A stretch of DNA of 64,000 nucleotides from positions 496,001 to 560,000 of the forward strand of contig NZ_CP059194.1 of NCBI RefSeq assembly GCF_014251635.1, written 5' to 3'. The notes under the pieces were generated by a model. That model was not told the origin of the DNA and did not search any database. It saw only the letters and a list, made by a program, of their open reading frames with translations. The position numbers and the translations under genes were made by a program. How positions within the stretch are numbered: the first letter of the stretch is position 1; every line of letters starts with the position of its first letter. Positions 1 through 64,000 of the stretch are shown here, in pieces. Source of the DNA: Blattabacterium cuenoti (lineage in GTDB: Bacteria; Bacteroidota; Bacteroidia; Flavobacteriales; Blattabacteriaceae).

Positions 1-1202
1 AAAAATATAAAACTCTTAAAAAGAAACAAGAAGAATTTGAAAATATGCATACTCAACAAGTAGAATTACTTGAAAAAATATCTAATTATTCTTCTGAAGA
101 AGCTAAAAATGAATTAATAGAAATTCTTAAAGGAGAAGCAAAAACAAAAGCACAAACTCATATACAAAACATTATAGAAGAATCACAACTAACTGCAAAA
201 ATGGAGGCAAAAAAAATTATCATTCAAGCTATTCAAAGAATTGGAACTGAACAGGCTGTTGAAAATGCTGTTTCCGTTTTTCACATAGAATCAGATGATG
301 TTAAAGGCCGTATCATAGGACGAGAAGGAAGGAATATAAGAGCTTTAGAAAAAGCTACAGGAGTAGAAATTATTGTAGACGATACTCCAGAAGCAATTCT
401 TTTATCTTGTTTTAATCCTATACGAAGAGAAATAGCTCGATTAGCTCTTCATAAGTTAGTTATAGATGGACGTATACATCCAGCTAGAATTGAAGAAATA
501 GTAGCAAAAACAGAAAAACAAATTGAAGAAGAAATAATAGAAGTAGGAAAAAAAAATATTATAGATTTAGGGATTCATGGAATCCATCCTGAATTAATTC
601 GTATGGTAGGAAGAATGAAATATCGTTCTTCTTATGGACAAAATCTTTTACAGCATTCTCGTGAAGTTTCTCATTTATCAGGAATATTGGCATCTGAATT
701 GGGATTGAATTCAAAATTAGCAAAACGCGCTGGATTATTACATGATATAGGAAAAGTACCTGAAAATGAATCAGAACTCCCTCATGCAATTCTAGGAATG
801 CAATGGGCAGAAAAATATGGAGAAAATATGGAAGTTTGTAATGCCATAGGCTCACATCATGATGAAATAGAAATGAAATTCTTAATATCTCCTATAATAC
901 AAGTTTCAGATTCTATTAGTGGGGCTCGTCCTGGAGTCAGAAGAAATTCTTTTGAATCTTATTCAAAAAGGCTAAAAAATTTGGAAGATATAGCGTTTAG
1001 TTTTGATGGAGTAAATAAAGCTTTTGCGATACAAGCAGGAAGAGAATTACGTGTATTAGTTGAAAGTGATAAAATCGATGATAAGAAAGCTTTTCAATTA
1101 TCTTGTGATATAACAGAAAAAATAAAAAACGAAATGACTTATCCTGGTCAAATTAAAGTGACAGTGATTAGAGAAACTCGAGCTGTACAAATAGCTAGAT
1201 AG
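1..1202 (+). CDS. rny: Ribonuclease Y, 3' part (5' end beyond window)
   Basis: Membrane-anchored endoribonuclease that starts mRNA turnover. The frame is open back to base 3 (no stop upstream of the ATG at 45), so the N-terminal membrane helix and most of the coiled coil lie off the left edge; full-length family members are about 520 residues. Counting from the internal Met at 45, a KH domain spans about residues 77-145 with the [13 protein letters not shown] signature, and an HD phosphohydrolase domain follows with His204 and the HD pair at 233-234 (LLHDIGK). The C-terminus is complete. PNPase is encoded in the same window, so both endo- and exonucleolytic steps of RNA decay are kept. Confidence 0.95.
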
Positions 1203-1223
1203 CTAGATAAAATAATAAAAATT

Positions 1224-2198
1224 ATGAAAGACTCTCCTATTACTTATTTTATTGAAAAATATTTTCTTCATTTTAATGCTTTAACTTTATCAGAAGCAGC
1301 TAAAGCATATAAATATCATATTCAAAATGATGGAAAAATGATGATTACACTAGCAGGAGCAATGAGTACTGCAGAATTAGGAAAAATATTATCTGAAATG
1401 ATTCGAAAAGATAAAGTCCATATTATCTCTTGTACAGGAGCTAATTTGGAAGAAGATATATTAAATTTGATCGCTCATTCTCATTACAAAAAAATACCTC
1501 ATTACAGAGATTTAACTCCTGATGAGGAAAAAAATTTTCTAAAAAAAGGTTATTACAGGGTAACAGATACTTGTATTCCAGAAGAACAAGCTTTTAAAGA
1601 ATTACAAAAACATATTTTAAAAGTATGGATAAGAGCTAAAGAAAAATCAGAACGTTATTTTCCTCATGAATACATTTATCAATTATTATTAGATAATATT
1701 TTAGAACCTTATTACAATATAGATTCAGAAAACAGTTGGGTATTAGCTGCAGCAAAAAAAAATATTCCCCTAATAGTTCCAGGATGGGAAGATAGCACAA
1801 TAGGAAATATTTTTTCTTCATATTGTATGAAAAAACTATTTCAACCTTTCCTTGTAAAAAGCGGAATTGAATATATGATATTTTTAGCAAAATGGTATCA
1901 AAAAGAATCCATAAAACATAAAATAGGTTTTTTTCAAATTGGGGGAGGTATATCAGGAGATTTTCCTATTTGTGTGGTCCCTATGTTATCTCAAGATATA
2001 GGATTTAATCCTACTCCGTTTTGGTCTTATTTTTGTCAAATTTCTGATTCAACAACCAGTTATGGATCTTATTCTGGGGCTATTCCTAATGAAAAAATTA
2101 CTTGGGGAAAACTAGATAAAGATACTCCAAAATTTATCATTGAATCAGATGCTACCATAGTCGCTCCGCTTATTTTCGCATACATATTAAATATGTAA
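1224..2198 (+). CDS. Deoxyhypusine-synthase-like protein
   Basis: Belongs to the deoxyhypusine synthase (DHS) family, NAD-dependent enzymes that move an aminobutyl group from spermidine. The C-terminal signature is present: a Gly-rich GGGISGDFP, a YGSYSGA loop, then ITWGKL with Lys296 at the position of the catalytic Lys of eukaryotic DHS, then an ESDATIVAPL stretch. The length of 324 residues is slightly below eukaryotic enzymes. Bacteria lack eIF5A, the classical substrate, so bacterial members are thought to make polyamines such as homospermidine or act on other amines; which applies here cannot be read from the sequence. It lies 21 bp after rny on the same strand, possibly co-transcribed. 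Confidence 0.85.
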   Translation: MKDSPITYFIEKYFLHFNALTLSEAAKAYKYHIQNDGKMMITLAGAMSTAELGKILSEMIRKDKVHIISCTGANLEEDILNLIAHSHYKKIPHYRDLTPDEEKNFLKKGYYRVTDTCIPEEQAFKELQKHILKVWIRAKEKSERYFPHEYIYQLLLDNILEPYYNIDSENSWVLAAAKKNIPLIVPGWEDSTIGNIFSSYCMKKLFQPFLVKSGIEYMIFLAKWYQKESIKHKIGFFQIGGGISGDFPICVVPMLSQDIGFNPTPFWSYFCQISDSTTSYGSYSGAIPNEKITWGKLDKDTPKFIIESDATIVAPLIFAYILNM

Positions 2199-2299
2199 TA
2201 TATCATAATCATAATATAAATAATATAATAGGAATATAGAAATTATGTATGTAACTTTACTTTATCTATTTTTTTTTATTCAAAATTTAAAAATTATAT

Positions 2300-3724
2300 A
2301 TGATGAAGAATTTATATGATCTTGTTATTATTGGATCTGGACCAGGAGGATATATATCCGCTATTAGAGCAAGTCAATTGGGACTCCGGACAGCTATTAT
2401 AGAAAAGTATCAAAAATTAGGTGGAACATGTTTAAATGTAGGCTGTATACCTTCTAAATCTCTTTTAGATTCTTCTAAATATTTTTTTCTAGCTAAAAAA
2501 AAATATTCTTCACATGGAATTTTTTTTGAAAAATTATTTATGGATTTCAGAAAAATGATGGATAGAAAAAACAAAATAGTAGAAAATATAAATAATGGAA
2601 TAAAATATTTAATGAAAAAAAATAAAATTGATTTGTATCAAGGAATCGGATCATTTAAAACCAAAAATATTCTGTCTGTAACAGATATAAAATCTTTGGA
2701 AAAAGAAAAAAAAATACAATTTAAATATTGCATAATATCCACAGGATCTAAACCTTTATGTTTATCCCAATTAAATTTTAATATAGAAAATAGAATTATT
2801 TCTTCAACAGAAGCTCTTAATTTAAAAGAAATTCCAAAAAAATTAATCATAATTGGAGGAGGAATAATTGGATTAGAGTTAGGTTCTATTTTTAATAGAC
2901 TAGGAAGTAAAATTATCATCATAGAAACTATGGATAAAATTATATCAAATATGGATAATTCTTTAAGTCAAGAAATACGAAAAATATTAGAAAAATCATC
3001 CATTCAAATAGAGACTTCTTTATCTGTTACCAGTATATTTAAAAAAAATGATGAAGAAATATCTGTTTTAGCTAAATATCATAATGGAAAAGAAGTTAAT
3101 TTCATAGGAAATTATTGTCTTCTATCAATAGGAAGAACCCCGTATACAAAAAATATGGGATTAGAAAATATAAAAATAAAAATAAATCAAAAAGGATTTA
3201 TATCTGTAAACGATGATTTACAAACTTCCATTAACAATATATATGCTATAGGAGACGTTATAGGAGGAAAAATGTTAGCCCATAAGGCTGAAGAAGAAGG
3301 GTTATATGTAGTAGAACATATAGCGGGGAAAAAACCAAACAAATTAAATTACGACTTAATCCCATCAATAATTTATACTTATCCTGAAGTGGCCAGTGTT
3401 GGAAGATCAGAAAATGATATTAAAAAAGATAAAATAGAATGCAATATAGGAATTTTTCCTATGAAAATATTAGGAAGGGCTAGAACAAGTGGCTGTACAG
3501 ACGGGTTCTTAAAAATGATCTCCCACAAAAAAACAGATGAGATTTTAGGAGTTCATATAATTGGAGATCACGCTGCAGATATGATTATGGAAGCATCTGT
3601 GGCTATGGAATTTAGATCCTCTTCAGAGGATATATATAGAATCTGCCATCCTCATCCCACTTTCAGTGAAGCATTCAAAGAAGCAGCTTTACTTAATTTT
3701 GAAAATCGTTCTATACATATGTAA
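2300..3724 (+). CDS. lpdA: Dihydrolipoyl dehydrogenase (E3)
   Basis: FAD-dependent E3 component of 2-oxoacid dehydrogenase complexes that reoxidises dihydrolipoamide with NAD+. The sequence shows the N-terminal FAD motif GSGPGG, the redox-active disulphide in GGTCLNVGCIPSK (Cys44 and Cys49), a second dinucleotide-binding motif GGGIIGLELG, and the C-terminal His-Glu catalytic pair in the HPHPTFSEA segment. The length of 474 residues is normal. Two tandem ATGs (2300 and 2303) could each be the start. It probably serves the pyruvate dehydrogenase whose E1-alpha and E2 genes lie near 52.5-54.8 kb. Confidence 0.97.
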   Translation: MMKNLYDLVIIGSGPGGYISAIRASQLGLRTAIIEKYQKLGGTCLNVGCIPSKSLLDSSKYFFLAKKKYSSHGIFFEKLFMDFRKMMDRKNKIVENINNGIKYLMKKNKIDLYQGIGSFKTKNILSVTDIKSLEKEKKIQFKYCIISTGSKPLCLSQLNFNIENRIISSTEALNLKEIPKKLIIIGGGIIGLELGSIFNRLGSKIIIIETMDKIISNMDNSLSQEIRKILEKSSIQIETSLSVTSIFKKNDEEISVLAKYHNGKEVNFIGNYCLLSIGRTPYTKNMGLENIKIKINQKGFISVNDDLQTSINNIYAIGDVIGGKMLAHKAEEEGLYVVEHIAGKKPNKLNYDLIPSIIYTYPEVASVGRSENDIKKDKIECNIGIFPMKILGRARTSGCTDGFLKMISHKKTDEILGVHIIGDHAADMIMEASVAMEFRSSSEDIYRICHPHPTFSEAFKEAALLNFENRSIHM

Positions 3725-3748
3725 AGTGAAAATACTTTTAACTCTACT

Positions 3749-4426
3749 CTAACTCCAAAAAATAGTTTCTATTCCTACTTTTTTTAAAAAAGTATTGGTT
3801 TTTTCAAAATGTTTAGATCCCAAAAAACCCATATGAGCAGAAAAAGGAGATGGATGAGAAGTTTTTAGAATGTAATGATTATGAAAAGAGTTAATTAAAG
3901 ATATTTTTTTTTGAGCATGTTTCCCCCATAAAAGAAAAACTATGTTTTTTTTTCTATTAGAAACAGTTCGTATTATTACGTCTGTAAAAAATTCCCATCC
4001 TATATTTTTATGAGATAAGGGACAGTCTTTTCTGACTGTTAATATTGAATTTAACAATAAGACTCCTTGTTTCGCCCAATGAATTAAAGATCCACTAATA
4101 GGGTATTTATTATAATTAAAACAATTATTCACTTCTGTAAATATATTTTTTAATGAAGGAGGAAAAGGGGCCCCATCAGGAACAGAAAAACAAAGACCAT
4201 CAGCTTGATCCTTTTTATGGTAAGGATCTTGTCCTATAATAACTACTTTTAATTTTTGAAAAGAACAATATTTGAAACAAGAAAAAATATTTTCTTGCTT
4301 AGGAAAACAAATAAAACGATTATACTCAACCCTAAGAATCTTTAATAGTTTTATAAAATAAGGTTTATGATATTCATCCTTTAATAAGGAGCTCCAATTC
4401 CTATTTTCTACTCCTACTAGTGTCAT
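3749..4426 (-). CDS. ung: Uracil-DNA glycosylase
   Basis: Family 1 uracil-DNA glycosylase that removes uracil from DNA to start base-excision repair. The water-activating motif GQDPYH is at residues 65-70 with Asp67, the PPSLKNIF segment follows, and the C-terminal HPSP motif carries His191. The length of 225 residues matches the family. It converges on lpdA with 24 bp between stops, and on the minus strand it lies 7 bp after the ferredoxin gene, so the two probably share a transcript. Keeping uracil repair in such an AT-rich genome may limit further C-to-T drift, which is inference. Confidence 0.97.
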   Translation of the reverse strand: MTLVGVENRNWSSLLKDEYHKPYFIKLLKILRVEYNRFICFPKQENIFSCFKYCSFQKLKVVIIGQDPYHKKDQADGLCFSVPDGAPFPPSLKNIFTEVNNCFNYNKYPISGSLIHWAKQGVLLLNSILTVRKDCPLSHKNIGWEFFTDVIIRTVSNRKKNIVFLLWGKHAQKKISLINSFHNHYILKTSHPSPFSAHMGFLGSKHFEKTNTFLKKVGIETIFWS

Positions 4427-4433
4427 AAATTAA

Positions 4434-4775
4434 TTAACTAAGACTTCCATGCAAAAAATTCTTTTTTTTAATAAGTTTATCTTTATCCTCAGAATTTTTT
4501 TTATCTGGAATACAACATTGAACTGGGCAAACTATAACACATTGTGGTTCTTCATAAAACCCTACACATTCTGTACATTTTTCTGGAACAATAAAATATA
4601 TATCTTTTTTTTTGGGCTCTTGAAATATATTCGGATCCAATATTTTATTTTTTTTCTTTAAAGAAGTCCCATCTGACATTCTCCATTTTTTTCCTCCTTC
4701 ATAAATTGCTTGATTAGGACATTCGGGTTCACAGGCACCACAATTTATACATTTTTCTGTAATTTTTATGGACAT
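4434..4775 (-). CDS. 2[4Fe-4S] ferredoxin (YfhL-like)
   Basis: Small low-potential electron carrier. The first cluster motif is at residues 9-19 (C-I-N-C-G-A-C-E-P-E-C, then Pro). The second cluster uses CTEC, an eight-residue spacer and C-V-I-V-C-P, followed by a double Cys. The start MSIKITEKC matches the family N-terminus, so the ATG at 4775 is secure. Its start codon interlocks with that of the divergent acyl-CoA reductase at 4768. The pairing of this ferredoxin with that reductase is also seen in free-living Flavobacteria. The ferredoxin may donate electrons to the reductase or to another enzyme; this is not established. Confidence 0.92.
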   Translation of the reverse strand: MSIKITEKCINCGACEPECPNQAIYEGGKKWRMSDGTSLKKKNKILDPNIFQEPKKKDIYFIVPEKCTECVGFYEEPQCVIVCPVQCCIPDKKNSEDKDKLIKKKNFLHGSLS

Positions 4776-5844
4776 TGAATTTGAAAAATTAAAAATAATG
4801 ATTCAAACTTTTGATAAGTTAGGACATTTTCTTAAAGAAGTTAAGGAATTTTATGCATATGAAAAATATTTATCCAAATATTATAAAAAATTTTTTCCTA
4901 TTTTTCAAAAAATTATTAAAAAGACAACTATTGCAAATAACTGGTTTAGAATAGAGGATTTATTAATAACTTTTGATCAATGGGGAAAAATTCTTCAAAA
5001 AGAAAAATTAGAATATTGGATGAGTAAATACTCTTTTACGAATACAAAGAAAAAACCTAAAAAAATTCTTGTTATTATGCCAGGAAATGTACCAATGGTA
5101 GGATTTCATGATTTTTTATGCGTTATTTTATCAGGACATAAGATCATAATTAAATTATCTGAAGAAGATAATTTACTACTTCCATTTTTATGTAAAATAA
5201 TAATAAATGAAAAACCCACATTAAAAAATAAAATAAAATTTACAAATAACATTTTTCGTGAAAAATTTGATTATGTAATAGCTACTGGAAACAATAACAC
5301 AGCCCGTTATTTTGAATATTATTTTAGAAAATATCCTCTTTTGCTAAGAAAAAATAGAACTTCTGTCGCTGTATTACAAGGAACTGAAACAGAAGAGGAA
5401 TTAATTTCTTTAAATAGAGATATATTAACTTATTCAGGAAGGGGATGTAGAAATGTAGGAAAAATATTTATACCGCATAATTACGATGTTCATTTAATTT
5501 TAAAAAAATCATTTATATCTGAATATATTACAAAAAATTATAAGTATACAGATAATTATAAATATTATCTATCTATTTTTAGTATGGACAAAGTTCGTTT
5601 TCAAAAAAATCATTTCGTTCTTTTCAAAGAAGAAAAAAATTATCATAGTCCAATATCTGTAGTTTATTATGAATTTTATAATAATTTAAATGAGCTAAAA
5701 AAAACAATTTTAGAAAATAATAACCGTATGCAATGTGTAGTATCTAAAAATTTTTTAGAAGAAGAAATCCCTTTTGGAAAAACTCAGTATCCAAAACTAG
5801 AAGACTATGCGGATAAAATCGATACACTTCAATTTTTGAATTGA
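4768..5844 (+). CDS. Acyl-CoA reductase, LuxC-like family
   Basis: A member of the LuxC-type acyl-CoA reductase family, related to aldehyde dehydrogenases, which reduce fatty acyl-CoA to aldehyde with NADPH. Visible features are VIMPGNVPMVGFHDFL (residues 102-117), a nucleotide-site-like segment near IATGNNNTARYF, and a candidate catalytic Cys227 in YSGRGCRNVGKIF. The length of 358 residues is usual for the Bacteroidota group. An alternative start at Met11 (4798) would also fit the family N-terminus. The 3' end overlaps the convergent ribD by 16 bp. The physiological substrate is unknown; no wax-ester or luminescence genes are seen. Confidence 0.82.
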   Translation: MDIEFEKLKIMIQTFDKLGHFLKEVKEFYAYEKYLSKYYKKFFPIFQKIIKKTTIANNWFRIEDLLITFDQWGKILQKEKLEYWMSKYSFTNTKKKPKKILVIMPGNVPMVGFHDFLCVILSGHKIIIKLSEEDNLLLPFLCKIIINEKPTLKNKIKFTNNIFREKFDYVIATGNNNTARYFEYYFRKYPLLLRKNRTSVAVLQGTETEEELISLNRDILTYSGRGCRNVGKIFIPHNYDVHLILKKSFISEYITKNYKYTDNYKYYLSIFSMDKVRFQKNHFVLFKEEKNYHSPISVVYYEFYNNLNELKKTILENNNRMQCVVSKNFLEEEIPFGKTQYPKLEDYADKIDTLQFLN

Positions 5845-6878
5845 TAATTCAGTTTAATAATCAGTTGATCTTTATTTAGATTCATTTTTTTCGATACTAT
5901 TCCTTTTATTTCAGTTATTTCAGGTGCTTTTAGGCCACTTTTTAATACTACATCGCATATAAAAGTACGACATTCATCCCAAATATTTTCTTGTATAAAA
6001 TTTTCTAAAGTTTTTTTTCCTCCTTCTACTATTAAAGATAATATTTTTTTTTTGTGTAAAAAATTTAATATTTGATTTATTATTTTCTTTTCAAAAGAGA
6101 TTTGAATATATTCTATATTCTCTTGATTTTTTTTTTGTTTTTCCGTAAATACAATAGTATACTGAGACCCATCTAAAATAAAATGAGAATTAGAAATACT
6201 TAGTTTTTGATCAATAAAAATTCTAACAGGATTTTTACCAAACCATTTTCTAACATTTAACTTTGGATTATCGTTCAATACAGTTTTTCTTCCTACTAAA
6301 ATTCCATCTTCCTCAGATCTCCATTTGTGATTAAGTTGTCTAGCATGTATTCCGCTAATCCGATTATCTTTTATATTTTCTGAATATATAAAACCATCAT
6401 TACTTTGTGCCCATTTTAAAATGATATAAGGACGATTTTTTTCATAGAAAGTAAAAAAACGTTTATTTAAAATTCTACATTTATCCATTAAAACGTTTTC
6501 TATAACTTCAATTCCATATTTCTTTAATTTTTTTATTCCTAATCCTTTTACTTTATCACAAGGATCTTGTATTCCTACTACGACTCTTGGAATATTTTTT
6601 TTAATTATCAAATCAACACAAGGAGGGGTCTCTCCAAAATGAACACATGGTTCTAATGTTACATATAAAGTACAATTAAACAATAAACATTCATCTTTTA
6701 TATTATTAATAGCTAAAAATTCAGCATGATACATTTCCTTTTTATAATGCCATCCTTCTGACAAAATGATACCATTTCTTTCTATCACACATCCAACCAT
6801 AGGATTTGGGGAGGTAAGTCCTAATCCATATTTAGCTAATTGAATAGCTCTTTTCATAAAAATTTCTTTATATTTCAT
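5829..6878 (-). CDS. ribD: Riboflavin biosynthesis deaminase/reductase
   Basis: Bifunctional enzyme for the second and third steps of riboflavin synthesis, acting on diaminohydroxyphosphoribosylaminopyrimidine. The N-terminal cytidine-deaminase-type domain has TSPNPMVGCV, the zinc and proton-shuttle motif HAE (His51, Glu53), and zinc ligands Cys78 and Cys87 in EPCVHFGETPPC. The C-terminal reductase domain starts near residue 145 (RPYIILKWAQSNDG) and includes EGGKKTLENFI. The length of 349 residues is normal. It overlaps the downstream end of aroE by 11 bp in tandem, indicating co-transcription, and its 3' end overlaps the convergent acyl-CoA reductase. Confidence 0.96.
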   Translation of the reverse strand: MKYKEIFMKRAIQLAKYGLGLTSPNPMVGCVIERNGIILSEGWHYKKEMYHAEFLAINNIKDECLLFNCTLYVTLEPCVHFGETPPCVDLIIKKNIPRVVVGIQDPCDKVKGLGIKKLKKYGIEVIENVLMDKCRILNKRFFTFYEKNRPYIILKWAQSNDGFIYSENIKDNRISGIHARQLNHKWRSEEDGILVGRKTVLNDNPKLNVRKWFGKNPVRIFIDQKLSISNSHFILDGSQYTIVFTEKQKKNQENIEYIQISFEKKIINQILNFLHKKKILSLIVEGGKKTLENFIQENIWDECRTFICDVVLKSGLKAPEITEIKGIVSKKMNLNKDQLIIKLNYQFKN

Positions 6879-7641
6879 GAATCTTATTGTTTTTCCAAAT
6901 TTTCCAAGACTCCTCCGCTTGAATATATAACATTTCTAATCCATTTTTTATTAAAGCCCCCTTTTTTTCTGCATTTCTTAAGAATAAGGTTTTATTTGGG
7001 TTGTAAACTAAGTCATAAAAATAATGTTCGGAAGAAACATATTGATAAGGCAAATATGGACATGAATTGATATCAGGATATGTTCCTACAGGAGTACAAT
7101 TAATGATAATTTTATATTCTTTCAATAAACTTTGATTTATATCTTCATAAACTAAAAAACCTATATTTTTTTTTCTAGAAACACATTGATATGGGATTTG
7201 TAATTTTTTTAAAACAAATGAAATTGTTTTAGATACCCCTCCACTTCCTAAAACCAATGCTTTTAAATTTTTTTTATTTACAAACCGATTCAAATTTTTT
7301 TGAAAAGAATACTCAAACCCCAATACATCTGTATTGAATCCCGTTCTACATTTATTATTAATTTTTATTACATTCACAGATCCTATAGATTTTGCTTCAG
7401 GCGTTATTTTGGTTAAAAAAGGAATAACACTTGTTTTATAAGGGATAGTTACATTACATCCTTTTAAATAAGGATTTTGAAATATAAACGATACATTTTC
7501 TATTTTTGGAATATCAAAAATTTCATAATCTACATTTACAATTGATTCTCTTTTAAATTTTTCTAAAAAAAATTTTCTAGAAAAAGAATATTTTATATCT
7601 CTTCCTATCAAACCATAGATTATTCTTTTTTCATCTACCAT
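6868..7641 (-). CDS. aroE: Shikimate dehydrogenase
   Basis: Catalyses the NADPH-dependent reduction of 3-dehydroshikimate to shikimate in aromatic amino-acid synthesis. The substrate-binding motif GCNVTIPYK supplies catalytic Lys69, GFNTDVLGF supplies Asp105, and a dinucleotide-binding segment is seen at LVLGSGGVSKTI. The C-terminal GLEMLYIQAEESWKIW is also typical. At 257 residues it is near the short end of the family. It probably forms an operon with rpsU upstream (13 bp) and ribD downstream (11 bp overlap). An endosymbiont supplying aromatic amino acids to its host would need it. Confidence 0.95.
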   Translation of the reverse strand: MVDEKRIIYGLIGRDIKYSFSRKFFLEKFKRESIVNVDYEIFDIPKIENVSFIFQNPYLKGCNVTIPYKTSVIPFLTKITPEAKSIGSVNVIKINNKCRTGFNTDVLGFEYSFQKNLNRFVNKKNLKALVLGSGGVSKTISFVLKKLQIPYQCVSRKKNIGFLVYEDINQSLLKEYKIIINCTPVGTYPDINSCPYLPYQYVSSEHYFYDLVYNPNKTLFLRNAEKKGALIKNGLEMLYIQAEESWKIWKNNKIHEI

Positions 7642-7654
7642 AAAAATATGAAGT

Positions 7655-7852
7655 CTATTCTTCTTTTTTCAATTTCATACGTTCTCTATATTTTGCTCTC
7701 AATATTTCATTTCTTCTTCCTTCAGAAGGTTTTATATATTGTTGTTTTTCTCTAAACTCTTTTAAAACACGAGTTTTATCAAATTTTTTTTTACATTTTT
7801 TCAAAGCTTTATCAATTGATTCTCCTTCTCTAACAGTGGTAATTAAGATCAT
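7655..7852 (-). CDS. rpsU: 30S ribosomal protein S21
   Basis: Small basic ribosomal protein of 65 residues. It has the family pattern: a short N-terminal strand (ITTVREGESIDKALKKCKKKF), then basic helices with RRNEILRAKYRERM near the end. It lies 24 bp downstream of tRNA-Val on the same strand, so the tRNA is probably cleaved from a common precursor. In Bacteroidota S21 has been linked to the unusual ribosome in which the anti-Shine-Dalgarno sequence is sequestered, which fits the near absence of Shine-Dalgarno sequences in this window. Confidence 0.95.
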   Translation of the reverse strand: MILITTVREGESIDKALKKCKKKFDKTRVLKEFREKQQYIKPSEGRRNEILRAKYRERMKLKKEE

Positions 7853-7876
7853 AAAAAACTTAGTAAATAATTCTTG

Positions 7877-7951
7877 TGGACATTATCGGATTTGAACCGA
7901 TGACCTCTACTCTGTCAAAGTAGTGCTCTAAACCTACTGAGCTAAATGTCC
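7877..7951 (-). tRNA. tRNA-Val(GAC)
   Basis: Reading the minus strand, the 75 bases fold as a cloverleaf: acceptor GGACATT with AATGTCC, D-arm GCTC/GAGC, anticodon stem CTACT/AGTAG around the 7-base loop TTGACAG (anticodon GAC, read as valine), T-stem ATCGG/CCGAT with loop TTCAAAT, and discriminator A. The 3' CCA is not encoded. It lies just upstream of rpsU in the same direction. Confidence 0.93.
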
Positions 7952-8012
7952 TTTAAAATCAACAAAATTAAGTATTTTTTGATATATAACGGATTATAAT
8001 TTACTTTTATTT

Positions 8013-10091
8013 ATGTCCTGCAATATTCTAAAAAAATCTATAAGATATTTAAAAGGATTAAGTTTAAAAAAAACTTACTTATTTAATACTGAATTAAACC
8101 TGTATACATACGAAGATGTACTTTCTTTTTATCCTAAGGGATATATCCATTTATCTACATTAAAAAACATATCAGGATTGTCAAATAATAATCATGATTT
8201 TGTAAGAATACTAGGTAAAATCACTAAGGTTGAAGAAATAAACTATAAAAGTAAAAAAGGGAAAATGTTAATAGGACGTCTGGAAGACGATACGGGTTCT
8301 ATTGAGTTAGTTTGGTTTCAAAAAAATAATTTTATAAGAAATATCACAAAAAATATTACAGTAATAGTTTCTGGAAGAGTTAAATATTTTCAAAAAAAAA
8401 TTCAAATCATTCATCCAAACATTGAAGAATTTTCTTCTTCAGTAAAGAATTATTCGATATATCCTGTATATCATATTACTAAAAATTTAAAAGAAGAAGG
8501 AATAAATAATTTTTTTATGATCAATTTATTACAAAATATCATAAAAGAGTTAAAAAATAATATAAATGAGTTTTTTTTTAAAGATTTTCTTAATATTAAT
8601 AAAAAATTAATGTCAAGAAAAAAAGCCTTAATTCAAATTCATTTTCCAGAGTCTTTAGATTCCTTATTACAAGCACAATATTCTTTAAAATTTGAAGAGT
8701 TATTTATATTGAAATTATTTTTTTTATCGAAAAAAAAAATAGCACATAGTTCTCCTTTTACGAAATTAGGTAAGAATTTTTATAATTTTTACAAATATTT
8801 TCTCCCCTTCACTCTAACAGGAGAGCAAAAAAAAGTCTTCAAAGAAATATGGAACGATTTGAAAAAACCTACTCAAATGAATCGATTATTACAAGGAGAA
8901 GTAGGATGTGGGAAAACTATCATAGCTATGTTATCAATGCTTGTGGCTTTAGATAACGGTTTTCAATCTTGCTTGATGGCTCCTACTGAAGTTTTAGCAA
9001 TACAGCATTATTATTATATAAGGAAAATGTTTTCAAAAATTGGAATTAAAATAGCCTTATTGACAAGTTCTATTTCTAATTCTAGACGAAAGTCTCTCTA
9101 TTATGAAATATTAACAGGAAAAGTCTCTATTGTAATAGGAACACATTCTTTAATTCAAGAAAAAGTTCAATTTCGAAATCTTGGATTAGCAATAATAGAT
9201 GAAGAACAACGTTTTGGAGTAGAACAAAGAGATAAAATTTGGCAAAAAGATGATCATCTTCCTCATATTTTAATTATGACTGCTACTCCTATTCCTAGAA
9301 CCTTAGCAAAAATTATTTACCATGATTTAAATATTTCTATTATAAAAAAATTGCCTTTAGGGAGAAAACCTATTAAAACTATTCATTTTTGGAATAAAAA
9401 TAGAGATCAAGCTTTTAAAATCGTTAAAGATCAAATTTTTATAGGGAGGCAAGTTTATATTATATATCCCACTATAAATACTTCTTTAAAGTATAAAAAT
9501 TTAATGAAAGGATATCAGGAAATTAAAGAGAAATTTAAAAATTTGGAAAATGAAATTGGAATTTTACATGGTGAAATGAATTTTCAAGAAAAAAATATAC
9601 AAATTAACCGATTTTTACGTGGAAAAACTAAAATTCTAATAGCAACTACAGTTATAGAAGTAGGAGTAAACGTCCCGAATGCATCAGTTATTTTAATAGA
9701 AAATGCAGATTTTTTCGGATTATCTCAATTGCATCAATTAAGAGGAAGAGTAGGAAGAGGGGGGCATCAAAGTTATTGTATTCTTATTACCGATCAGAAA
9801 ATTAGTGTAGAAGGGGTTTTTAGGATCAAAAAAATGTGTGAAACAAATAAAGGATTAGAAATAGCGAAAGAAGATCTAAAACTACGTGGTGGTGGAGATT
9901 TAATAGGAACTAAACAAAGTGGAAAAAATTATTTACGTATTGTAAATCTGATCAAAGATCATAAGTTAATAAAAGAAGTTTTTCCAATTGCTAAAATTTT
10001 TTTTCAAAAAAATCCTAATTTTTTTAGAAACACAAAAAATATTTTTTTTGAATACTACAAAAATAAATGGAAAATTTATAAATATAAATGA
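8013..10091 (+). CDS. recG: ATP-dependent DNA helicase RecG
   Basis: Superfamily 2 helicase that remodels stalled replication forks and branched DNA. The N-terminal wedge domain is an OB-fold region (about residues 60-140). The helicase core has Walker A QGEVGCGKT near residues 294-302, a DEEQRFG Walker B variant, MTATPIPRTLA (motif III), and the C-terminal LRGRVGRGGHQSYC motif VI. At 692 residues it is full length. It ends with UGA, showing UGA is a stop in this genome. The UvrD-family gene starts 8 bp later, so the two repair helicases are likely co-expressed. Confidence 0.96.
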   Translation: MSCNILKKSIRYLKGLSLKKTYLFNTELNLYTYEDVLSFYPKGYIHLSTLKNISGLSNNNHDFVRILGKITKVEEINYKSKKGKMLIGRLEDDTGSIELVWFQKNNFIRNITKNITVIVSGRVKYFQKKIQIIHPNIEEFSSSVKNYSIYPVYHITKNLKEEGINNFFMINLLQNIIKELKNNINEFFFKDFLNINKKLMSRKKALIQIHFPESLDSLLQAQYSLKFEELFILKLFFLSKKKIAHSSPFTKLGKNFYNFYKYFLPFTLTGEQKKVFKEIWNDLKKPTQMNRLLQGEVGCGKTIIAMLSMLVALDNGFQSCLMAPTEVLAIQHYYYIRKMFSKIGIKIALLTSSISNSRRKSLYYEILTGKVSIVIGTHSLIQEKVQFRNLGLAIIDEEQRFGVEQRDKIWQKDDHLPHILIMTATPIPRTLAKIIYHDLNISIIKKLPLGRKPIKTIHFWNKNRDQAFKIVKDQIFIGRQVYIIYPTINTSLKYKNLMKGYQEIKEKFKNLENEIGILHGEMNFQEKNIQINRFLRGKTKILIATTVIEVGVNVPNASVILIENADFFGLSQLHQLRGRVGRGGHQSYCILITDQKISVEGVFRIKKMCETNKGLEIAKEDLKLRGGGDLIGTKQSGKNYLRIVNLIKDHKLIKEVFPIAKIFFQKNPNFFRNTKNIFFEYYKNKWKIYKYK

Positions 10092-10099
10092 GTAAATAG

Positions 10100-12235
10100 A
10101 TGAATTCACTGAATAGTTCTCAACGAGAAATTATAGAAACTATTAATGGTCCTATACTGGTTATTGCTGGAGCAGGATCAGGAAAAACTCGTGTTATTAC
10201 ACACCGTATTGTTCATATGATTCAAAATATAGGAATATCTTCTTCTGATATATTAGCTTTGACTTTTACCAAAAAAGCTGCTAAAGAAATGAAAACCCGT
10301 ATTTTTAACATGATGATGAATCATACAGATTTTGATCAAATAACTTTAGGAACTTTTCATTCTGTATTTTCCAGCATTTTAAGAAAGGAATCTCATTGGT
10401 TAGGATTAAAATCAAATTATACTATTTATGATCATAAAGATTCAGAAAATGTTATCAAACAAATATTAAAAGAAATCAACATAGATATATCCTTAAATTA
10501 TAAAGAGATAAGAAAGAGAATTTCTGAATATAAAAATAATTTATATTTATATAATAATAAAAAATATAAAGATAAAAAATTAGAATTTTTTCCCAAAATA
10601 TATAAATCTTATACAAAACGTTGTTTTCAAGCAAATGCGTTAGATTTTGATGATATCTTACTTTATACCAATCATTTATTTTTTTATTTTCCAAACGTTC
10701 TTAAAACGTATCAAAAAAAATTTAAATATATATTAATTGATGAATATCAAGATACTAATTTATCTCAATATACGATCATAAAGAATCTAGTTTCTCAACA
10801 TAAAAATCTTTTTGTAGTAGGAGATGACGCTCAAAGTATTTATGCTTTTCGTGGAGCTAATATTTCAAATATTTTGAATTTTAATCTTGATTATAATAAT
10901 GCTAAAATTTTTAGACTCGAACAAAATTATCGTTCTACTAACCATATAGTGCAAGCCTCTAATAGCATTATTTCTTTTAATAAAAATCAAATTTTTAAAA
11001 AAATATGGACAAATAATGAAAAAGGAGAAAAAATAAAAATATATTGCGCTTCTTCTGATCTAGAAGAAGCGCAATATATTGCTTCTTATATTCTTTCAAT
11101 AAAAAAGAAAACAAACTTACGATACGAAAATTTCGCTATTCTTTACAGAGCGAATATACAATCACATATTATCGAGTATTCACTAAGAAAAAAAAATATT
11201 CCATATCATATATATGGATCTATTTCATTCGAAAAACGAAAAAAGATTAGAGATTTTCTAGCTTATCTTAGAGTTATTGTGAATTCAAATGATGAAGAAT
11301 CTTTATTGCGAATTATAAAAAAGAAAAACCAAAGAATCGTAAAAAATATATTAAGTTTATCTAAAAAAAAAGAGACTACAGTTTATAATATAATAAAAAA
11401 TATTAAAGATTATCAATGTTTATTAAAAATAAGTAATAAAACAAAAAATAATTTTACAAGTTTAATTTTTACAATAGAAAAATTACGTGTAGAACAAAAT
11501 AATGCATATATAATAGCAAAAAAAGTGATAAATCTTTTGTTAGAAGAAAACGATGATAATAAAAATGAAGATTTACAATACATACTTGATTATATATCTC
11601 AATATGTTAAAGAACAAGAAAAATTAAAAAAGAATGGAGATACAAGTTTGCTTGGTTTTTTACAATGTTTTTATTTGGAAATTGATGAAGATATCAATCA
11701 TAAAAAAAATGAAAAAGATAAAGTTTCATTAATGACAGTTCATTTATCCAAAGGATTAGAATTTTCCATTGTTTTTATCGTAGGATTAGAAGAAAATTTG
11801 TTTCCATCAAAATCTAGTTTTGAAAATCAGTTCAAAATAGAGGAAGAACGTCGTTTATTTTATGTTGCCTTGACTCGAGCTCAAAAAAAAGCAGTTCTAA
11901 CTTATGCAAAATATAGATTTATATGGGGAGAAAAAAAAAAAAATATTCCTAGTCGTTTTATTAATGAACTTAATCAAAGTTTTATTGATATAGAAAATCA
12001 TAAATCAGAAAAATCAGAAAAAGATAAAATTAATTCTTTGAATCATTTTAATCATGAACATGAATATTCTAAACATTTAGAAATTCAAAAAGGAACAAAA
12101 GTTTTTCATAAAAATTTTGGAGCAGGAACCATTGTAGAATTACAAAATAAGAATCAAATAGCTTTAATAAAATTTCAAAAATCGGGAGAAAAAAGAATTT
12201 TTTTAAAATTAGATAAACTTGTTATTTACTCATAA
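10100..12235 (+). CDS. uvrD: UvrD/PcrA-family DNA helicase
   Basis: Superfamily 1A 3'-5' helicase for nucleotide-excision and mismatch repair and replication. Motifs in order: Q-motif region LNSSQREII, Walker A GAGSGKT (residues 24-30), LTFTKKAAKEM, Walker B DEYQDTN, GDDAQSIYAFRGA, QNYRST, LMTVHLSKGLEF and VALTRAQ. The last 50 residues (FHKNFGAGTIVEL) form the Tudor-like C-terminal domain seen in PcrA. At 711 residues it is close to full length. A run of 13 A at 11931-11943 lies inside the frame near the end of the helicase core and could promote slippage. PcrA versus UvrD naming is not resolved. Confidence 0.95.
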   Translation: MNSLNSSQREIIETINGPILVIAGAGSGKTRVITHRIVHMIQNIGISSSDILALTFTKKAAKEMKTRIFNMMMNHTDFDQITLGTFHSVFSSILRKESHWLGLKSNYTIYDHKDSENVIKQILKEINIDISLNYKEIRKRISEYKNNLYLYNNKKYKDKKLEFFPKIYKSYTKRCFQANALDFDDILLYTNHLFFYFPNVLKTYQKKFKYILIDEYQDTNLSQYTIIKNLVSQHKNLFVVGDDAQSIYAFRGANISNILNFNLDYNNAKIFRLEQNYRSTNHIVQASNSIISFNKNQIFKKIWTNNEKGEKIKIYCASSDLEEAQYIASYILSIKKKTNLRYENFAILYRANIQSHIIEYSLRKKNIPYHIYGSISFEKRKKIRDFLAYLRVIVNSNDEESLLRIIKKKNQRIVKNILSLSKKKETTVYNIIKNIKDYQCLLKISNKTKNNFTSLIFTIEKLRVEQNNAYIIAKKVINLLLEENDDNKNEDLQYILDYISQYVKEQEKLKKNGDTSLLGFLQCFYLEIDEDINHKKNEKDKVSLMTVHLSKGLEFSIVFIVGLEENLFPSKSSFENQFKIEEERRLFYVALTRAQKKAVLTYAKYRFIWGEKKKNIPSRFINELNQSFIDIENHKSEKSEKDKINSLNHFNHEHEYSKHLEIQKGTKVFHKNFGAGTIVELQNKNQIALIKFQKSGEKRIFLKLDKLVIYS

Positions 12236-12244
12236 CAAAAATTT

Positions 12245-13252
12245 ATGGATGATTCAAAAAAAATTAAATTTAATTTTTATTTTCAGAAAATAATTTGTTT
12301 TGTAGCGATTATTTTCTTTTTCATTAAATTAATTACTTGGCATATTACTTCTTCACTTTCTATATTTAGTGATGCCATGGAAAGTTTAATTAATATCATT
12401 AGTGGCTTTATTGGATTATGTAGTCTTTATATATCATCTTTGCCTAAAGATCAAAATCATCCATACGGACATGGAAAAATAGAATTTATATCAACGGCTA
12501 TAGAAGGGGTTTTAATTTCTATAGTAGGAATTACTATTTTTATAAATACTTTTATACGTATTAAATATAACATGCATGGAATTCTTTTATCTAGATTAGA
12601 TTATGGTGTACTTTTAATGTCATTTACTGGAATTATTAATTACTTATTAGGGTTTTTAGCTTGTAAGATCGGACATAAAAATGGAGCTTTAACATTAATA
12701 GCTAGTGGAAAACATCTTCAAATAGATACCTATTCTACTTTTGGTATAGTTGTAGGATTAATTTTGTTGAATATCACCAAATGTACATGGATAGATCCTA
12801 TTATTTCTATTATTTTTTCTTCCGCAATTTTGTATACAGGATTTAAATTATTGAGGAATGCTACAGCTGGAATTATGGATGAATCTGATAAAAAACTTTT
12901 AAAAAAATTATCTTTTTACCTTAACGAAAAAAGAGATGTGCATTGGATCGATCTTCATCATTTAAAAATCATTAAATATGGTAGCGCATTACATATAGAT
13001 TGTCATCTAATTGTTCCATGGTATTTTAATATAAAAGAAGCGAATCAAGAAGTAAAAAAGTTAACTCAACTAACCAAAAATGAATTTGGATATAAAGTAG
13101 AACTATCTGTTCACGTAGAAGCTTGCTCTAACGATCATTGTGCATTTTGTTCTAATCATTCTTGTCAAGTAAGAAAAAACCTTTTTCAAAAAAAAATTCT
13201 TTGGACTTTAGATAAAACGTCTTATTATAACAACAATAAAACTAAACTTTAA
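12245..13252 (+). CDS. Cation diffusion facilitator (Zn/Fe/Mn efflux)
   Basis: Proton-coupled divalent-metal exporter of the CDF family. Several hydrophobic segments are visible in residues 13-205. The TM2 metal-site region reads SDAMESLIN, the loop after it has the family motif HPYGHGK, and TM5 carries HxxxD in SGKHLQIDTYS. The cytoplasmic domain follows (from about residue 215) with HHLKIIKYGSALHIDCHL. The C-terminus has a Cys/His cluster (CSNDHCAFCSNHSC), a tail common in Bacteroidota members and a possible metal sensor. It begins 9 bp after the helicase. The substrate metal cannot be assigned from sequence. Confidence 0.9.
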   Translation: MDDSKKIKFNFYFQKIICFVAIIFFFIKLITWHITSSLSIFSDAMESLINIISGFIGLCSLYISSLPKDQNHPYGHGKIEFISTAIEGVLISIVGITIFINTFIRIKYNMHGILLSRLDYGVLLMSFTGIINYLLGFLACKIGHKNGALTLIASGKHLQIDTYSTFGIVVGLILLNITKCTWIDPIISIIFSSAILYTGFKLLRNATAGIMDESDKKLLKKLSFYLNEKRDVHWIDLHHLKIIKYGSALHIDCHLIVPWYFNIKEANQEVKKLTQLTKNEFGYKVELSVHVEACSNDHCAFCSNHSCQVRKNLFQKKILWTLDKTSYYNNNKTKL

Positions 13253-13261
13253 ATATATATT

Positions 13262-13879
13262 ATGGAATACAACACTAATCGTTTCAAATTGGTGATCCCA
13301 GAATATGGGAGAAATATTCATAAAATGATAGACTACGCCATACAAATAAAAAACAGAAAAAAAAGAAATCGTTGTGCATGGGGGATTATTAAATTAATGA
13401 CGGGTTCTATTCATCCTAAGTTTCACAAATCGATTCCTTATTTTCAACATAAATTATGGAATCAATTATTTATTATGTCTAAATATCAATTAGATATTGA
13501 TACTCCTTTTCCTAAACCAAACACAAAAGAAAACTACAAAATAAGTTTCTGTAACAAAAAAGTCGTGTATCCTGAATATTTAACTAATTTTAGATATTAT
13601 GGAAAAATAATAAGAAATATGATCCATGTAGCAATACGTTGTAAAGATACGCAAAAAAAGGAAGGGTTGTTTTATGCTATTGCTAATACAATGAAAAAAA
13701 ACTACTTAAGATGGAATAAAAATATGGTGGAAGATTACGTCATATTTAAAGATTTAAAAAAACTTTCAAAAGGAAAAATATGTTTAATGAAAAATACAGA
13801 TCCATTATTACAATGTTCTAAAATTTTAAAAAGTAAAAAAAAATTACTAAAAAATAGTAAAGTTAGTTTTAAATCATAA
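13262..13879 (+). CDS. DUF4290 domain protein
   Basis: Conserved Bacteroidota protein of unknown function, recognised by its N-terminal MEYNTNRFKLVIPEYGR and the central CAWGIIKLMTG and HKLWNQLFIMS segments. A second similar region follows (YYGKIIRNMIHVAIRC), suggesting two related halves. The length of 205 residues is about usual. The protein is very basic towards its C-terminus (lysine-rich from about residue 160) and has no signal peptide or membrane helix. It sits 2 bp before murA, and this pairing recurs in Flavobacteriales, so a link with envelope synthesis is possible but unproven. Confidence 0.85.
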   Translation: MEYNTNRFKLVIPEYGRNIHKMIDYAIQIKNRKKRNRCAWGIIKLMTGSIHPKFHKSIPYFQHKLWNQLFIMSKYQLDIDTPFPKPNTKENYKISFCNKKVVYPEYLTNFRYYGKIIRNMIHVAIRCKDTQKKEGLFYAIANTMKKNYLRWNKNMVEDYVIFKDLKKLSKGKICLMKNTDPLLQCSKILKSKKKLLKNSKVSFKS

Positions 13880-13881
13880 CA

Positions 13882-15201
13882 ATGGGGATTTTCAAAATAA
13901 AAGGAGGTTTCTCTTTAAAAGGAGAAATTCAACCGCAAGGAGCTAAAAATGAATCTTTGCAGGTATTATGTGCCGTATTACTCACTTCAGAAAAATTGAG
14001 AATTAAAAATATTCCAGAAATAGGAGACGTTAAATGTTTAATGCAAATTCTTAAAGAATTAGGAGTTTTAGTAAAAAAAAATGGAATTGGAGATTATACT
14101 TTTCAAGCAAAAAATATAAACATTGAATATTTGAATACGAAAAGATTTCATGAATATGGAAAATCCATCAGAGGATCAATTATGATTGCAGGACCTTTGC
14201 TCGCTAGATTTGGAAAAGTTTGTATTCCGATTCCCGGAGGAGATAGGATAGGTAGACGACGTTTAGATGCTCACTTGACAGGATTCAAATTATTAGGAAG
14301 TAATATACATTATCATAATGATTCCCAATATTTTGATTTACAAATAATAAATAAAAACAATTTAACTGGAGAGTATATTTTAATGGAAGAAGCTTCTATT
14401 ACGGGAACAGCTAATATCATTATGGCGGCCACTTTAGCTAAAGGAAAAACTACTATTTATAATGCTGCTTGTGAGCCTTATATTCAACAATTATGCAAAT
14501 TGTTAAATAAAATGGGAGCGAAAATTAAAGGAATAGGATCTAATTTAATTAATGTAATTGGAGTTAAAGAACTAGGTGGATGTGACGAGCATACTATATT
14601 ACCTGATGTAGTAGAAATAGGCAGTTGGATAGGGTTAGCTGCTATTACTTGTTCTGAAATTAGAATTAAAAATGTTAGTTGGAAAAATTTGGGAATTGTT
14701 CCTAAAACATTTCAGAAAATGGGGATCAAATTAGAAAAGGAAAAAGATAATATTTATATTCCATCACAAAAATCTTATCAAATCAAAAAATCATTTAACA
14801 ATGCAATATTGACAATATCTGATGCTCCATGGCCTGGATTAACTCCAGATTTATTAAGCATTTTAACTGTAGTAGCGACTCAAGCTAAAGGAAGTGTTTT
14901 AATTCATCAGAAAATGTTTGAAAGTAGATTATTTTTTGTAGATAAACTTATAGAAATGGGAGCTCAAATCATATTATGTGACCCTCATAGGGCTACTGTT
15001 ATAGGACTTAATCACAAATCTTCCCTAAGAGGAGCGATATTAAATTCTCCAGATATAAGAGCGGGAATTTCACTGCTTATAGCAGCTCTTTCGGCTAAAG
15101 GCACCAGTATTATTAAAAATATAGAACAAATAGATAGAGGATATGAAAATATAGATAAGAGATTACGTTTTTTAGGGGCAAATATTCTAAGAATGAAATG
15201 A
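13882..15201 (+). CDS. murA: UDP-GlcNAc 1-carboxyvinyltransferase (MurA)
   Basis: First committed step of peptidoglycan synthesis: transfers enolpyruvate from PEP to UDP-GlcNAc. Lys22-Asn23 in GAKNESLQ and DIRAGISLLIAAL near the C-terminus are the expected active-site segments. The loop that carries Cys115 in E. coli reads PGGDRIGRRRLDAHL, with Asp121 (codon 14242-14244) replacing the Cys. Natural Cys-to-Asp forms in other bacteria are active and insensitive to fosfomycin. At 439 residues it is full length. Together with the GlmU-like protein, Ddl and MurF in this window, it shows that cell-wall precursor synthesis is retained. Confidence 0.97.
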   Translation: MGIFKIKGGFSLKGEIQPQGAKNESLQVLCAVLLTSEKLRIKNIPEIGDVKCLMQILKELGVLVKKNGIGDYTFQAKNINIEYLNTKRFHEYGKSIRGSIMIAGPLLARFGKVCIPIPGGDRIGRRRLDAHLTGFKLLGSNIHYHNDSQYFDLQIINKNNLTGEYILMEEASITGTANIIMAATLAKGKTTIYNAACEPYIQQLCKLLNKMGAKIKGIGSNLINVIGVKELGGCDEHTILPDVVEIGSWIGLAAITCSEIRIKNVSWKNLGIVPKTFQKMGIKLEKEKDNIYIPSQKSYQIKKSFNNAILTISDAPWPGLTPDLLSILTVVATQAKGSVLIHQKMFESRLFFVDKLIEMGAQIILCDPHRATVIGLNHKSSLRGAILNSPDIRAGISLLIAALSAKGTSIIKNIEQIDRGYENIDKRLRFLGANILRMK

Positions 15202-15458
15202 TATTTTACCTTATCAACTTTAATTATTTTCCTATCATATCAATTCAATTAATTTATAAATAAATAAGTGAAATAAAAATACAAAAATTCGTAATTTTAA
15301 TTTGATCAAAATCAATATATTTTTTTATTTAATGTTTTTAAATAAAAATGAGGTATTTTTTTCATATTATGTTTTATTTCAAAACCATATAACTTTATAT
15401 GTCATCTAAATAGATAAATTGAATGAAAAAGATCAGAAAAAAATAATAATGAAAAATT
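15202..15458. other. Intergenic region murA-greA, 257 bp
   Basis: The largest gap between genes in the window. No ORF of note and no RNA gene fold were recognised. It contains an inverted repeat at 15322-15348 and a short palindrome TTTGATCAAA at 15301-15310. No clean TAnnTTTG box was found upstream of greA. It may hold the greA promoter or be eroded former coding sequence. Confidence 0.6.
15322..15348. repeat. AT-only inverted repeat, 10-bp arms
   Basis: Arms TTTTTATTTA (15322-15331) and TAAATAAAAA (15339-15348) are perfect complements around a 7-base loop. The stem has no G or C, so it would be a weak terminator. In so AT-rich a genome chance occurrence is plausible. Confidence 0.4.
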
Positions 15459-15941
15459 ATGGAAAAATTTGAATATATAACTAAAAAAGGATTAGAAAAA
15501 TTACAAAAAGAAATAGAAAGACTAGAAAACATAGAACGTCCGAAAATATCCATGCAAATAGCAGAAGCTAGAGATAAAGGGGACTTATCAGAAAATGCTG
15601 AGTATGATGCAATAAAAGAGGCTCAAGGCTTTTTAGAAATGAATATAGCTAAGTTAAAAAAAAAACTATCTAACGCACGTATCATAGATGGATCACAAAT
15701 TAATAGAACTAGAGTTTCTATTCTTTCTACAGTAAGAGTTAAAAATTTAACTAATGGAAGAGAACAAATATATACTTTAGTTCCAGAGGGTGAAGCTGAC
15801 TTAAAATCAGGAAAAATATCTATAAATACTCCTATATCAACAGGATTACTTGGAAAACAAGTCGGACAAATAGCCCATATTAAATTGCCTAATAAAATGA
15901 TACTTGATTATGAAATTTTAGAAATAGCATTTAGTGAATAA
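15459..15941 (+). CDS. greA: Transcription elongation factor GreA
   Basis: Rescues backtracked RNA polymerase by stimulating transcript cleavage. The N-terminal coiled coil (residues 1-75) contains the tip motif with the acidic pair in ARDKGDLSENAEYDAIKEAQ. The C-terminal FKBP-like domain follows, with the PEGEADLKSGKISINTPI segment. At 160 residues it is normal. Its last bases overlap the HIT gene, whose GTG start lies 8 bp inside the greA end, so the two are translationally linked. Confidence 0.97.
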   Translation: MEKFEYITKKGLEKLQKEIERLENIERPKISMQIAEARDKGDLSENAEYDAIKEAQGFLEMNIAKLKKKLSNARIIDGSQINRTRVSILSTVRVKNLTNGREQIYTLVPEGEADLKSGKISINTPISTGLLGKQVGQIAHIKLPNKMILDYEILEIAFSE

Positions 15942-16362
15942 TATAAATATATTTCAAAAAATAATTAATAATGAAATTCTAGCTTATAAAGTAGCGGAAA
16001 GTTCTGATCATTTAGCTTTTTTAGATATTTATCCTATAAAAATAGGGCATACTTTGGTAATTCCAAAAAAAAGTAATAGAGATAAAATTTTTTCTCTATC
16101 GGAAGAAGAATTTATCTCTATTATGTCTTTTACAAAAAAAATAGCGATAGGTATAGAAAAAATCATACCTTGCAATCGCGTAGGTATGTTTGTCATGGGG
16201 TTTGAAATTCCTCATGTCCATATTCATTTAATTCCTATGGATAAAGAAAGTGATGGAAATTTTTCCAAAAAAAGAATGGTTTTATCTTCAAAAAATTTTC
16301 AAATTTTGTCTAAAAAAATAAAAAAATCTATTCAAAAAAATATCAATGAAAATTATCATTGA
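15934..16362 (+). CDS. HIT-family nucleotide-binding protein
   Basis: Histidine-triad hydrolase of the Hint/HinT branch, which cleaves adenosine phosphoramidates; the in vivo substrate is uncertain. The triad HVHIHLIPM is at about residues 94-102, preceded by NRVGMFVMGFEIPH, and the N-terminal FQKIINNEILAYKVAE is typical. The start is a GTG at 15934 overlapping the greA stop; no upstream or nearby ATG would keep the conserved N-terminus. The following convergent coaX stop is 3 bp away. Confidence 0.93.
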   Translation: MNNINIFQKIINNEILAYKVAESSDHLAFLDIYPIKIGHTLVIPKKSNRDKIFSLSEEEFISIMSFTKKIAIGIEKIIPCNRVGMFVMGFEIPHVHIHLIPMDKESDGNFSKKRMVLSSKNFQILSKKIKKSIQKNINENYH

Positions 16363-16365
16363 TAT

Positions 16366-17139
16366 TTAATGATTCCAATGAAATAGGATCTTTAACCCTT
16401 TTATTGTATGTAGTTTATCTTTTATATGAATTTTTTTTGTTAAAGGTGCATATATGTGAGAAAGACCTCCGGTCGCAATAACAAAACAATTCGTTTTTAA
16501 TTCTTGATTGACTCTATTAATCAACCCTTCAACCATACTTAAATATCCATAGATAATTCCACTTTGAATACATGTTTCTGTGTACTTCCCCAATATTTTA
16601 GGAGGTTTTTTCAATTCGATTTGTGATAATTGAGCAGTATTTCCAATCAACGCTGTTAAAGAACTATTGATTCCGGGAGCAATAATAACACCTTGAAGAT
16701 TCCCATATTTATCTATACAGGTTAAACTTAATGCAGTCCCAAAATCCACTACTAAAGTGGAGGTATGATTGTTTTTGTATAATGTGTATGCAGCTATAGC
16801 GTTAGCATACAGATCTGTACCTAACTGATGAGAATCATGTTTTATAGGAGAAGGAGAATTTCTATCAACTATAATAGCTTTTATTTTATGTATTTCATAT
16901 AAAGATTGTTCCACGATATTTGTGAGAGGAGGGACGACTGATCCAATAACAATGTTTTGTATAAATTCTGAAAGAATCCCATATTGTTGATATATACTTC
17001 TAAATAACAAAATATATTCATCCAGCGATCTATGTGGATTGCTATTAATAATCCAGGAATAATTACATTCTAAATTATAATTATTATCAAATAGTCCAAA
17101 ACGAAGACTGGAATTTCCAATGTTTATTGTTAACAACAT
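16366..17139 (-). CDS. coaX: Type III pantothenate kinase
   Basis: Phosphorylates pantothenate in the first step of coenzyme A synthesis; this form is insensitive to CoA feedback. ASKHA-fold phosphate motifs are visible at NIGNSSLRFGLFD (residues 6-18) and VVDFGTALSLTCID, with GVIIAPGINSS and the C-terminal ATGGLSH adenosine segment. At 257 residues it is full length. It is divergent from the alpha/beta hydrolase with 126 bp between starts. In free-living Flavobacteriales coaX often neighbours lptC and the hemolysin-like gene; here those are far away, near 63 kb. Confidence 0.95.
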   Translation of the reverse strand: MLLTINIGNSSLRFGLFDNNYNLECNYSWIINSNPHRSLDEYILLFRSIYQQYGILSEFIQNIVIGSVVPPLTNIVEQSLYEIHKIKAIIVDRNSPSPIKHDSHQLGTDLYANAIAAYTLYKNNHTSTLVVDFGTALSLTCIDKYGNLQGVIIAPGINSSLTALIGNTAQLSQIELKKPPKILGKYTETCIQSGIIYGYLSMVEGLINRVNQELKTNCFVIATGGLSHIYAPLTKKIHIKDKLHTIKGLKILFHWNH

Positions 17140-17265
17140 GATTTATTCCATTTTTGGAAAAATGCATTTTGAATTAGAAAATTGTTTTTTTTTCAATTTC
17201 ATACATATTCATATAATTTCATAAAAGTATATTTTATTTTGTAGTATTGTATTAATTATTAATAT

Positions 17266-18054
17266 ATGACTAATATTTGTAAAATAAATTTTAAAATAAA
17301 AGGAGAAGGAATTCCTATAGTATTATTACATGGATTTATGGAAAGTTTAGAAATATGGAATTATATATATCGCAGTATTTCTACTAAGTATAAAGTTATT
17401 TTGATAGATCTTCCAGGACATGGAAAAAGTATTTTCACATTAGAAAAAAATATGATTTTTACAATGGAAAAAGCAGCAGAAATGGTAAAAAAAATTTTAG
17501 AAAAAAAAAATATACAAAAAGCTATTTTCATAGGTCATTCTATGGGTGGATATATAGCTTTAGCTATAGCGGAAGAATATCCAGAAATGTTTTTAGGTTT
17601 ATGTTTACTTCATTCAACAACAGAATCAGACACACTTGAAAAAAAGAAAAGTCGTATTCAGTCTATTCAATTAGCAATCAATAATTATCCATTATTTATA
17701 TCCACAAGTATCAAAAAATTATTTCATTATGAAAAATTATCTTTTTTACAAAAAGAAATTTCTTTTACAAAGAAAATAGCTTCGCATACTCATATCAATA
17801 GTATTATTTCTTTTTTAAAAGGAATGTCTATTCGAAAAGATAGAAAATTTTTGCTGAAAACAACTGGATTTCCAAAACTATATATAACCGGTTTATACGA
17901 TCTAATTCTTGATAAAAAAAAAATTTATGAAGAAACTAAAAATGGAAATCAAATTTATTTTGTTGCAATACCTACAGGTCATATGGGGCACATAGAACGC
18001 CCTAAAAAAATTATAAAAATATTAGAAAATTTTATAGATTTTTATAGTAAATAA
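17266..18054 (+). CDS. Alpha/beta-fold hydrolase
   Basis: Soluble alpha/beta hydrolase. The oxyanion-side motif LLHGFMESLEIW is at residues 20-31, the nucleophile elbow GHSMGG places Ser92, a likely acid is Asp in GLYDLILDK, and the catalytic His is in TGHMGHIERP near the C-terminus, so the triad looks complete. No signal peptide is seen. Relatives include esterases, menaquinone-pathway-like hydrolases and BioH-like enzymes; the substrate cannot be assigned. A menaquinone or biotin role would be guesswork. It lies 14 bp upstream of the 5-formyl-THF cyclo-ligase gene. Confidence 0.88.
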   Translation: MTNICKINFKIKGEGIPIVLLHGFMESLEIWNYIYRSISTKYKVILIDLPGHGKSIFTLEKNMIFTMEKAAEMVKKILEKKNIQKAIFIGHSMGGYIALAIAEEYPEMFLGLCLLHSTTESDTLEKKKSRIQSIQLAINNYPLFISTSIKKLFHYEKLSFLQKEISFTKKIASHTHINSIISFLKGMSIRKDRKFLLKTTGFPKLYITGLYDLILDKKKIYEETKNGNQIYFVAIPTGHMGHIERPKKIIKILENFIDFYSK

Positions 18055-18068
18055 ATAGGAATAGGAAA

Positions 18069-18665
18069 ATGAATAAAAAAAAATTACGAAAAAAATATTT
18101 CCATATGAGAAAATCTTTTTCTCAAAAAGAAATTATAAAAATGAGTAACGAAATTTTTTCCCATTTAAAAAATATATTTTTTATATGGGAAAAAACATAT
18201 TATCACATTTTTTTACCTATACGTGAATATAAAGAAGTAAATACATTTATTATAATTAATTTTTTACTAAAAATAGGAAAATGTGTTACGATACCCTGTT
18301 CTAATTTTCGTAATTTTTCTATAGAAAATTGTTTATTTCATGAAAATACTATATTAACAAAAAAAAAGTATGGAATTTTAGAGCCTATTCCCATGCATAA
18401 ATCTATCGTTTCAATCTCTCTAATTGAAATAATATTTATTCCTTTATTAATATTTGATTCAAAAGGTTATAGAATAGGTTACGGAAAAGGCTTTTATGAT
18501 AGATTTATTTCTTTATGTGAAAAAAACGTTATTAAAATAGGTTTAAGTTTTTTTTATCCCATAAAAAAAATCAAGGATATACATAAAAATGATTTATTAA
18601 TAGATATAGGAGTCACTCCCTATCATATTTTTTTCTTTAAAAAATTCAATAAAGAAAAACTTTGA
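18069..18665 (+). CDS. 5-formyltetrahydrofolate cyclo-ligase
   Basis: ATP-dependent conversion of 5-formyl-THF to 5,10-methenyl-THF, which recycles a folate dead-end product. The N-terminal basic segment KKKLRKKYFHMRKSFS and the C-terminal signature IFIPLLIFDSKGYRIGYGKGFYDRFI identify the family. The length of 198 residues is standard. The leader contains AGGAATAGGAAA just before the ATG, one of the few purine runs resembling a ribosome-binding site in the window. Its last 20 bp overlap the convergent rseP end. Confidence 0.9.
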   Translation: MNKKKLRKKYFHMRKSFSQKEIIKMSNEIFSHLKNIFFIWEKTYYHIFLPIREYKEVNTFIIINFLLKIGKCVTIPCSNFRNFSIENCLFHENTILTKKKYGILEPIPMHKSIVSISLIEIIFIPLLIFDSKGYRIGYGKGFYDRFISLCEKNVIKIGLSFFYPIKKIKDIHKNDLLIDIGVTPYHIFFFKKFNKEKL

Positions 18666-19977
18666 AAATATCCCAAAGAATAATTAACATCATAATTAAA
18701 CTAATTATTACAAATCCGTAAATAGTACAACGTTCGATGATTTCTTCATTTATTTTCTTTCTTGTTATCATTTCTATCATAATAAATAATATATAACCAC
18801 CATCTAATGATGGTATGGGAAATAAATTTAAAAAAGCTAACCAAATAGATAAAGTAGCTGTTAAAGTCCAAAAAATCCCCCAGTTCCATTGAGATGGAAA
18901 TTCTTTAGCTATGGAAAAAAAACTACCTATTTGTTTATAAGCTTTAGTTTCTATATGAAAAACATTTTTCAAAAAAAAGATTTGATTTTTTAAAACATTC
19001 CAAGCTTTTTTTATCCCATGAGGGATACTCTCAAAAAAAGAGTAACTCTTTTTTTCAAATAAAAAAATTTGATCTAAATCCATAAAATTTTTTAAATAAA
19101 TACCTAAAACTCCTTTTGGATCTAAAAAAATTTCTTTCTGAATAAATTTTCCATTTCTATTAATGGATATTAATATGTTTTCATTTTTATATTTTGATAA
19201 TAAATCTTTTAATTGATCAGAAAAAAGAACAAATTCAGAATTAATAGCTAATATTTCATCATTATTTTTTAATCCATATTTTTCTGCTTCAGAATTTTTG
19301 ATGACATAATTGATTATAGGAGGGACACGGGGTTGAATAAAAAAGTTCAGTTCTTTTCTATCAAAAAGATATTTTTTCTTGTTATTATTTAATGATAATT
19401 TTATTATATTTCCCATACGATCTACAGTAATAGAATTACCTAAAATAATTGCTTTAGGAATATCATTAAAGTATGGGACATACTTTTCGTTTACGAATAA
19501 AATTTTATCTCCATTTTTCAATCCTATTTTTTCTCCTAAAGAATCAACTTCTATTCCGTATTTAACATTTTTTGTAGGGAGATAAGTTTCCCCATATTTA
19601 AACAATAAAAAAGTGAAAATTAAAACAGATAACAATATATTGAAAATAATTCCTCCAGCAATAATCAATAATCTTTTGATTGCTGACTTAGAACGATACT
19701 CCCAATTCTTAATCCGATTTTCGGATAAAACATTTTTATCATCCATCATCATTCCAGATATTTTAACATATCCTCCTAAAGGCAACCACCCTATTCCATA
19801 AATGGTATGTCCTATTTTTTTTTTAAAAAGAGAGAACCAAGGATCAAAGAATAAAAAAAATCTTTCTACTCTTACTTTAAACACTTGAGCTAGAATAAAA
19901 TGACCTAATTCATGAACAACAACTAATATAGAAATGCTAAGTAGCAATTGTATAGATCTAATTAAAATTGATGACAT
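18646..19977 (-). CDS. rseP: Site-2 zinc metalloprotease RseP
   Basis: Intramembrane zinc protease of the S2P family that cleaves anti-sigma factors and remnant signal peptides in the inner membrane. The first transmembrane helix carries HELGH (His22, Glu23, His26), and the third zinc ligand is in NLFPIPSLDGGYI near the C-terminus. Two PDZ-like regions lie between, around residues 140-290. At 443 residues it is full length. It is divergent from feoA with 62 bp between starts. No anti-sigma factor substrate is seen in the window. Confidence 0.95.
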   Translation of the reverse strand: MSSILIRSIQLLLSISILVVVHELGHFILAQVFKVRVERFFLFFDPWFSLFKKKIGHTIYGIGWLPLGGYVKISGMMMDDKNVLSENRIKNWEYRSKSAIKRLLIIAGGIIFNILLSVLIFTFLLFKYGETYLPTKNVKYGIEVDSLGEKIGLKNGDKILFVNEKYVPYFNDIPKAIILGNSITVDRMGNIIKLSLNNNKKKYLFDRKELNFFIQPRVPPIINYVIKNSEAEKYGLKNNDEILAINSEFVLFSDQLKDLLSKYKNENILISINRNGKFIQKEIFLDPKGVLGIYLKNFMDLDQIFLFEKKSYSFFESIPHGIKKAWNVLKNQIFFLKNVFHIETKAYKQIGSFFSIAKEFPSQWNWGIFWTLTATLSIWLAFLNLFPIPSLDGGYILFIMIEMITRKKINEEIIERCTIYGFVIISLIMMLIILWDIFKVFLY

Positions 19978-20039
19978 TTCTAAGATTTAAAAAATAAAAA
20001 AGATAAATTTAAACCTTTATTACAAAATAAAAATATATT

Positions 20040-20267
20040 TTGAATTTATCTAATCTTAAAAAAGGAGAAAAAGGGATTATTAAAGGATATAAAAATGATA
20101 ATTTCCCTATAAAACTATTAGAGTTAGGAGTTTTACCTGGGGTAAAAATCGAAATACTTTTTGTTTCTATTTTTTACGATCCATTATGCATTAGCTATGA
20201 TCAATCTTGCTTAGCTTTACGAAAAGAAGAAGCTGAAAATATCATAATAGAACCTATTATTTTTTAG
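20040..20267 (+). CDS. feoA: Ferrous iron transport protein A
   Basis: SH3-like cytoplasmic partner of the FeoB ferrous-iron transporter, 75 residues. LKKGEKGIIKGY, LLELGVLPG and the C-terminal LALRKEEAENI match the family. The start is a TTG at 20040: it gives the conserved N-terminus and no ATG lies upstream in frame. feoB follows after 10 bp. Confidence 0.9.
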   Translation: MNLSNLKKGEKGIIKGYKNDNFPIKLLELGVLPGVKIEILFVSIFYDPLCISYDQSCLALRKEEAENIIIEPIIF

Positions 20268-20277
20268 ATAACAAATA

Positions 20278-22335
20278 ATGTCAAAAATTAAATTAGCGCT
20301 TGTTGGAAATCCAAATGTAGGAAAAACTTCTTTGTTTAATAAATTAACTGGTCTCAATCAAAAAGTAGGAAATTATATAGGAGTTACAGTTGACAAAAAA
20401 ATAGGATATTTTTATTATGACTACACGTGCTATCAAATTATAGATCTTCCTGGAACTTATAGTATATATCCTTCATCTGAAGATGAAGAAGTGGTTTGCA
20501 GATTGCTGAGCAACCTGAATGATTTAGATTATCCAGACAAAATTATAGTAGTAGCAGATTCCTCGAATTTAAAAAAAAGTCTTCTTTTACTAAGACAAGT
20601 ACAAGATTTAGGATTTCCTGTTCTTTTTGTGTTAAATATGCTTGATGAAGCAAAAAAAAAGGGAATATCTATTAATATAGAAAAATTAAAAAAATTTCTT
20701 ATAACAGAAATTGTATTAATCAATGCAAGAGAAGGAATAGGATTAAATAAAGTTAAAATAAAAATAAATAATTTAAATTTAAATAATAATAAAAAAAGGA
20801 AAAGAACCTATTTTTTTAATCCAAGATTACATTATTCTTCTGCTATTAATGATGTAAAAAATAATTATAAAGTAAACACTTATCAAGCGTGGTCTTATTT
20901 AGCTTATAATAGAAAATTTTTAAAAAAAGATAATTTATTACATGAAATAAAAAAAAAATATAATATTATACCGAAAAGACTACAAATCAAGGAAACATTA
21001 GATAGATATGAAGAAATAGGAAAAGTTTTCTCAAAAACAGTTTCCGAATTCATTTCAGATAAAGAAAAAACCTATTTAGAATTTTCTAAAAAAATAGATA
21101 ATCACTTAATTTTGCATCCTTTTTGGGGTTATTTTGTTTTTTTTTTCTTTTTATTTTTCATTTTTCAATGTATTTTTTTTTGGTCAGAAATTCCAAAACA
21201 ATTTATAGAGTTTTTTTTTTCTTTTGTCCAAAAAAAGTTGGAAAATATTTATCCTGGTCCTTTAAATAATTTTTTATTACAAGGTATATTTCCCGCAATT
21301 AGTACTATTCTCTCTTTTATTCCGCAAATTTCTATTTTACTATTTTTCCTTCTTATCATGGAAGAAAGTGGATATATAAGCAGAGTTATATTTTTAATGG
21401 ATAGAATCATGCGGCCTTTTGGATTAAATGGAAAAAGTGTTGTTCCGCTTATTTCTAGCATAGCTTGCGCTATTCCTGCAATCATATCAGCTAGACATAT
21501 AGATAATCCAAGAGATCGTTTAATTACTATTTTAGCGACTCCTTTTATGACCTGTTCGGCAAGATTACCTGTTTATACTCTTATCATATCTCTAATTATA
21601 CAGGATAAAAAATGGTATTTTATTCAACTTAGAGGAATAGTGCTCATGGCTATGTATATTTTAGGAATTATATCTGCTTTGAGTGTTTCAATAATTTTAC
21701 ATCAATTTTTAAAAAAAAATTATAAAAGTCATCTTATCATGGAAATTCCTACTTATAAAATTCCTATGTTAAAAAATGTATTGATTACTCTATGGATTAA
21801 TCTTAAATCCTTTATTATAAATGCAGGAAAAATGATTTTATTGATAAACATATTAATTTGGGTTTTAGGAACTTTTGGTCCTTCAGAAAATTCATCAAAT
21901 AAAAATTCAATCATAAAAATAGAAAAAAAAGAATTGCCTCATTCTTATTTGGGGTTATTGGGAAAAAAAATGGAACCTATAATTCATCCATTAGGATATG
22001 ATTGGAAAATTGGAATAGGATTGATATCATCTCTTGTAGCGAGAGAAGTTTTTGTTAGCACCATGGCTTCTGTATATAGCATAGAAGAAAAAGAAAATTT
22101 TTTAAAGGAAAAAATGAAAAAAGAAATGTCACCTAGAACTAAAAAGCCTATTTATAATTTAGCAACAGGAATTTCTTTACTATTTTTTTATGCATTTTCT
22201 ATGCAATGTATGAGTACCTTATCCATAATAAAAAAAGAAACAAAATCCTGGAAATGGCCAATATTACAATTTATTTTTATGACTTTATTAGCTTATATAG
22301 CTTCATTATTAATATATCAAACATTAAAAAAATAA
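20278..22335 (+). CDS. feoB: Ferrous iron transporter FeoB
   Basis: Inner-membrane Fe(II) uptake protein with an N-terminal G domain. G1 GNPNVGKT (residues 10-17), the switch region NYIGVTVDKK, G3 DLPGTYS and G4 NMLD are visible, followed by the helical spacer and a long multi-helix membrane part from about residue 280. The gate segments ACAIPAIISAR and CSARLPVY show the Cys residues expected in Gate motifs. At 685 residues it is slightly shorter than many Bacteroidota members. It forms the operon feoA-feoB-Cys-rich protein. Confidence 0.96.
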   Translation: MSKIKLALVGNPNVGKTSLFNKLTGLNQKVGNYIGVTVDKKIGYFYYDYTCYQIIDLPGTYSIYPSSEDEEVVCRLLSNLNDLDYPDKIIVVADSSNLKKSLLLLRQVQDLGFPVLFVLNMLDEAKKKGISINIEKLKKFLITEIVLINAREGIGLNKVKIKINNLNLNNNKKRKRTYFFNPRLHYSSAINDVKNNYKVNTYQAWSYLAYNRKFLKKDNLLHEIKKKYNIIPKRLQIKETLDRYEEIGKVFSKTVSEFISDKEKTYLEFSKKIDNHLILHPFWGYFVFFFFLFFIFQCIFFWSEIPKQFIEFFFSFVQKKLENIYPGPLNNFLLQGIFPAISTILSFIPQISILLFFLLIMEESGYISRVIFLMDRIMRPFGLNGKSVVPLISSIACAIPAIISARHIDNPRDRLITILATPFMTCSARLPVYTLIISLIIQDKKWYFIQLRGIVLMAMYILGIISALSVSIILHQFLKKNYKSHLIMEIPTYKIPMLKNVLITLWINLKSFIINAGKMILLINILIWVLGTFGPSENSSNKNSIIKIEKKELPHSYLGLLGKKMEPIIHPLGYDWKIGIGLISSLVAREVFVSTMASVYSIEEKENFLKEKMKKEMSPRTKKPIYNLATGISLLFFYAFSMQCMSTLSIIKKETKSWKWPILQFIFMTLLAYIASLLIYQTLKK

Positions 22336-22339
22336 TAAA

Positions 22340-22465
22340 ATGTGGCAATATATTATAATAGGTTTATTTTTTTTATATTCAATTTTTTGTTTATTTAGAA
22401 AATTATTGAATTTTTTTTATCCAAAAAAAAATTTTTGCAAGAAAAGATGTAATTGTAAATTATGA
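22340..22465 (+). CDS. FeoB-associated Cys-rich membrane protein, 41 aa
   Basis: A 41-residue ORF starting MWQYIIIGLFFLYSIFCLF, four bases after the feoB stop, ending with UGA. It has one N-terminal transmembrane helix (about residues 4-19) and a basic, Cys-rich tail FCKKRCNCKL with three Cys. Size, topology and position match the FeoB-associated Cys-rich membrane proteins found after feoB in Bacteroidota, which are thought to assist FeoB, perhaps as FeoC-like partners. It ends 4 bp before the convergent ddl stop, so it fills the whole gap. Confidence 0.8.
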   Translation: MWQYIIIGLFFLYSIFCLFRKLLNFFYPKKNFCKKRCNCKL

Positions 22466-22469
22466 AATT

Positions 22470-23450
22470 TTATTTGTTCATTTTTTCAATGGAAGCATAT
22501 ATGGTATTTTTAAAAACATCGGATAAAGAGATTCCAACTATTTTCAATTGTTTTGGAAAAATACTTTCTTCTGAAAGACCTGGTACTGTATTGATTTCCA
22601 AAAAATAAGGTTCTTCATTTACAATGATATATTCCGCTCTAGATATTCCTGATAAATTTAGAAAATTGTATACTTTTTCTGCTGTATTTCGTATTTTATT
22701 CTCAATATTTTTAGATAATTTTGCCGGAGTGATTTCTTTAGATTTACCAGAATATTTTGATTCAAAATCAAAAAAATCATTTTGACTAATTATTTCTGTT
22801 ATTGGTAAAACAACAACTTCATTTTTAAATGAAAAAACACCTACTGATACCTCTTTTCCTTTCAAAAAAGATTCTATAATAATCTCTTCATCTTCTAGAA
22901 AAGCTTTTTGTACTGCATCAAACAAATCTTTTTCTTCATAAACTTTTCTTATCCCTAAACTAGATCCAGATCTATTAGGTTTTACAAAACAAGGTAGACC
23001 TACTTTATTTAAAATTTTTTTACTACAAAAAATTTGATTTTTATTTAAAAAAAAAGACTCGGCCGTATTAATTCCAAAATGCTTCAAGAAAGTTGAACAA
23101 TATTTTTTATTAAAAGTAACATTAGCATGATGAAAATTACATCCTGTATAAGGAATTTTTAACAGCTCAAAATAAGCTTGTAATATTCCATCTTCTCCTG
23201 GAGTTCCATGTATAGCATTAAATACACAATCAAATTTTAATTTTTTCATTCTAAAAACAGTAAAATCTTGTTTATTAATAGGATATTCTTTATTTTTCTC
23301 ATTTTTCATGAACCATTTATCTTTGAAAAGATATATCCGATAAGGATCAAATTCTTTTCTACATAAATTTTCATAAACAACTTTTCCACTTTTTAGTGAA
23401 ACAACAGATTCTTTTGAATATCCCCCCATAACGACAGCTATTTTTTTCAT
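22470..23450 (-). CDS. ddl: D-alanine--D-alanine ligase
   Basis: ATP-grasp ligase making D-Ala-D-Ala for peptidoglycan. The N-terminal GGYSKESVVSLKSG, the NAIHGTPGEDGILQ loop, CFVKPNRSGSSLGI for ATP binding, and the Mg-binding end EPYFLEINTVPGLSEESIFPKQ are all present. At 326 residues it is normal. The divergent PASTA gene starts 45 bp upstream. It supplies the substrate for MurF, also encoded in this window. Confidence 0.96.
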   Translation of the reverse strand: MKKIAVVMGGYSKESVVSLKSGKVVYENLCRKEFDPYRIYLFKDKWFMKNEKNKEYPINKQDFTVFRMKKLKFDCVFNAIHGTPGEDGILQAYFELLKIPYTGCNFHHANVTFNKKYCSTFLKHFGINTAESFFLNKNQIFCSKKILNKVGLPCFVKPNRSGSSLGIRKVYEEKDLFDAVQKAFLEDEEIIIESFLKGKEVSVGVFSFKNEVVVLPITEIISQNDFFDFESKYSGKSKEITPAKLSKNIENKIRNTAEKVYNFLNLSGISRAEYIIVNEEPYFLEINTVPGLSEESIFPKQLKIVGISLSDVFKNTIYASIEKMNK

Positions 23451-23495
23451 TATTTATTTTTAATTTTGTTAATTTTTTGATATAAAAACATTTTT

Positions 23496-24389
23496 ATGAA
23501 TTATTCAAAATATTTTGTAATATTCATCATCAATTTTATAATTTCCATATTTATTTTATATAAAATTACTCAATTGGCATTGAAATGGGTAGATATTTAT
23601 ACAAAACATGGATCTTATGTTGTAGTTCCTAATTTAAGAGGTTTTAATATGACTCAATCTATATCAATTTTAAAAAAATTAGGCCTGAAATACGATATAG
23701 ATACATCACGTTATGATCCTAATTTTAGGATTAATGGAATTATTTCCTTTTCACCAGAAGCTGGAAATCATGTTAAAGAAGGAAGACATATATATATACA
23801 AGTTAATTCTAAATCATCCCAATCTATTTTGCCTAATATCATTAATAAAGATAAACGAATAGCTATAAAATTACTTCATGCTAATCATATATCCGTCAAA
23901 GAAATAAAATATATTAATGATATGGATAAAGATATTATTTTAAAAGTTTTATATAAAAATAAATCTATCCGATTTGGATATCGGTTTCCTACTAATACCA
24001 ATCAAGATGGAATCACTTTAATTATTGGAAAAGGATATGAAAAAAACAACTCCATAGTACCTGATGTTATTGGAATGACTTTATATTCAGCTACTTACGT
24101 TTTAAAAAATCAATTATTTCATGTTATTAATTTTTACTATGATCATGAAATCAAAAATCCTGAAAAAAATGCAAAAGTATACCGTCAAAAACCTGAACCT
24201 GGAGTGATTCATAACAAAAATAAATCTGTTGAACTTTGGTTAACTTCAAAAGAATTATTAGATGATTTAATTCAAATAGAAGAAAAAGATTCTCAGAAAC
24301 AACAAACAGAAAAAATACAAATAGAAGAAAAAAAGCCTCAAAAACAAACCGAAGAAAAAAAAGAAAAAGAACAAATAGAATCGAACTAA
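23496..24389 (+). CDS. PASTA-domain membrane protein
   Basis: A single N-terminal transmembrane helix (about residues 9-25) is followed by PASTA repeats: VVPNLRGFNMTQSISILKKLG (about 44-64), a divergent one from about 107, and VPDVIGMTLYSATYVL from about 187. PASTA domains bind peptidoglycan fragments in kinases and PBPs, but no kinase or transpeptidase domain is present. The last 40 residues are Lys/Glu/Gln-rich and contain a 15-residue tandem duplication (24270-24359). rluD starts immediately after the stop, with no gap, so the two are co-translated; this pair is common in Bacteroidota. Confidence 0.88.
   Translation: MNYSKYFVIFIINFIISIFILYKITQLALKWVDIYTKHGSYVVVPNLRGFNMTQSISILKKLGLKYDIDTSRYDPNFRINGIISFSPEAGNHVKEGRHIYIQVNSKSSQSILPNIINKDKRIAIKLLHANHISVKEIKYINDMDKDIILKVLYKNKSIRFGYRFPTNTNQDGITLIIGKGYEKNNSIVPDVIGMTLYSATYVLKNQLFHVINFYYDHEIKNPEKNAKVYRQKPEPGVIHNKNKSVELWLTSKELLDDLIQIEEKDSQKQQTEKIQIEEKKPQKQTEEKKEKEQIESN
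24270..24359 (+). repeat. 45-bp imperfect tandem duplication in PASTA gene
   Basis: Two in-frame 45-bp copies, 24270-24314 and 24315-24359. They encode IQIEEKDSQKQQTEK and IQIEEKKPQKQTEEK. They form most of the charged C-terminal tail of the PASTA protein. Confidence 0.8.
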
Positions 24390-25391
24390 ATGAAAAAAGT
24401 TCAAATCACTGCAAAGAAAAATCAAAAAGAAATTCGTATTGATAAGTTTTTGAAAAAAAATATAGAAAATATTAGCAGAAATCAAATTCAAAAATTAACG
24501 ATTTCAGGTAAAGTTATTGTGAATAAACATATTGTAAAAAAAAATTATAAAATAAAATCTTTGGATTTTATAGAAATAGAAATTCCTAATATTCCTACAT
24601 TAGATCACTTAGAGTATAAAAATATTATTGCGGAAAAAATAAATATTGATATTATCTATGAAGATGAAGACGTTCTTGTAGTTAATAAACCTGCAGGAAT
24701 GGTAGTTCATCCTGGCTTTGGCAATAATAAAGGAACATTAATTCATGGAATTAAATATCATTTCCAAAACTCAAATTTGAGTAATTTCAATTTGTATAGA
24801 AGCGGTTTAATTCATAGATTAGATAAGGATACATCAGGTTTATTAGTTTTAGCTAAAAATGAACATTCTAAAAAATGTTTATTCCAACAATTCAACTCGA
24901 AAACAATTCAAAGAGAATATAGAGCTTTAATATGGGGAAATTTACTTGAAGAAAAAGGAATTATAACTGGTTTTATTGGAAGAGATCCTAAAAATAGAAA
25001 AAAAATGACCATTTTTAGAAATAATGAATTTTATAAAGGAAAGTATTCTATAACACATTATAAAGTGTTAGAAAGATTTAAATATTTAACATATGTTTCT
25101 TGCAATATAAAAACAGGAAAAACACATCAAATAAGAGCACATTTCAAATATTTAGGTCATCCATTGTTTCACGACTCTATGTATGGGGGGAATAGAATTT
25201 TTATGAAAAAAAAATGTTCAAATAAAAATATAAAATTTTTGAAAACTTGTTTTAAGATATTACCAAGACAAGCTTTGCATGCAATATCACTTTCTTTTAT
25301 TCATCCAAAAAATGAAAAATGTTATTTTTATTGTCCAATTCCTGAAGATTTTCAAATGGTTTTACAAAAATGTAGAAAAATATTATTATAA
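24390..25391 (+). CDS. rluD: Pseudouridine synthase, RluD family
   Basis: Modifies uridines to pseudouridine in 23S rRNA helix 69, if it is the RluD ortholog. An N-terminal S4 RNA-binding domain (residues 15-75) precedes the catalytic domain. The active-site motif HRLDKDTSGLLVLAK contains the catalytic Asp, with VVNKPAGMVVHPG upstream and GKTHQIRAHFKYLGHP downstream. The length of 333 residues is normal. Its 3' end overlaps the convergent mgtE by 6 bp. RluC/RluD distinction rests on overall layout only. Confidence 0.92.
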   Translation: MKKVQITAKKNQKEIRIDKFLKKNIENISRNQIQKLTISGKVIVNKHIVKKNYKIKSLDFIEIEIPNIPTLDHLEYKNIIAEKINIDIIYEDEDVLVVNKPAGMVVHPGFGNNKGTLIHGIKYHFQNSNLSNFNLYRSGLIHRLDKDTSGLLVLAKNEHSKKCLFQQFNSKTIQREYRALIWGNLLEEKGIITGFIGRDPKNRKKMTIFRNNEFYKGKYSITHYKVLERFKYLTYVSCNIKTGKTHQIRAHFKYLGHPLFHDSMYGGNRIFMKKKCSNKNIKFLKTCFKILPRQALHAISLSFIHPKNEKCYFYCPIPEDFQMVLQKCRKILL

Positions 25392-26732
25392 TAAAGTCCC
25401 GTGCAAAAGAATATAAGATATAGAAAAATATATAATTAACCCAACAACATCTACTAATGTAGCCACAAAAGGAGCTGAAGAGCTGGCTGGGTCTCCTCTT
25501 AATTTTTTAATTATAAAAGGTAACATGGCCCCACTTAATGTCCCCCATAATACGACTCCGATCAAGGATAAAAAAACTGTTAAACCGACTAATATCCAAT
25601 GAGATCCATAATTAAATAAATTTATTTTATGCCAAGCGATGACACGTATAAAACCTGTTAATCCTAAAATGCTCCCTAAAAAAAAACCGCAAATAATTTC
25701 TCTTCGCATCACAATCCACCAATCTTTTATTTTTACCTCTCCTAAAGCCATTGCTTGTATAATTAAACTTGCAGCTTGAGAACCGCTATTTCCTCCACTT
25801 GAAACAACTAAAGGAATGAACAAAGCAAGAACTACAGCTTTTTCTATAACACTTGAAAATTTTTGCATAACTGTTGTCGTTAACATTTCTCCTATAAACA
25901 ATAAAATTAGCCATCCAGCTCTTTTTTTAATAAGTTTAAATAAAGGAACGTTTAAATAAGAATAAGATTGATTTGAAGCTTCCATCCCTCCTATTTTTTT
26001 TAAATTTTTTCTATAATTTTTATCCAAAATCTCATATACAGTTACTATTCCCAATAGAAAATTATGATTATCTATAACTGGAAGTGAAATTCTATTGCTC
26101 ATAGAAAATATTTGAATAGCTTCTTTTTCTGTGTCTGTAACATTTAAAGTTTCAGTACATTGACTGCTCATTAGATTGAATACTTTTGTTTTTGGGTCTA
26201 CTAACAAAAATTCTTGTATTTTTATATCATTTATTAATTGACCTTTTTGGTCTACTATATAAACAATTTCTATAACATCACTATTATTTACCTCTTTACG
26301 AATGTAATCCAAAACTTCTTGCACACTCCAATTTTTTTGAACAGCAAGATAATATGGAATCATCAAACGACTTACACTATTTTTAGGATATCCTAGAGAT
26401 ACTAAAATTCTATATTTATCTTCTGGACTTAAATATTTTATTAAATCTTTTAAAATATTTTTTGGAAGATTATCTAAAAAGTGAACACGATCATATACTG
26501 ATAAATTATTTAATAATTCCATTTTTTTAATAGAAGGCAAGCCTTTTATAATTTTTTTTTTTATAGAAAAATCTAATTCTTTAAAAAGAGAAATTGCTTT
26601 ACATAATTTTAACAAACTAAATATTTTTATAACATCATTAGGATAGTGATAAATAATCTTTATTAATCTACTTACAGTTTGATTGTTTATAAATTTATCG
26701 TTATTTAAATAATCTTGATCCTCATTAAACAT
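25386..26732 (-). CDS. mgtE: Magnesium transporter MgtE
   Basis: Mg2+ channel of the inner membrane. The N-terminal superhelical domain (about residues 15-130) is followed by two CBS domains (about 130-255), a plug helix, and five transmembrane helices. The pore region has VVSSGGNSGSQAASLIIQAMALGEV, and the C-terminal LRGDPASSSAPFVATLVDVVG carries the conserved Asp of the ion pathway. At 448 residues it is full length. The 157-bp space to the divergent leuS contains an oddly G+C-rich patch, described separately. Confidence 0.95.
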   Translation of the reverse strand: MFNEDQDYLNNDKFINNQTVSRLIKIIYHYPNDVIKIFSLLKLCKAISLFKELDFSIKKKIIKGLPSIKKMELLNNLSVYDRVHFLDNLPKNILKDLIKYLSPEDKYRILVSLGYPKNSVSRLMIPYYLAVQKNWSVQEVLDYIRKEVNNSDVIEIVYIVDQKGQLINDIKIQEFLLVDPKTKVFNLMSSQCTETLNVTDTEKEAIQIFSMSNRISLPVIDNHNFLLGIVTVYEILDKNYRKNLKKIGGMEASNQSYSYLNVPLFKLIKKRAGWLILLFIGEMLTTTVMQKFSSVIEKAVVLALFIPLVVSSGGNSGSQAASLIIQAMALGEVKIKDWWIVMRREIICGFFLGSILGLTGFIRVIAWHKINLFNYGSHWILVGLTVFLSLIGVVLWGTLSGAMLPFIIKKLRGDPASSSAPFVATLVDVVGLIIYFSISYILLHGTLL

Positions 26733-26889
26733 TTTTTTTTGTAGAAATTTTTTTTGAGTTTATAATATGATTGGGTTCATTCCCGCAAGAAACAAAAACA
26801 ATTTCTATATTGTATTGTTCTGCAGAAATAAATTAAAATTACGTAATAAAATCATTGTAATATTTATATACATATTGTCTTAAAAAAAA
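26733..26889. other. Divergent intergenic region mgtE/leuS, 157 bp
   Basis: Must contain the promoters of both mgtE and leuS. No TAnnTTTG box was found. A patch at 26773-26787 (TTCATTCCCGC and its flanks) is much richer in G+C than the surroundings. On the minus strand one frame is open from about 26832 to about 26710 and reads, in part, EIVFVSCGNEPNHIINS, which may be a remnant of a lost gene or chance. Confidence 0.45.
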
Positions 26890-29661
26890 ATGAAATATAA
26901 TTTTCGTCAAATAGAAAAACGTTGGCAAATATACTGGAAAAAACATAACGTTTTTTATACCAAAGAAAGTAAAAAGAGAAAATACTACATTTTAAATATG
27001 TTTCCTTATCCTTCTGGAACAGGTCTTCATGTAGGACATTGTTTAGGTTACATAGCATCAGATGTTTATGCAAGATATAAACGAGCAGAAGGGTATAATG
27101 TTTTAAATCCAATAGGATTTGATTCTTTTGGACTTCCTGCAGAACAATATGCTATACAAACAGGAAAACATCCTTGTGAAACTATTCTTGAAAATTCACG
27201 TAGATACGAAGAACAAATGAATAAAATAGGGCTTTCTTTTGATTGGAATAGAAAACTATATACCAGCAATCCTAATTATTATCGTTGGACTCAATGGATG
27301 TTTATTCAAATTTTTAATTCTTGGTACGATAAAAACACTGAACAGGCTAAACCTATAGATCTTTTAATTAAAGAATTTAATAAAAACGGAAATAATTTCA
27401 TTAACACAAACACCACATCAAATTACAAATTTGATTCAAAAACGTGGAATAAATTCAATTTACACGAAAAAGAATCTATTCTTTTAGATTATAGATTAGC
27501 TTTTTTATGTAATAATATAGTGAATTGGTGTCCAGATCTAGGAACAGTATTGGCTAATGATGAAATAAAGAATGGAAAAAGTGAAAGAGGTGGATATCCA
27601 GTTTACAAAAAAAAAATGTTACAATGGCATATAAGAATTAGTGCATATGCAGAAAGACTTATAAAAGGTTTAAATTTTATTGATTGTTCTCAATCTTTAA
27701 AAAAGTTACAATATAATTGGATAGGAAAGTCAATAGGAATTTCTATATTTTTAAAAATTGTTTATCCTATTGGTGAAATCAATCAAATTGAATTATTTAC
27801 TTCTCATCCAGAAATGATATTTGGAATGACTTTTATCATACTATCTCCAGACCATCCACTTGCAGATAAAATTTTACACCATAAAAATGGTTTTACATAT
27901 TTTACTCAAGAATTTCCTGCATACAAAAATACAAAAAATATTTATGGTATTTTTACAGGGAATTATGCACTACATCCTTTTATTTCTAATAAAAGGATCC
28001 CCATTTATGTCAGTAATTTTTTTACGATAAATAATAAAACCCAATCTATAATAGGAATACCTGGATATGAAGAAGAAAGTAGAAAATTTGCAAAAAAATT
28101 GGGGATAGAGATCATAAAAATTTTAGATGTTAATGAAAAATGTATGAATTCTAATTTTTTAAATGGATTAAATATTAAAGAAGCAAAAGAAAAAATAATC
28201 AAAATTTTAATAAATAATAAAATAGGAGAAATTAAAATCAGTTATAAGATTCGTGATGCTATTTTTTCCAGACAAAGATATTGGGGAGAACCAATTCCTA
28301 TTTATTTTAAAAATAAAATTCCAAAAGCAATTCCCATTGATAAATTGCCTATAGTCCTTCCTAAAATAGAGAACTTTCATCCTAAAGATGGAAAATCTCC
28401 ATTAGTTAGAGTTCAAAATTGGGCCTGGGATGAAAGAAACATGAAAATTGTCTCTAATATTCTTATTGATCATAAATATGTATTTCCAATGGAAACTAGT
28501 ACAATGCCTAGTTGGGCAGGATCGAGTTGGTATTTTCTTAGATATATGGATGTAGATAATAATCAATTCTTTATTGATAAAAAAAAAGAAAATTATTGGA
28601 AAAATGTCGATTTATATATTGGTGGAGCTGAACATAGTACAGGTCATTTGATTTATGCTAGATTTTGGCATAAATTTTTGTTAGATAGAGGTTGGATAAA
28701 TACTGAGGAACCTTTCAAAAAAATATTGAATCAAGGAATGATTTTGAGTTATTCTGCTATTATACTAAAAGTGATAGGAGAAAATACTTTTATTTCTTAT
28801 GGATTAAAAAATAAAAAACACGCATATTTTTCTTTTCAAGAAATATATGTAGATCTTTCTTTAATAAAAAAAAACAATGAATTAGATATTAATAAGTTTA
28901 AAAAATACAGACCGGAATTTTATTCATCTGTTTTTATTTTGGAAAGAGGATCCTTTTTTTGTAAAAGAAAATTGGAAAAAATGTCAAAATCCAAATATAA
29001 TGTAATAAATCCTGATGATATTTGTGAAAAATATGGATCAGATGTATTTCGTATTTATGAAATGTTTTTAGGTCCTATTAATCAATCTAAACCTTGGGAA
29101 GAAAAAAAAATAAATGGGATAAAAAATTTTATAAATAAATTTTGGAGTTTATTTCATAAAAATAAAATTTTTAAAGTAAGTGAAATGAATCCAACAGTTC
29201 AAGAACTTAAAATTTTACATAGTACTATAAAAAAAATTCAAAATAAAATGCAATCTTTTTCTTGGAATACTTCTATAAGTTTATTAATGATTATGACTAA
29301 TCAATTAACCGTATTAAAATGTAACAAAAGAAAAATATTAGAACCTTTAGTTCAATTAATAGCTCCATTTGCGCCTTATATTTCCGAAGAATTATGGTGT
29401 AAGATGGGGAAAAAAAAATCTATTATATTTTATAATTTTCCAGTTTTTAATCCAAAATATATAGTGGAAAAAAAAATAACATATCCGATTATGTTTAATG
29501 GAAAATTCAAATTTTCAGAAAAATTTAATTATAACACTTCAATAGGAGAAATAAAAAATAAAATATTAAATCATCCTAAAACAAAATTTTTTTTGAAAGA
29601 AAAAACTTTACAAAAGTTAATTTTAATCCCTAAAAAAATAATAAATATTTTGTTTAAATAA
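26890..29661 (+). CDS. leuS: Leucyl-tRNA synthetase with degenerate editing site
   Basis: Class I synthetase charging tRNA-Leu. The catalytic core looks intact: HVGH in PYPSGTGLHVGHCLGY, GFDSFGLPAEQYA, SRQRYWGEPIPI, TMPSWAGSSWYFLRYMD and KMSKS. The CP1 editing domain is present (about residues 235-425), but its hydrolytic site is altered. The Thr-rich motif TTRPDT of E. coli reads TSHPEM (residues 304-309), and the GHDQRD motif reads GYEEES (392-397), so the universally conserved editing Asp (E. coli 345) is Ser397. Charging is expected; removal of mischarged norvaline or isoleucine is probably lost. At 923 residues it is full length. Confidence 0.96.
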   Translation: MKYNFRQIEKRWQIYWKKHNVFYTKESKKRKYYILNMFPYPSGTGLHVGHCLGYIASDVYARYKRAEGYNVLNPIGFDSFGLPAEQYAIQTGKHPCETILENSRRYEEQMNKIGLSFDWNRKLYTSNPNYYRWTQWMFIQIFNSWYDKNTEQAKPIDLLIKEFNKNGNNFINTNTTSNYKFDSKTWNKFNLHEKESILLDYRLAFLCNNIVNWCPDLGTVLANDEIKNGKSERGGYPVYKKKMLQWHIRISAYAERLIKGLNFIDCSQSLKKLQYNWIGKSIGISIFLKIVYPIGEINQIELFTSHPEMIFGMTFIILSPDHPLADKILHHKNGFTYFTQEFPAYKNTKNIYGIFTGNYALHPFISNKRIPIYVSNFFTINNKTQSIIGIPGYEEESRKFAKKLGIEIIKILDVNEKCMNSNFLNGLNIKEAKEKIIKILINNKIGEIKISYKIRDAIFSRQRYWGEPIPIYFKNKIPKAIPIDKLPIVLPKIENFHPKDGKSPLVRVQNWAWDERNMKIVSNILIDHKYVFPMETSTMPSWAGSSWYFLRYMDVDNNQFFIDKKKENYWKNVDLYIGGAEHSTGHLIYARFWHKFLLDRGWINTEEPFKKILNQGMILSYSAIILKVIGENTFISYGLKNKKHAYFSFQEIYVDLSLIKKNNELDINKFKKYRPEFYSSVFILERGSFFCKRKLEKMSKSKYNVINPDDICEKYGSDVFRIYEMFLGPINQSKPWEEKKINGIKNFINKFWSLFHKNKIFKVSEMNPTVQELKILHSTIKKIQNKMQSFSWNTSISLLMIMTNQLTVLKCNKRKILEPLVQLIAPFAPYISEELWCKMGKKKSIIFYNFPVFNPKYIVEKKITYPIMFNGKFKFSEKFNYNTSIGEIKNKILNHPKTKFFLKEKTLQKLILIPKKIINILFK

Positions 29662-29734
29662 ATTTTTTAAAATGACACTTTATATTAAAATACTTAATTC
29701 ATATTGTAATGGATTAAAATTTATACATAAAATG

Positions 29735-29742
29735 TAGATTTG
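29735..29742 (+). promoter_or_regulatory. Possible -7 box upstream of gdhA
   Basis: TAGATTTG matches the Bacteroidota -7 consensus TAnnTTTG, 70 bp before the gdhA start. No TTG or TTTG lies at the expected distance upstream, so the match is weak. Confidence 0.25.
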
Positions 29743-29812
29743 TAGTCAATAATGTAGCATTCATTTTTGTATTTTTTTTTCATTCTATGGAAATGTATAA
29801 AAACTTTTTTTT

Positions 29813-31240
29813 ATGTCAAAAAACCAAAATAAAACTGGTACATATAGTTTTTTTAATTGTATAGAAAAAAATTTCGATAAAGCTGCACAATTTCTTTCTA
29901 TTGAAAAAGGTCTTTTAGAACAAATTAAAGCTTGCAATTCTGTATATCGTATGCATTTTCCTGTGAAAATAGGAAAAGAAATCAAAGTGATTGAAGCATA
30001 TAGAGTTCAACATTCTCATCATAAACTTCCTTGTAAAGGAGGAATTCGATATAGTACTAAAGTGAATCAAGATGAAGTTATGACTTTAGCTGCTTTAATG
30101 ACCTATAAATGTGCCATAGTTGATGTTCCTTTTGGGGGAGCTAAAGGTGGAATTAAGATTGATCCACAAATCATATCACCAGAAAATATAGAAAAGATAA
30201 CACGTCGTTACACCTCTGAATTGATTAAAAAAAATTTTATTGGACCAGGAATAGATGTTCCGGCTCCTGATTATGGAACAGGAGAAAAAGAGATGAGTTG
30301 GATTTTGGATACTTTTTTATCTCTTCGTTCTGGAGACGTAGATGCATTAGCTTGCGTAACAGGAAAACCTGTTTCTCAAGGAGGAGTAAGAGGAAGAAAA
30401 GAGGCAACAGGATTAGGTGTATTTTATGGAATTAGAGAATTGTGTTATACAAAAGAAGACATGTACTCTGTTGGTCTTGATGTAGGATTAGTTGGAAAGA
30501 AAATTATTATACAAGGATTAGGAAATGTTGGTTATCATGCCGCCACTTTTTTTCACGAAGCAGGAGCTGTTATTATTGCTTTAGCAGAAAGGGAAGGCGC
30601 GATTTATAACGAGAAAGGATTAAACGTATCGAAAGTTTTCTTACATTTAAGAAATACTGGGTCTATACTAAATTTTCCAGAAGCAAGAAATATAGAGAAT
30701 ACGGAAAAAGCTTTAGAATTAGAATGTGATATTTTAATTCCAGCAGCATTAGAAAATGTAATCCATAAAAATAATGCAAATCGTATTAAGGCTAAAATTA
30801 TTGGAGAGGCTGCAAATGGACCTACCACCCCTGAAGCTGATGATATACTGGAGAAAAAAGGAATAATTATTGTTCCTGATATTTACTTAAATGCAGGAGG
30901 AGTTACCGTTTCTTATTTCGAATGGCTAAAAAACTTAAGTCATGTACGTTATGGCCGTATGGAAAAGAAATTTAGCGAAAATATGAATGCAGAATTCTTG
31001 CATGTTATAGAAACGGTTTGCAAAAAAAAAATTTCTTCAGAAGAAAAAAAAATTATTTTAAGAGGACCAAGAGAAATAGATCTGGTCCGTAGCGGATTAG
31101 AAGATACAATGATTAATGGATTTCATAAAATCCGTGATTTAAAAAAATCATCAAAAATAAAAAACATGCGTACTGCAGCATTTGTACTCGCAATCAATAA
31201 AATTATTGACTCTTATGAAAAACTAGGAATTTTTCCATAA
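29813..31240 (+). CDS. gdhA: Glutamate dehydrogenase
   Basis: Interconverts 2-oxoglutarate plus ammonia with glutamate. The substrate region shows KGGIRYSTKVNQDEVMTLAALMTYK, the catalytic-Lys segment PFGGAKGGI, GPGIDVPAPDYGTGEKEM, and the Rossmann motif IIQGLGNVGYHAA, followed by PAALENVI and ANGPTTPEAD. At 475 residues it is longer than many 415-430-residue relatives, with an insertion around 185-230. NAD versus NADP preference is not decided here. In cockroach endosymbionts this enzyme is known to assimilate ammonia from urea recycling, so it is central to the symbiosis if the assignment to Blattabacterium is right. Confidence 0.95.
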   Translation: MSKNQNKTGTYSFFNCIEKNFDKAAQFLSIEKGLLEQIKACNSVYRMHFPVKIGKEIKVIEAYRVQHSHHKLPCKGGIRYSTKVNQDEVMTLAALMTYKCAIVDVPFGGAKGGIKIDPQIISPENIEKITRRYTSELIKKNFIGPGIDVPAPDYGTGEKEMSWILDTFLSLRSGDVDALACVTGKPVSQGGVRGRKEATGLGVFYGIRELCYTKEDMYSVGLDVGLVGKKIIIQGLGNVGYHAATFFHEAGAVIIALAEREGAIYNEKGLNVSKVFLHLRNTGSILNFPEARNIENTEKALELECDILIPAALENVIHKNNANRIKAKIIGEAANGPTTPEADDILEKKGIIIVPDIYLNAGGVTVSYFEWLKNLSHVRYGRMEKKFSENMNAEFLHVIETVCKKKISSEEKKIILRGPREIDLVRSGLEDTMINGFHKIRDLKKSSKIKNMRTAAFVLAINKIIDSYEKLGIFP

Positions 31241-31296
31241 TATTCTTACAATATCCTTTATTATGAAAAAAAAGATAAAAATATAATATATTTTTC

Positions 31297-32013
31297 ATGA
31301 AGTACAAAAGATCATTATTGAAATTAAGTGGAGAAGCTCTTATGGGAGATAACGAATTTGGACTTCATTCTACTCGTCTTCAACAATATGCTGAAGAAGT
31401 AAAAGAAGTAGTAGATATGGGAGCTCAAGTAGCTATAGTTATTGGAGGCGGGAATATATTTAGAGGATTTTCTAGAATAAAGGAAAAAACGATAAATCGT
31501 ATAGAGGGAGATTACATGGGAATGTTAGCTACCGTTATTAACGGGATCGCCTTTCAATCATATTTAGAAAATGTAGGAATATGTACTTATATTCAAACAG
31601 CTATTCGAATGGATGAAATAGCAGAACCTTTTGGAAAAGACAGAGCCATACACCATCTTGAAAAAGGAAGGGTGGTAATATTTGTAGCAGGATTAGGAAA
31701 TCCTTATTTTACTACAGATACAGCCGCTGTTTTACGTGCTATCGAAATAAAAGCTGATGTGTTATTAAAAGGGACTAGAGTGGATGGAATTTATACAACA
31801 GATCCAGAAAAGGATAAATATGCTAAAAAATTTAAAAATATATCTTTTGATATGGCATATCAAATGGGAATAAAAGTGATGGATCAAACGGCTTTCATTT
31901 TAGGAAATGAAAATGATTTACCGATTATTATTTTTGATATTAACAGAAAAGGAAATTTTAAAAAAGTAATTTCAGGAGAAGAAATAGGAACTATGGTTTC
32001 TAAAAAAAAATAG
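31297..32013 (+). CDS. pyrH: UMP kinase
   Basis: Phosphorylates UMP to UDP in pyrimidine nucleotide synthesis. LLKLSGEALMG at the N-terminus, VIGGGNIFRG, and the C-terminal nucleotide segment TDTAAVLRAIEIKADVLLKGTRVDG are the family signatures. At 238 residues it is full length. frr follows after 9 bp, the common pyrH-frr arrangement, then asnS and rpoN on the same strand. Confidence 0.96.
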   Translation: MKYKRSLLKLSGEALMGDNEFGLHSTRLQQYAEEVKEVVDMGAQVAIVIGGGNIFRGFSRIKEKTINRIEGDYMGMLATVINGIAFQSYLENVGICTYIQTAIRMDEIAEPFGKDRAIHHLEKGRVVIFVAGLGNPYFTTDTAAVLRAIEIKADVLLKGTRVDGIYTTDPEKDKYAKKFKNISFDMAYQMGIKVMDQTAFILGNENDLPIIIFDINRKGNFKKVISGEEIGTMVSKKK

Positions 32014-32022
32014 AAATTAATT

Positions 32023-32577
32023 ATGGATGAATTAAATAATATTTTCTCCTCTTGTAAAGAAAAAATGGAGGAAATTTTTAAAAAACTAACAAAAGAAATT
32101 CATCGTGTTCGATTAGGAAGTAAATCTGTATCTTCTTTTCTAGGTAAAATAAAAATAAAATGTTATGGAACTTTTTTTTCTCTTACAGAAGTAGCCAATA
32201 TTTCTATTATAGATAATATGAATATTTCTATTCATCCTTGGGATCGTACGATTATTTCAAATATAGAAAAAGCTATTATTAATGCTAATTTAGGTTTTAT
32301 GCCAACTAATAAAGGAGACTCTATTCATATACATTTGCCTATAATTACAGAAGAAAGTAGAAAAAATTTGATAAAAAAAATCAAATCACAAACAGAACAT
32401 GCAAAAATTCTTGTGAGAGAAATTAGGAAAAAAAATAACCAATATATAAGAAAATTAAAAATATCAGAAGACATTTCTAAAACAGGAGAAAATTATATAC
32501 AAAAAATGACCAGCGAATATATACAAAAAATTGAAAATTTCTTTATTCATAAGGAAAAGGAAATATTGAAAATATAG
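32023..32577 (+). CDS. frr: Ribosome recycling factor
   Basis: Works with EF-G to split post-termination ribosomes. The three-helix-bundle pattern is seen, with HRVRLGSKSVSSFLGKIKI, the beta domain containing ISIHPWDRTIISNIEKAI, and a LPIITEESRKNLIKKIK helix start. At 184 residues it is complete. Confidence 0.96.
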   Translation: MDELNNIFSSCKEKMEEIFKKLTKEIHRVRLGSKSVSSFLGKIKIKCYGTFFSLTEVANISIIDNMNISIHPWDRTIISNIEKAIINANLGFMPTNKGDSIHIHLPIITEESRKNLIKKIKSQTEHAKILVREIRKKNNQYIRKLKISEDISKTGENYIQKMTSEYIQKIENFFIHKEKEILKI

Positions 32578-32587
32578 AAAATATAAA

Positions 32588-33994
32588 ATGGTAAGAAAAT
32601 ATTCAGTTAAAGAATTACTAAATAAAGGAAAATTTTTTATAGATAAAAAAGTATTAGTCGAAGGATGGATCCGTTCTTTTCGTCATTCTATTTTCATAAC
32701 TTTGAATGATGGATCTACAATTAGAAATATACAAATTATTTTATCGAATAATAAAAGTATTGTAAAAAAAATAACAATTGGAAGTTCAATTAGAGTTATA
32801 GGAATAGTGAAAAAAAGTATTGGAACAAAACAATATATTGAACTCCAATCTGTGGATATAACTATATATGAATCAGTAGATCCAAAAATTCTTCAAAAAT
32901 CTATTTTGCAACCTAAAAAACATAGTTTTGAAAAACTACGTGAACAAGCTCATTTACGTTTCCGAACAAATATTTTTAGTTGCATTATGAGAATTCGTCA
33001 TCATATAGCTTTTGGTATACATAAATATTTTCATAAACATGGTTTTTTTTATATTCATACTCCAATTATTACCACTTTAAATTGTGAAGGAACCGGAGAA
33101 ATGTTTCATATTACAACTATGGATTTTAAAAAAAATAAAATAATAGATTATGCAAAGGATTTTTTTAAATGTAAAACTTATCTCAGTGTATCCGGGCAAT
33201 TAGAAGCGGAGACTGCTTCTTTAGGATTAGGAAAAGTATATACTTTTGGTCCTGTGTTTCGGGCAGAAAATTCCAATACTTCACGACATTTATCTGAATT
33301 TTGGATGATTGAACCAGAAATTGCTTTTTATCATCTGGAAGAAAATATTAATTTAGCTGAAAATTTTCTCAAGTTTATTATAAAATATATTGTTGATAAT
33401 AGCATGGAAGACTTGATTTTTTTAAATCAATGTTTGGAAAAATGGAACCAAAAGAAAAAAAACTCCCTTTTAGAAAAATTAGAACTTATCTTAAAATATC
33501 CATTCAAGAAAATTAGTTATACAGAAGCTATAAGAATTCTTGATCAAGAAGAAAAGAAAAAAAATATAAGATTTTTACATCCAATTATTTGGGGAATGGA
33601 TTTACAATCGGAGCATGAACAATATTTAGTAGATAAATATTTTAAAATTCCTGTAATTATATTTGATTATCCTTGTAGCATTAAAGCTTTTTATATGCGT
33701 ATGAATCATGATGGAAAAACTGTTAGAGCTATGGATATTTTATTTCCTGAAATAGGAGAAATTGTTGGAGGCTCTCAAAGAGAAGAACGTTATGATATAT
33801 TATTACAACGTATGAAAGATACAAATACTGATAAAAATAAACTTTGGTGGTATTTAGATACACGTCGTTTTGGTTCTGTTCCTCATAGTGGATTTGGCTT
33901 AGGTTTTGATCGTTTAGTTCAATTTATCACAGGAATGAATAATATTCGTGATGTTATCCCATTTCCCAGAGTTCCAAACAATGCAGAATTTTAA
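32588..33994 (+). CDS. asnS: Asparaginyl-tRNA synthetase
   Basis: Class IIb synthetase. The N-terminal OB-fold anticodon domain (VLVEGWIRSFRHS, residues 20-105) precedes the catalytic core: motif 2 in FGPVFRAENSNTSRHLSEFWMIEPE, SVSGQLEAET, and motif 3 GFGLGFDRLVQFITGM near the C-terminus. At 468 residues it is normal. Its presence suggests direct charging of tRNA-Asn rather than transamidation. Confidence 0.97.
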   Translation: MVRKYSVKELLNKGKFFIDKKVLVEGWIRSFRHSIFITLNDGSTIRNIQIILSNNKSIVKKITIGSSIRVIGIVKKSIGTKQYIELQSVDITIYESVDPKILQKSILQPKKHSFEKLREQAHLRFRTNIFSCIMRIRHHIAFGIHKYFHKHGFFYIHTPIITTLNCEGTGEMFHITTMDFKKNKIIDYAKDFFKCKTYLSVSGQLEAETASLGLGKVYTFGPVFRAENSNTSRHLSEFWMIEPEIAFYHLEENINLAENFLKFIIKYIVDNSMEDLIFLNQCLEKWNQKKKNSLLEKLELILKYPFKKISYTEAIRILDQEEKKKNIRFLHPIIWGMDLQSEHEQYLVDKYFKIPVIIFDYPCSIKAFYMRMNHDGKTVRAMDILFPEIGEIVGGSQREERYDILLQRMKDTNTDKNKLWWYLDTRRFGSVPHSGFGLGFDRLVQFITGMNNIRDVIPFPRVPNNAEF

Positions 33995-33997
33995 AAC

Positions 33998-35440
33998 ATG
34001 TTAAAACAACAGTTATTGCAAAAAGGACAACATAAGCTTTCTCCACAACAAATCAAATTAATGAAATTAGTTCAATTGTCCACTTTAGATTTTGAACAAA
34101 GAGTTCAAAAAGAATTGGAAGAAAATCCAGCTTTAGAGGAAGAAAATTGTTCGGACTTAGAAGAATCTTCAGAAGAAAATGAGATGGATCTTATAGAGGA
34201 TCAAAATCAATCTTCAGATCTATCTGATATAGATGAATATTTAAGTGATGACGAAATTGAAGATTTCCAAATCAATAACCAAAATTATAGCATAAAAAAA
34301 CATATTCCCATTATTTCTGGAATTTCTTTTCAAGAATATCTAAAAAATCAATTGCATACATTTCGTTTAAATGAAAAAGATTTATTAATTGCTGATTTTA
34401 TATTAGGAAATATAGACAATGATGGTTATATTAAAAGAAAAATTACATCTATATCCGATGATATTTTTTTAATACTTGGAATATCTGTCTCTACAGAAAA
34501 AATAGAGAAATTACTTGTAAATTATATACAGAAATTAGATCCTATAGGGTTAGGATCCAGGAATTTACAAGAATGTTTGCTGATTCAATTAGAGAAAAAA
34601 AAAATCAATCAAGAAATTTTTTTATCAAAAAAAATAATACGAGATCATTTTGAATCTTTTGTAAAAAAACATTACAAAAAATTGCAAAAAAAATTGGGAA
34701 TAACAAAAAAAGATTTACGAAAAGTTATTGATCAAATAAGAAAATTAAATCCTAAACCAGGAAGGTTTTATTCTGATAACACTAAAAATTTGGATCATAT
34801 AATTCCGGATTTTAATATTTATATTTCAGATGAAAAATTAGAACTTTCTTTAAATCAAAGAAATGTTCCAGAATTAAAAGTATCATCTTTATATTTAAAT
34901 ATGTTAAAATCCTATAAATCAGATAAAAATATAAAAAAAAATGAAGGAACCATTGTATTTTTAAAACAAAAAATAGATTCAGCAAAATGGTTTGTAGACG
35001 CAATCAAACAACGTCAAAATACATTAATGTTAACAATGAACGCTATTATGGATTATCAAAAAGAATATTTTTTAACGGGAGATCCACTAAAAATAAAACC
35101 TATGATTTTAAAAAATATTTCCCAAAAAATTGGAGTAGGTATTTCTACTGTTTCACGTGTCGCTAATAGTAAATATGTTAACACCCCGTATGGTACTTTT
35201 TTAATAAAAAGTTTTTTTTCTGAAAAGATGATAAACCAAAAAGGAAAAGAAATTTCCTCTATTGAAATAAAAAAACTTTTAGGAGAATCAATATCTAAAG
35301 AAAATAAAAAAAAACCTTTCACTGATGAAAAATTATCCAAAATACTTCAAAAAAAAGGCTATTTAGTTGCTAGAAGAACTATCGCGAAATATAGAGATCA
35401 AATGCATATTCCTGTTGCAAGAATGCGAAAGAATTTATAA
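33998..35440 (+). CDS. rpoN: RNA polymerase sigma-54 factor
   Basis: Alternative sigma factor needing an enhancer-binding ATPase. Region I is Gln/Leu-rich (KLSPQQIKLMKLVQLSTLDFEQ) and followed by the acidic linker of region II (about residues 45-85). The core-binding domain is near 100-290. The C-terminal DNA-binding part ends with an intact RpoN box, ARRTIAKYRDQ, from about residue 458. At 480 residues nothing is missing. It starts 3 bp after asnS and its end overlaps the convergent aldehyde dehydrogenase by 6 bp. No enhancer-binding protein is encoded in the window. Confidence 0.96.
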   Translation: MLKQQLLQKGQHKLSPQQIKLMKLVQLSTLDFEQRVQKELEENPALEEENCSDLEESSEENEMDLIEDQNQSSDLSDIDEYLSDDEIEDFQINNQNYSIKKHIPIISGISFQEYLKNQLHTFRLNEKDLLIADFILGNIDNDGYIKRKITSISDDIFLILGISVSTEKIEKLLVNYIQKLDPIGLGSRNLQECLLIQLEKKKINQEIFLSKKIIRDHFESFVKKHYKKLQKKLGITKKDLRKVIDQIRKLNPKPGRFYSDNTKNLDHIIPDFNIYISDEKLELSLNQRNVPELKVSSLYLNMLKSYKSDKNIKKNEGTIVFLKQKIDSAKWFVDAIKQRQNTLMLTMNAIMDYQKEYFLTGDPLKIKPMILKNISQKIGVGISTVSRVANSKYVNTPYGTFLIKSFFSEKMINQKGKEISSIEIKKLLGESISKENKKKPFTDEKLSKILQKKGYLVARRTIAKYRDQMHIPVARMRKNL

Positions 35441-36793
35441 TTTTGATATAACCACAGTTTTACAATTGGAAAATTCTTTTATAGATAAAGAAGATAATTC
35501 TCTACCATATCCAGAGTTTTTAACTCCTCCAAAAGGAAAACGTGGATCTGATTTCACAACTTCATTTATGAAAACCATACCCGTGTCTATTTTTTTTGAT
35601 ATTTCTTCCGCTTTTTCTAAATCTTTTGTCCAAATAGAAGCTCCAAGCCCGTATGGTGTATTATTAACAATATCAGGAATTGTTCTTTCTTGAGAGAAAG
35701 AATAAATAATTCCTATTGGACCAAATATTTCTTCTTTTTTCACTATACAGTTATCATTTTCTATTTTTAATAAAGAAGGAGAAAAAAAATTACCATCTCT
35801 GGTAATTTCTAAACATATTTTTCCTCCATTTAGTATAATATTTTTGTATTGCTGATACAATTTTTCAGATAAATCATGACGAGAAATATAACCTATTTTA
35901 GTAGATTCATCATATAAATTTCCTCTGTGATATGTTTTCATTTCTTGTATAACTGCATCTATAAAATCATTTATTATAGTTTTATCTACAATAAATCTTT
36001 TTGCAGAAATACATGTTTGTCCTGTATTATTTAATCTAGATTCTGTAGCTAATTTTGCTATTTTTCCTATATTTTCTACATCTTTCAGAACGACAAAAGC
36101 ATCATTTCCTCCTAATTCTAAAACAGATTTTTTAATATATTTTCCAGATAATGATCCTATAATACTTCCCGTTAAAGTACTTCCTGTAAAAGTAACCCCT
36201 TGTATTGCAGGATGGGCTATAACAGATTCTATCTGATTTATATCCATTAATAAAACTTGAAAAATACCTTTAGGAAAACCGGATTCTAAAAATAATTTTT
36301 CTAAAATAAGAGAACATTCTGTTGTATTAATAGCTGGTTTAATCAGCATTACATTTCCTAATAATAAGTTAGGAATAGTAGATCTTATTGTTTGCCAAAT
36401 GGGATAATTCCAAGGCATAATTCCTAATATAGCGCCTATAGATTCAAACTTTACATAAGAAATTTTATATTCAGTATAAATTTTTTTAATAAAAATAGAT
36501 TTTTGGAACTCGCAATAATATTTACATAAATTAATACTTTTATTTACTTCTGCATGAGATTGAGTTATGGGTTTACCCATTTCTTGAGTAATGGAATAAG
36601 CCATAATATCTGTGGCTTTTTTCATGAAAAAACAGAATTTCGTTAAACATTCAATTTTCAAATTGAAAGGATAATTTTTCCATTTATTATATGCGTTTTG
36701 AGCTTCAGATAATTTAAAATCAATATTTTTATTGGATAAAAAATAATAAGTTTTTAATACATTATCGTTTACAGGATTAATGGTTTGAAACAT
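35435..36793 (-). CDS. NAD(P)-dependent aldehyde dehydrogenase, succinate-semialdehyde type
   Basis: Aldehyde dehydrogenase superfamily protein, closest in layout to succinate-semialdehyde dehydrogenases. MPWNYPIWQTIRS supplies the catalytic-Asn region, ELGGNDAFVVL the general-base Glu, and NNTGQTCISAKRF the catalytic Cys. C-terminal KEEIFGPI is also present. At 452 residues it matches the short Bacteroidota form. It lies 1 bp downstream of sufE on the minus strand. The substrate is inferred; a role in joining 2-oxoglutarate or GABA to succinate would need partners not seen here. Confidence 0.85.
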   Translation of the reverse strand: MFQTINPVNDNVLKTYYFLSNKNIDFKLSEAQNAYNKWKNYPFNLKIECLTKFCFFMKKATDIMAYSITQEMGKPITQSHAEVNKSINLCKYYCEFQKSIFIKKIYTEYKISYVKFESIGAILGIMPWNYPIWQTIRSTIPNLLLGNVMLIKPAINTTECSLILEKLFLESGFPKGIFQVLLMDINQIESVIAHPAIQGVTFTGSTLTGSIIGSLSGKYIKKSVLELGGNDAFVVLKDVENIGKIAKLATESRLNNTGQTCISAKRFIVDKTIINDFIDAVIQEMKTYHRGNLYDESTKIGYISRHDLSEKLYQQYKNIILNGGKICLEITRDGNFFSPSLLKIENDNCIVKKEEIFGPIGIIYSFSQERTIPDIVNNTPYGLGASIWTKDLEKAEEISKKIDTGMVFINEVVKSDPRFPFGGVKNSGYGRELSSLSIKEFSNCKTVVISKL

Positions 36794-36794
36794 T

Positions 36795-37250
36795 TCATTT
36801 TTTTTTTAAAATTCGTCCATTCAAATTAATAGAAACTTTGGTATGAAAAGCTATGGCATAAAATTTTATTTTTTTTAAAAATAAAAACATTCCATTAGCT
36901 CTAATAGGAGATAAAAAAGTTTGAAATCCTATTTCATAAATAAAATTAGCATTAGAGCAAATAATTTCAAAAGGAAAGAGGCCTGAATATACTCGAATCA
37001 TAAGAGCAGCCATCCCTCTAGGCAATAAAGCATCACTATCCGCATCAAGAAAAATGCGCGATTCATTAAATTTAGCCTCTAACCAAACTTTGGATTGACA
37101 TCCATGAATTAATTTATCTTCAGATCTAAATATAGGTGACTTATTAGATAATTTTTTACCTAAATCTATCAAATATTCATATTTTTCTTCCCAATTTTTA
37201 AGAATTTTAAATTCTTTTTTTATTATTTCTTCTTTTTTATGCAAATTCAT
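36795..37250 (-). CDS. sufE: SufE-family sulphur acceptor
   Basis: Accepts persulphide sulphur from the cysteine desulphurase SufS for Fe-S cluster assembly. LIHGCQSKVWL contains the acceptor Cys51. The N-terminal WEEKYEYLIDLGKKL and the RGMAALMIRVYSG segment fit the fold. At 151 residues it is normal. It is encoded between metE and the aldehyde dehydrogenase and apart from other suf genes. Confidence 0.92.
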   Translation of the reverse strand: MNLHKKEEIIKKEFKILKNWEEKYEYLIDLGKKLSNKSPIFRSEDKLIHGCQSKVWLEAKFNESRIFLDADSDALLPRGMAALMIRVYSGLFPFEIICSNANFIYEIGFQTFLSPIRANGMFLFLKKIKFYAIAFHTKVSINLNGRILKKK

Positions 37251-37271
37251 TTTTTTTGAATTTAATATGAA

Positions 37272-39560
37272 CTAGACTAATTTTAGTCTAGCCATTTTCG
37301 CTGCTTTTGTCATATTATGAAGTGACATCAATACTTCTTTCCATTTTCTAGTTTTTAATCCACAATCTGGATTAACCCAAATATTTTTTATAGGTAATTT
37401 TCTTGAAGCTTTTTCTATTAAGTCAAATATTTCTTCTACTGTTGGGATTCTTGGAGAATGAATATCATATACTCCTGGACCTATTTCATTAGGATAAGAA
37501 AAAACGGAAAAGGCTTTTAACAATTCCATTCTAGATCTAGAAGTTTCTATAGTAATCACATCTGCGTCCATATCTGCTATATGTTGTAATATATCGTTAA
37601 ATTCACTGTAACACATATGTGTATGTATTTGAGTTTCATCTTTCACTCCACTTGAGGATAAACGAAAAGCTTGAATAGACCAATCAAAATAAGATTTCCA
37701 ATTCTTTTTTTTCAAAGGTAATCCTTCTCTTAAAGCAGGTTCATCAATTTGAATAATTTGAATCCCAGATTTTTCTAAAGATAAGACTTCTTCTCGAATA
37801 GCCCAAGCTATTTGATAAGCAGTATGATAAATAGGTTGATCATCTCTGACAAAAGACCATTGTAAGATTGTAACGGGGCCAGTTAGCATCCCTTTCATTA
37901 ATTTCTTTGTTTTAGATTGAGCAAAACAGATCCATTTAACAGTCATATCGCCAACACGAGCAACATCACCATAAATAACAGGAGGTTTAACACAGCGACT
38001 TCCGTAACTTTGTACCCATCCATTATCAGTAGAAAGTATTCCTTTTAATTTATCAGAAAAATATTCCACCATATCAGTTCTTTCAAATTCCCCGTGAACT
38101 AATACATCTAAATCTATTTTTTCTTGTTCTTTAATAACTTCTACAATGAAATTTTTTATTTTTTCATCGTATTCTTCTTTACTCAGTTCTTTTTTTCGAA
38201 ATTTATTTCGCAAACTACGTATTTCTTTCGTTTGAGGAAAAGATCCTATAGTCGTAGTAGGAAATAGAGGAAGATGAAATTTTTTTTTCTGCTTTTTTTG
38301 TCTAATATAAAAATGATTCTCCCTTTGTATGTCTTGGTCTGTTATTTTCATTGCTCTTTCCTTTATTTTTATATCATGAAAAATAGAGGATGATTTTTCT
38401 AATAAAGAGGAGTTACTGAGTAGAATATTTTTATTTCCTTTTATAATTTTTTCTAAATCATTTAATTCATAAATTTTTTGTTTTGCAAAAGACATTTTAT
38501 TTTTGATATCTATGTGAATAGAATTCTCATATTCTATATCTATAGGAACGTGTAAAAGAGAGCAATTAGGAGCAATCATAATTCTATCTTCTCCCACAGA
38601 TTCCATCGCTTTTTCTATCTTTTTAATAGAATTAGCATAATTATTTTTCCATATATTTCTTCCATCAATAAGACCTAAAGACAAAATCATTTTTGAGTCT
38701 CTTGAAAAAAAAGAAAGTATTTTTTCCAACTGATTTGAATCTTCCACTAAATCTATATGTAAAGCTTGAATAGATATCTCTTGAAAAAGAAATATATTTT
38801 CTGAGATCCCATCAAAATAAGAAGTTAACAAAATATTAATTCCAGAACAAAATCTGGATATTTCTCCATAAGCATATTTAAAAACTTTTTTTTCTTTTTC
38901 TGACATATCTAAAGCTAAAATAGGTTCATCTAATTGAATCCAATTAACTCCTTCATTTTTTAATTTGTTAATAATTTTTATGTAAATAGGAATAAGATTT
39001 TCTATTAAATCCATTCTATGAAAGGATTTTTCTTTTTCTTTTCCTAAAAATAAATAAGATAGAGGTCCAATTAATACAGGTTTAATTTTTTTTATTGATT
39101 TTAATACATTTTTAGATTCCTCTAATTCATCAAAAATTTTTTTCGAAAAAATAGAAAATTTTTGATTTTTTTCAAATTCTGGAACAATATAATGGTAATT
39201 AGTATTAAACCATTTGGTCATCTCCATCGCTTTAATATCCCAACCATTTTTTTGAAACCCTCTAGCCATAGAAAAATATAGATCAATATTGTTTTGAATC
39301 AATGGAATAGAAAGATAAGACTCTGAAACTACTCCTAATAACAAAGACATATCTAAAACATGATCATAAAAACTGAAATCATTGCATGGAATTAAATTCA
39401 AATTAGCTTTTTCTTGCGTTTTCCAATTTTCTTTTCTGATTTTTTTTCCTACATCAAATAAAGCGTCAGAATCAATTTTATTTGACCAATAAGCTTCACA
39501 AGCTTTTTTTAACTCTCTTTGTATCCCTATACGAGGATAACCTAAATTATGTTTCAGCAT
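37272..39560 (-). CDS. metE: Cobalamin-independent methionine synthase
   Basis: Transfers a methyl group from 5-methyl-THF-polyglutamate to homocysteine. The N-terminal half starts HNLGYPRIGIQRELKKA; the catalytic half has FPTTTIGSFPQT, VHGEFERTDMVEYF, and zinc ligands in THMCYSEF and NPDCGLKTR. The frame is open further, to an ATG at 39623, but those 21 extra residues are Tyr/Trp/Ile-rich and unlike the family, so I choose the ATG at 39560, giving 762 residues. It is the only methionine synthase seen here and would supply methionine without B12. Confidence 0.94.
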   Translation of the reverse strand: MLKHNLGYPRIGIQRELKKACEAYWSNKIDSDALFDVGKKIRKENWKTQEKANLNLIPCNDFSFYDHVLDMSLLLGVVSESYLSIPLIQNNIDLYFSMARGFQKNGWDIKAMEMTKWFNTNYHYIVPEFEKNQKFSIFSKKIFDELEESKNVLKSIKKIKPVLIGPLSYLFLGKEKEKSFHRMDLIENLIPIYIKIINKLKNEGVNWIQLDEPILALDMSEKEKKVFKYAYGEISRFCSGINILLTSYFDGISENIFLFQEISIQALHIDLVEDSNQLEKILSFFSRDSKMILSLGLIDGRNIWKNNYANSIKKIEKAMESVGEDRIMIAPNCSLLHVPIDIEYENSIHIDIKNKMSFAKQKIYELNDLEKIIKGNKNILLSNSSLLEKSSSIFHDIKIKERAMKITDQDIQRENHFYIRQKKQKKKFHLPLFPTTTIGSFPQTKEIRSLRNKFRKKELSKEEYDEKIKNFIVEVIKEQEKIDLDVLVHGEFERTDMVEYFSDKLKGILSTDNGWVQSYGSRCVKPPVIYGDVARVGDMTVKWICFAQSKTKKLMKGMLTGPVTILQWSFVRDDQPIYHTAYQIAWAIREEVLSLEKSGIQIIQIDEPALREGLPLKKKNWKSYFDWSIQAFRLSSSGVKDETQIHTHMCYSEFNDILQHIADMDADVITIETSRSRMELLKAFSVFSYPNEIGPGVYDIHSPRIPTVEEIFDLIEKASRKLPIKNIWVNPDCGLKTRKWKEVLMSLHNMTKAAKMARLKLV

Positions 39561-39630
39561 ATAAATAACTTTTAAAAATTGTATTGTAATCCATACATAC
39601 CACCATACATATGCATATATCAAAAATTAA

Positions 39631-40821
39631 CTAAATATCCAATAATTGATATAAATATTCTAAAATTTTTCTGTCTAAAAGAGAAAAATTAACATTTCTT
39701 CTATTCATCATAATTTCAGCAGTTTCACAAACTTTATTAAAAGGAATTCTTTTTTTTTTTTGAATCCCTCCTAAAAAAAAAGAAGGAATATATCTAGGCG
39801 GAAATCCATATCCAAAAATATTATCACTAACACCTACAATTGTAGCGGTATTAAATTGAGTATTTATTGATGATTTAGAATGATCTCCCATGATTAGACC
39901 AAAAAATTGTAAATTGGTATGGGAAAAATCTTTTTTCTCATAATCCCAAACGGTTACCTTTTGATAATCATTTCTCAAATTAGAAATATTGGTTCCAGCC
40001 CCTAAATTACACCATTCTCCCAAAATAGAATTACCTAAAAATCCATCATGAACCTTATTAGAATAGGAAAAAATTACTGAATTAAAAATTTCTCCTCCTA
40101 TTTTACAAAAAGTAGCTATAGTTGTTGCTCCATATATTTTTGCCCCCATATTTAACGTGGTGTGTTTTCCAATTGCTACTGGCCCTCTAATTACAGATCC
40201 TTCCATAATTTCAACTCCTTTTTCAATGTATATGGGGCCATGTTCCGCATTTAATACAACATTATTCGCTTTTATATCTTCTTCCAAAAAAATTTTATCC
40301 CTACAAATAACATGATTGTTTCCTAACAAAGAGGACGATTTTTTTCCATTTGTGAAAAACAAAAAATCTTTTTTTATAACAGTTTCATTATTAATAAATA
40401 TATCCGATGGATATTGAATATGAATAATTTTATTTACATGATATGTTTTTTTACACTTTTTTAAAAATAAAGAATGAATGTTTTCTTTTCCTAAAAAGAA
40501 ATTTTTTTTTATGGCAATCATTTTTTCTTTAAAGAAAATAGTTTCATTTTCTTTTAAAGAAAAAAGAATTTGAATTAACTCTTCATTAGGAAGAAATGCA
40601 GAATTAATTAACAATATATTTTCAAAAAATAAAGATTCTTTTTTTGAAAATTTTTTTGAAAGAAATGGCTGTGTAATAATGCTCTCTACATTTTTTCCAA
40701 TATATTTTTCCCACCTTTCTTTTATAGTAAATAATCCTAATCTGATTTCTGATACAGGTCTAGTAAGTGTTATAGGAAATAATTTTTTCCATTCTATCCC
40801 ATCATATAATATGAAATTCAT
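39631..40821 (-). CDS. GlmU-like bifunctional UDP-GlcNAc synthesis protein
   Basis: Matches the alternative GlmU of Bacteroidota: an N-terminal nucleotidyltransferase-like domain (FPITLTRPVSEIRLGLFTIKERW, residues 16-38) followed by a left-handed beta-helix acyltransferase domain from about residue 170, seen as hexapeptide-type turns such as PVAIGKHTTLNMGAKIYGATTI and LGEWCNLGAGTNISN. It probably makes UDP-GlcNAc from glucosamine-1-phosphate, the substrate of MurA. At 396 residues it is of family size. The gene contains a run of 12 T on the plus strand (39750-39761), A12 in the coding sense. Function is inferred from family. Confidence 0.85.
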   Translation of the reverse strand: MNFILYDGIEWKKLFPITLTRPVSEIRLGLFTIKERWEKYIGKNVESIITQPFLSKKFSKKESLFFENILLINSAFLPNEELIQILFSLKENETIFFKEKMIAIKKNFFLGKENIHSLFLKKCKKTYHVNKIIHIQYPSDIFINNETVIKKDFLFFTNGKKSSSLLGNNHVICRDKIFLEEDIKANNVVLNAEHGPIYIEKGVEIMEGSVIRGPVAIGKHTTLNMGAKIYGATTIATFCKIGGEIFNSVIFSYSNKVHDGFLGNSILGEWCNLGAGTNISNLRNDYQKVTVWDYEKKDFSHTNLQFFGLIMGDHSKSSINTQFNTATIVGVSDNIFGYGFPPRYIPSFFLGGIQKKKRIPFNKVCETAEIMMNRRNVNFSLLDRKILEYLYQLLDI

Positions 40822-40826
40822 ATGAA

Positions 40827-41081
40827 TTATAATTTTTTATATTTTTCATATCTTTTCTTAAATTTCTCAGCAGGTCCCGTTTTACCTAAAAATCTCTTTT
40901 CTCCAGTGAAAAACGGATGTGAATAACTAGATATCTCCATTTTATATAATGGATAGTCACTTCCATCTATGTGGATAGAATCTTTTGTTATAACTGTAGA
41001 TTTACAAATAATTATTTTATCATTATTAATGTCTTTAAAAACAACAGGTCTATAATTTTCTGGATGTATTTTTTTTTTCAT
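40827..41081 (-). CDS. rpmE2: 50S ribosomal protein L31 type B
   Basis: Type B L31, 84 residues, starting KKKIHPENYRPVVFKD and containing SYSHPFFTGEKRFLGKTGPAEKFKKRY. It lacks the zinc-binding Cys of type A L31, a form used when zinc is scarce or as the only copy. It lies 2 bp downstream of the ketoacyl synthase gene and 5 bp upstream of the GlmU-like gene, so the three are one transcript. Confidence 0.96.
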   Translation of the reverse strand: MKKKIHPENYRPVVFKDINNDKIIICKSTVITKDSIHIDGSDYPLYKMEISSYSHPFFTGEKRFLGKTGPAEKFKKRYEKYKKL

Positions 41082-41083
41082 AT

Positions 41084-42193
41084 TTATTTTTTCTTGTTTT
41101 TGTTTGGAAAACGGTAAATCAATCCATTAATATTCATTCCAGCGCCTAAAGAAGCCATGAGAATTGTATCTCCAGGTTTAATCTCATGAGGTGGCATTTT
41201 TCCTTTAAGAATTAAATCCAATAAAGTAGGAACAGTCGCTACAGAAGAATTTCCAAATTTTTGTATTGTCATCGGCATAATTTTTGACATGAAATCTTTC
41301 TTTAAGGATGTACAATTATATAATTTCAATAATCTTTTTAAAATAGCATAATCCATTTTAGCATTAGCTTGATGAATAAGAATTTTTTTTATATCCTTAA
41401 TATGAAAATTAGCATGATCAAGTATATTTTTTAGCATGTTTGGAACTTTCGTTAATGCATATTCATAAATTCTCCTTCCATTCATTCTAATATTAACTAA
41501 AGATTTTTTATAATTTGGGTTTAAAGAAGGGCCATTCGTTAAATAATATAATTTCTCATTATTATCACATTGAGTATCATAATGAATGACCCCATGTTTT
41601 TCATCTTCTAAATATTCTATAGCAGATAGTATCGCTGCTCCTGCTCCATCGGAAAAAATCATTGCATTTCTATCATGTGGATCGATAACTTTAGATAAAG
41701 TTTCGGAACTAGTAATCAATATATTTCTAGCATATTTAGATCGTAAAAGTTGATCCGCAAGAATCATGCCTTCTATCCATCCTGTACAACCAAAAATCAT
41801 ATCATATGGTCTACATTTTCTATTTCTTATTTTAAGTTTATTTTTTACTTTAGCAGCGATAGAAGGCATAAAATCAGATTGATAAGAAATAGGATGAATA
41901 TCTCCATAGTTGTGAGCAGATATAATATAATCTATTTCTTCCTTATAAATTTTAGAATTTATCAAAGCTTTTTTTGCTGCAATAGCAGCAATATCAGAAT
42001 TTAATAATCCTTCATTTATATATCTTCTTTCCTCAATTTCTGTAATTTTTTGAAATTTATTGATGATTTCCTCATTAGATTTTTCAATTTTTAATCCTCT
42101 TTTATCGTAAAATTTATGTTTCAAAAAATGATCTTTTTTTATTATCTTTTTTGGTAAATAATGCCCCGTTCCCGTAATAATTGATCGAATCAT
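41084..42193 (-). CDS. 3-oxoacyl-ACP synthase III family protein
   Basis: Thiolase-fold condensing enzyme of the FabH type. The catalytic triad is complete: Cys136 in FGCTGWIEGM, His in LIHQANAKMDY, Asn in FGNSSVATVPTLLDL. At 369 residues it is about 40 longer than E. coli FabH, with an insertion near residues 25-45 (HKFYDKRGLKIEKSNEE). This longer Bacteroidota subgroup is distinct from housekeeping FabH, and its acyl substrate is not known. It may serve fatty-acid initiation or a special lipid. Its start is 106 bp from the divergent ubiE. Confidence 0.85.
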   Translation of the reverse strand: MIRSIITGTGHYLPKKIIKKDHFLKHKFYDKRGLKIEKSNEEIINKFQKITEIEERRYINEGLLNSDIAAIAAKKALINSKIYKEEIDYIISAHNYGDIHPISYQSDFMPSIAAKVKNKLKIRNRKCRPYDMIFGCTGWIEGMILADQLLRSKYARNILITSSETLSKVIDPHDRNAMIFSDGAGAAILSAIEYLEDEKHGVIHYDTQCDNNEKLYYLTNGPSLNPNYKKSLVNIRMNGRRIYEYALTKVPNMLKNILDHANFHIKDIKKILIHQANAKMDYAILKRLLKLYNCTSLKKDFMSKIMPMTIQKFGNSSVATVPTLLDLILKGKMPPHEIKPGDTILMASLGAGMNINGLIYRFPNKNKKK

Positions 42194-42265
42194 TTCTTTC
42201 TTTATATATATTATATAAATTAAAGTAAAAAAATAAAATTCTTCAAAAAAATTATTTTTTTCCCA

Positions 42266-42286
42266 TACTTTTTAATTTAAAAAGTA
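42266..42286. promoter_or_regulatory. 21-bp palindrome between divergent genes
   Basis: Arms TACTTTTTAA (42266-42275) and TTAAAAAGTA (42277-42286) are exact complements around one central T. It lies 13 bp before the ubiE start, in the space shared with the ketoacyl synthase promoter, so it could be an operator or an RNA hairpin at the ubiE 5' end. Not tied to any known regulator. Confidence 0.4.
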
Positions 42287-42299
42287 AATTCCAAATATT

Positions 42300-43031
42300 A
42301 TGTATAAATATTCTCCTTCTTCAAAAGAAGAAAAATTGAAAAATATGTTTGATCATATTGCCAATAAATACGATTTAATTAATCATATACTATCTTTTGG
42401 AATAGATTTTATATGGAGAAGAAAAACAATTCATTTATTATATAAATTGAGTGAAAAAAAAATTCTAAAAATATTAGATTTAGCAACTGGTACTGGAGAT
42501 TTAGCTATATTGTTAGCCAATCAATTCAAACATGCTCATATTACAGGATTAGATCCATCTGATAAAATGCTGAAAATAGCTGAAAAAAAAATAAAAAACA
42601 ATTTTTTTGAAAAAAGAGTTCAAATTATTAAAGGATATTCACAAAATATTCCGTTTCAAAATGAAACTTTCGATATAGTAACTATTGCTTTCGGAATAAG
42701 GAATTTTCAATACATTCATCATTCTGTTAGAGAAATACATAGGATTTTAAAACCTTCAGGAATTTTAGTTATTTTAGAATTTTCTAAACCTTCCAATTAT
42801 TGGATAAAAAAAATTTATTATTTCTATTTCCATTTTGTAAAAAAAATAGGAAATTTTATATCCAAAAGTCATTTTGCTTACAATTATTTAAAAAAATCTA
42901 TATTCTCTTTTCCATATTGCAACAAAAAAATGAATAAACTCTTAAAATATCATAAATTCGATCCGATTCATATACAAAAACTAACTTTTGGAATTGTTTC
43001 TATTTATTTAGTTAAAAAAATAAAGAAATAA
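42300..43031 (+). CDS. ubiE: Demethylmenaquinone methyltransferase
   Basis: SAM-dependent methyltransferase of the UbiE/MenG family, the last step of menaquinone synthesis in Bacteroidota. FDHIANKYDLINHILSFGID (residues 17-36) is the family opening, LDLATGTGDLAI is the SAM motif I, and FGIRNFQ with LKPSGILVILEFSKP follow. At 243 residues it is complete. Since Bacteroidota use menaquinone, the menG role is the likely one. Confidence 0.94.
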   Translation: MYKYSPSSKEEKLKNMFDHIANKYDLINHILSFGIDFIWRRKTIHLLYKLSEKKILKILDLATGTGDLAILLANQFKHAHITGLDPSDKMLKIAEKKIKNNFFEKRVQIIKGYSQNIPFQNETFDIVTIAFGIRNFQYIHHSVREIHRILKPSGILVILEFSKPSNYWIKKIYYFYFHFVKKIGNFISKSHFAYNYLKKSIFSFPYCNKKMNKLLKYHKFDPIHIQKLTFGIVSIYLVKKIKK

Positions 43032-43071
43032 ATTCATTTTTATAACCTTATAATTAAAATATTTTTTCATC

Positions 43072-44592
43072 ATGATCAAATATTTATCTGGATATTTTAC
43101 CCCTACTTTCCTTAAAAAAAGAATTAAAAGCATAGAATTATTTATGCGTTATCCGATAGAAATACAAAATCAACTAATCGATCAACTGATTTTTTATGCG
43201 AGAAATACCGAATTTGGAAAGAAATACGGATTTCGTGATATTAAAAAATATCAACAATTCTCCGAAAGAATTCCTATATGCAAATACGCTGATTTACAAT
43301 GTCTTATTAAAAAAATTCGTAAAGGAGAAAAAGATGTATTATGGCCAGGAGGAGTAAAATGGTTTGCCAGATCCTCTGGGACAACGAACACAAGAAGCAA
43401 ATATATTCCTGTCACCAAATCATCTATGAATACATGTCATTATAAAGCAGGAAAAGATATGTTATCCATCTATATTCATAATCATCCCAAAACAAAAATT
43501 TTTTTTGGAAAAGCAGTTCGTCTAGGAGGAAGTTACGAATTGTATAAAAAATACAACACATTTTATGGGGATTTGTCTTCCATTTTAATTAAAAATATGC
43601 CTTTTTGGATTGAAAATATTTGTATACCTAAAAAAAAAATAGCCTTAATGAGTGAATGGGAAAAAAAATTAGACAAGATGGTAAAAGAAACAGGTCATAA
43701 AGACGTTAGAATTTTATTAGGAGTTTGTTCTTGGTTGTTGATTTTTTTGAAAAAATTATTAAAAGAATTTGACAAAGAAAAAATAAACGAAATATGGCCT
43801 AATATAGAGGTAATATTTCATGGAGGAGTCAGTTTAAAACCTTATATCAATCAATATGAGAAATTATTTGATAAATCTATAAATTATTATGATGTATACA
43901 GTGCATCAGAGGGTTTTTTTGCTATACAAGATCAAAAAAATGTTGAAGATCTTTTGTTATTATTAAATCATGGTATATTTTATGAGTTCATCCCTACAGA
44001 AGAGATAAATAATACAGATCCTAAAATATTATCTATTGATAAAGTAGAATTAAACAAAAATTATGCACTTGTCATTTCTACTAATGCAGGATTATGGAGA
44101 TACATAGTTGGAGATACTGTTAGGTTTACAAATTTATCTCCATATCGAATTTCCATTTCAGGAAGAACAACTCATTATATTAATTCTTTTGGAGAGGAAT
44201 TAATTGTTGAAAATGCAGAAAAAGCCTTAAATAAAACTTGCATAAAAACGAATTCCATTATTCGTGAATATACGGCAGGTCCTGTGTATATGAATCGAAA
44301 AAATTCTGGAGCTCATGAATGGATTATAGAATTTGAAAAACCACCTGTAAATTTATGTGATTTTAGGGATATTTTGGATAATGAATTAAAATCTTTGAAT
44401 TCAGATTACGAAATTAAACGATATAAAAATATTGTTTTAGGTCCTCCTGTTATATATGTAGCTAAAAATGGTTTATTTTATGATTGGCTAAAAAAACATA
44501 AAAAATTAGGGGGACAAAATAAAATTCCTCGTTTATCTAATGATAGAAGATATATTGATTCCATTATCAAAATGGAAAAAAATAGAGACTAG
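43072..44592 (+). CDS. GH3-family acyl-adenylate protein
   Basis: Member of the GH3 auxin-responsive promoter family, ATP-dependent enzymes of the ANL superfamily that in plants join amino acids to jasmonate or auxin. The phosphate-binding loop RSSGTTNTRSKYIPVT is at about residues 100-115. YYDVYSASEGFFAIQ corresponds to the motif that binds adenine and Mg, and LWRYIVGDTVRFT is the motif near the hinge. At 506 residues it is full length. The bacterial substrate is unknown. It lies 41 bp after ubiE and just before rpsO. Confidence 0.85.
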   Translation: MIKYLSGYFTPTFLKKRIKSIELFMRYPIEIQNQLIDQLIFYARNTEFGKKYGFRDIKKYQQFSERIPICKYADLQCLIKKIRKGEKDVLWPGGVKWFARSSGTTNTRSKYIPVTKSSMNTCHYKAGKDMLSIYIHNHPKTKIFFGKAVRLGGSYELYKKYNTFYGDLSSILIKNMPFWIENICIPKKKIALMSEWEKKLDKMVKETGHKDVRILLGVCSWLLIFLKKLLKEFDKEKINEIWPNIEVIFHGGVSLKPYINQYEKLFDKSINYYDVYSASEGFFAIQDQKNVEDLLLLLNHGIFYEFIPTEEINNTDPKILSIDKVELNKNYALVISTNAGLWRYIVGDTVRFTNLSPYRISISGRTTHYINSFGEELIVENAEKALNKTCIKTNSIIREYTAGPVYMNRKNSGAHEWIIEFEKPPVNLCDFRDILDNELKSLNSDYEIKRYKNIVLGPPVIYVAKNGLFYDWLKKHKKLGGQNKIPRLSNDRRYIDSIIKMEKNRD

Positions 44593-44628
44593 TTTCAATA
44601 AAATATTTTATAACTTTATAGTTTTATT

Positions 44629-44886
44629 ATGAAAAAAAAAAAAGAAATATTTAAAACTTATGGAACATCTGTTTACGATACAGGTTCTTCTAAAGCTCAA
44701 ATCGCTTTGTTTACTTATCGTATTAATCATTTAAACAATCATCTCAAAAATAATAAAAAAGATTTTAACACAGAAAGAGCTTTAGTAAAAATGGTGGGAA
44801 AAAGAAAAAAATTACTAAAATATATAGAGAAACATGATATAAACAATTACAAAAATATAATTAAACATTTAGGATTAAGAAAATAA
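44629..44886 (+). CDS. rpsO: 30S ribosomal protein S15
   Basis: Binds 16S rRNA in the platform. GTSVYDTGSSKAQIALFTYRINHLNNHLKNNKKD and the C-terminal RKKLLKYIEKHDINNY identify it. At 85 residues it is slightly short of the usual 89. Twelve consecutive A directly follow the ATG (44632-44643), a slippage-prone start. pnp follows after 92 bp, the widespread rpsO-pnp pair. Confidence 0.96.
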   Translation: MKKKKEIFKTYGTSVYDTGSSKAQIALFTYRINHLNNHLKNNKKDFNTERALVKMVGKRKKLLKYIEKHDINNYKNIIKHLGLRK

Positions 44887-44978
44887 AATTAATAAAATAT
44901 TTCTGTATCTATAAAATATAAAATAAATCTATAACTATAATATAATATAAGTTGTTATTATATAGAAAATAAAAAAAT

Positions 44979-47120
44979 ATGCCAGATATAGTAAAAGAAA
45001 CCATATCTATGAAAGATGGTCGTACTATCGTTATAGAAACAGGAAGATTAGCTAAACAAGCAGATGGAGCCGTTACAGTCCGTGCAAAAAATACGATGCT
45101 TTTGGCAACTGTGGTCGTATCCAAAGAAACAAGAAATGAAATCAATTTTTTGCCTTTAACAGTAGATTATAGAGAAAAATATTCTGCTGGAGGGAAGATT
45201 CCTGGAGGTTTTATTAAAAGAGAGGGAAGACCTTCTGACGAAGAAATTTTGACAATGAGATTAGTAGATCGCGTTTTAAGACCTACATTTCCGGATTCTT
45301 TTAAAAGAGAAATACAAGTTATGATTTCATTACTTTCATATGATAAAACTGTTTTACCAGATGGATTAGCAGGATTAGCTGCATCAACAGCTTTATCTGT
45401 AGCAGGAATTCCTTTTAATGGGCCTATATCAGAAATACGTATTATACGTTTAAATGGGAAATTCATTATTAATCCTCGTTTAGATCAGTTAAAAAATGCG
45501 GATATAGATTTGATAGTAGGAGCTTCAAATCGTTCTATTATTATGATAGAAGGAGAAATGAAGGAAATAAAAGAAAATGAATTTTTGGAAACTTTGATTA
45601 TAGCTCATGAAGCTATAAAATTACAAATAGATGCTCAAATCCGTTTAGTTGATAAATTATCAAAGAATCGTTTTTTTTTCTTTGATGATCAAGAATCAAT
45701 AAATACTTCAGAAGAAAATAAAAGATTAAAAAAAGAACTTTTTTTATTTTCACATGATAAAATTGAAAATATTTATCAAAATTTTGTAGATAAAAAAACT
45801 AGATCTATTCAAGAGAAAATTGTACTAAATGATTTTAAAAAAAATTTTTTAAAAGAAGAAGAACTAGAGAAAAAAGAAACTATTGTTGAACAATTTTTTG
45901 AAGAAATTATAAAAAATATAATTAGAAATTTAGTTTTAAAAAAAGGAGTACGATTAGATGGCCGAACTAGTAAACAAATACGCTCAATATCTAGTTTAGT
46001 TGATTATTTACCTGGAGTACATGGTTCTGCTTTATTTTCAAGAGGAGAGACTCAATCTTTAACTACAGTAACATTAGGATCATCTTTAGATGCTAATAGG
46101 ATTGATAATGTTATTATAGAAAATCAGGAGAAATTCTATTTACATTACAATTTTCCACCTTTTTCAACAGGAGAAATACGTTCTATAAGAGGGGTTTCTA
46201 GACGTGAAGTTGGTCATGGAAATTTAGCTCAACGGGCATTAAAAAATATTATCCCTAATAATCCATATACAATTCGTGTTGTTTCCGATATCCTAGAATC
46301 TAATGGTTCATCTTCTATGGCTACAGTTTGTGCCGCCAGTTTAGCATTAATGGATGCAGGGATTCCTATAGAAAATCCTGTTTCCGGAATTGCTATGGGA
46401 GTATTTATGGAAAATGAAAATAAAGTTATTATATCAGATATAATAGGAGAGGAAGATCATTTTGGAGATTTAGATTTCAAAATAACAGGAACTAAGTATG
46501 GAATTACAGCTTGTCAAATGGATGTGAAAACAATGCAAGGAGTAACATTCGATCTCATTAATCAAATTTTAATGCAAGCTTTAGAAGGACGTATTTTTAT
46601 TTTAAAAAAAATGTTAGAAATTTTACCTGAATATCGAAAAAAAATAAAACCGAATGCTCCAAAAATATATACTTTTAATATACCCAAAGATTTTATAGGT
46701 TCGGTTATAGGTCCAGGTGGAAAAGTTATTCAAGAAATACAATCATGTACAAATACAAACATACTAATTGAAGAAAAGGGGGATTTAGGTTGCATTGAAA
46801 TTATTGGAAAAGATGATGAAAAAATAGAGAAAGCCATCAATAGAATTAAAGAAATAGCTTTTGTTCCTGAATTAGGAAAAGTTTATAAAGCAAAAGTAAA
46901 ATCTATAAAAGATTTTGGTGCTTTTGTTGAAATATCTAAAGGAGTTGAAGGGTTGCTGCATATTTCGGAAATAGGATGGAAAAGATTAAAAAATATAGAA
47001 GAAGAATTCCATATAGGAGATATTATTGACGTTAAATTTATGGGAATGGATGAAAGAAATAAGAAAATGAAACTCTCTAGAAAAATACTTTTACCCCGTC
47101 CTGGAAAAAAAAATGAATAA
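44979..47120 (+). CDS. pnp: Polyribonucleotide nucleotidyltransferase (PNPase)
   Basis: Phosphorolytic 3'-5' exoribonuclease and RNA polymeriser. Two RNase PH domains flank an alpha-helical linker: the first opens with GRTIVIETGRLAKQADGAV, the second with GVRLDGRTSKQIRSI and contains the catalytic region around ISDIIGEEDHFGDLDFKITGT. KH (IGSVIGPGGKVIQEI) and S1 (KVYKAKVKSIKDFGAFVEI) domains close the protein. At 713 residues it is full length. It overlaps the frame of the upstream-start version of rpoD by 8 bp. Confidence 0.97.
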   Translation: MPDIVKETISMKDGRTIVIETGRLAKQADGAVTVRAKNTMLLATVVVSKETRNEINFLPLTVDYREKYSAGGKIPGGFIKREGRPSDEEILTMRLVDRVLRPTFPDSFKREIQVMISLLSYDKTVLPDGLAGLAASTALSVAGIPFNGPISEIRIIRLNGKFIINPRLDQLKNADIDLIVGASNRSIIMIEGEMKEIKENEFLETLIIAHEAIKLQIDAQIRLVDKLSKNRFFFFDDQESINTSEENKRLKKELFLFSHDKIENIYQNFVDKKTRSIQEKIVLNDFKKNFLKEEELEKKETIVEQFFEEIIKNIIRNLVLKKGVRLDGRTSKQIRSISSLVDYLPGVHGSALFSRGETQSLTTVTLGSSLDANRIDNVIIENQEKFYLHYNFPPFSTGEIRSIRGVSRREVGHGNLAQRALKNIIPNNPYTIRVVSDILESNGSSSMATVCAASLALMDAGIPIENPVSGIAMGVFMENENKVIISDIIGEEDHFGDLDFKITGTKYGITACQMDVKTMQGVTFDLINQILMQALEGRIFILKKMLEILPEYRKKIKPNAPKIYTFNIPKDFIGSVIGPGGKVIQEIQSCTNTNILIEEKGDLGCIEIIGKDDEKIEKAINRIKEIAFVPELGKVYKAKVKSIKDFGAFVEISKGVEGLLHISEIGWKRLKNIEEEFHIGDIIDVKFMGMDERNKKMKLSRKILLPRPGKKNE

Positions 47121-47133
47121 AAAGAAAAAAAAT

Positions 47134-47997
47134 ATGAGACAACTTAAAATTACTAAACAAGTAACAAATCGTGAATCTGAATCGTTAGATAAATATCTTC
47201 ACGAAATAGGAAAAATTCCATTATTAACTCCAGAAGAAGAAGTAGAATATGCTCGTAGAGCAAGAGAAGGGGACGATACTGCTATAGATAAGCTCGTAAA
47301 TGCCAATTTACGTTTTGTTGTTTCTGTTGCAAAACAGTATCAAAATCAAGGTTTAAGTTTATGTGATTTAATTAATGAAGGAAATTTAGGTTTAATAAAA
47401 GGAATATTACGTTTTGATGAAACAAGAGGTTTTAAATGCATATCATACGTTGTTTGGTGGATTAGACAAGCTATTTTACAAGCTATCGCTGAACAATCAC
47501 GTTCTATTAGACAGCCTACAAATAAATTAGCTTTATTAAACAAAATACTGAAAACTCTCGCTCAACTAGAACAAGAATTGCAAAGAACCCCTTCTGCAAG
47601 AGAAATAGCAGAATATTTAGATATGAATGAGAAAGATGTTGAAGAATCTATAAAAAACTCAGGAAGACATGTTTCAATGGATGCTCCATTAATAGAAGGA
47701 GAAGATTCTAATTTATATGACTTAGTTCGATCTGATGAATCTCCTCGTCCAGACGAACATTTAGAAAAAGAATCTTTACGTAAAGATATAAGAAGAATTT
47801 TAGAAACTTTAAGTGAGAGAGAACGGAGGGTTATCATTTTACATTTTGGATTAAATGGATCTCCACCTATGACTTTAGAAGAAGTGGGGCAATCTTGCGA
47901 TTTAACAAGAGAACGTGTAAGACAAATTGAAAGTATAGCTTTAAAAAGACTAAAACACTCTTCTAGAAGCAAAATATTAAAACCTTATTTAGGTTAG
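47134..47997 (+). CDS. rpoD: Primary RNA polymerase sigma factor RpoD/SigA
   Basis: Housekeeping sigma-70. Regions 1.2-4.2 are present: LDKYLHEIGKIPLLTPEEEVEYARRA, region 2 with NLRFVVSVAKQYQNQGLSLCDLINEGNLGLIKG and KCISYVVWWIRQAILQAI, and region 4 ending LTRERVRQIESIALKRLKHS. Region 1.1 is missing, as in other Bacteroidota. The frame is open to an ATG at 47113 inside pnp, but the family start MRQLKITKQVTNRE corresponds to the ATG at 47134, giving 287 residues. It would read TAnnTTTG-type promoters. Confidence 0.95.
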   Translation: MRQLKITKQVTNRESESLDKYLHEIGKIPLLTPEEEVEYARRAREGDDTAIDKLVNANLRFVVSVAKQYQNQGLSLCDLINEGNLGLIKGILRFDETRGFKCISYVVWWIRQAILQAIAEQSRSIRQPTNKLALLNKILKTLAQLEQELQRTPSAREIAEYLDMNEKDVEESIKNSGRHVSMDAPLIEGEDSNLYDLVRSDESPRPDEHLEKESLRKDIRRILETLSERERRVIILHFGLNGSPPMTLEEVGQSCDLTRERVRQIESIALKRLKHSSRSKILKPYLG

Positions 47998-48010
47998 TTA
48001 GAACTAAACG

Positions 48011-48084
48011 CGACCTCGAAGGGACTCGAACCCATAACCTTCTGATCCGTAGTCAGATGCTCTATCCAATTAAGCTACGAGGCC
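48011..48084 (-). tRNA. tRNA-Arg(ACG)
   Basis: Minus-strand cloverleaf of 74 bases: acceptor GGCCTCG with CGAGGTC (one G-U), D-arm GCTT/GAGC, anticodon stem TCTGA/TCAGA with loop CTACGGA (anticodon ACG), T-stem ATGGG/CCCTT with a T-T mismatch at the second pair, discriminator G, and no encoded CCA. The ACG anticodon would need A34-to-inosine editing by TadA to read CGC and CGA. It lies between the ends of rpoD and tpiA. Confidence 0.93.
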
Positions 48085-48110
48085 CATGATACATGATACA
48101 AATATACTAA

Positions 48111-48869
48111 CTAAGATTGAACTATTTTCAAAAATTTTTCAAGTTTCATAGACGACTTCCCGACAAGTCCCCCATCTATATCCTTTTGAGAAAAAAAATT
48201 TTTTGCATTAAAATCATTAACACTTCCTCCATATAAAATAGATATTTTATTAGAAATATTTTCTCCATATTTATTAAAAAATAAAGAACGAATAAATTCA
48301 TGCATTGTCTGAGCTTGTTCAAATGTAGCGTTTGTTCCTGTTCCAATTGCCCATACTGGTTCATAAGCTATATAAAAAGATTTTATTTCATCCGATGAAC
48401 AATGAAAAACAGTTTCTTTTAATTGATTTTTAACAACTTCAAATTGTTTATTGTTCGATCTTTCTAAAAATGATTCTCCTACGCAAAAAATAATATTAAA
48501 ACTATATTTCAATGCTATTTTTATTTTTTCTAGTAAAACATTATTTTTTTCGAAAAAAAATTCTCTACGTTCACTATGTCCTAGTATAACTTTTTGAACT
48601 CCTATAGATTTTAACATAGAAGCAGATACTTCTCCTGTATAGGATCCTTTATCTTTTTGATAAATATTTTGAGCCGCAATATTTAAAGTTGTTCCTTGCA
48701 AAATTTGATTTGAAATATGTAAAAAAGGAAAAGAAGGTGCTATAATAATTTCTTTATTATGATTTATTTTTCTCTCAAAAACAATTTTTAAAAAATTTCT
48801 AATAAAAGAAGTTGTTTCATGAAAGTCATAATTCATTTTCCAATTTGCAATAACTGTCTTTTTTCTCAT
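48111..48869 (-). CDS. tpiA: Triosephosphate isomerase
   Basis: Interconverts dihydroxyacetone phosphate and glyceraldehyde-3-phosphate. Catalytic residues are visible: Lys11 in IANWKMN, His98 in LGHSERREFF, Glu170 in AYEPVWAIGTG, with the phosphate loops SILYGGSVN and DGGLVGKSS. At 252 residues it is normal. It is transcribed after the DUF1599 gene with a 50-bp gap and is followed by tRNA-Arg after 26 bp. Confidence 0.97.
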   Translation of the reverse strand: MRKKTVIANWKMNYDFHETTSFIRNFLKIVFERKINHNKEIIIAPSFPFLHISNQILQGTTLNIAAQNIYQKDKGSYTGEVSASMLKSIGVQKVILGHSERREFFFEKNNVLLEKIKIALKYSFNIIFCVGESFLERSNNKQFEVVKNQLKETVFHCSSDEIKSFYIAYEPVWAIGTGTNATFEQAQTMHEFIRSLFFNKYGENISNKISILYGGSVNDFNAKNFFSQKDIDGGLVGKSSMKLEKFLKIVQS

Positions 48870-48919
48870 TTTTATATAAATATTTTTAAATATAAATAAA
48901 AATTGTAATTTTTTTTAGA

Positions 48920-49426
48920 TTACAGATTTTTTCTTAATAAGAAAATGATTTCGACTAACATTTTAAAACAAAATTTTTCTAATTCTTTGAATAAAATTTG
49001 TTTTCTATTTTTTTTTAAAAAAAATATTTTTTTCAAAATAAGATTTATAGAAAACTTATTTGAAGTTTTGTCCACATATATATAATTTTTTATTTTTTTT
49101 ATTTTTTCGTTATATATCAAAATCACATCATTATGTGATATTTTATGAAAATTTGATGTAAAAAAAACATCCAATTTGATTAAAATAATTATTAAATAAT
49201 TTATGATATCTATATACGTATCTGTTATTTTTTCTTCTTTAATTTTTTGAAATCCTTTTAATTGAATATTCTTAATCCGAATTATTTTAATTAAAACTTG
49301 ATCTATTATGGAATAATTATGAAAAAATTTCCATGATAACCCATAATCTTCTAATTTTTTTAAAAAAAGTTTCCTACATTTTTGAATAATAAAAATAAAA
49401 TCAAGATCAAGAGAAGAATGATTCAT
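48920..49426 (-). CDS. DUF1599 domain protein
   Basis: Conserved protein of the DUF1599 (nucleotide-modification-associated) group, recognised from KCRKLFLKKLEDYGLSWKFFH, the IRIKNIQLKG segment, and the DTYIDIINYLIIILIKLD helix. The usual family fold repeats such a module twice; here the second copy at about residues 95-168 is strongly diverged, and the protein is 168 residues. No function can be assigned. The order tpiA, DUF1599, folP, cdaA is common to Flavobacteria, so the block is ancestral. Confidence 0.78.
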   Translation of the reverse strand: MNHSSLDLDFIFIIQKCRKLFLKKLEDYGLSWKFFHNYSIIDQVLIKIIRIKNIQLKGFQKIKEEKITDTYIDIINYLIIILIKLDVFFTSNFHKISHNDVILIYNEKIKKIKNYIYVDKTSNKFSINLILKKIFFLKKNRKQILFKELEKFCFKMLVEIIFLLRKNL

Positions 49427-49467
49427 ATCATTTAATTTTATAACAAATTACAATAAATAGTTTTTCA

Positions 49468-50301
49468 ATGATAATTAATTGTGCGGGCACTTTATTGCAT
49501 TTAAAAGAACCAAAAATAATGGGAATAGTTAATTTAACTCCTGATTCCTTTTATAATAGTGGAAAGTTATGTTCCGAATATAGTATATTACAACATGTTG
49601 GTGCATTATTAAATGAAGGTTCTGATTTTATAGATATTGGAGCTTGTTCCACACGACCAGGATCTAAATCAGTAACGGAAAAAGAAGAAATAAAAAGAGT
49701 TATCAAACCTATTCGTGGCATCATAAAAAATTTTCCAAATGTTAAAATTTCTATAGATACCTTTCGTAGTGAAGTTGCTAGAATAGCGGTGGAAGAAGGC
49801 GCTATAATGATAAATGATATATCAGGAGGAAAATTAGATAAAAATATGTTTCCTTTGTTAGGAAAATTAAAAATTCCATATATATTAAATCATATGAAAG
49901 GGATTCCAGAAAATATGCAGAAATATCCATATTATCATGAAAATATAATAATAGAAATCAATAATTTTTTTTCGAAAAAAATTTACTGTTTAAAAAAATA
50001 TGGAATTCAAGATATCATTTTAGATCCTGGATTTGGATTTGGAAAAACAATAGAACATAATTTTCAATTATTAAAACACCTATCTTTATTAGGATTTCAA
50101 GATTATCCGATTCTAGTTGGCGTTTCTAGAAAGTCTATGATCAAATTCATTTTAAAAACTTCTTATGAAAAATCATTAAATGCAACTTCCATTATTCATA
50201 CTATAGCTCTTTTAAATGGAGCAAAATTTTTACGTGTACATGATGTAAAAGAAGCTGTAGAATGCATTAAATTAGTACAATATTATAGAAAAATTTTATA
50301 A
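49468..50301 (+). CDS. folP: Dihydropteroate synthase
   Basis: Joins p-aminobenzoate to dihydropterin pyrophosphate in folate synthesis, the target of sulphonamides. MGIVNLTPDSFYNSG (residues 18-32), DIGACSTRPGSK, ISIDTFRS, NDISGG and ILDPGFGFGKT are the successive TIM-barrel motifs. At 277 residues it is full length. It is divergent from the DUF1599 gene and followed by cdaA. Confidence 0.96.
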   Translation: MIINCAGTLLHLKEPKIMGIVNLTPDSFYNSGKLCSEYSILQHVGALLNEGSDFIDIGACSTRPGSKSVTEKEEIKRVIKPIRGIIKNFPNVKISIDTFRSEVARIAVEEGAIMINDISGGKLDKNMFPLLGKLKIPYILNHMKGIPENMQKYPYYHENIIIEINNFFSKKIYCLKKYGIQDIILDPGFGFGKTIEHNFQLLKHLSLLGFQDYPILVGVSRKSMIKFILKTSYEKSLNATSIIHTIALLNGAKFLRVHDVKEAVECIKLVQYYRKIL

Positions 50302-50323
50302 TTCACTAATACTTGTATTATTT

Positions 50324-51115
50324 TTGCGTGAAGCTTTTTTTTCATTATTACATTTATTGAAAATTTCTTTCATTGATATTTTAGATATTTTTCTGGTAAC
50401 CATTATTCTATTTCAAGTATACAGATTGGTTTACAGGACTGCCGCTTTAAATATTTTTTACGGTATCATTGCGACTTTTATTTTTTGGAAAGTAGTAGAA
50501 ATTTATAAAATGAAACTTCTCAGCATAGTTATAAGTGCTTTTTTTAAAGGAGGTTTTTTAGCTTTGATCATTGTATTCCAACCAGAAATTAGAAAGTTTC
50601 TTCTCATAGTAGGAAGCAAAATTTTTTTTAAAAAATTTATATTTTCTCTCTTTAAAAAATCAGGAGTTTCAATTAAAACGGAAACTATAGATAGCATAGT
50701 GAATGCTTGTGCTATTTTTTCTGGAGATAAAACAGGGGTTTTAATGGTTATTCAATTACATCAAGATTTAAAAGAATTTATTCAAAATGGAGATGAAATG
50801 GATGCTAAAGTCAATATTTCTATTTTAGAAAGCATTTTCTATAAAAATAGTCCATTACATGACGGAGCTGTAGTCATTGTCGAAAATAAAATAATAAAAA
50901 CAAGAGCAATTCTTCCTGTTTCTTACAATAAAGAAATTCCATCTCGTCTTGGATTACGACATAGAGCTGCTATTGGATTATCTGAAAAAACGGATGCGAT
51001 ATGTCTTGTTATATCCGAAGAAACAGGTTACATATCTTATATAAAAGATCAAAAAAGAACTGTCATCACTAATATTAATAATTTAAAAATGAAACTTGAA
51101 AAAGATTTACTATAA
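50324..51115 (+). CDS. cdaA: Diadenylate cyclase CdaA
   Basis: Makes the second messenger c-di-AMP from two ATP. Three N-terminal transmembrane segments (about residues 19-35, 41-58, 70-85) precede the DAC domain, which holds DGA (180-182) in SPLHDGAVVIVENK and RHR (212-214) in LGLRHRAAIGLSE, the catalytic motifs. The start is given as a TTG at 50324, since no ATG precedes the first helix; a TTG at 50357 is an alternative. It lies 22 bp after folP. No c-di-AMP phosphodiesterase or receptor is recognised in the window. Confidence 0.94.
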   Translation: MREAFFSLLHLLKISFIDILDIFLVTIILFQVYRLVYRTAALNIFYGIIATFIFWKVVEIYKMKLLSIVISAFFKGGFLALIIVFQPEIRKFLLIVGSKIFFKKFIFSLFKKSGVSIKTETIDSIVNACAIFSGDKTGVLMVIQLHQDLKEFIQNGDEMDAKVNISILESIFYKNSPLHDGAVVIVENKIIKTRAILPVSYNKEIPSRLGLRHRAAIGLSEKTDAICLVISEETGYISYIKDQKRTVITNINNLKMKLEKDLL

Positions 51116-51151
51116 TTAAATTCTTGATTTAAAAAATACATTATATGATTT

Positions 51152-52450
51152 ATGAATATTCAAAATATATATCAATTGTATTCTATTTCTTCTGGAATAG
51201 AAATAAATAGTAAAAAAGTTAAAAAAGGATCTATCTTTATAGCTTTAAGAGGAAAAAATTTTGATGGGAATCAATTTGCATATGAAGCGATTTCAAATGG
51301 AGCAATGTTAGCTATAGTTGATGATAAAAAATATGCTTTTTGCGGAAAAATTATTTTCGTGTACAATACATTATATTTTTTGCATGAATTAGCTATGTAC
51401 CATAGATATAGATTGTATCACGTCCCTATTATAGCAATAACTGGAAGTAATGGAAAAACCACTACAAAAGAACTGACTAAAGTTATTCTTGCTAAAAAAT
51501 ATAAAAAAGTTCATTCCACCATAAATAATTTCAATAATCATATAGGAATTCCGTTAACTATACTTTCTATGCCTAGAGATACACAAATATCTGTAATGGA
51601 AATCGGAGCAAATCATGAAAAAGAAATAGAGAAAATGTGTCGGATTATAAATCCAGATTATGGATATATTACAAATTTTGGAAGAGCTCATTTAGAAGGA
51701 TTTAAAAGTATAGAAGGAATTATACGCAGCAAATTAGAATTATATGATTTTTTAAAGAAAAATAAGAAAGTAATATTTATCAATGGAGATGATTCTATTC
51801 AATTATATAATAGTATAGGAACGAATAGATATATCTTTTCAGGAACAAAAAAAAAAAAAACAGATGTAAATATTGAATATTCATGGGGAAACAACATCAA
51901 AAAGTCGGCTTTATACATTAAAAATATAAAAATTATTTCTCCTTTAATAGGAAATTACAATTTATATAATATCGCTTCTGCTATAACTATTGGGACATAC
52001 TTCAAAGTTCCTTTAAAAAAAATGAAAGAAGCGGTAGAAGAATACATTCCTAATAATTATCGTTCTCAAATTTTAATGAAAAATAATATAAAAATTATTA
52101 TAGATTGTTATAATGCAAATCCGACTAGTATGATCGAAGCTCTTGCCTTTTTTAACAATATACAAGGGCACAAAACCATAATATTAGGAGATATGTTGGA
52201 ATTAGGGCCATTTTCTAAGAATGAACATGAAAAAATTATTTCCTTTATAAAAAAAAGCAACATTAACATTGCTTTCTTAATTGGAAACATTTTTTTTAAT
52301 ACAAAAAAAACGTCCTATAAAATAAAAAATTTTATAAACAAAAAAAATTTTGTTGAATGGATTCAGAAATCTTCTATTCAAGAAACAGATTATATTCTTA
52401 TTAAAGGTTCTAGAAAAATGGAACTAGAAAGCCTTATTTGTTTAATTTAA
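51152..52450 (+). CDS. murF: UDP-MurNAc-tripeptide--D-alanyl-D-alanine ligase
   Basis: Adds D-Ala-D-Ala to the muropeptide precursor. The N-terminal substrate domain has SSGIEINSKKVKKGSIFIALRG, the ATP site is ITGSNGKTTTKEL (about residues 97-109), and the C-terminal domain has DCYNANPTSMIEAL. At 432 residues it is normal. A homopolymer of 14 A at 51847-51860 encodes four Lys within the central domain and may cause slippage. Ddl, in this window, makes its substrate. Confidence 0.96.
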   Translation: MNIQNIYQLYSISSGIEINSKKVKKGSIFIALRGKNFDGNQFAYEAISNGAMLAIVDDKKYAFCGKIIFVYNTLYFLHELAMYHRYRLYHVPIIAITGSNGKTTTKELTKVILAKKYKKVHSTINNFNNHIGIPLTILSMPRDTQISVMEIGANHEKEIEKMCRIINPDYGYITNFGRAHLEGFKSIEGIIRSKLELYDFLKKNKKVIFINGDDSIQLYNSIGTNRYIFSGTKKKKTDVNIEYSWGNNIKKSALYIKNIKIISPLIGNYNLYNIASAITIGTYFKVPLKKMKEAVEEYIPNNYRSQILMKNNIKIIIDCYNANPTSMIEALAFFNNIQGHKTIILGDMLELGPFSKNEHEKIISFIKKSNINIAFLIGNIFFNTKKTSYKIKNFINKKNFVEWIQKSSIQETDYILIKGSRKMELESLICLI

Positions 52451-52453
52451 ATT

Positions 52454-52485
52454 TTTGTATATTTAATCTTATAAGATTAAATTTG
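52454..52485 (+). promoter_or_regulatory. Bacteroidota-type promoter of pdhA
   Basis: TTTG at 52454-52457 and TAAATTTG at 52478-52485 match the -33 (TTTG) and -7 (TAnnTTTG) boxes with a 20-bp spacer, the expected distance. The predicted transcription start would lie about 30-40 bp before the pdhA ATG at 52526. Confidence 0.6.
52461..52482. promoter_or_regulatory. 22-bp perfect palindrome in pdhA promoter
   Basis: The half-site ATTTAATCTTA (52461-52471) is followed directly by its exact complement (52472-52482). It fills the spacer and overlaps the -7 box of the pdhA promoter, a position suited to a repressor operator. Alternatively it is the weak hairpin ending murF transcription. Confidence 0.5.
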
Positions 52486-52525
52486 TATACTATACGATGA
52501 TTATTTCATAAAATTTTTCTTTATA

Positions 52526-53518
52526 ATGAAGGAAATTACCACAAAAACCTATATCAAGTGGTTTAAAGATATGTCTTTTTGGAGAAAATTTGAAGACAAA
52601 TGTCGTTCCCTATACTTAAAACAAAAAATTAGAGGATTTTTACATTTGTATAATGGACAAGAAGCGATCCCTGCTGGATTAACTCATGCAATGGACTTGT
52701 CTAAAGATAAAATTATAACCGCTTACAGATGTCATATTTTACCTATTTCTATGGGGGTTGATCCAAAAAAAGTAATGGCGGAACTTTTAGGAAAAAAAAC
52801 AGGAACTTCTCATGGAATGGGAGGTTCTATGCATATTTTTAGTAGAAAACATCGTTTTTATGGTGGGCATGGAATTGTAGGCGGACAAATTCCGTTAGGA
52901 GCTGGAATTGCTTTTGCTGATAAATATTTTAATAGAAAAGCTGTAACCCTGACTATTATGGGAGACGGAGCAGTAAGACAAGGATCTTTACATGAAACAT
53001 TCAATATGTCTATGTTATGGAAACTTCCTGTTGTTTTCATATGTGAAAACAATAAATATGCAATGGGGACTTCTGTAAAAAGAAGTAGTAATATAGAAGA
53101 AATTTATAAAATAGGAAAGTCATATGGGATTCCTTCTTATCCTGTAGATGGAATGGATCCAAAAAAAGTATCACAAGTCGCTTATACTGCTATAGAAAGA
53201 GCTAGAAAAGGAGAAGGCGCTACTTTTTTAGATGTTAAAACATATAGATATAGAGGGCATTCCATGTCTGATTCTGAGTTGTATCGTAGTAAAGAGGAAG
53301 TTCATTTATACAAGAAAAAAGATCCAATTTTAAAATTAAAAAATATTATCATTCAGAATGAATGGGAAACCATAGAAAATTTAAATGAAATAGAAAATGA
53401 AGTTAAAAAAAAGGTAGAATCTTGTGTCGAATTTGCAGAAAAATCAGATTTTCCTTCTTTAGAAAAAATGTATAATGTAGTTTATCATGAAACAAATTAT
53501 CCTTTTCTAGATAAATAA
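52526..53518 (+). CDS. pdhA: Pyruvate dehydrogenase E1 alpha subunit
   Basis: Thiamine-diphosphate-dependent decarboxylase subunit. YNGQEAIPAGL, TSHGMGGSMH, the ThDP motif IMGDGAVRQGSLHETFNMS with CENNKYAM, and the phosphorylation-loop equivalent YRYRGHSMSD are all present. At 330 residues it is complete. The E2 gene follows after 57 bp; the E1 beta gene is not between them and must be elsewhere, as in other Flavobacteria. Confidence 0.95.
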   Translation: MKEITTKTYIKWFKDMSFWRKFEDKCRSLYLKQKIRGFLHLYNGQEAIPAGLTHAMDLSKDKIITAYRCHILPISMGVDPKKVMAELLGKKTGTSHGMGGSMHIFSRKHRFYGGHGIVGGQIPLGAGIAFADKYFNRKAVTLTIMGDGAVRQGSLHETFNMSMLWKLPVVFICENNKYAMGTSVKRSSNIEEIYKIGKSYGIPSYPVDGMDPKKVSQVAYTAIERARKGEGATFLDVKTYRYRGHSMSDSELYRSKEEVHLYKKKDPILKLKNIIIQNEWETIENLNEIENEVKKKVESCVEFAEKSDFPSLEKMYNVVYHETNYPFLDK

Positions 53519-53525
53519 ATCTAGA
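53506..53525 (+). terminator. Weak hairpin at the pdhA 3' end
   Basis: Arms TCTAGAT (53506-53512) and ATCTAGA (53519-53525) surround a 6-base loop that includes the pdhA stop, and TTTTT follows at 53531. It could attenuate transcription between pdhA and the E2 gene; the short stem makes this uncertain. Confidence 0.3.
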
Positions 53526-53575
53526 TAAAGTTTTTCCTTCGTATTCATAAACAAACATATATAAAAATAAAAATA

Positions 53576-54772
53576 ATGGCAGAAATAATATACATGCCCC
53601 AATTAAGTGATACAATGAAAGAGGGGACTGTAATCAAATGGAATAAAAAAATAGGAGATAAAGTTTCAGAAGGTGAGATTTTAGCTGAAATAGAGACGGA
53701 TAAAGCAACTCAAGATTTTGAGATAGATGTTAGTGGTGTTTTACTCTTTATTGGAGTAAAAGAAGGAGAAACTACGCGTGTAAATGATGTATTAGCAATT
53801 ATAGGGAAAAAAGAGGAAGACATAAGTCACATAATTTCAAAATTCCAATATAAATATAAAAAAAAAGAACAAGATAATCAGGAGTTTAGGTTAGAAAAAA
53901 ATCAAGAAATAAAAAACGAAAAAAGAAATAAAAAAATATTTATTTCTCCTGTGGCAAAAAAAATGGCTAAAGAAATAGGTATTCCTATAGATGATATAAA
54001 GGGAAGTGGAGAATATGGAAGAATCATTAAAAGAGATATAGAATCTTACGAAAAAATTGACCTTAATCTAAAGAAAAAGGAAAAAGAAAGTGAAAATACT
54101 GTTATTCATTCTTCCATAAGAAAAAAAATAGCAAAACATTTAATTTATTCTAAATTTTCAGCTCCACATTATTATTTATTTAGTGAAATAAATACAGATA
54201 AATTAATTGAATTTAGGAAAAATTTAAATAATAAACTTTCTTCAGAAGAAAAAATATCATTTAATGATATTATTATAAAAGCTGTAGCTCAATCCTTGAA
54301 AAAACATCCTGACATGAATGTTTCATGGGACGACGAAAAAGTTATAATACATTCACATATTCATATTGGAGTAGCAGTAGCTATAAAAGAGGGATTGATT
54401 GTTCCGGTTATTAAAAATGTAGATCAAAAATCATTATTACAAATTTCAAAAGAGATTAGAGATAAAGTATTACGTTCAAAATCAAAAAAAATACAACCAG
54501 AAGAAATAGAAAATAGTACATTCACAGTTTCAAATTTAGGGATGTATGGAATAGAATCTTTTACTTCCATTATCAACATACCTAATACATCTATATTATC
54601 TGTAGGATCTATTATGATGCGTCCAGTTGTAAAAAATTATAAAATTGAAATAGGAAATGTTATGAAAATTACATTATCTTGTGATCATAGAATTATAGAT
54701 GGAGCTAAAGGAAGTGAATACATTCATTCTCTTAGAAATTTTTTAGAAGATCCTATTACTATATTATTTTAA
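53576..54772 (+). CDS. pdhC: Dihydrolipoamide acetyltransferase (E2)
   Basis: Core of the pyruvate dehydrogenase complex. One lipoyl domain at the N-terminus carries Lys43 in EIETDKATQDFE. A peripheral-subunit-binding domain follows at about residues 121-155 (ISPVAKKMAKEIGIPIDDIKGSGEYGRI region), then the catalytic domain ending with the active-site SCDHRIIDGAKG. At 398 residues it has a single lipoyl domain, shorter than many relatives with two or three. The 3' end overlaps the convergent TerC gene by 9 bp. Confidence 0.94.
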   Translation: MAEIIYMPQLSDTMKEGTVIKWNKKIGDKVSEGEILAEIETDKATQDFEIDVSGVLLFIGVKEGETTRVNDVLAIIGKKEEDISHIISKFQYKYKKKEQDNQEFRLEKNQEIKNEKRNKKIFISPVAKKMAKEIGIPIDDIKGSGEYGRIIKRDIESYEKIDLNLKKKEKESENTVIHSSIRKKIAKHLIYSKFSAPHYYLFSEINTDKLIEFRKNLNNKLSSEEKISFNDIIIKAVAQSLKKHPDMNVSWDDEKVIIHSHIHIGVAVAIKEGLIVPVIKNVDQKSLLQISKEIRDKVLRSKSKKIQPEEIENSTFTVSNLGMYGIESFTSIINIPNTSILSVGSIMMRPVVKNYKIEIGNVMKITLSCDHRIIDGAKGSEYIHSLRNFLEDPITILF

Positions 54773-55486
54773 TTTTTTATTTATTCTTTTTTTAATACAT
54801 GATAAAAAAATAGGAAATATAAATATAGAAAAAGTTAATAATGAAAATATTTTTTCAGAAAAAAAAAATAAAAATAAATTAGGAACATATTTTTTTGAAA
54901 AAAAAACAAGTTTAAATCCAAGAATAATAATTACAATAAAGGCTGAATGTTTTAATTCTGTAAATTTTTCCATCAATTTAACAAAAAACTGTGCAATCAA
55001 TCTCATTGAGAATATCCCTATACATACACCTAAAAAAATTAATATCAAGTTTTCTGATAAAGCAACAGAAGCGAAAATATTATCAATGGAAAAAGCTAAA
55101 TCCATTATTTCTATAATGAAAATAACTTTCCAAAAAGAATATTGTGTTTTTTCATTTTTGAAATCCTTTGATAAGGAATTTTTTTTAAAAAAAAAATGAT
55201 TTAATCCTACAAAAATTAAGTAAATCCCTCCTAATGGTTTTAACCACCATATTTTTATTAACATGGAAATAAATAATAAACATATTCCTCTAAAAAAATA
55301 AGCACCAATAATTCCATATTTTATGGCTTTCTTTCTGTCTTTTTTTTTAAGATTGAGAGTCATAGATGCTAATATCGCTGCATTATCTATAGATAAAATG
55401 CTTTCTATTAAAAATAAATTTACTATAATAGAAATAGATAAAACAGGATGATGAATAATTTCTGTAATACTTTTTTCAATATTCAT
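54764..55486 (-). CDS. TerC-family integral membrane protein
   Basis: Six or seven hydrophobic helices and two conserved acidic motifs, ESILSIDNAAILAS (about residues 28-41) and EIMDLAFSIDNIFAS (about 132-146), identify the TerC family. Members export manganese or are linked to tellurium resistance and to metal loading of secreted proteins. At 240 residues it is short of the 250-300 typical. It starts 2 bp after the stop of the ABC exporter on the same strand. Confidence 0.88.
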   Translation of the reverse strand: MNIEKSITEIIHHPVLSISIIVNLFLIESILSIDNAAILASMTLNLKKKDRKKAIKYGIIGAYFFRGICLLFISMLIKIWWLKPLGGIYLIFVGLNHFFFKKNSLSKDFKNEKTQYSFWKVIFIIEIMDLAFSIDNIFASVALSENLILIFLGVCIGIFSMRLIAQFFVKLMEKFTELKHSAFIVIIILGFKLVFFSKKYVPNLFLFFFSEKIFSLLTFSIFIFPIFLSCIKKRINKKLK

Positions 55487-55488
55487 CT

Positions 55489-57318
55489 TTAAAAATTTTG
55501 TAGAGACATTAACTTACTATAAGTTCCTTTTTTTGAAATTAGAGTATTATGTTTTCCTTGTTCTATAATTTTTCCTTTTTCTAAGACAATAATATGATCT
55601 GCATTTTGTATAATGGAAGAAGATAATTTATGCGCTATTACAAGAGATGTTCTATTTTTCATCATTTTATTTAAGGCTTTTTGAACTGTAATTTCAGATT
55701 CTGTATCTAAAGAGGAAGTCGCTTCATCTAAAATCATAATTTTAGGATTTTTAAATACAGCTCGAGCTATGCTAATTCTTTGTTTTTGACCTAAAGATAA
55801 TTTATTTCCGTTATACCCTATGATAGTATCATATCCTTTAGGAAGTTTTTTTATAAAACAATGTGCATTAGCAATTTTAGCTGCTTGTATCACAGAATTT
55901 ATAGATATTTTTTTTTCTGTTCCTAACGCTATATTGTTAAAAACAGAATCATTAAAAAGAACCGGTTCTTGAGTTACAATTCCTAATAATTTTCTATAAT
56001 CTTTAATTTTTAAATATTTAATGTTAGTCCCATCTACAGTAATTTCTCCAGATGTTACATCATAAAAATTAGCCAATAAATTAGCAATAGTCGATTTTCC
56101 ACTACCAGATCTACCTACTAATACTACGGTTTTTCCTTTTTTTAAGGAAAAACTTAAATCTTGAATCAAGATTAATTTATTGTAAGTAAATGATACATTA
56201 CGAAATAATATTTCATTTTCAAAATTAAAAATAGATTTATATATAATTTTTTCATTTGATACACATCTAGTATTCAATATCTCTACTATACGTTCTGCAG
56301 CTGCTTTTCCTTTTTGAATATTGGATATAGAATTAACTAAACTTTTTGCTGGATTAATAATTTGAAAAAAAAGTCCTATAAAAGGGAAAAGTATCTCTGG
56401 CGCCATTCCTTTTTTTTCTAAAAAAAGTTTTCCTCCATACCAAATAATTAAAATCATTGTAATTGAACCCAAAAATTCACTCATAGGAGAAGCTAATTCT
56501 TTTTTTCTATTAACCCGATCAGAAAGTATTTTCTGGTATTCAGATACTTGTTCAAAGCGTTTTTGCATTTGATTTTCAGCATGGAAAATATTTATAATTT
56601 TAATAGAATTTAAAGTTTCTTCTATAACAGAAAATAATTTTCCTAATTGGTTTTGAGCTCCTCTTGCATCTTTTTTTAAGCTATTTCCTATAATAGATAA
56701 AAAAATTGCCATTAAAGGAAACAATAAAAAAGCAAATAACGTTAATTGATAACTCATAAAAAATAAGGTTAGTAAATGAAAAGCGACCATAATAGGAGAA
56801 CTAATCAAATTAGCTAAAGAACCAACAATAGATACCTCTATTTCATTAACATCATTAGATAATCTAGACATTAAATCTCCACTTCTCTTATTTGAAAAAA
56901 AAATTATGGGTAAAGAAAGTATTTTTTTATGAAAATCGTTTCGAATATTTCGAACGATAGAAGTTTTTATTCCTATTAAAAAATATTCCGCCAAATATCG
57001 AAAAATATTTCGAATAAAAAAAAGTAGAATAATAAAAACGCAAAATATAGCTAAAGTGTTTATTTTTCCATATTTATATAACAGTATTTTTATATAATCA
57101 TGAAAATATTTAATAATGAAATCGAAAAATACATTAAAAGAATTAAAAAATGTTGTTTTATTTTTGTATTCAGAAGATTCAAGTAAAATACTTAATACAG
57201 GAGAAATCGATATAATGGATATAACTGAAAATAAAGAATATAAAAAATTACATGATATATTAATGATATAATGATATTTATAGGGCTTTGAATAAGCTAA
57301 AATTTTTTTCAAGTGCAT
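55489..57318 (-). CDS. ABC exporter, MsbA-like (fused permease-ATPase)
   Basis: Half-transporter with six transmembrane helices (residues 1-320) and a C-terminal ATPase. Walker A VGRSGSGKST is at about 393-402, the Q-loop is TQEP, the signature is LSLGQKQRISIARA, and Walker B is IMILDEATSSLD. The layout fits MsbA-type lipid A flippases or related multidrug exporters. At 609 residues it is full length. A lipid A role would fit an organism that keeps LPS transport (a probable lptC lies at the right edge), but is not proven. Confidence 0.9.
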   Translation of the reverse strand: MHLKKILAYSKPYKYHYIINISCNFLYSLFSVISIISISPVLSILLESSEYKNKTTFFNSFNVFFDFIIKYFHDYIKILLYKYGKINTLAIFCVFIILLFFIRNIFRYLAEYFLIGIKTSIVRNIRNDFHKKILSLPIIFFSNKRSGDLMSRLSNDVNEIEVSIVGSLANLISSPIMVAFHLLTLFFMSYQLTLFAFLLFPLMAIFLSIIGNSLKKDARGAQNQLGKLFSVIEETLNSIKIINIFHAENQMQKRFEQVSEYQKILSDRVNRKKELASPMSEFLGSITMILIIWYGGKLFLEKKGMAPEILFPFIGLFFQIINPAKSLVNSISNIQKGKAAAERIVEILNTRCVSNEKIIYKSIFNFENEILFRNVSFTYNKLILIQDLSFSLKKGKTVVLVGRSGSGKSTIANLLANFYDVTSGEITVDGTNIKYLKIKDYRKLLGIVTQEPVLFNDSVFNNIALGTEKKISINSVIQAAKIANAHCFIKKLPKGYDTIIGYNGNKLSLGQKQRISIARAVFKNPKIMILDEATSSLDTESEITVQKALNKMMKNRTSLVIAHKLSSSIIQNADHIIVLEKGKIIEQGKHNTLISKKGTYSKLMSLQNF

Positions 57319-57436
57319 TCATTTAATTTTCTTAAATCCCAATATAATAAATATAGCTATAAAAATTTTTTAATCTGTTAATAAAATAATAATTTCATAT
57401 ATAATTTTTTTATGCTAAATGTAAATCGATGGTAAT

Positions 57437-60181
57437 ATGAATGTAAGAAACTTTTTTACAATTTTTGTAACCATAATACTGACTACAATTTGTTTATATT
57501 ATATATTATCTATTATTGTAAATAATAAAAATAATACAAAAAATTTAAATCTAGGATTAGATTTAAAAGGAGGAATAAGTATGATTTTAGATATTTCTGA
57601 AAAAGATTTATTAAAAAAATTTTCTGAAAATTCTCAAAATTTTGTTTTTCTAAAAGCGTTAGAAAATGCAGATAAGAAAAAAAAAGAAAACCCAAATACA
57701 GATTATTTGTCATTTTTCATGAATTCCTTTAATCAAGAGATTAATAATAATAAATTAGATATCAATTTATCTTCTCCAAATTTATTTGGAAATAAATCAA
57801 ATTTCGAAGAAATTGATCCTAATAGTTCTGATTCAGAAGTAAAAAAATTTTTAAGAAAAAAAATAGAATCATCTATAATTTCTATTCAGAATATTTTGAG
57901 ATCCAGAATAGATAGATTCGGAATCATTCAACCCAATATTCAAAGAATCAAAAATTCTAATCGAATTTTAATAGAACTATCTGGAATAAAAAATATAAAT
58001 AGAATCAAAAATATTTTAGAAAAAAAAGCGGAATTACATTTTTTTGAAACTTATAATATTCAAGAAATTATTTCGTATTTCAATGTAATCAATAAATTTT
58101 ATGATAAAAAACATTCTAAAATAAAAAAACATTTTATAGATCTTTTGAATATTCCACTCATTAAATCTTCAAATGTAGTCGGATTAGTTCATATAAACTA
58201 TCAAAAAATTATTTCTGATTTTCTAAATTCTTCGGAAGCTAGAAATTATTTACCATATGATTTACATGATGTAAAATTTTTATGGGGATATAAAAAATTA
58301 GATAATTTTTTTCAATTATTTGCTGTAAAAATCAATAATGAAAATACATATGATTCTTTAAATGGAGATATAGTGACTCATGCTTATAAATCTTTTGGTC
58401 CTTTAAATGAAATATCCATAAATATCAAAATGAATCAAGAAGGAACTAAAAAATGGAAAATATTTACAGAGAAAAATATAGGAAAAAGTATCGCAATAGT
58501 GCTTGATAATTTAGTGTATGCAGTTCCTGTAGTAAAATCAGTTATTCCAAATGGAATGTCTCAAATATATGGACATTTTTCAATACAAGAATCTAATGAT
58601 TTAATAAATGTGTTAAATACAGGAGAATTACCTACTTCTGTAAAAATTGTTCAAACTGATATTATCGGTCCTTCTTTGGGTAAAGAATCTATTAGAAAAG
58701 GGATCATATCTTTTTTGATTTCCTTATTTTTTGTATTTACTTGGATGTTTTTTTATTATTCCATTCCAGGATTATATGCTAATATTATCCTCTTTTTTAA
58801 TATAATATTTATTTTTGGAATTCTCATTTCTATGAATGCTGTATTGACCTTTCCTGGTATCGCGGGAATTATACTAACATTAGCAATGTCCATGGATGCT
58901 AATATTTTGATTTATGAAAAGATTAAAGAAAATATAAAAAAGAAAATTTATATATTAACATCTATTCATAATAGTTACACATTACATGGAGCTTTATCTT
59001 CTATTATAGATGGACAAATCACAACTTTATTATGTGGAATAATTTTATTTTATTTTGGTATAGGACCAATACGAGGATTCGCTACAACCTTAATTATTGG
59101 AATTATGATATCTATGTTTACTTCCATTTGTTTAGGAAGGTTGTTCTTAGAATGGCATTTAAAAAAATATAAAAAAATTTCTTTTAGAAAAAAGATATCA
59201 ATTTTTATTTTGAATAAAATTAAAAATATGCAATATGATTTTTTGTCCAGAAGAAAATGGGTTTACATGATTTCTTGTATTCTTATAATTGTTAGTATAC
59301 TATCTTTTTTTTTCAAAGGATTCAATATGGGTTTAGATTTCGTTGGGGGTCGTTCTTATGTAATTCTTTTTGATCGTAAAATGGTACCTGAAAAAATTTC
59401 AGAAATTTTGTCGAGAACATTTATAGAAAATGGAAAACCTTCTTTTCCTAGGGTACAAACATTCGGAGATAAAAATCAACTTAAAATAGTTACCAAATAT
59501 AAAATTTGGGAAGAAAATAATCAAATAGACGAAATAATTTTAAGAAAGATGTTTTCAGCTTTAAAAAATTTTTTTCCTATAAATTTTGAGGACTTTAGAA
59601 ATATCAAAAAAAATAAATCATTAGGTATTTTATCTATTGAAAAAGTAGGCCCTACAGTAGCTGTAGATATGACTCATAAAGCTTTTCTTTCTATTATGAT
59701 TTCTTTAATAGGGATTTTTATATACATTTTTATAAGATTTAAAAAATGGGAATTTGGAATAGGTGCAATTATTTCTTTAATTCATGATTCAATTATTGTT
59801 CTTGGAATATTTTCATTTTTTCACGAAAAATTTCCTATTCTGGAAATAGATCAAACTTTTATAGCCGCTTTATTAACGATAGTAGGTTATTCAATTAATG
59901 ATACCGTAATAGTTTATGATAAAATTAGACAAATTTCAAAAAAAACATCATTTATAATGAAAGAAACTATAAATAAAGGGATATCTAGTACTCTGAGTAG
60001 AACTATAAATACTTCTTTTCTCACTTTATTAGTAATTTTAATTATTTTCTTATTTGGAGGAAAAGTACTTCATAGTTTTATGTTAGCTTTATTTATTGGA
60101 ATTAGTGTGGGAACTTATTCCTCTATATTTATAGCTCCATCTATAGTATATGATTTTTGTAAAAAAAATGTAAAAAAATGA
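57437..60181 (+). CDS. secDF: Fused protein-export protein SecDF
   Basis: Proton-driven helper of Sec secretion. The SecD half begins with LNLGLDLKGGISMILDIS (residues about 35-52), a large periplasmic domain follows (about 60-400), then helices with the conserved ATLTAMSMDANILIYEKI-type motif (here ILTLAMSMDANILIYEKIKE). The SecF half starts near residue 600 with NMGLDFVGGRSYVI and has GYSINDTVIVYDKIR. Fusion in one chain is normal in Bacteroidota. At 914 residues it is short of many relatives. tatA overlaps its end by 4 bp. Confidence 0.95.
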   Translation: MNVRNFFTIFVTIILTTICLYYILSIIVNNKNNTKNLNLGLDLKGGISMILDISEKDLLKKFSENSQNFVFLKALENADKKKKENPNTDYLSFFMNSFNQEINNNKLDINLSSPNLFGNKSNFEEIDPNSSDSEVKKFLRKKIESSIISIQNILRSRIDRFGIIQPNIQRIKNSNRILIELSGIKNINRIKNILEKKAELHFFETYNIQEIISYFNVINKFYDKKHSKIKKHFIDLLNIPLIKSSNVVGLVHINYQKIISDFLNSSEARNYLPYDLHDVKFLWGYKKLDNFFQLFAVKINNENTYDSLNGDIVTHAYKSFGPLNEISINIKMNQEGTKKWKIFTEKNIGKSIAIVLDNLVYAVPVVKSVIPNGMSQIYGHFSIQESNDLINVLNTGELPTSVKIVQTDIIGPSLGKESIRKGIISFLISLFFVFTWMFFYYSIPGLYANIILFFNIIFIFGILISMNAVLTFPGIAGIILTLAMSMDANILIYEKIKENIKKKIYILTSIHNSYTLHGALSSIIDGQITTLLCGIILFYFGIGPIRGFATTLIIGIMISMFTSICLGRLFLEWHLKKYKKISFRKKISIFILNKIKNMQYDFLSRRKWVYMISCILIIVSILSFFFKGFNMGLDFVGGRSYVILFDRKMVPEKISEILSRTFIENGKPSFPRVQTFGDKNQLKIVTKYKIWEENNQIDEIILRKMFSALKNFFPINFEDFRNIKKNKSLGILSIEKVGPTVAVDMTHKAFLSIMISLIGIFIYIFIRFKKWEFGIGAIISLIHDSIIVLGIFSFFHEKFPILEIDQTFIAALLTIVGYSINDTVIVYDKIRQISKKTSFIMKETINKGISSTLSRTINTSFLTLLVILIIFLFGGKVLHSFMLALFIGISVGTYSSIFIAPSIVYDFCKKNVKK

Positions 60182-60447
60182 AAAATTTTTTATTTATTAG
60201 TATAGAAGAAAGTTTCTTTATCATTTTTATAGCTATACTTGTTTTTGGTCCTAAAAAAATACCAGAGATAGCTCGTGGATTAGGAGAAGGAATACGGTAC
60301 TTAAAAAACGCCAAAACAAAAATTAAAAATGAAATTATTAAAAATAATATTGATCAATCTATAAAAGAAGAAATTTATAATCATAAAGATGAAAATAAAA
60401 AAGTAAAAAAATATACACCTCCTTATTCTATAAAACGAAATAATTAG
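60178..60447 (+). CDS. tatA: Twin-arginine translocation protein TatA/TatB family
   Basis: An 89-residue protein with one N-terminal hydrophobic helix (about residues 4-23), the hinge motif FGPKKIPEIARGLGEGIRYLKNAK, and a basic amphipathic C-terminus. It would build the Tat pore for folded proteins. It starts in a four-base overlap with the secDF stop, so the two export systems are translationally coupled. No tatC is in this window, so whether Tat works here depends on a gene elsewhere. Its end overlaps the convergent foldase gene by 4 bp. Confidence 0.88.
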   Translation: MKNFLFISIEESFFIIFIAILVFGPKKIPEIARGLGEGIRYLKNAKTKIKNEIIKNNIDQSIKEEIYNHKDENKKVKKYTPPYSIKRNN

Positions 60448-62576
60448 ATATTATTTTTTCTATAATCTTTGATATTAGATTTTTCAATTAACACATTTCC
60501 TATTTTTTCTAAAATATTTTTTCTTAAGTCAGCATTTAAAGATTCTATTTCAGAAGAGAGATAGGAAAGCTTTTTAGATGTATTAAAACGTTTTAATGTT
60601 CTTATAAAAAAAATCCCCCTTTCTCCTAATATTGGTTTAGAGGTCTTATATAATTTTGATGAAAAAGCATATCCTATTACTTTAGGTTCTTTGTAATTTT
60701 TTATCATAGATTGATAAAAATTGATTTTACAAGATTTATTTATTTTTTTTCTAAAAAAATAAGCTATTTCTTCCAAACTTATATGTTTGTTTTTCATTAT
60801 ATTATATAAATAATGACTTATTTTTTTATTTAAAAGGAAAGGAGATATATTATTTTTTATTTCTTCAATAGGATATCCTTTTTTTTGAATTTTAGATAAA
60901 AAAACCATAATATAATCTTTATTATAAGCGGAAAAAATTTTTACATCTCCTTCTTTTCTATTTTTTTCATAAGACCAATTTATAATTTCTTGATCCAATT
61001 CAGTATTCAAGTCCTGAATGTTCCATTGATGATTTTTTATTTCTTTTAAAAAGATTGTTTCATATTTCTTTTTTCTTGCATTATTAATAAATGTATTCAA
61101 ATTTGAATTTTTATTTTCTTTCATAAATTTAATAATCTTTTGGTAAAGAATATCTTCCGTTTTTTTTGATGGAGTTAGTGTTTTAATTATTATGGCAAAT
61201 TGATAAGCAGGTTTGATATCTTTTATATCGTCTATTCTGATAATATGATATCCAAATTTAGTTTCCGTTAAACCTATTGTCCCTTTTTTATTTTTTAAAG
61301 AAAAAAAATCAAATGATTCCTTACCTTTAAATGCTTCATTTTGCTCTTCATATTTGATCCATCCTAAATTTCCTTTATTTTTTTTTGTATTGACAATATC
61401 ATCAGATTTTTCCCATACTAAAGAATTAAATCTATCAGGATTTTTGATTACAATATCATATATTGTTTTCGCTATTTCTTCAGCTTTTTTCTTAGTCCTA
61501 TTATTATAAAAACGTACAGCTTCCTTATGAGAAATCAATATATGACTAGATAAAACAGAATTATATACCATTTTTTTTCCAGTAAGTTTAGCCATGATAT
61601 AAATATTGTCATCTTTAAAAGGCCCAAACATACTCCCTACTTGATTTTTTTTTTCCACAAAATGTTTCAAAAAAAGAGGTAAATTATTTTTCAAATAAAA
61701 ATTTGAATCAAAAGGTTTTTCAGACTGATTTGTAACGATTATAGAATTATGATTGGAAGATTTAAATTTATTAAATAATTTTTTTATTTTCAAATCCATA
61801 TTTTTTTCGTCATCTAATGATGGATGAGAACGAAAAATTATAAAACTGAGATTTCTTAAATTTTCTTTTTTATAAAGAAATTTATTTTTTTTAATAAAAT
61901 CGTAAATATCATGACTTTGTATTTTATAATATTTTTTTTCTATGTCTGAATAAGGAATGAATACATAATCAATTATGGAAAATTGATTTTTATCTCTATA
62001 ATTTAATAGAGCTTCTATAAAAGAAGTATTTAATCCATACATCAACATTTCTATATATTTTTTTGCAACAATTCTTTTTGGAATACTATTCTTTTCATAC
62101 AACCAAATATTTTTTTCTGCTTCTATTTGAGGCGTTAAACTAGAAGGTAATTTTTCCAAGTTTTTTAAATAAAATTGAAATTTATTCATGTCCATTTTTC
62201 CTTTTTCATTTTGAAAATCAATAATTTTGCTATATATTGATTGCTTTTCTATTGCTTTCCAAAAATCTTTTTTTGTACTTGTAATACCTAATTTTTTAGC
62301 TTGCTGATTCATCACTTTTTCATGAACTAATAGTTTCCAAGCCTCATTTTTCAAATGCTCATCAACTTCATCTTCACGAAATTGTTTCAAAAATTGAAAA
62401 TAATCAAGATATTCTTTTAAAAAAATGTTATCTCTATTTACTTTTCCAATAACAGTGGAATTTTCAGTAAAAAATTTCAGCAGAATATTAGGATCTAATA
62501 TAAAAAATAGCAAAGATATGCTTATAAAAAAGAAAACTAACCATGTATTTTTTCTTATTTTCTCTAAAAAACTCAT
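60444..62576 (-). CDS. PpiD-like periplasmic peptidyl-prolyl isomerase
   Basis: A membrane-anchored foldase: one N-terminal helix (WLVFFFISISLLFFILD, residues 12-28), a SurA-N-like region with Gln/Ala-rich helices (about 35-180), and a parvulin domain at about residues 345-460 (SHILISHKEAVRFYNN through GTIGLTETKFGYHIIRID). At 710 residues it matches Bacteroidota PpiD-like proteins. It assists folding of outer-membrane or secreted proteins. It is encoded 1 bp after the CNNM gene, a pairing common to Flavobacteriales. Confidence 0.9.
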   Translation of the reverse strand: MSFLEKIRKNTWLVFFFISISLLFFILDPNILLKFFTENSTVIGKVNRDNIFLKEYLDYFQFLKQFREDEVDEHLKNEAWKLLVHEKVMNQQAKKLGITSTKKDFWKAIEKQSIYSKIIDFQNEKGKMDMNKFQFYLKNLEKLPSSLTPQIEAEKNIWLYEKNSIPKRIVAKKYIEMLMYGLNTSFIEALLNYRDKNQFSIIDYVFIPYSDIEKKYYKIQSHDIYDFIKKNKFLYKKENLRNLSFIIFRSHPSLDDEKNMDLKIKKLFNKFKSSNHNSIIVTNQSEKPFDSNFYLKNNLPLFLKHFVEKKNQVGSMFGPFKDDNIYIMAKLTGKKMVYNSVLSSHILISHKEAVRFYNNRTKKKAEEIAKTIYDIVIKNPDRFNSLVWEKSDDIVNTKKNKGNLGWIKYEEQNEAFKGKESFDFFSLKNKKGTIGLTETKFGYHIIRIDDIKDIKPAYQFAIIIKTLTPSKKTEDILYQKIIKFMKENKNSNLNTFINNARKKKYETIFLKEIKNHQWNIQDLNTELDQEIINWSYEKNRKEGDVKIFSAYNKDYIMVFLSKIQKKGYPIEEIKNNISPFLLNKKISHYLYNIMKNKHISLEEIAYFFRKKINKSCKINFYQSMIKNYKEPKVIGYAFSSKLYKTSKPILGERGIFFIRTLKRFNTSKKLSYLSSEIESLNADLRKNILEKIGNVLIEKSNIKDYRKNNI

Positions 62577-62577
62577 T

Positions 62578-63873
62578 TTAAACTTTTTTTTTCAGAAAAA
62601 TTTCTTCTATTTTATTTTTAGATACTTTTTTAATTTCTATATAAAAATTTTTATTGATAACAATTTTATCTCCATATTTTGGAATGTCTCCTGTATAAGT
62701 AACGATCAATCCTCCTAAAGTTTCATATTTATCAGATTGAGGAAGATCTAAATTATATTTAGCATTGATAAAATCAATTTCTAAACGTGCAGAAAATAAA
62801 AATTCATAATCATTTAATTTATTATCTAGTAATAAATTTTCATCATGTTCATCTTTTATATCTCCAATAAACTCTTCTAAAATATCTTCCATAGTTATCA
62901 TTCCTGCAGTCCCCCCATATTCATCTAATACTATAGCAATACTTCTTTTTTTTTTAATTAAAAGATCCATGATTTCTCTAATAGGAGTTGTTATATAAAC
63001 TGATTCTACTGATCGAATTATAGATTCGATATTTTTTGGTTTTTTAAATAACTCTAAATAATGAATATAACCAATAATGTTATCTATATTATTTTTATAA
63101 ATCACTATTTTAGATAAGCCACTTTCAGTAAATATATTTCTGATATTATTTATAGAAGAAAATATTAGATTAGAAGAAACTATTTCTTTTCTGGGAACCA
63201 TACATTCTCGTGCTTTTTTTTCAGAAAAATCCAGTGCTTTATGAAAAATTTCAATTTCAGATTCCAAAAATTCTTTTCCTTTTATATTTTTTTCTATGTT
63301 TTCTGATAAAAAATAAACTAAATCTTCTTTATCAAAAATTTTCTTTTTATCATTTTCTTTTTCTCCTAAAATTTTCAAAAAAACATTAGAAATACAAATA
63401 ATGGAGTTTGTAATAGGAGAAAATATTTTATATATTACATATACAGGGACAATGAATAAACTTAACAATTCATTTGAATACACACTGAATATTATTTTTG
63501 GAATAAATTCTCCAATAATTAAAATGATAGTCGCAGAAAAAATTGATTCTAAAAAAATCATCCATAAAGAATTATCCAAAAATTCTTTTGGAAAAATAGA
63601 CAAAAACAATTTTCCCATATAAATCCCATATATAACTAAAGATATGGTATTTCCAATTACCATTGTAGTGATAAATTTTTTGGAATTGTTTATACTTTTT
63701 GAAAGAAGTTTAGAATGAAAAGAACCTTTTTTATTTTCTTTTTCTATTTCTATTTGAAATAAACTGGAAGAAATCAATGCCATTTCCATACCAGAAAAAA
63801 AAGCAGATACTAGTATAGTAATAAAAACTATACTAATATGAAAAATTATATTATTTAATAGGTAAAGTTCCAC
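62578..63873 (-). CDS. CNNM/CorC-type transporter (hemolysin family)
   Basis: Three or four N-terminal helices form a CNNM domain (residues 1-190, SAFFSGMEMALISSS near 24), followed by two CBS domains (about 205-335, VLDEYGGTAGMITMEDILEEFIGDI) and a CorC/HlyC C-terminal domain (about 350-430). Members transport or sense Mg2+ or other divalent ions; the hemolysin name is historical. The start is a GTG at 63873, overlapping the upstream gene by 23 bp. GldE-type relatives have a different N-terminus, so I do not call it gldE. Confidence 0.88.
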   Translation of the reverse strand: MELYLLNNIIFHISIVFITILVSAFFSGMEMALISSSLFQIEIEKENKKGSFHSKLLSKSINNSKKFITTMVIGNTISLVIYGIYMGKLFLSIFPKEFLDNSLWMIFLESIFSATIILIIGEFIPKIIFSVYSNELLSLFIVPVYVIYKIFSPITNSIICISNVFLKILGEKENDKKKIFDKEDLVYFLSENIEKNIKGKEFLESEIEIFHKALDFSEKKARECMVPRKEIVSSNLIFSSINNIRNIFTESGLSKIVIYKNNIDNIIGYIHYLELFKKPKNIESIIRSVESVYITTPIREIMDLLIKKKRSIAIVLDEYGGTAGMITMEDILEEFIGDIKDEHDENLLLDNKLNDYEFLFSARLEIDFINAKYNLDLPQSDKYETLGGLIVTYTGDIPKYGDKIVINKNFYIEIKKVSKNKIEEIFLKKKV

Positions 63874-64000
63874 TAATGTTTTTTAATCTAATTTCTTTTA
63901 AATCTTCAGTAGCTTCTATTCCATTTTTAGCATATAGTCTGATTCCATCTAAATTAGATATGATTGTTGTATATTTCTTATTAAATATTTTTTTATTTTT
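63851..64000 (-). CDS. 3' end of a gene, probably LptC
   Basis: The minus strand is open from the right edge to a TAA at 63851-63853; 49 codons are visible and the 5' part lies beyond the window. The visible end reads DGIRLYAKNGIEATEDLKEIRLKNISG (in two pieces: DGIRLYAKNGIEATEDL and KEIRLKNISG). In Flavobacteriales lptC usually precedes the CNNM and PpiD genes found here, and the pattern of a final beta strand fits LptC, the LPS-export periplasmic protein. The assignment rests mainly on gene order. Confidence 0.5.
   Translation of the reverse strand, partial: KNKKIFNKKYTTIISNLDGIRLYAKNGIEATEDLKEIRLKNISGTLPIK

Follow-up and report, generated by a model that had tools for sequence, protein, structure and literature searches.

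It is well established that aminoacyl-tRNA synthetases of host-restricted bacteria can lose editing; the source cited for this in PMC7373986, PMC11415595 and PMC10057733 is the survey of Melnikov et al. (2018). In Mollicutes, the editing domains of LeuRS, PheRS and ThrRS are mutated or deleted (PMC4014445; Li et al., 2011, as cited in PMC7373986, PMC10057733 and PMC4014445), and a review states that three or more losses of editing are not known from any Mycoplasma (PMC7373986). In the leucyl-tRNA synthetase (LeuRS) of E. coli, D345 is critical for the deacylation of Nva-tRNA-Leu, and the D345A variant incorporates norvaline at 0.87-1.65% of the leucine positions in air and at up to 8.81% at low oxygen, without misincorporation of isoleucine (PMC4932531).

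The locus described here belongs to Blattabacterium cuenoti, an endosymbiont from a genus whose association with cockroaches has lasted more than 200 million years (PMC9603385). The window, i.e. the whole stretch of DNA that was analysed, comprises 64,000 nucleotides of a host-restricted, reduced genome of 635,117 bp and contains leuS. The features of this gene, together with three genes located elsewhere in the genome, are listed in Table 1.

Table 1. Features of leuS in the window (window positions) and further genes discussed in the text (marked "genome", positions in the complete genome).
Feature	Position	Strand	Basis
leuS, leucyl-tRNA synthetase, 923 aa	26890..29661	+	ORF, TIGR00396, Pfam, PDB homologues
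HVGH (HIGH) signature of the synthetic site, residues 47-50, conserved	27028..27039	+	
CP1 editing domain, residues 276-445, full length, catalytically degenerate	27715..28224	+	PF13603; conserved columns
Former Thr-rich motif, residues 304-309 TSHPEM (E. coli T247-T252 TTRPDT)	27799..27816	+	alignment
N382 replacing editing-pocket Y330	28033..28035	+	Tyr in free-living relatives, 0/49 Blattabacterium
Former GHDQRD motif, residues 392-397 GYEEES; S397 at D345	28063..28080	+	alignment
KMSKS signature, residues 697-701, conserved	28978..28992	+	
leuA, LeuA 407 aa	genome 582900-584500 (L375)		
thrS, ThrRS 424 aa, whole N-terminal editing region absent	genome 193500-195800 (L376)		
pheT, PheRS beta about 700 aa vs 795 in E. 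coli	genome 605000-607500 (L377)		

The protein matched the whole-protein profile TIGR00396 (leuS_bact) with 749 bits, the cut-off being 548.4, and residues 276-439 matched PF13603, the LeuRS editing domain of Pfam, with 108 bits. A first-pass annotation of the window had described a LeuRS that retains CP1 and both catalytic signatures but has other residues in the two editing motifs, with S397 in the place of E. coli D345; the domain, the signatures and the substituted residues were all recovered as described, and the coordinates were exact, with residue 304 starting at 27799 and residue 397 ending at 28080. At the three threonines of the Thr-rich motif (T247, T248 and T252; E. coli numbering is used for the pocket) the enzyme has Thr, Ser and Met, and at the position of the catalytic Asp it has Ser397. 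The pocket residues Y330, L327, G331 and G333 are likewise absent from this strain. At position 247, where this strain keeps Thr, most Blattabacterium have Ile or Leu.

The alignment comprised LeuRS from 49 Blattabacterium genomes, 35 free-living Flavobacteriales, E. coli and 19 insect symbionts that belong to the same family as Blattabacterium. The TTRPDT motif and the Asp are intact in E. coli and in all 35 free-living Flavobacteriales, none of which shares the altered residues; the shared residues that the first-pass annotation had named as grounds for refutation were thus looked for and not found. In Blattabacterium, D345 is retained in none of the 49 enzymes (43 Ser, 6 Cys), and the same applies to Y330, L327, D251 and G333; T248 is found in a single enzyme, T252 in five, T247 in 12 and R249 in 18. 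The position of T248 is occupied within the genus by S, F, Y, H, D, L, P, I, E or A, and as drift is expected at released sites, such variation of the pocket residues fits a release from selection. P250, G255, P312 and P339, prolines and a glycine that belong to the fold, are kept, while the side chains of the Thr-rich motif vary. However, the pocket is not wholly random, as position 251 is Glu and position 345 is Ser or Cys in all 49 genomes, and this fixation counts against editing loss. A sequencing error or strain artefact was rejected, because the same substitutions recur in 49 genomes. The proposal that an editing site has been lost within an essential gene of an endosymbiont is therefore supported for the whole genus, as sampled by these genomes.

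To describe how far the change extends, conserved columns were defined as those invariant in the free-living Flavobacteriales and E. coli, with 33 in CP1 and 143 elsewhere in LeuRS. Blattabacterium keeps 47.6% of this conservation within CP1 compared to 93.2% outside, and 10 of the 33 CP1 columns as opposed to 111 of the 143 others are kept in at least 48 of the 49 genomes (Fisher p = 5e-7). Amino acid divergence in CP1 relative to the core is 2.05-fold in Blattabacterium LeuRS, 1.44-fold in free-living LeuRS and 1.09-fold in Blattabacterium ValRS, and CP1 diverged more than the core in all 15 pairs that have no member in common. CP1 nevertheless has not been deleted, since its length of 158-200 residues matches the 182-199 residues of the free-living relatives, and it is relaxed yet constrained by purifying selection, with dN/dS values in close strain pairs of about 0.16-0.70 compared to 0.08-0.24 in the core. 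A dN/dS below 1 means that the domain still does something. What had been called decay inside an essential gene thus holds for the pocket, which is lost, but not for the domain as a whole, and selection appears to have been released mainly at the catalytic pocket. The AlphaFold models of CP1 and the full enzyme, with only seven sequences in the alignment, reached a mean pLDDT of 50.8 and 47.0, respectively, and were rejected as too poor for judging pocket geometry. A Foldseek search with this low-confidence CP1 model returned CP1 structures of LeuRS as top matches, at a TM-score of about 0.4, too low to serve as evidence on the fold.

The synthetic site, on the other hand, is unchanged. The leucine- and ATP-site residues M40, Y43, D80, Y527, E532, H533, H537 and KMSKS are as in the free-living relatives in all 49 genomes, and the HIGH signature reads HVGH or HIGH. 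Among the residues checked in these genomes, no substitution relative to the free-living relatives was found that would raise the selectivity of the synthetic pocket. The sequence hence gives no indication that selectivity has increased in compensation, and normal charging with leucine is to be expected of the enzyme.

With a degenerate editing site and a synthetic site that is intact relative to free-living kin, Blattabacterium LeuRS is very probably an enzyme that functions in aminoacylation but lacks post-transfer editing. A loss common to all sampled Blattabacterium is most simply older than the radiation of the genus, before which it would have been fixed. CP1 may have been retained as a scaffold with a structural or tRNA-positioning part, and we infer that the hydrolytic site became free to drift while the enzyme continued to need the domain. 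Norvaline mischarged onto tRNA-Leu would then not be cleared and would enter some Leu codons, so that measurable norvaline in Blattabacterium proteins is plausible, although pre-transfer editing at the synthetic site could remain. The first-pass annotation had anticipated norvaline or isoleucine at Leu codons. Isoleucine is not expected given the behaviour of E. coli D345A LeuRS (PMC4932531), and the prediction should narrow to norvaline, possibly joined by minor amino acids.

A different outcome, which we consider possible but rather unlikely, is that editing was lost and fidelity was kept, because discrimination at the synthetic site or an excess of leucine over norvaline had made hydrolysis by CP1 redundant, as is reported of some organellar synthetases. 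Editing loss need not bring errors (PMC11415595), and the full conservation of the synthetic site is compatible with this, but the same site is without any selectivity-raising substitution. The supply of norvaline also has to be considered. LeuA, whose pathway is able to make norvaline, is present in the studied genome and was found in 43 of the 49 Blattabacterium genomes; it was undetected in the other six (G001, G015, G016, G041, G043 and G047), which would remove one norvaline source there. The studied LeuA is a short form, in which the catalytic domains were matched and no match to the C-terminal regulatory domain was obtained. In Mycobacterium abscessus with an editing-deficient LeuRS, loss of LeuA feedback raises leucine, and norvaline is outcompeted (PMC11057210). 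We hypothesise that the short LeuA could likewise soften the cost of editing loss in Blattabacterium. However, the short form also occurs in a relative with an intact LeuRS editing site (G157), and LeuA shortening therefore does not track the loss of editing.

The other symbionts of the family form a graded series. The LeuRS site is intact in L056, L073 and L074, and nearly intact in L075-L077, which have D251E, in L075 together with T248P. It is partly lost in Karelsulcia, with D345S and D251Y in L079 and additionally T248I and T252M in L078. In the family symbionts with genomes of 170-200 kb, the site is erased and CP1 is down to 130-141 aa. On a tree for which CP1 was left out, the D345 state must have changed at least four times, with some of the Asp calls in 200-kb symbionts being doubtful alignments, and two losses could suffice across the family when the whole pocket is scored. 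A single family-wide origin of the D345 loss was rejected on these counts, and the number of editing-site losses in the family is at least two. Karelsulcia lost a different set of functions from Blattabacterium, as its PheRS keeps the editing Glu (L285, L290) and the editing domain of ThrRS is still present in one of the two Karelsulcia genomes (L126). In the 170-200 kb genomes (L081-L085 and L087-L090, code g58), the SAD domain was undetected anywhere and PheRS B3/4 was weak; possibly four editing functions have been lost in one such genome.

These relatives also bear on two further explanations. The first is that CP1 still edits by means of a rearranged active site formed by E251, Ser/Cys345 and E394. 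The fixation of the first two residues amid variable neighbours, the full length of the domain and its dN/dS below 1 would be in line with this, but T248, T252, Y330 and L327, i.e. most of the pocket, vary freely among strains, the Asp that was lost is the one critical for editing in E. coli (PMC4932531), and E251 is also found in endosymbionts with otherwise intact pockets (L076, L077), which argues for a mild early change and not for a new catalyst. We regard continued editing by this route as highly improbable. It is just as hard to credit that CP1 was repurposed beyond editing, e.g. for tRNA-Leu binding in a role that is host-specific or regulatory. The domain was indeed retained throughout the long association with the host and carries derived fixed residues (E308, S319, N358, G389), but these are few and either conservative or common to other endosymbionts, so that ordinary structural constraint suffices, and the shortened CP1 of the 170-200 kb symbionts argues for a dispensable scaffold. 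A free-standing trans-editor was rejected, since the CP1-like matches in the studied genome besides LeuRS itself were limited to ValRS and IleRS, and SAD occurs only in AlaRS; the search covered LeuRS-CP1-like and SAD domains.

Loss of LeuRS post-transfer editing, as the preferred reading, is accompanied by changes in other synthetases of the same genomes. The studied ThrRS consists of the catalytic and anticodon domains only, and the residues presumably responsible for ThrRS editing lie in the N-terminal region that is absent here. The match to the 565-position thrS profile begins at 146-172 in all 49 Blattabacterium genomes, whose thrS reading frames measure 403-465 aa as opposed to about 640. 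No free-standing SAD-domain editor was found; the single tRNA_SAD domain of each Blattabacterium genome is that of AlaRS, which leaves no separate editor to replace the ThrRS domain. In PheRS beta, the position of E. coli E334, which we take to be the editing Glu, is Gly in 47 genomes and Leu in two, and the adjoining GGEHSG loop is rewritten. ThrRS and PheRS of these genomes thus appear to be editing-deficient as well. The pheT product also appears to be without the N-terminal OB (B2) domain, as no match to Pfam tRNA_bind was obtained.

The remaining editing sites present another picture. ValRS keeps D286, H282 and K277 and IleRS keeps D342, H333, N250 and T242 in 49 of 49 genomes, and AlaRS keeps T567, Q584, C666 and H670 in all 24 that were read. 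The proportion of conserved editing-domain columns kept is 99% in ValRS, 93% in IleRS, 91% in AlaRS, 79% in PheRS and 1% in ThrRS, and the CP1 values of ValRS and IleRS serve as an internal control for LeuRS. The loss of quality control appears to be selective and not wholesale, with the functions for Leu, Thr and Phe lost and the residues for Ile, Val and Ala kept. At the equivalent of T243, IleRS has Ala in 13 and Ser in eight of the 49 genomes (Ala in the studied genome; L240-L269, L329-L347). This change of the third Thr is possibly an early erosion, while the four residues named above are kept.

It seems to us evenly balanced whether a mutualist lineage has for over 200 million years relied on stably inaccurate translation, with LeuRS, ThrRS and PheRS editing all absent. 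If true, the loss in three enzymes exceeds the limit of two that was suggested on the basis of Mycoplasma, and the same selective choice (Leu, Thr and Phe lost; Ile, Val and Ala kept) has been repeated. The genus would offer a natural experiment on which quality control can be dropped, with 49 genomes, common losses and retained sites as internal controls, and with relatives that span every stage from intact to erased. Whether the proposed upper limit to such losses holds, and which editing functions a cell cannot do without, become testable questions.

In comparison with known systems, the kind of event is not new. The short LeuRS 3ziu (637 aa), which we take to be that of Mycoplasma mobile, aligns to Blattabacterium LeuRS without CP1, whereas Blattabacterium keeps CP1 with a pocket that is predicted to be dead. 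Mycoplasma and other Mollicutes share with Blattabacterium the same three synthetases predicted to be editing-deficient, a reduced genome and an intact aminoacylation site. However, Mycoplasma is a parasite and Blattabacterium a mutualist with its own leuA, and the fewer than three losses per Mycoplasma given in the review (PMC7373986) compare with three predicted from sequence in one Blattabacterium genome. E. coli LeuRS D345A has lost the same Asp with CP1 otherwise present (PMC4932531), but by one engineered change to Ala, whereas Blattabacterium has Ser or Cys and has lost most of the pocket; its norvaline rate of 0.87-8.81% at Leu is a measurement in E. coli. Yeast mitochondrial ThrRS, with catalytic and anticodon domains only, has the same architecture as Blattabacterium ThrRS and keeps some pre-transfer editing (PMC4267643), so that loss of the domain is no proof of zero editing. 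The survey of Melnikov et al. (doi 10.1073/pnas.1815992115), as represented in the papers citing it, describes the same phenomenon with the same ecological correlate; to this the present analysis adds the residue-level comparison of 49 genomes, a graded series in symbionts, and a picture that is genus-wide, selective and predicted to involve three enzymes.
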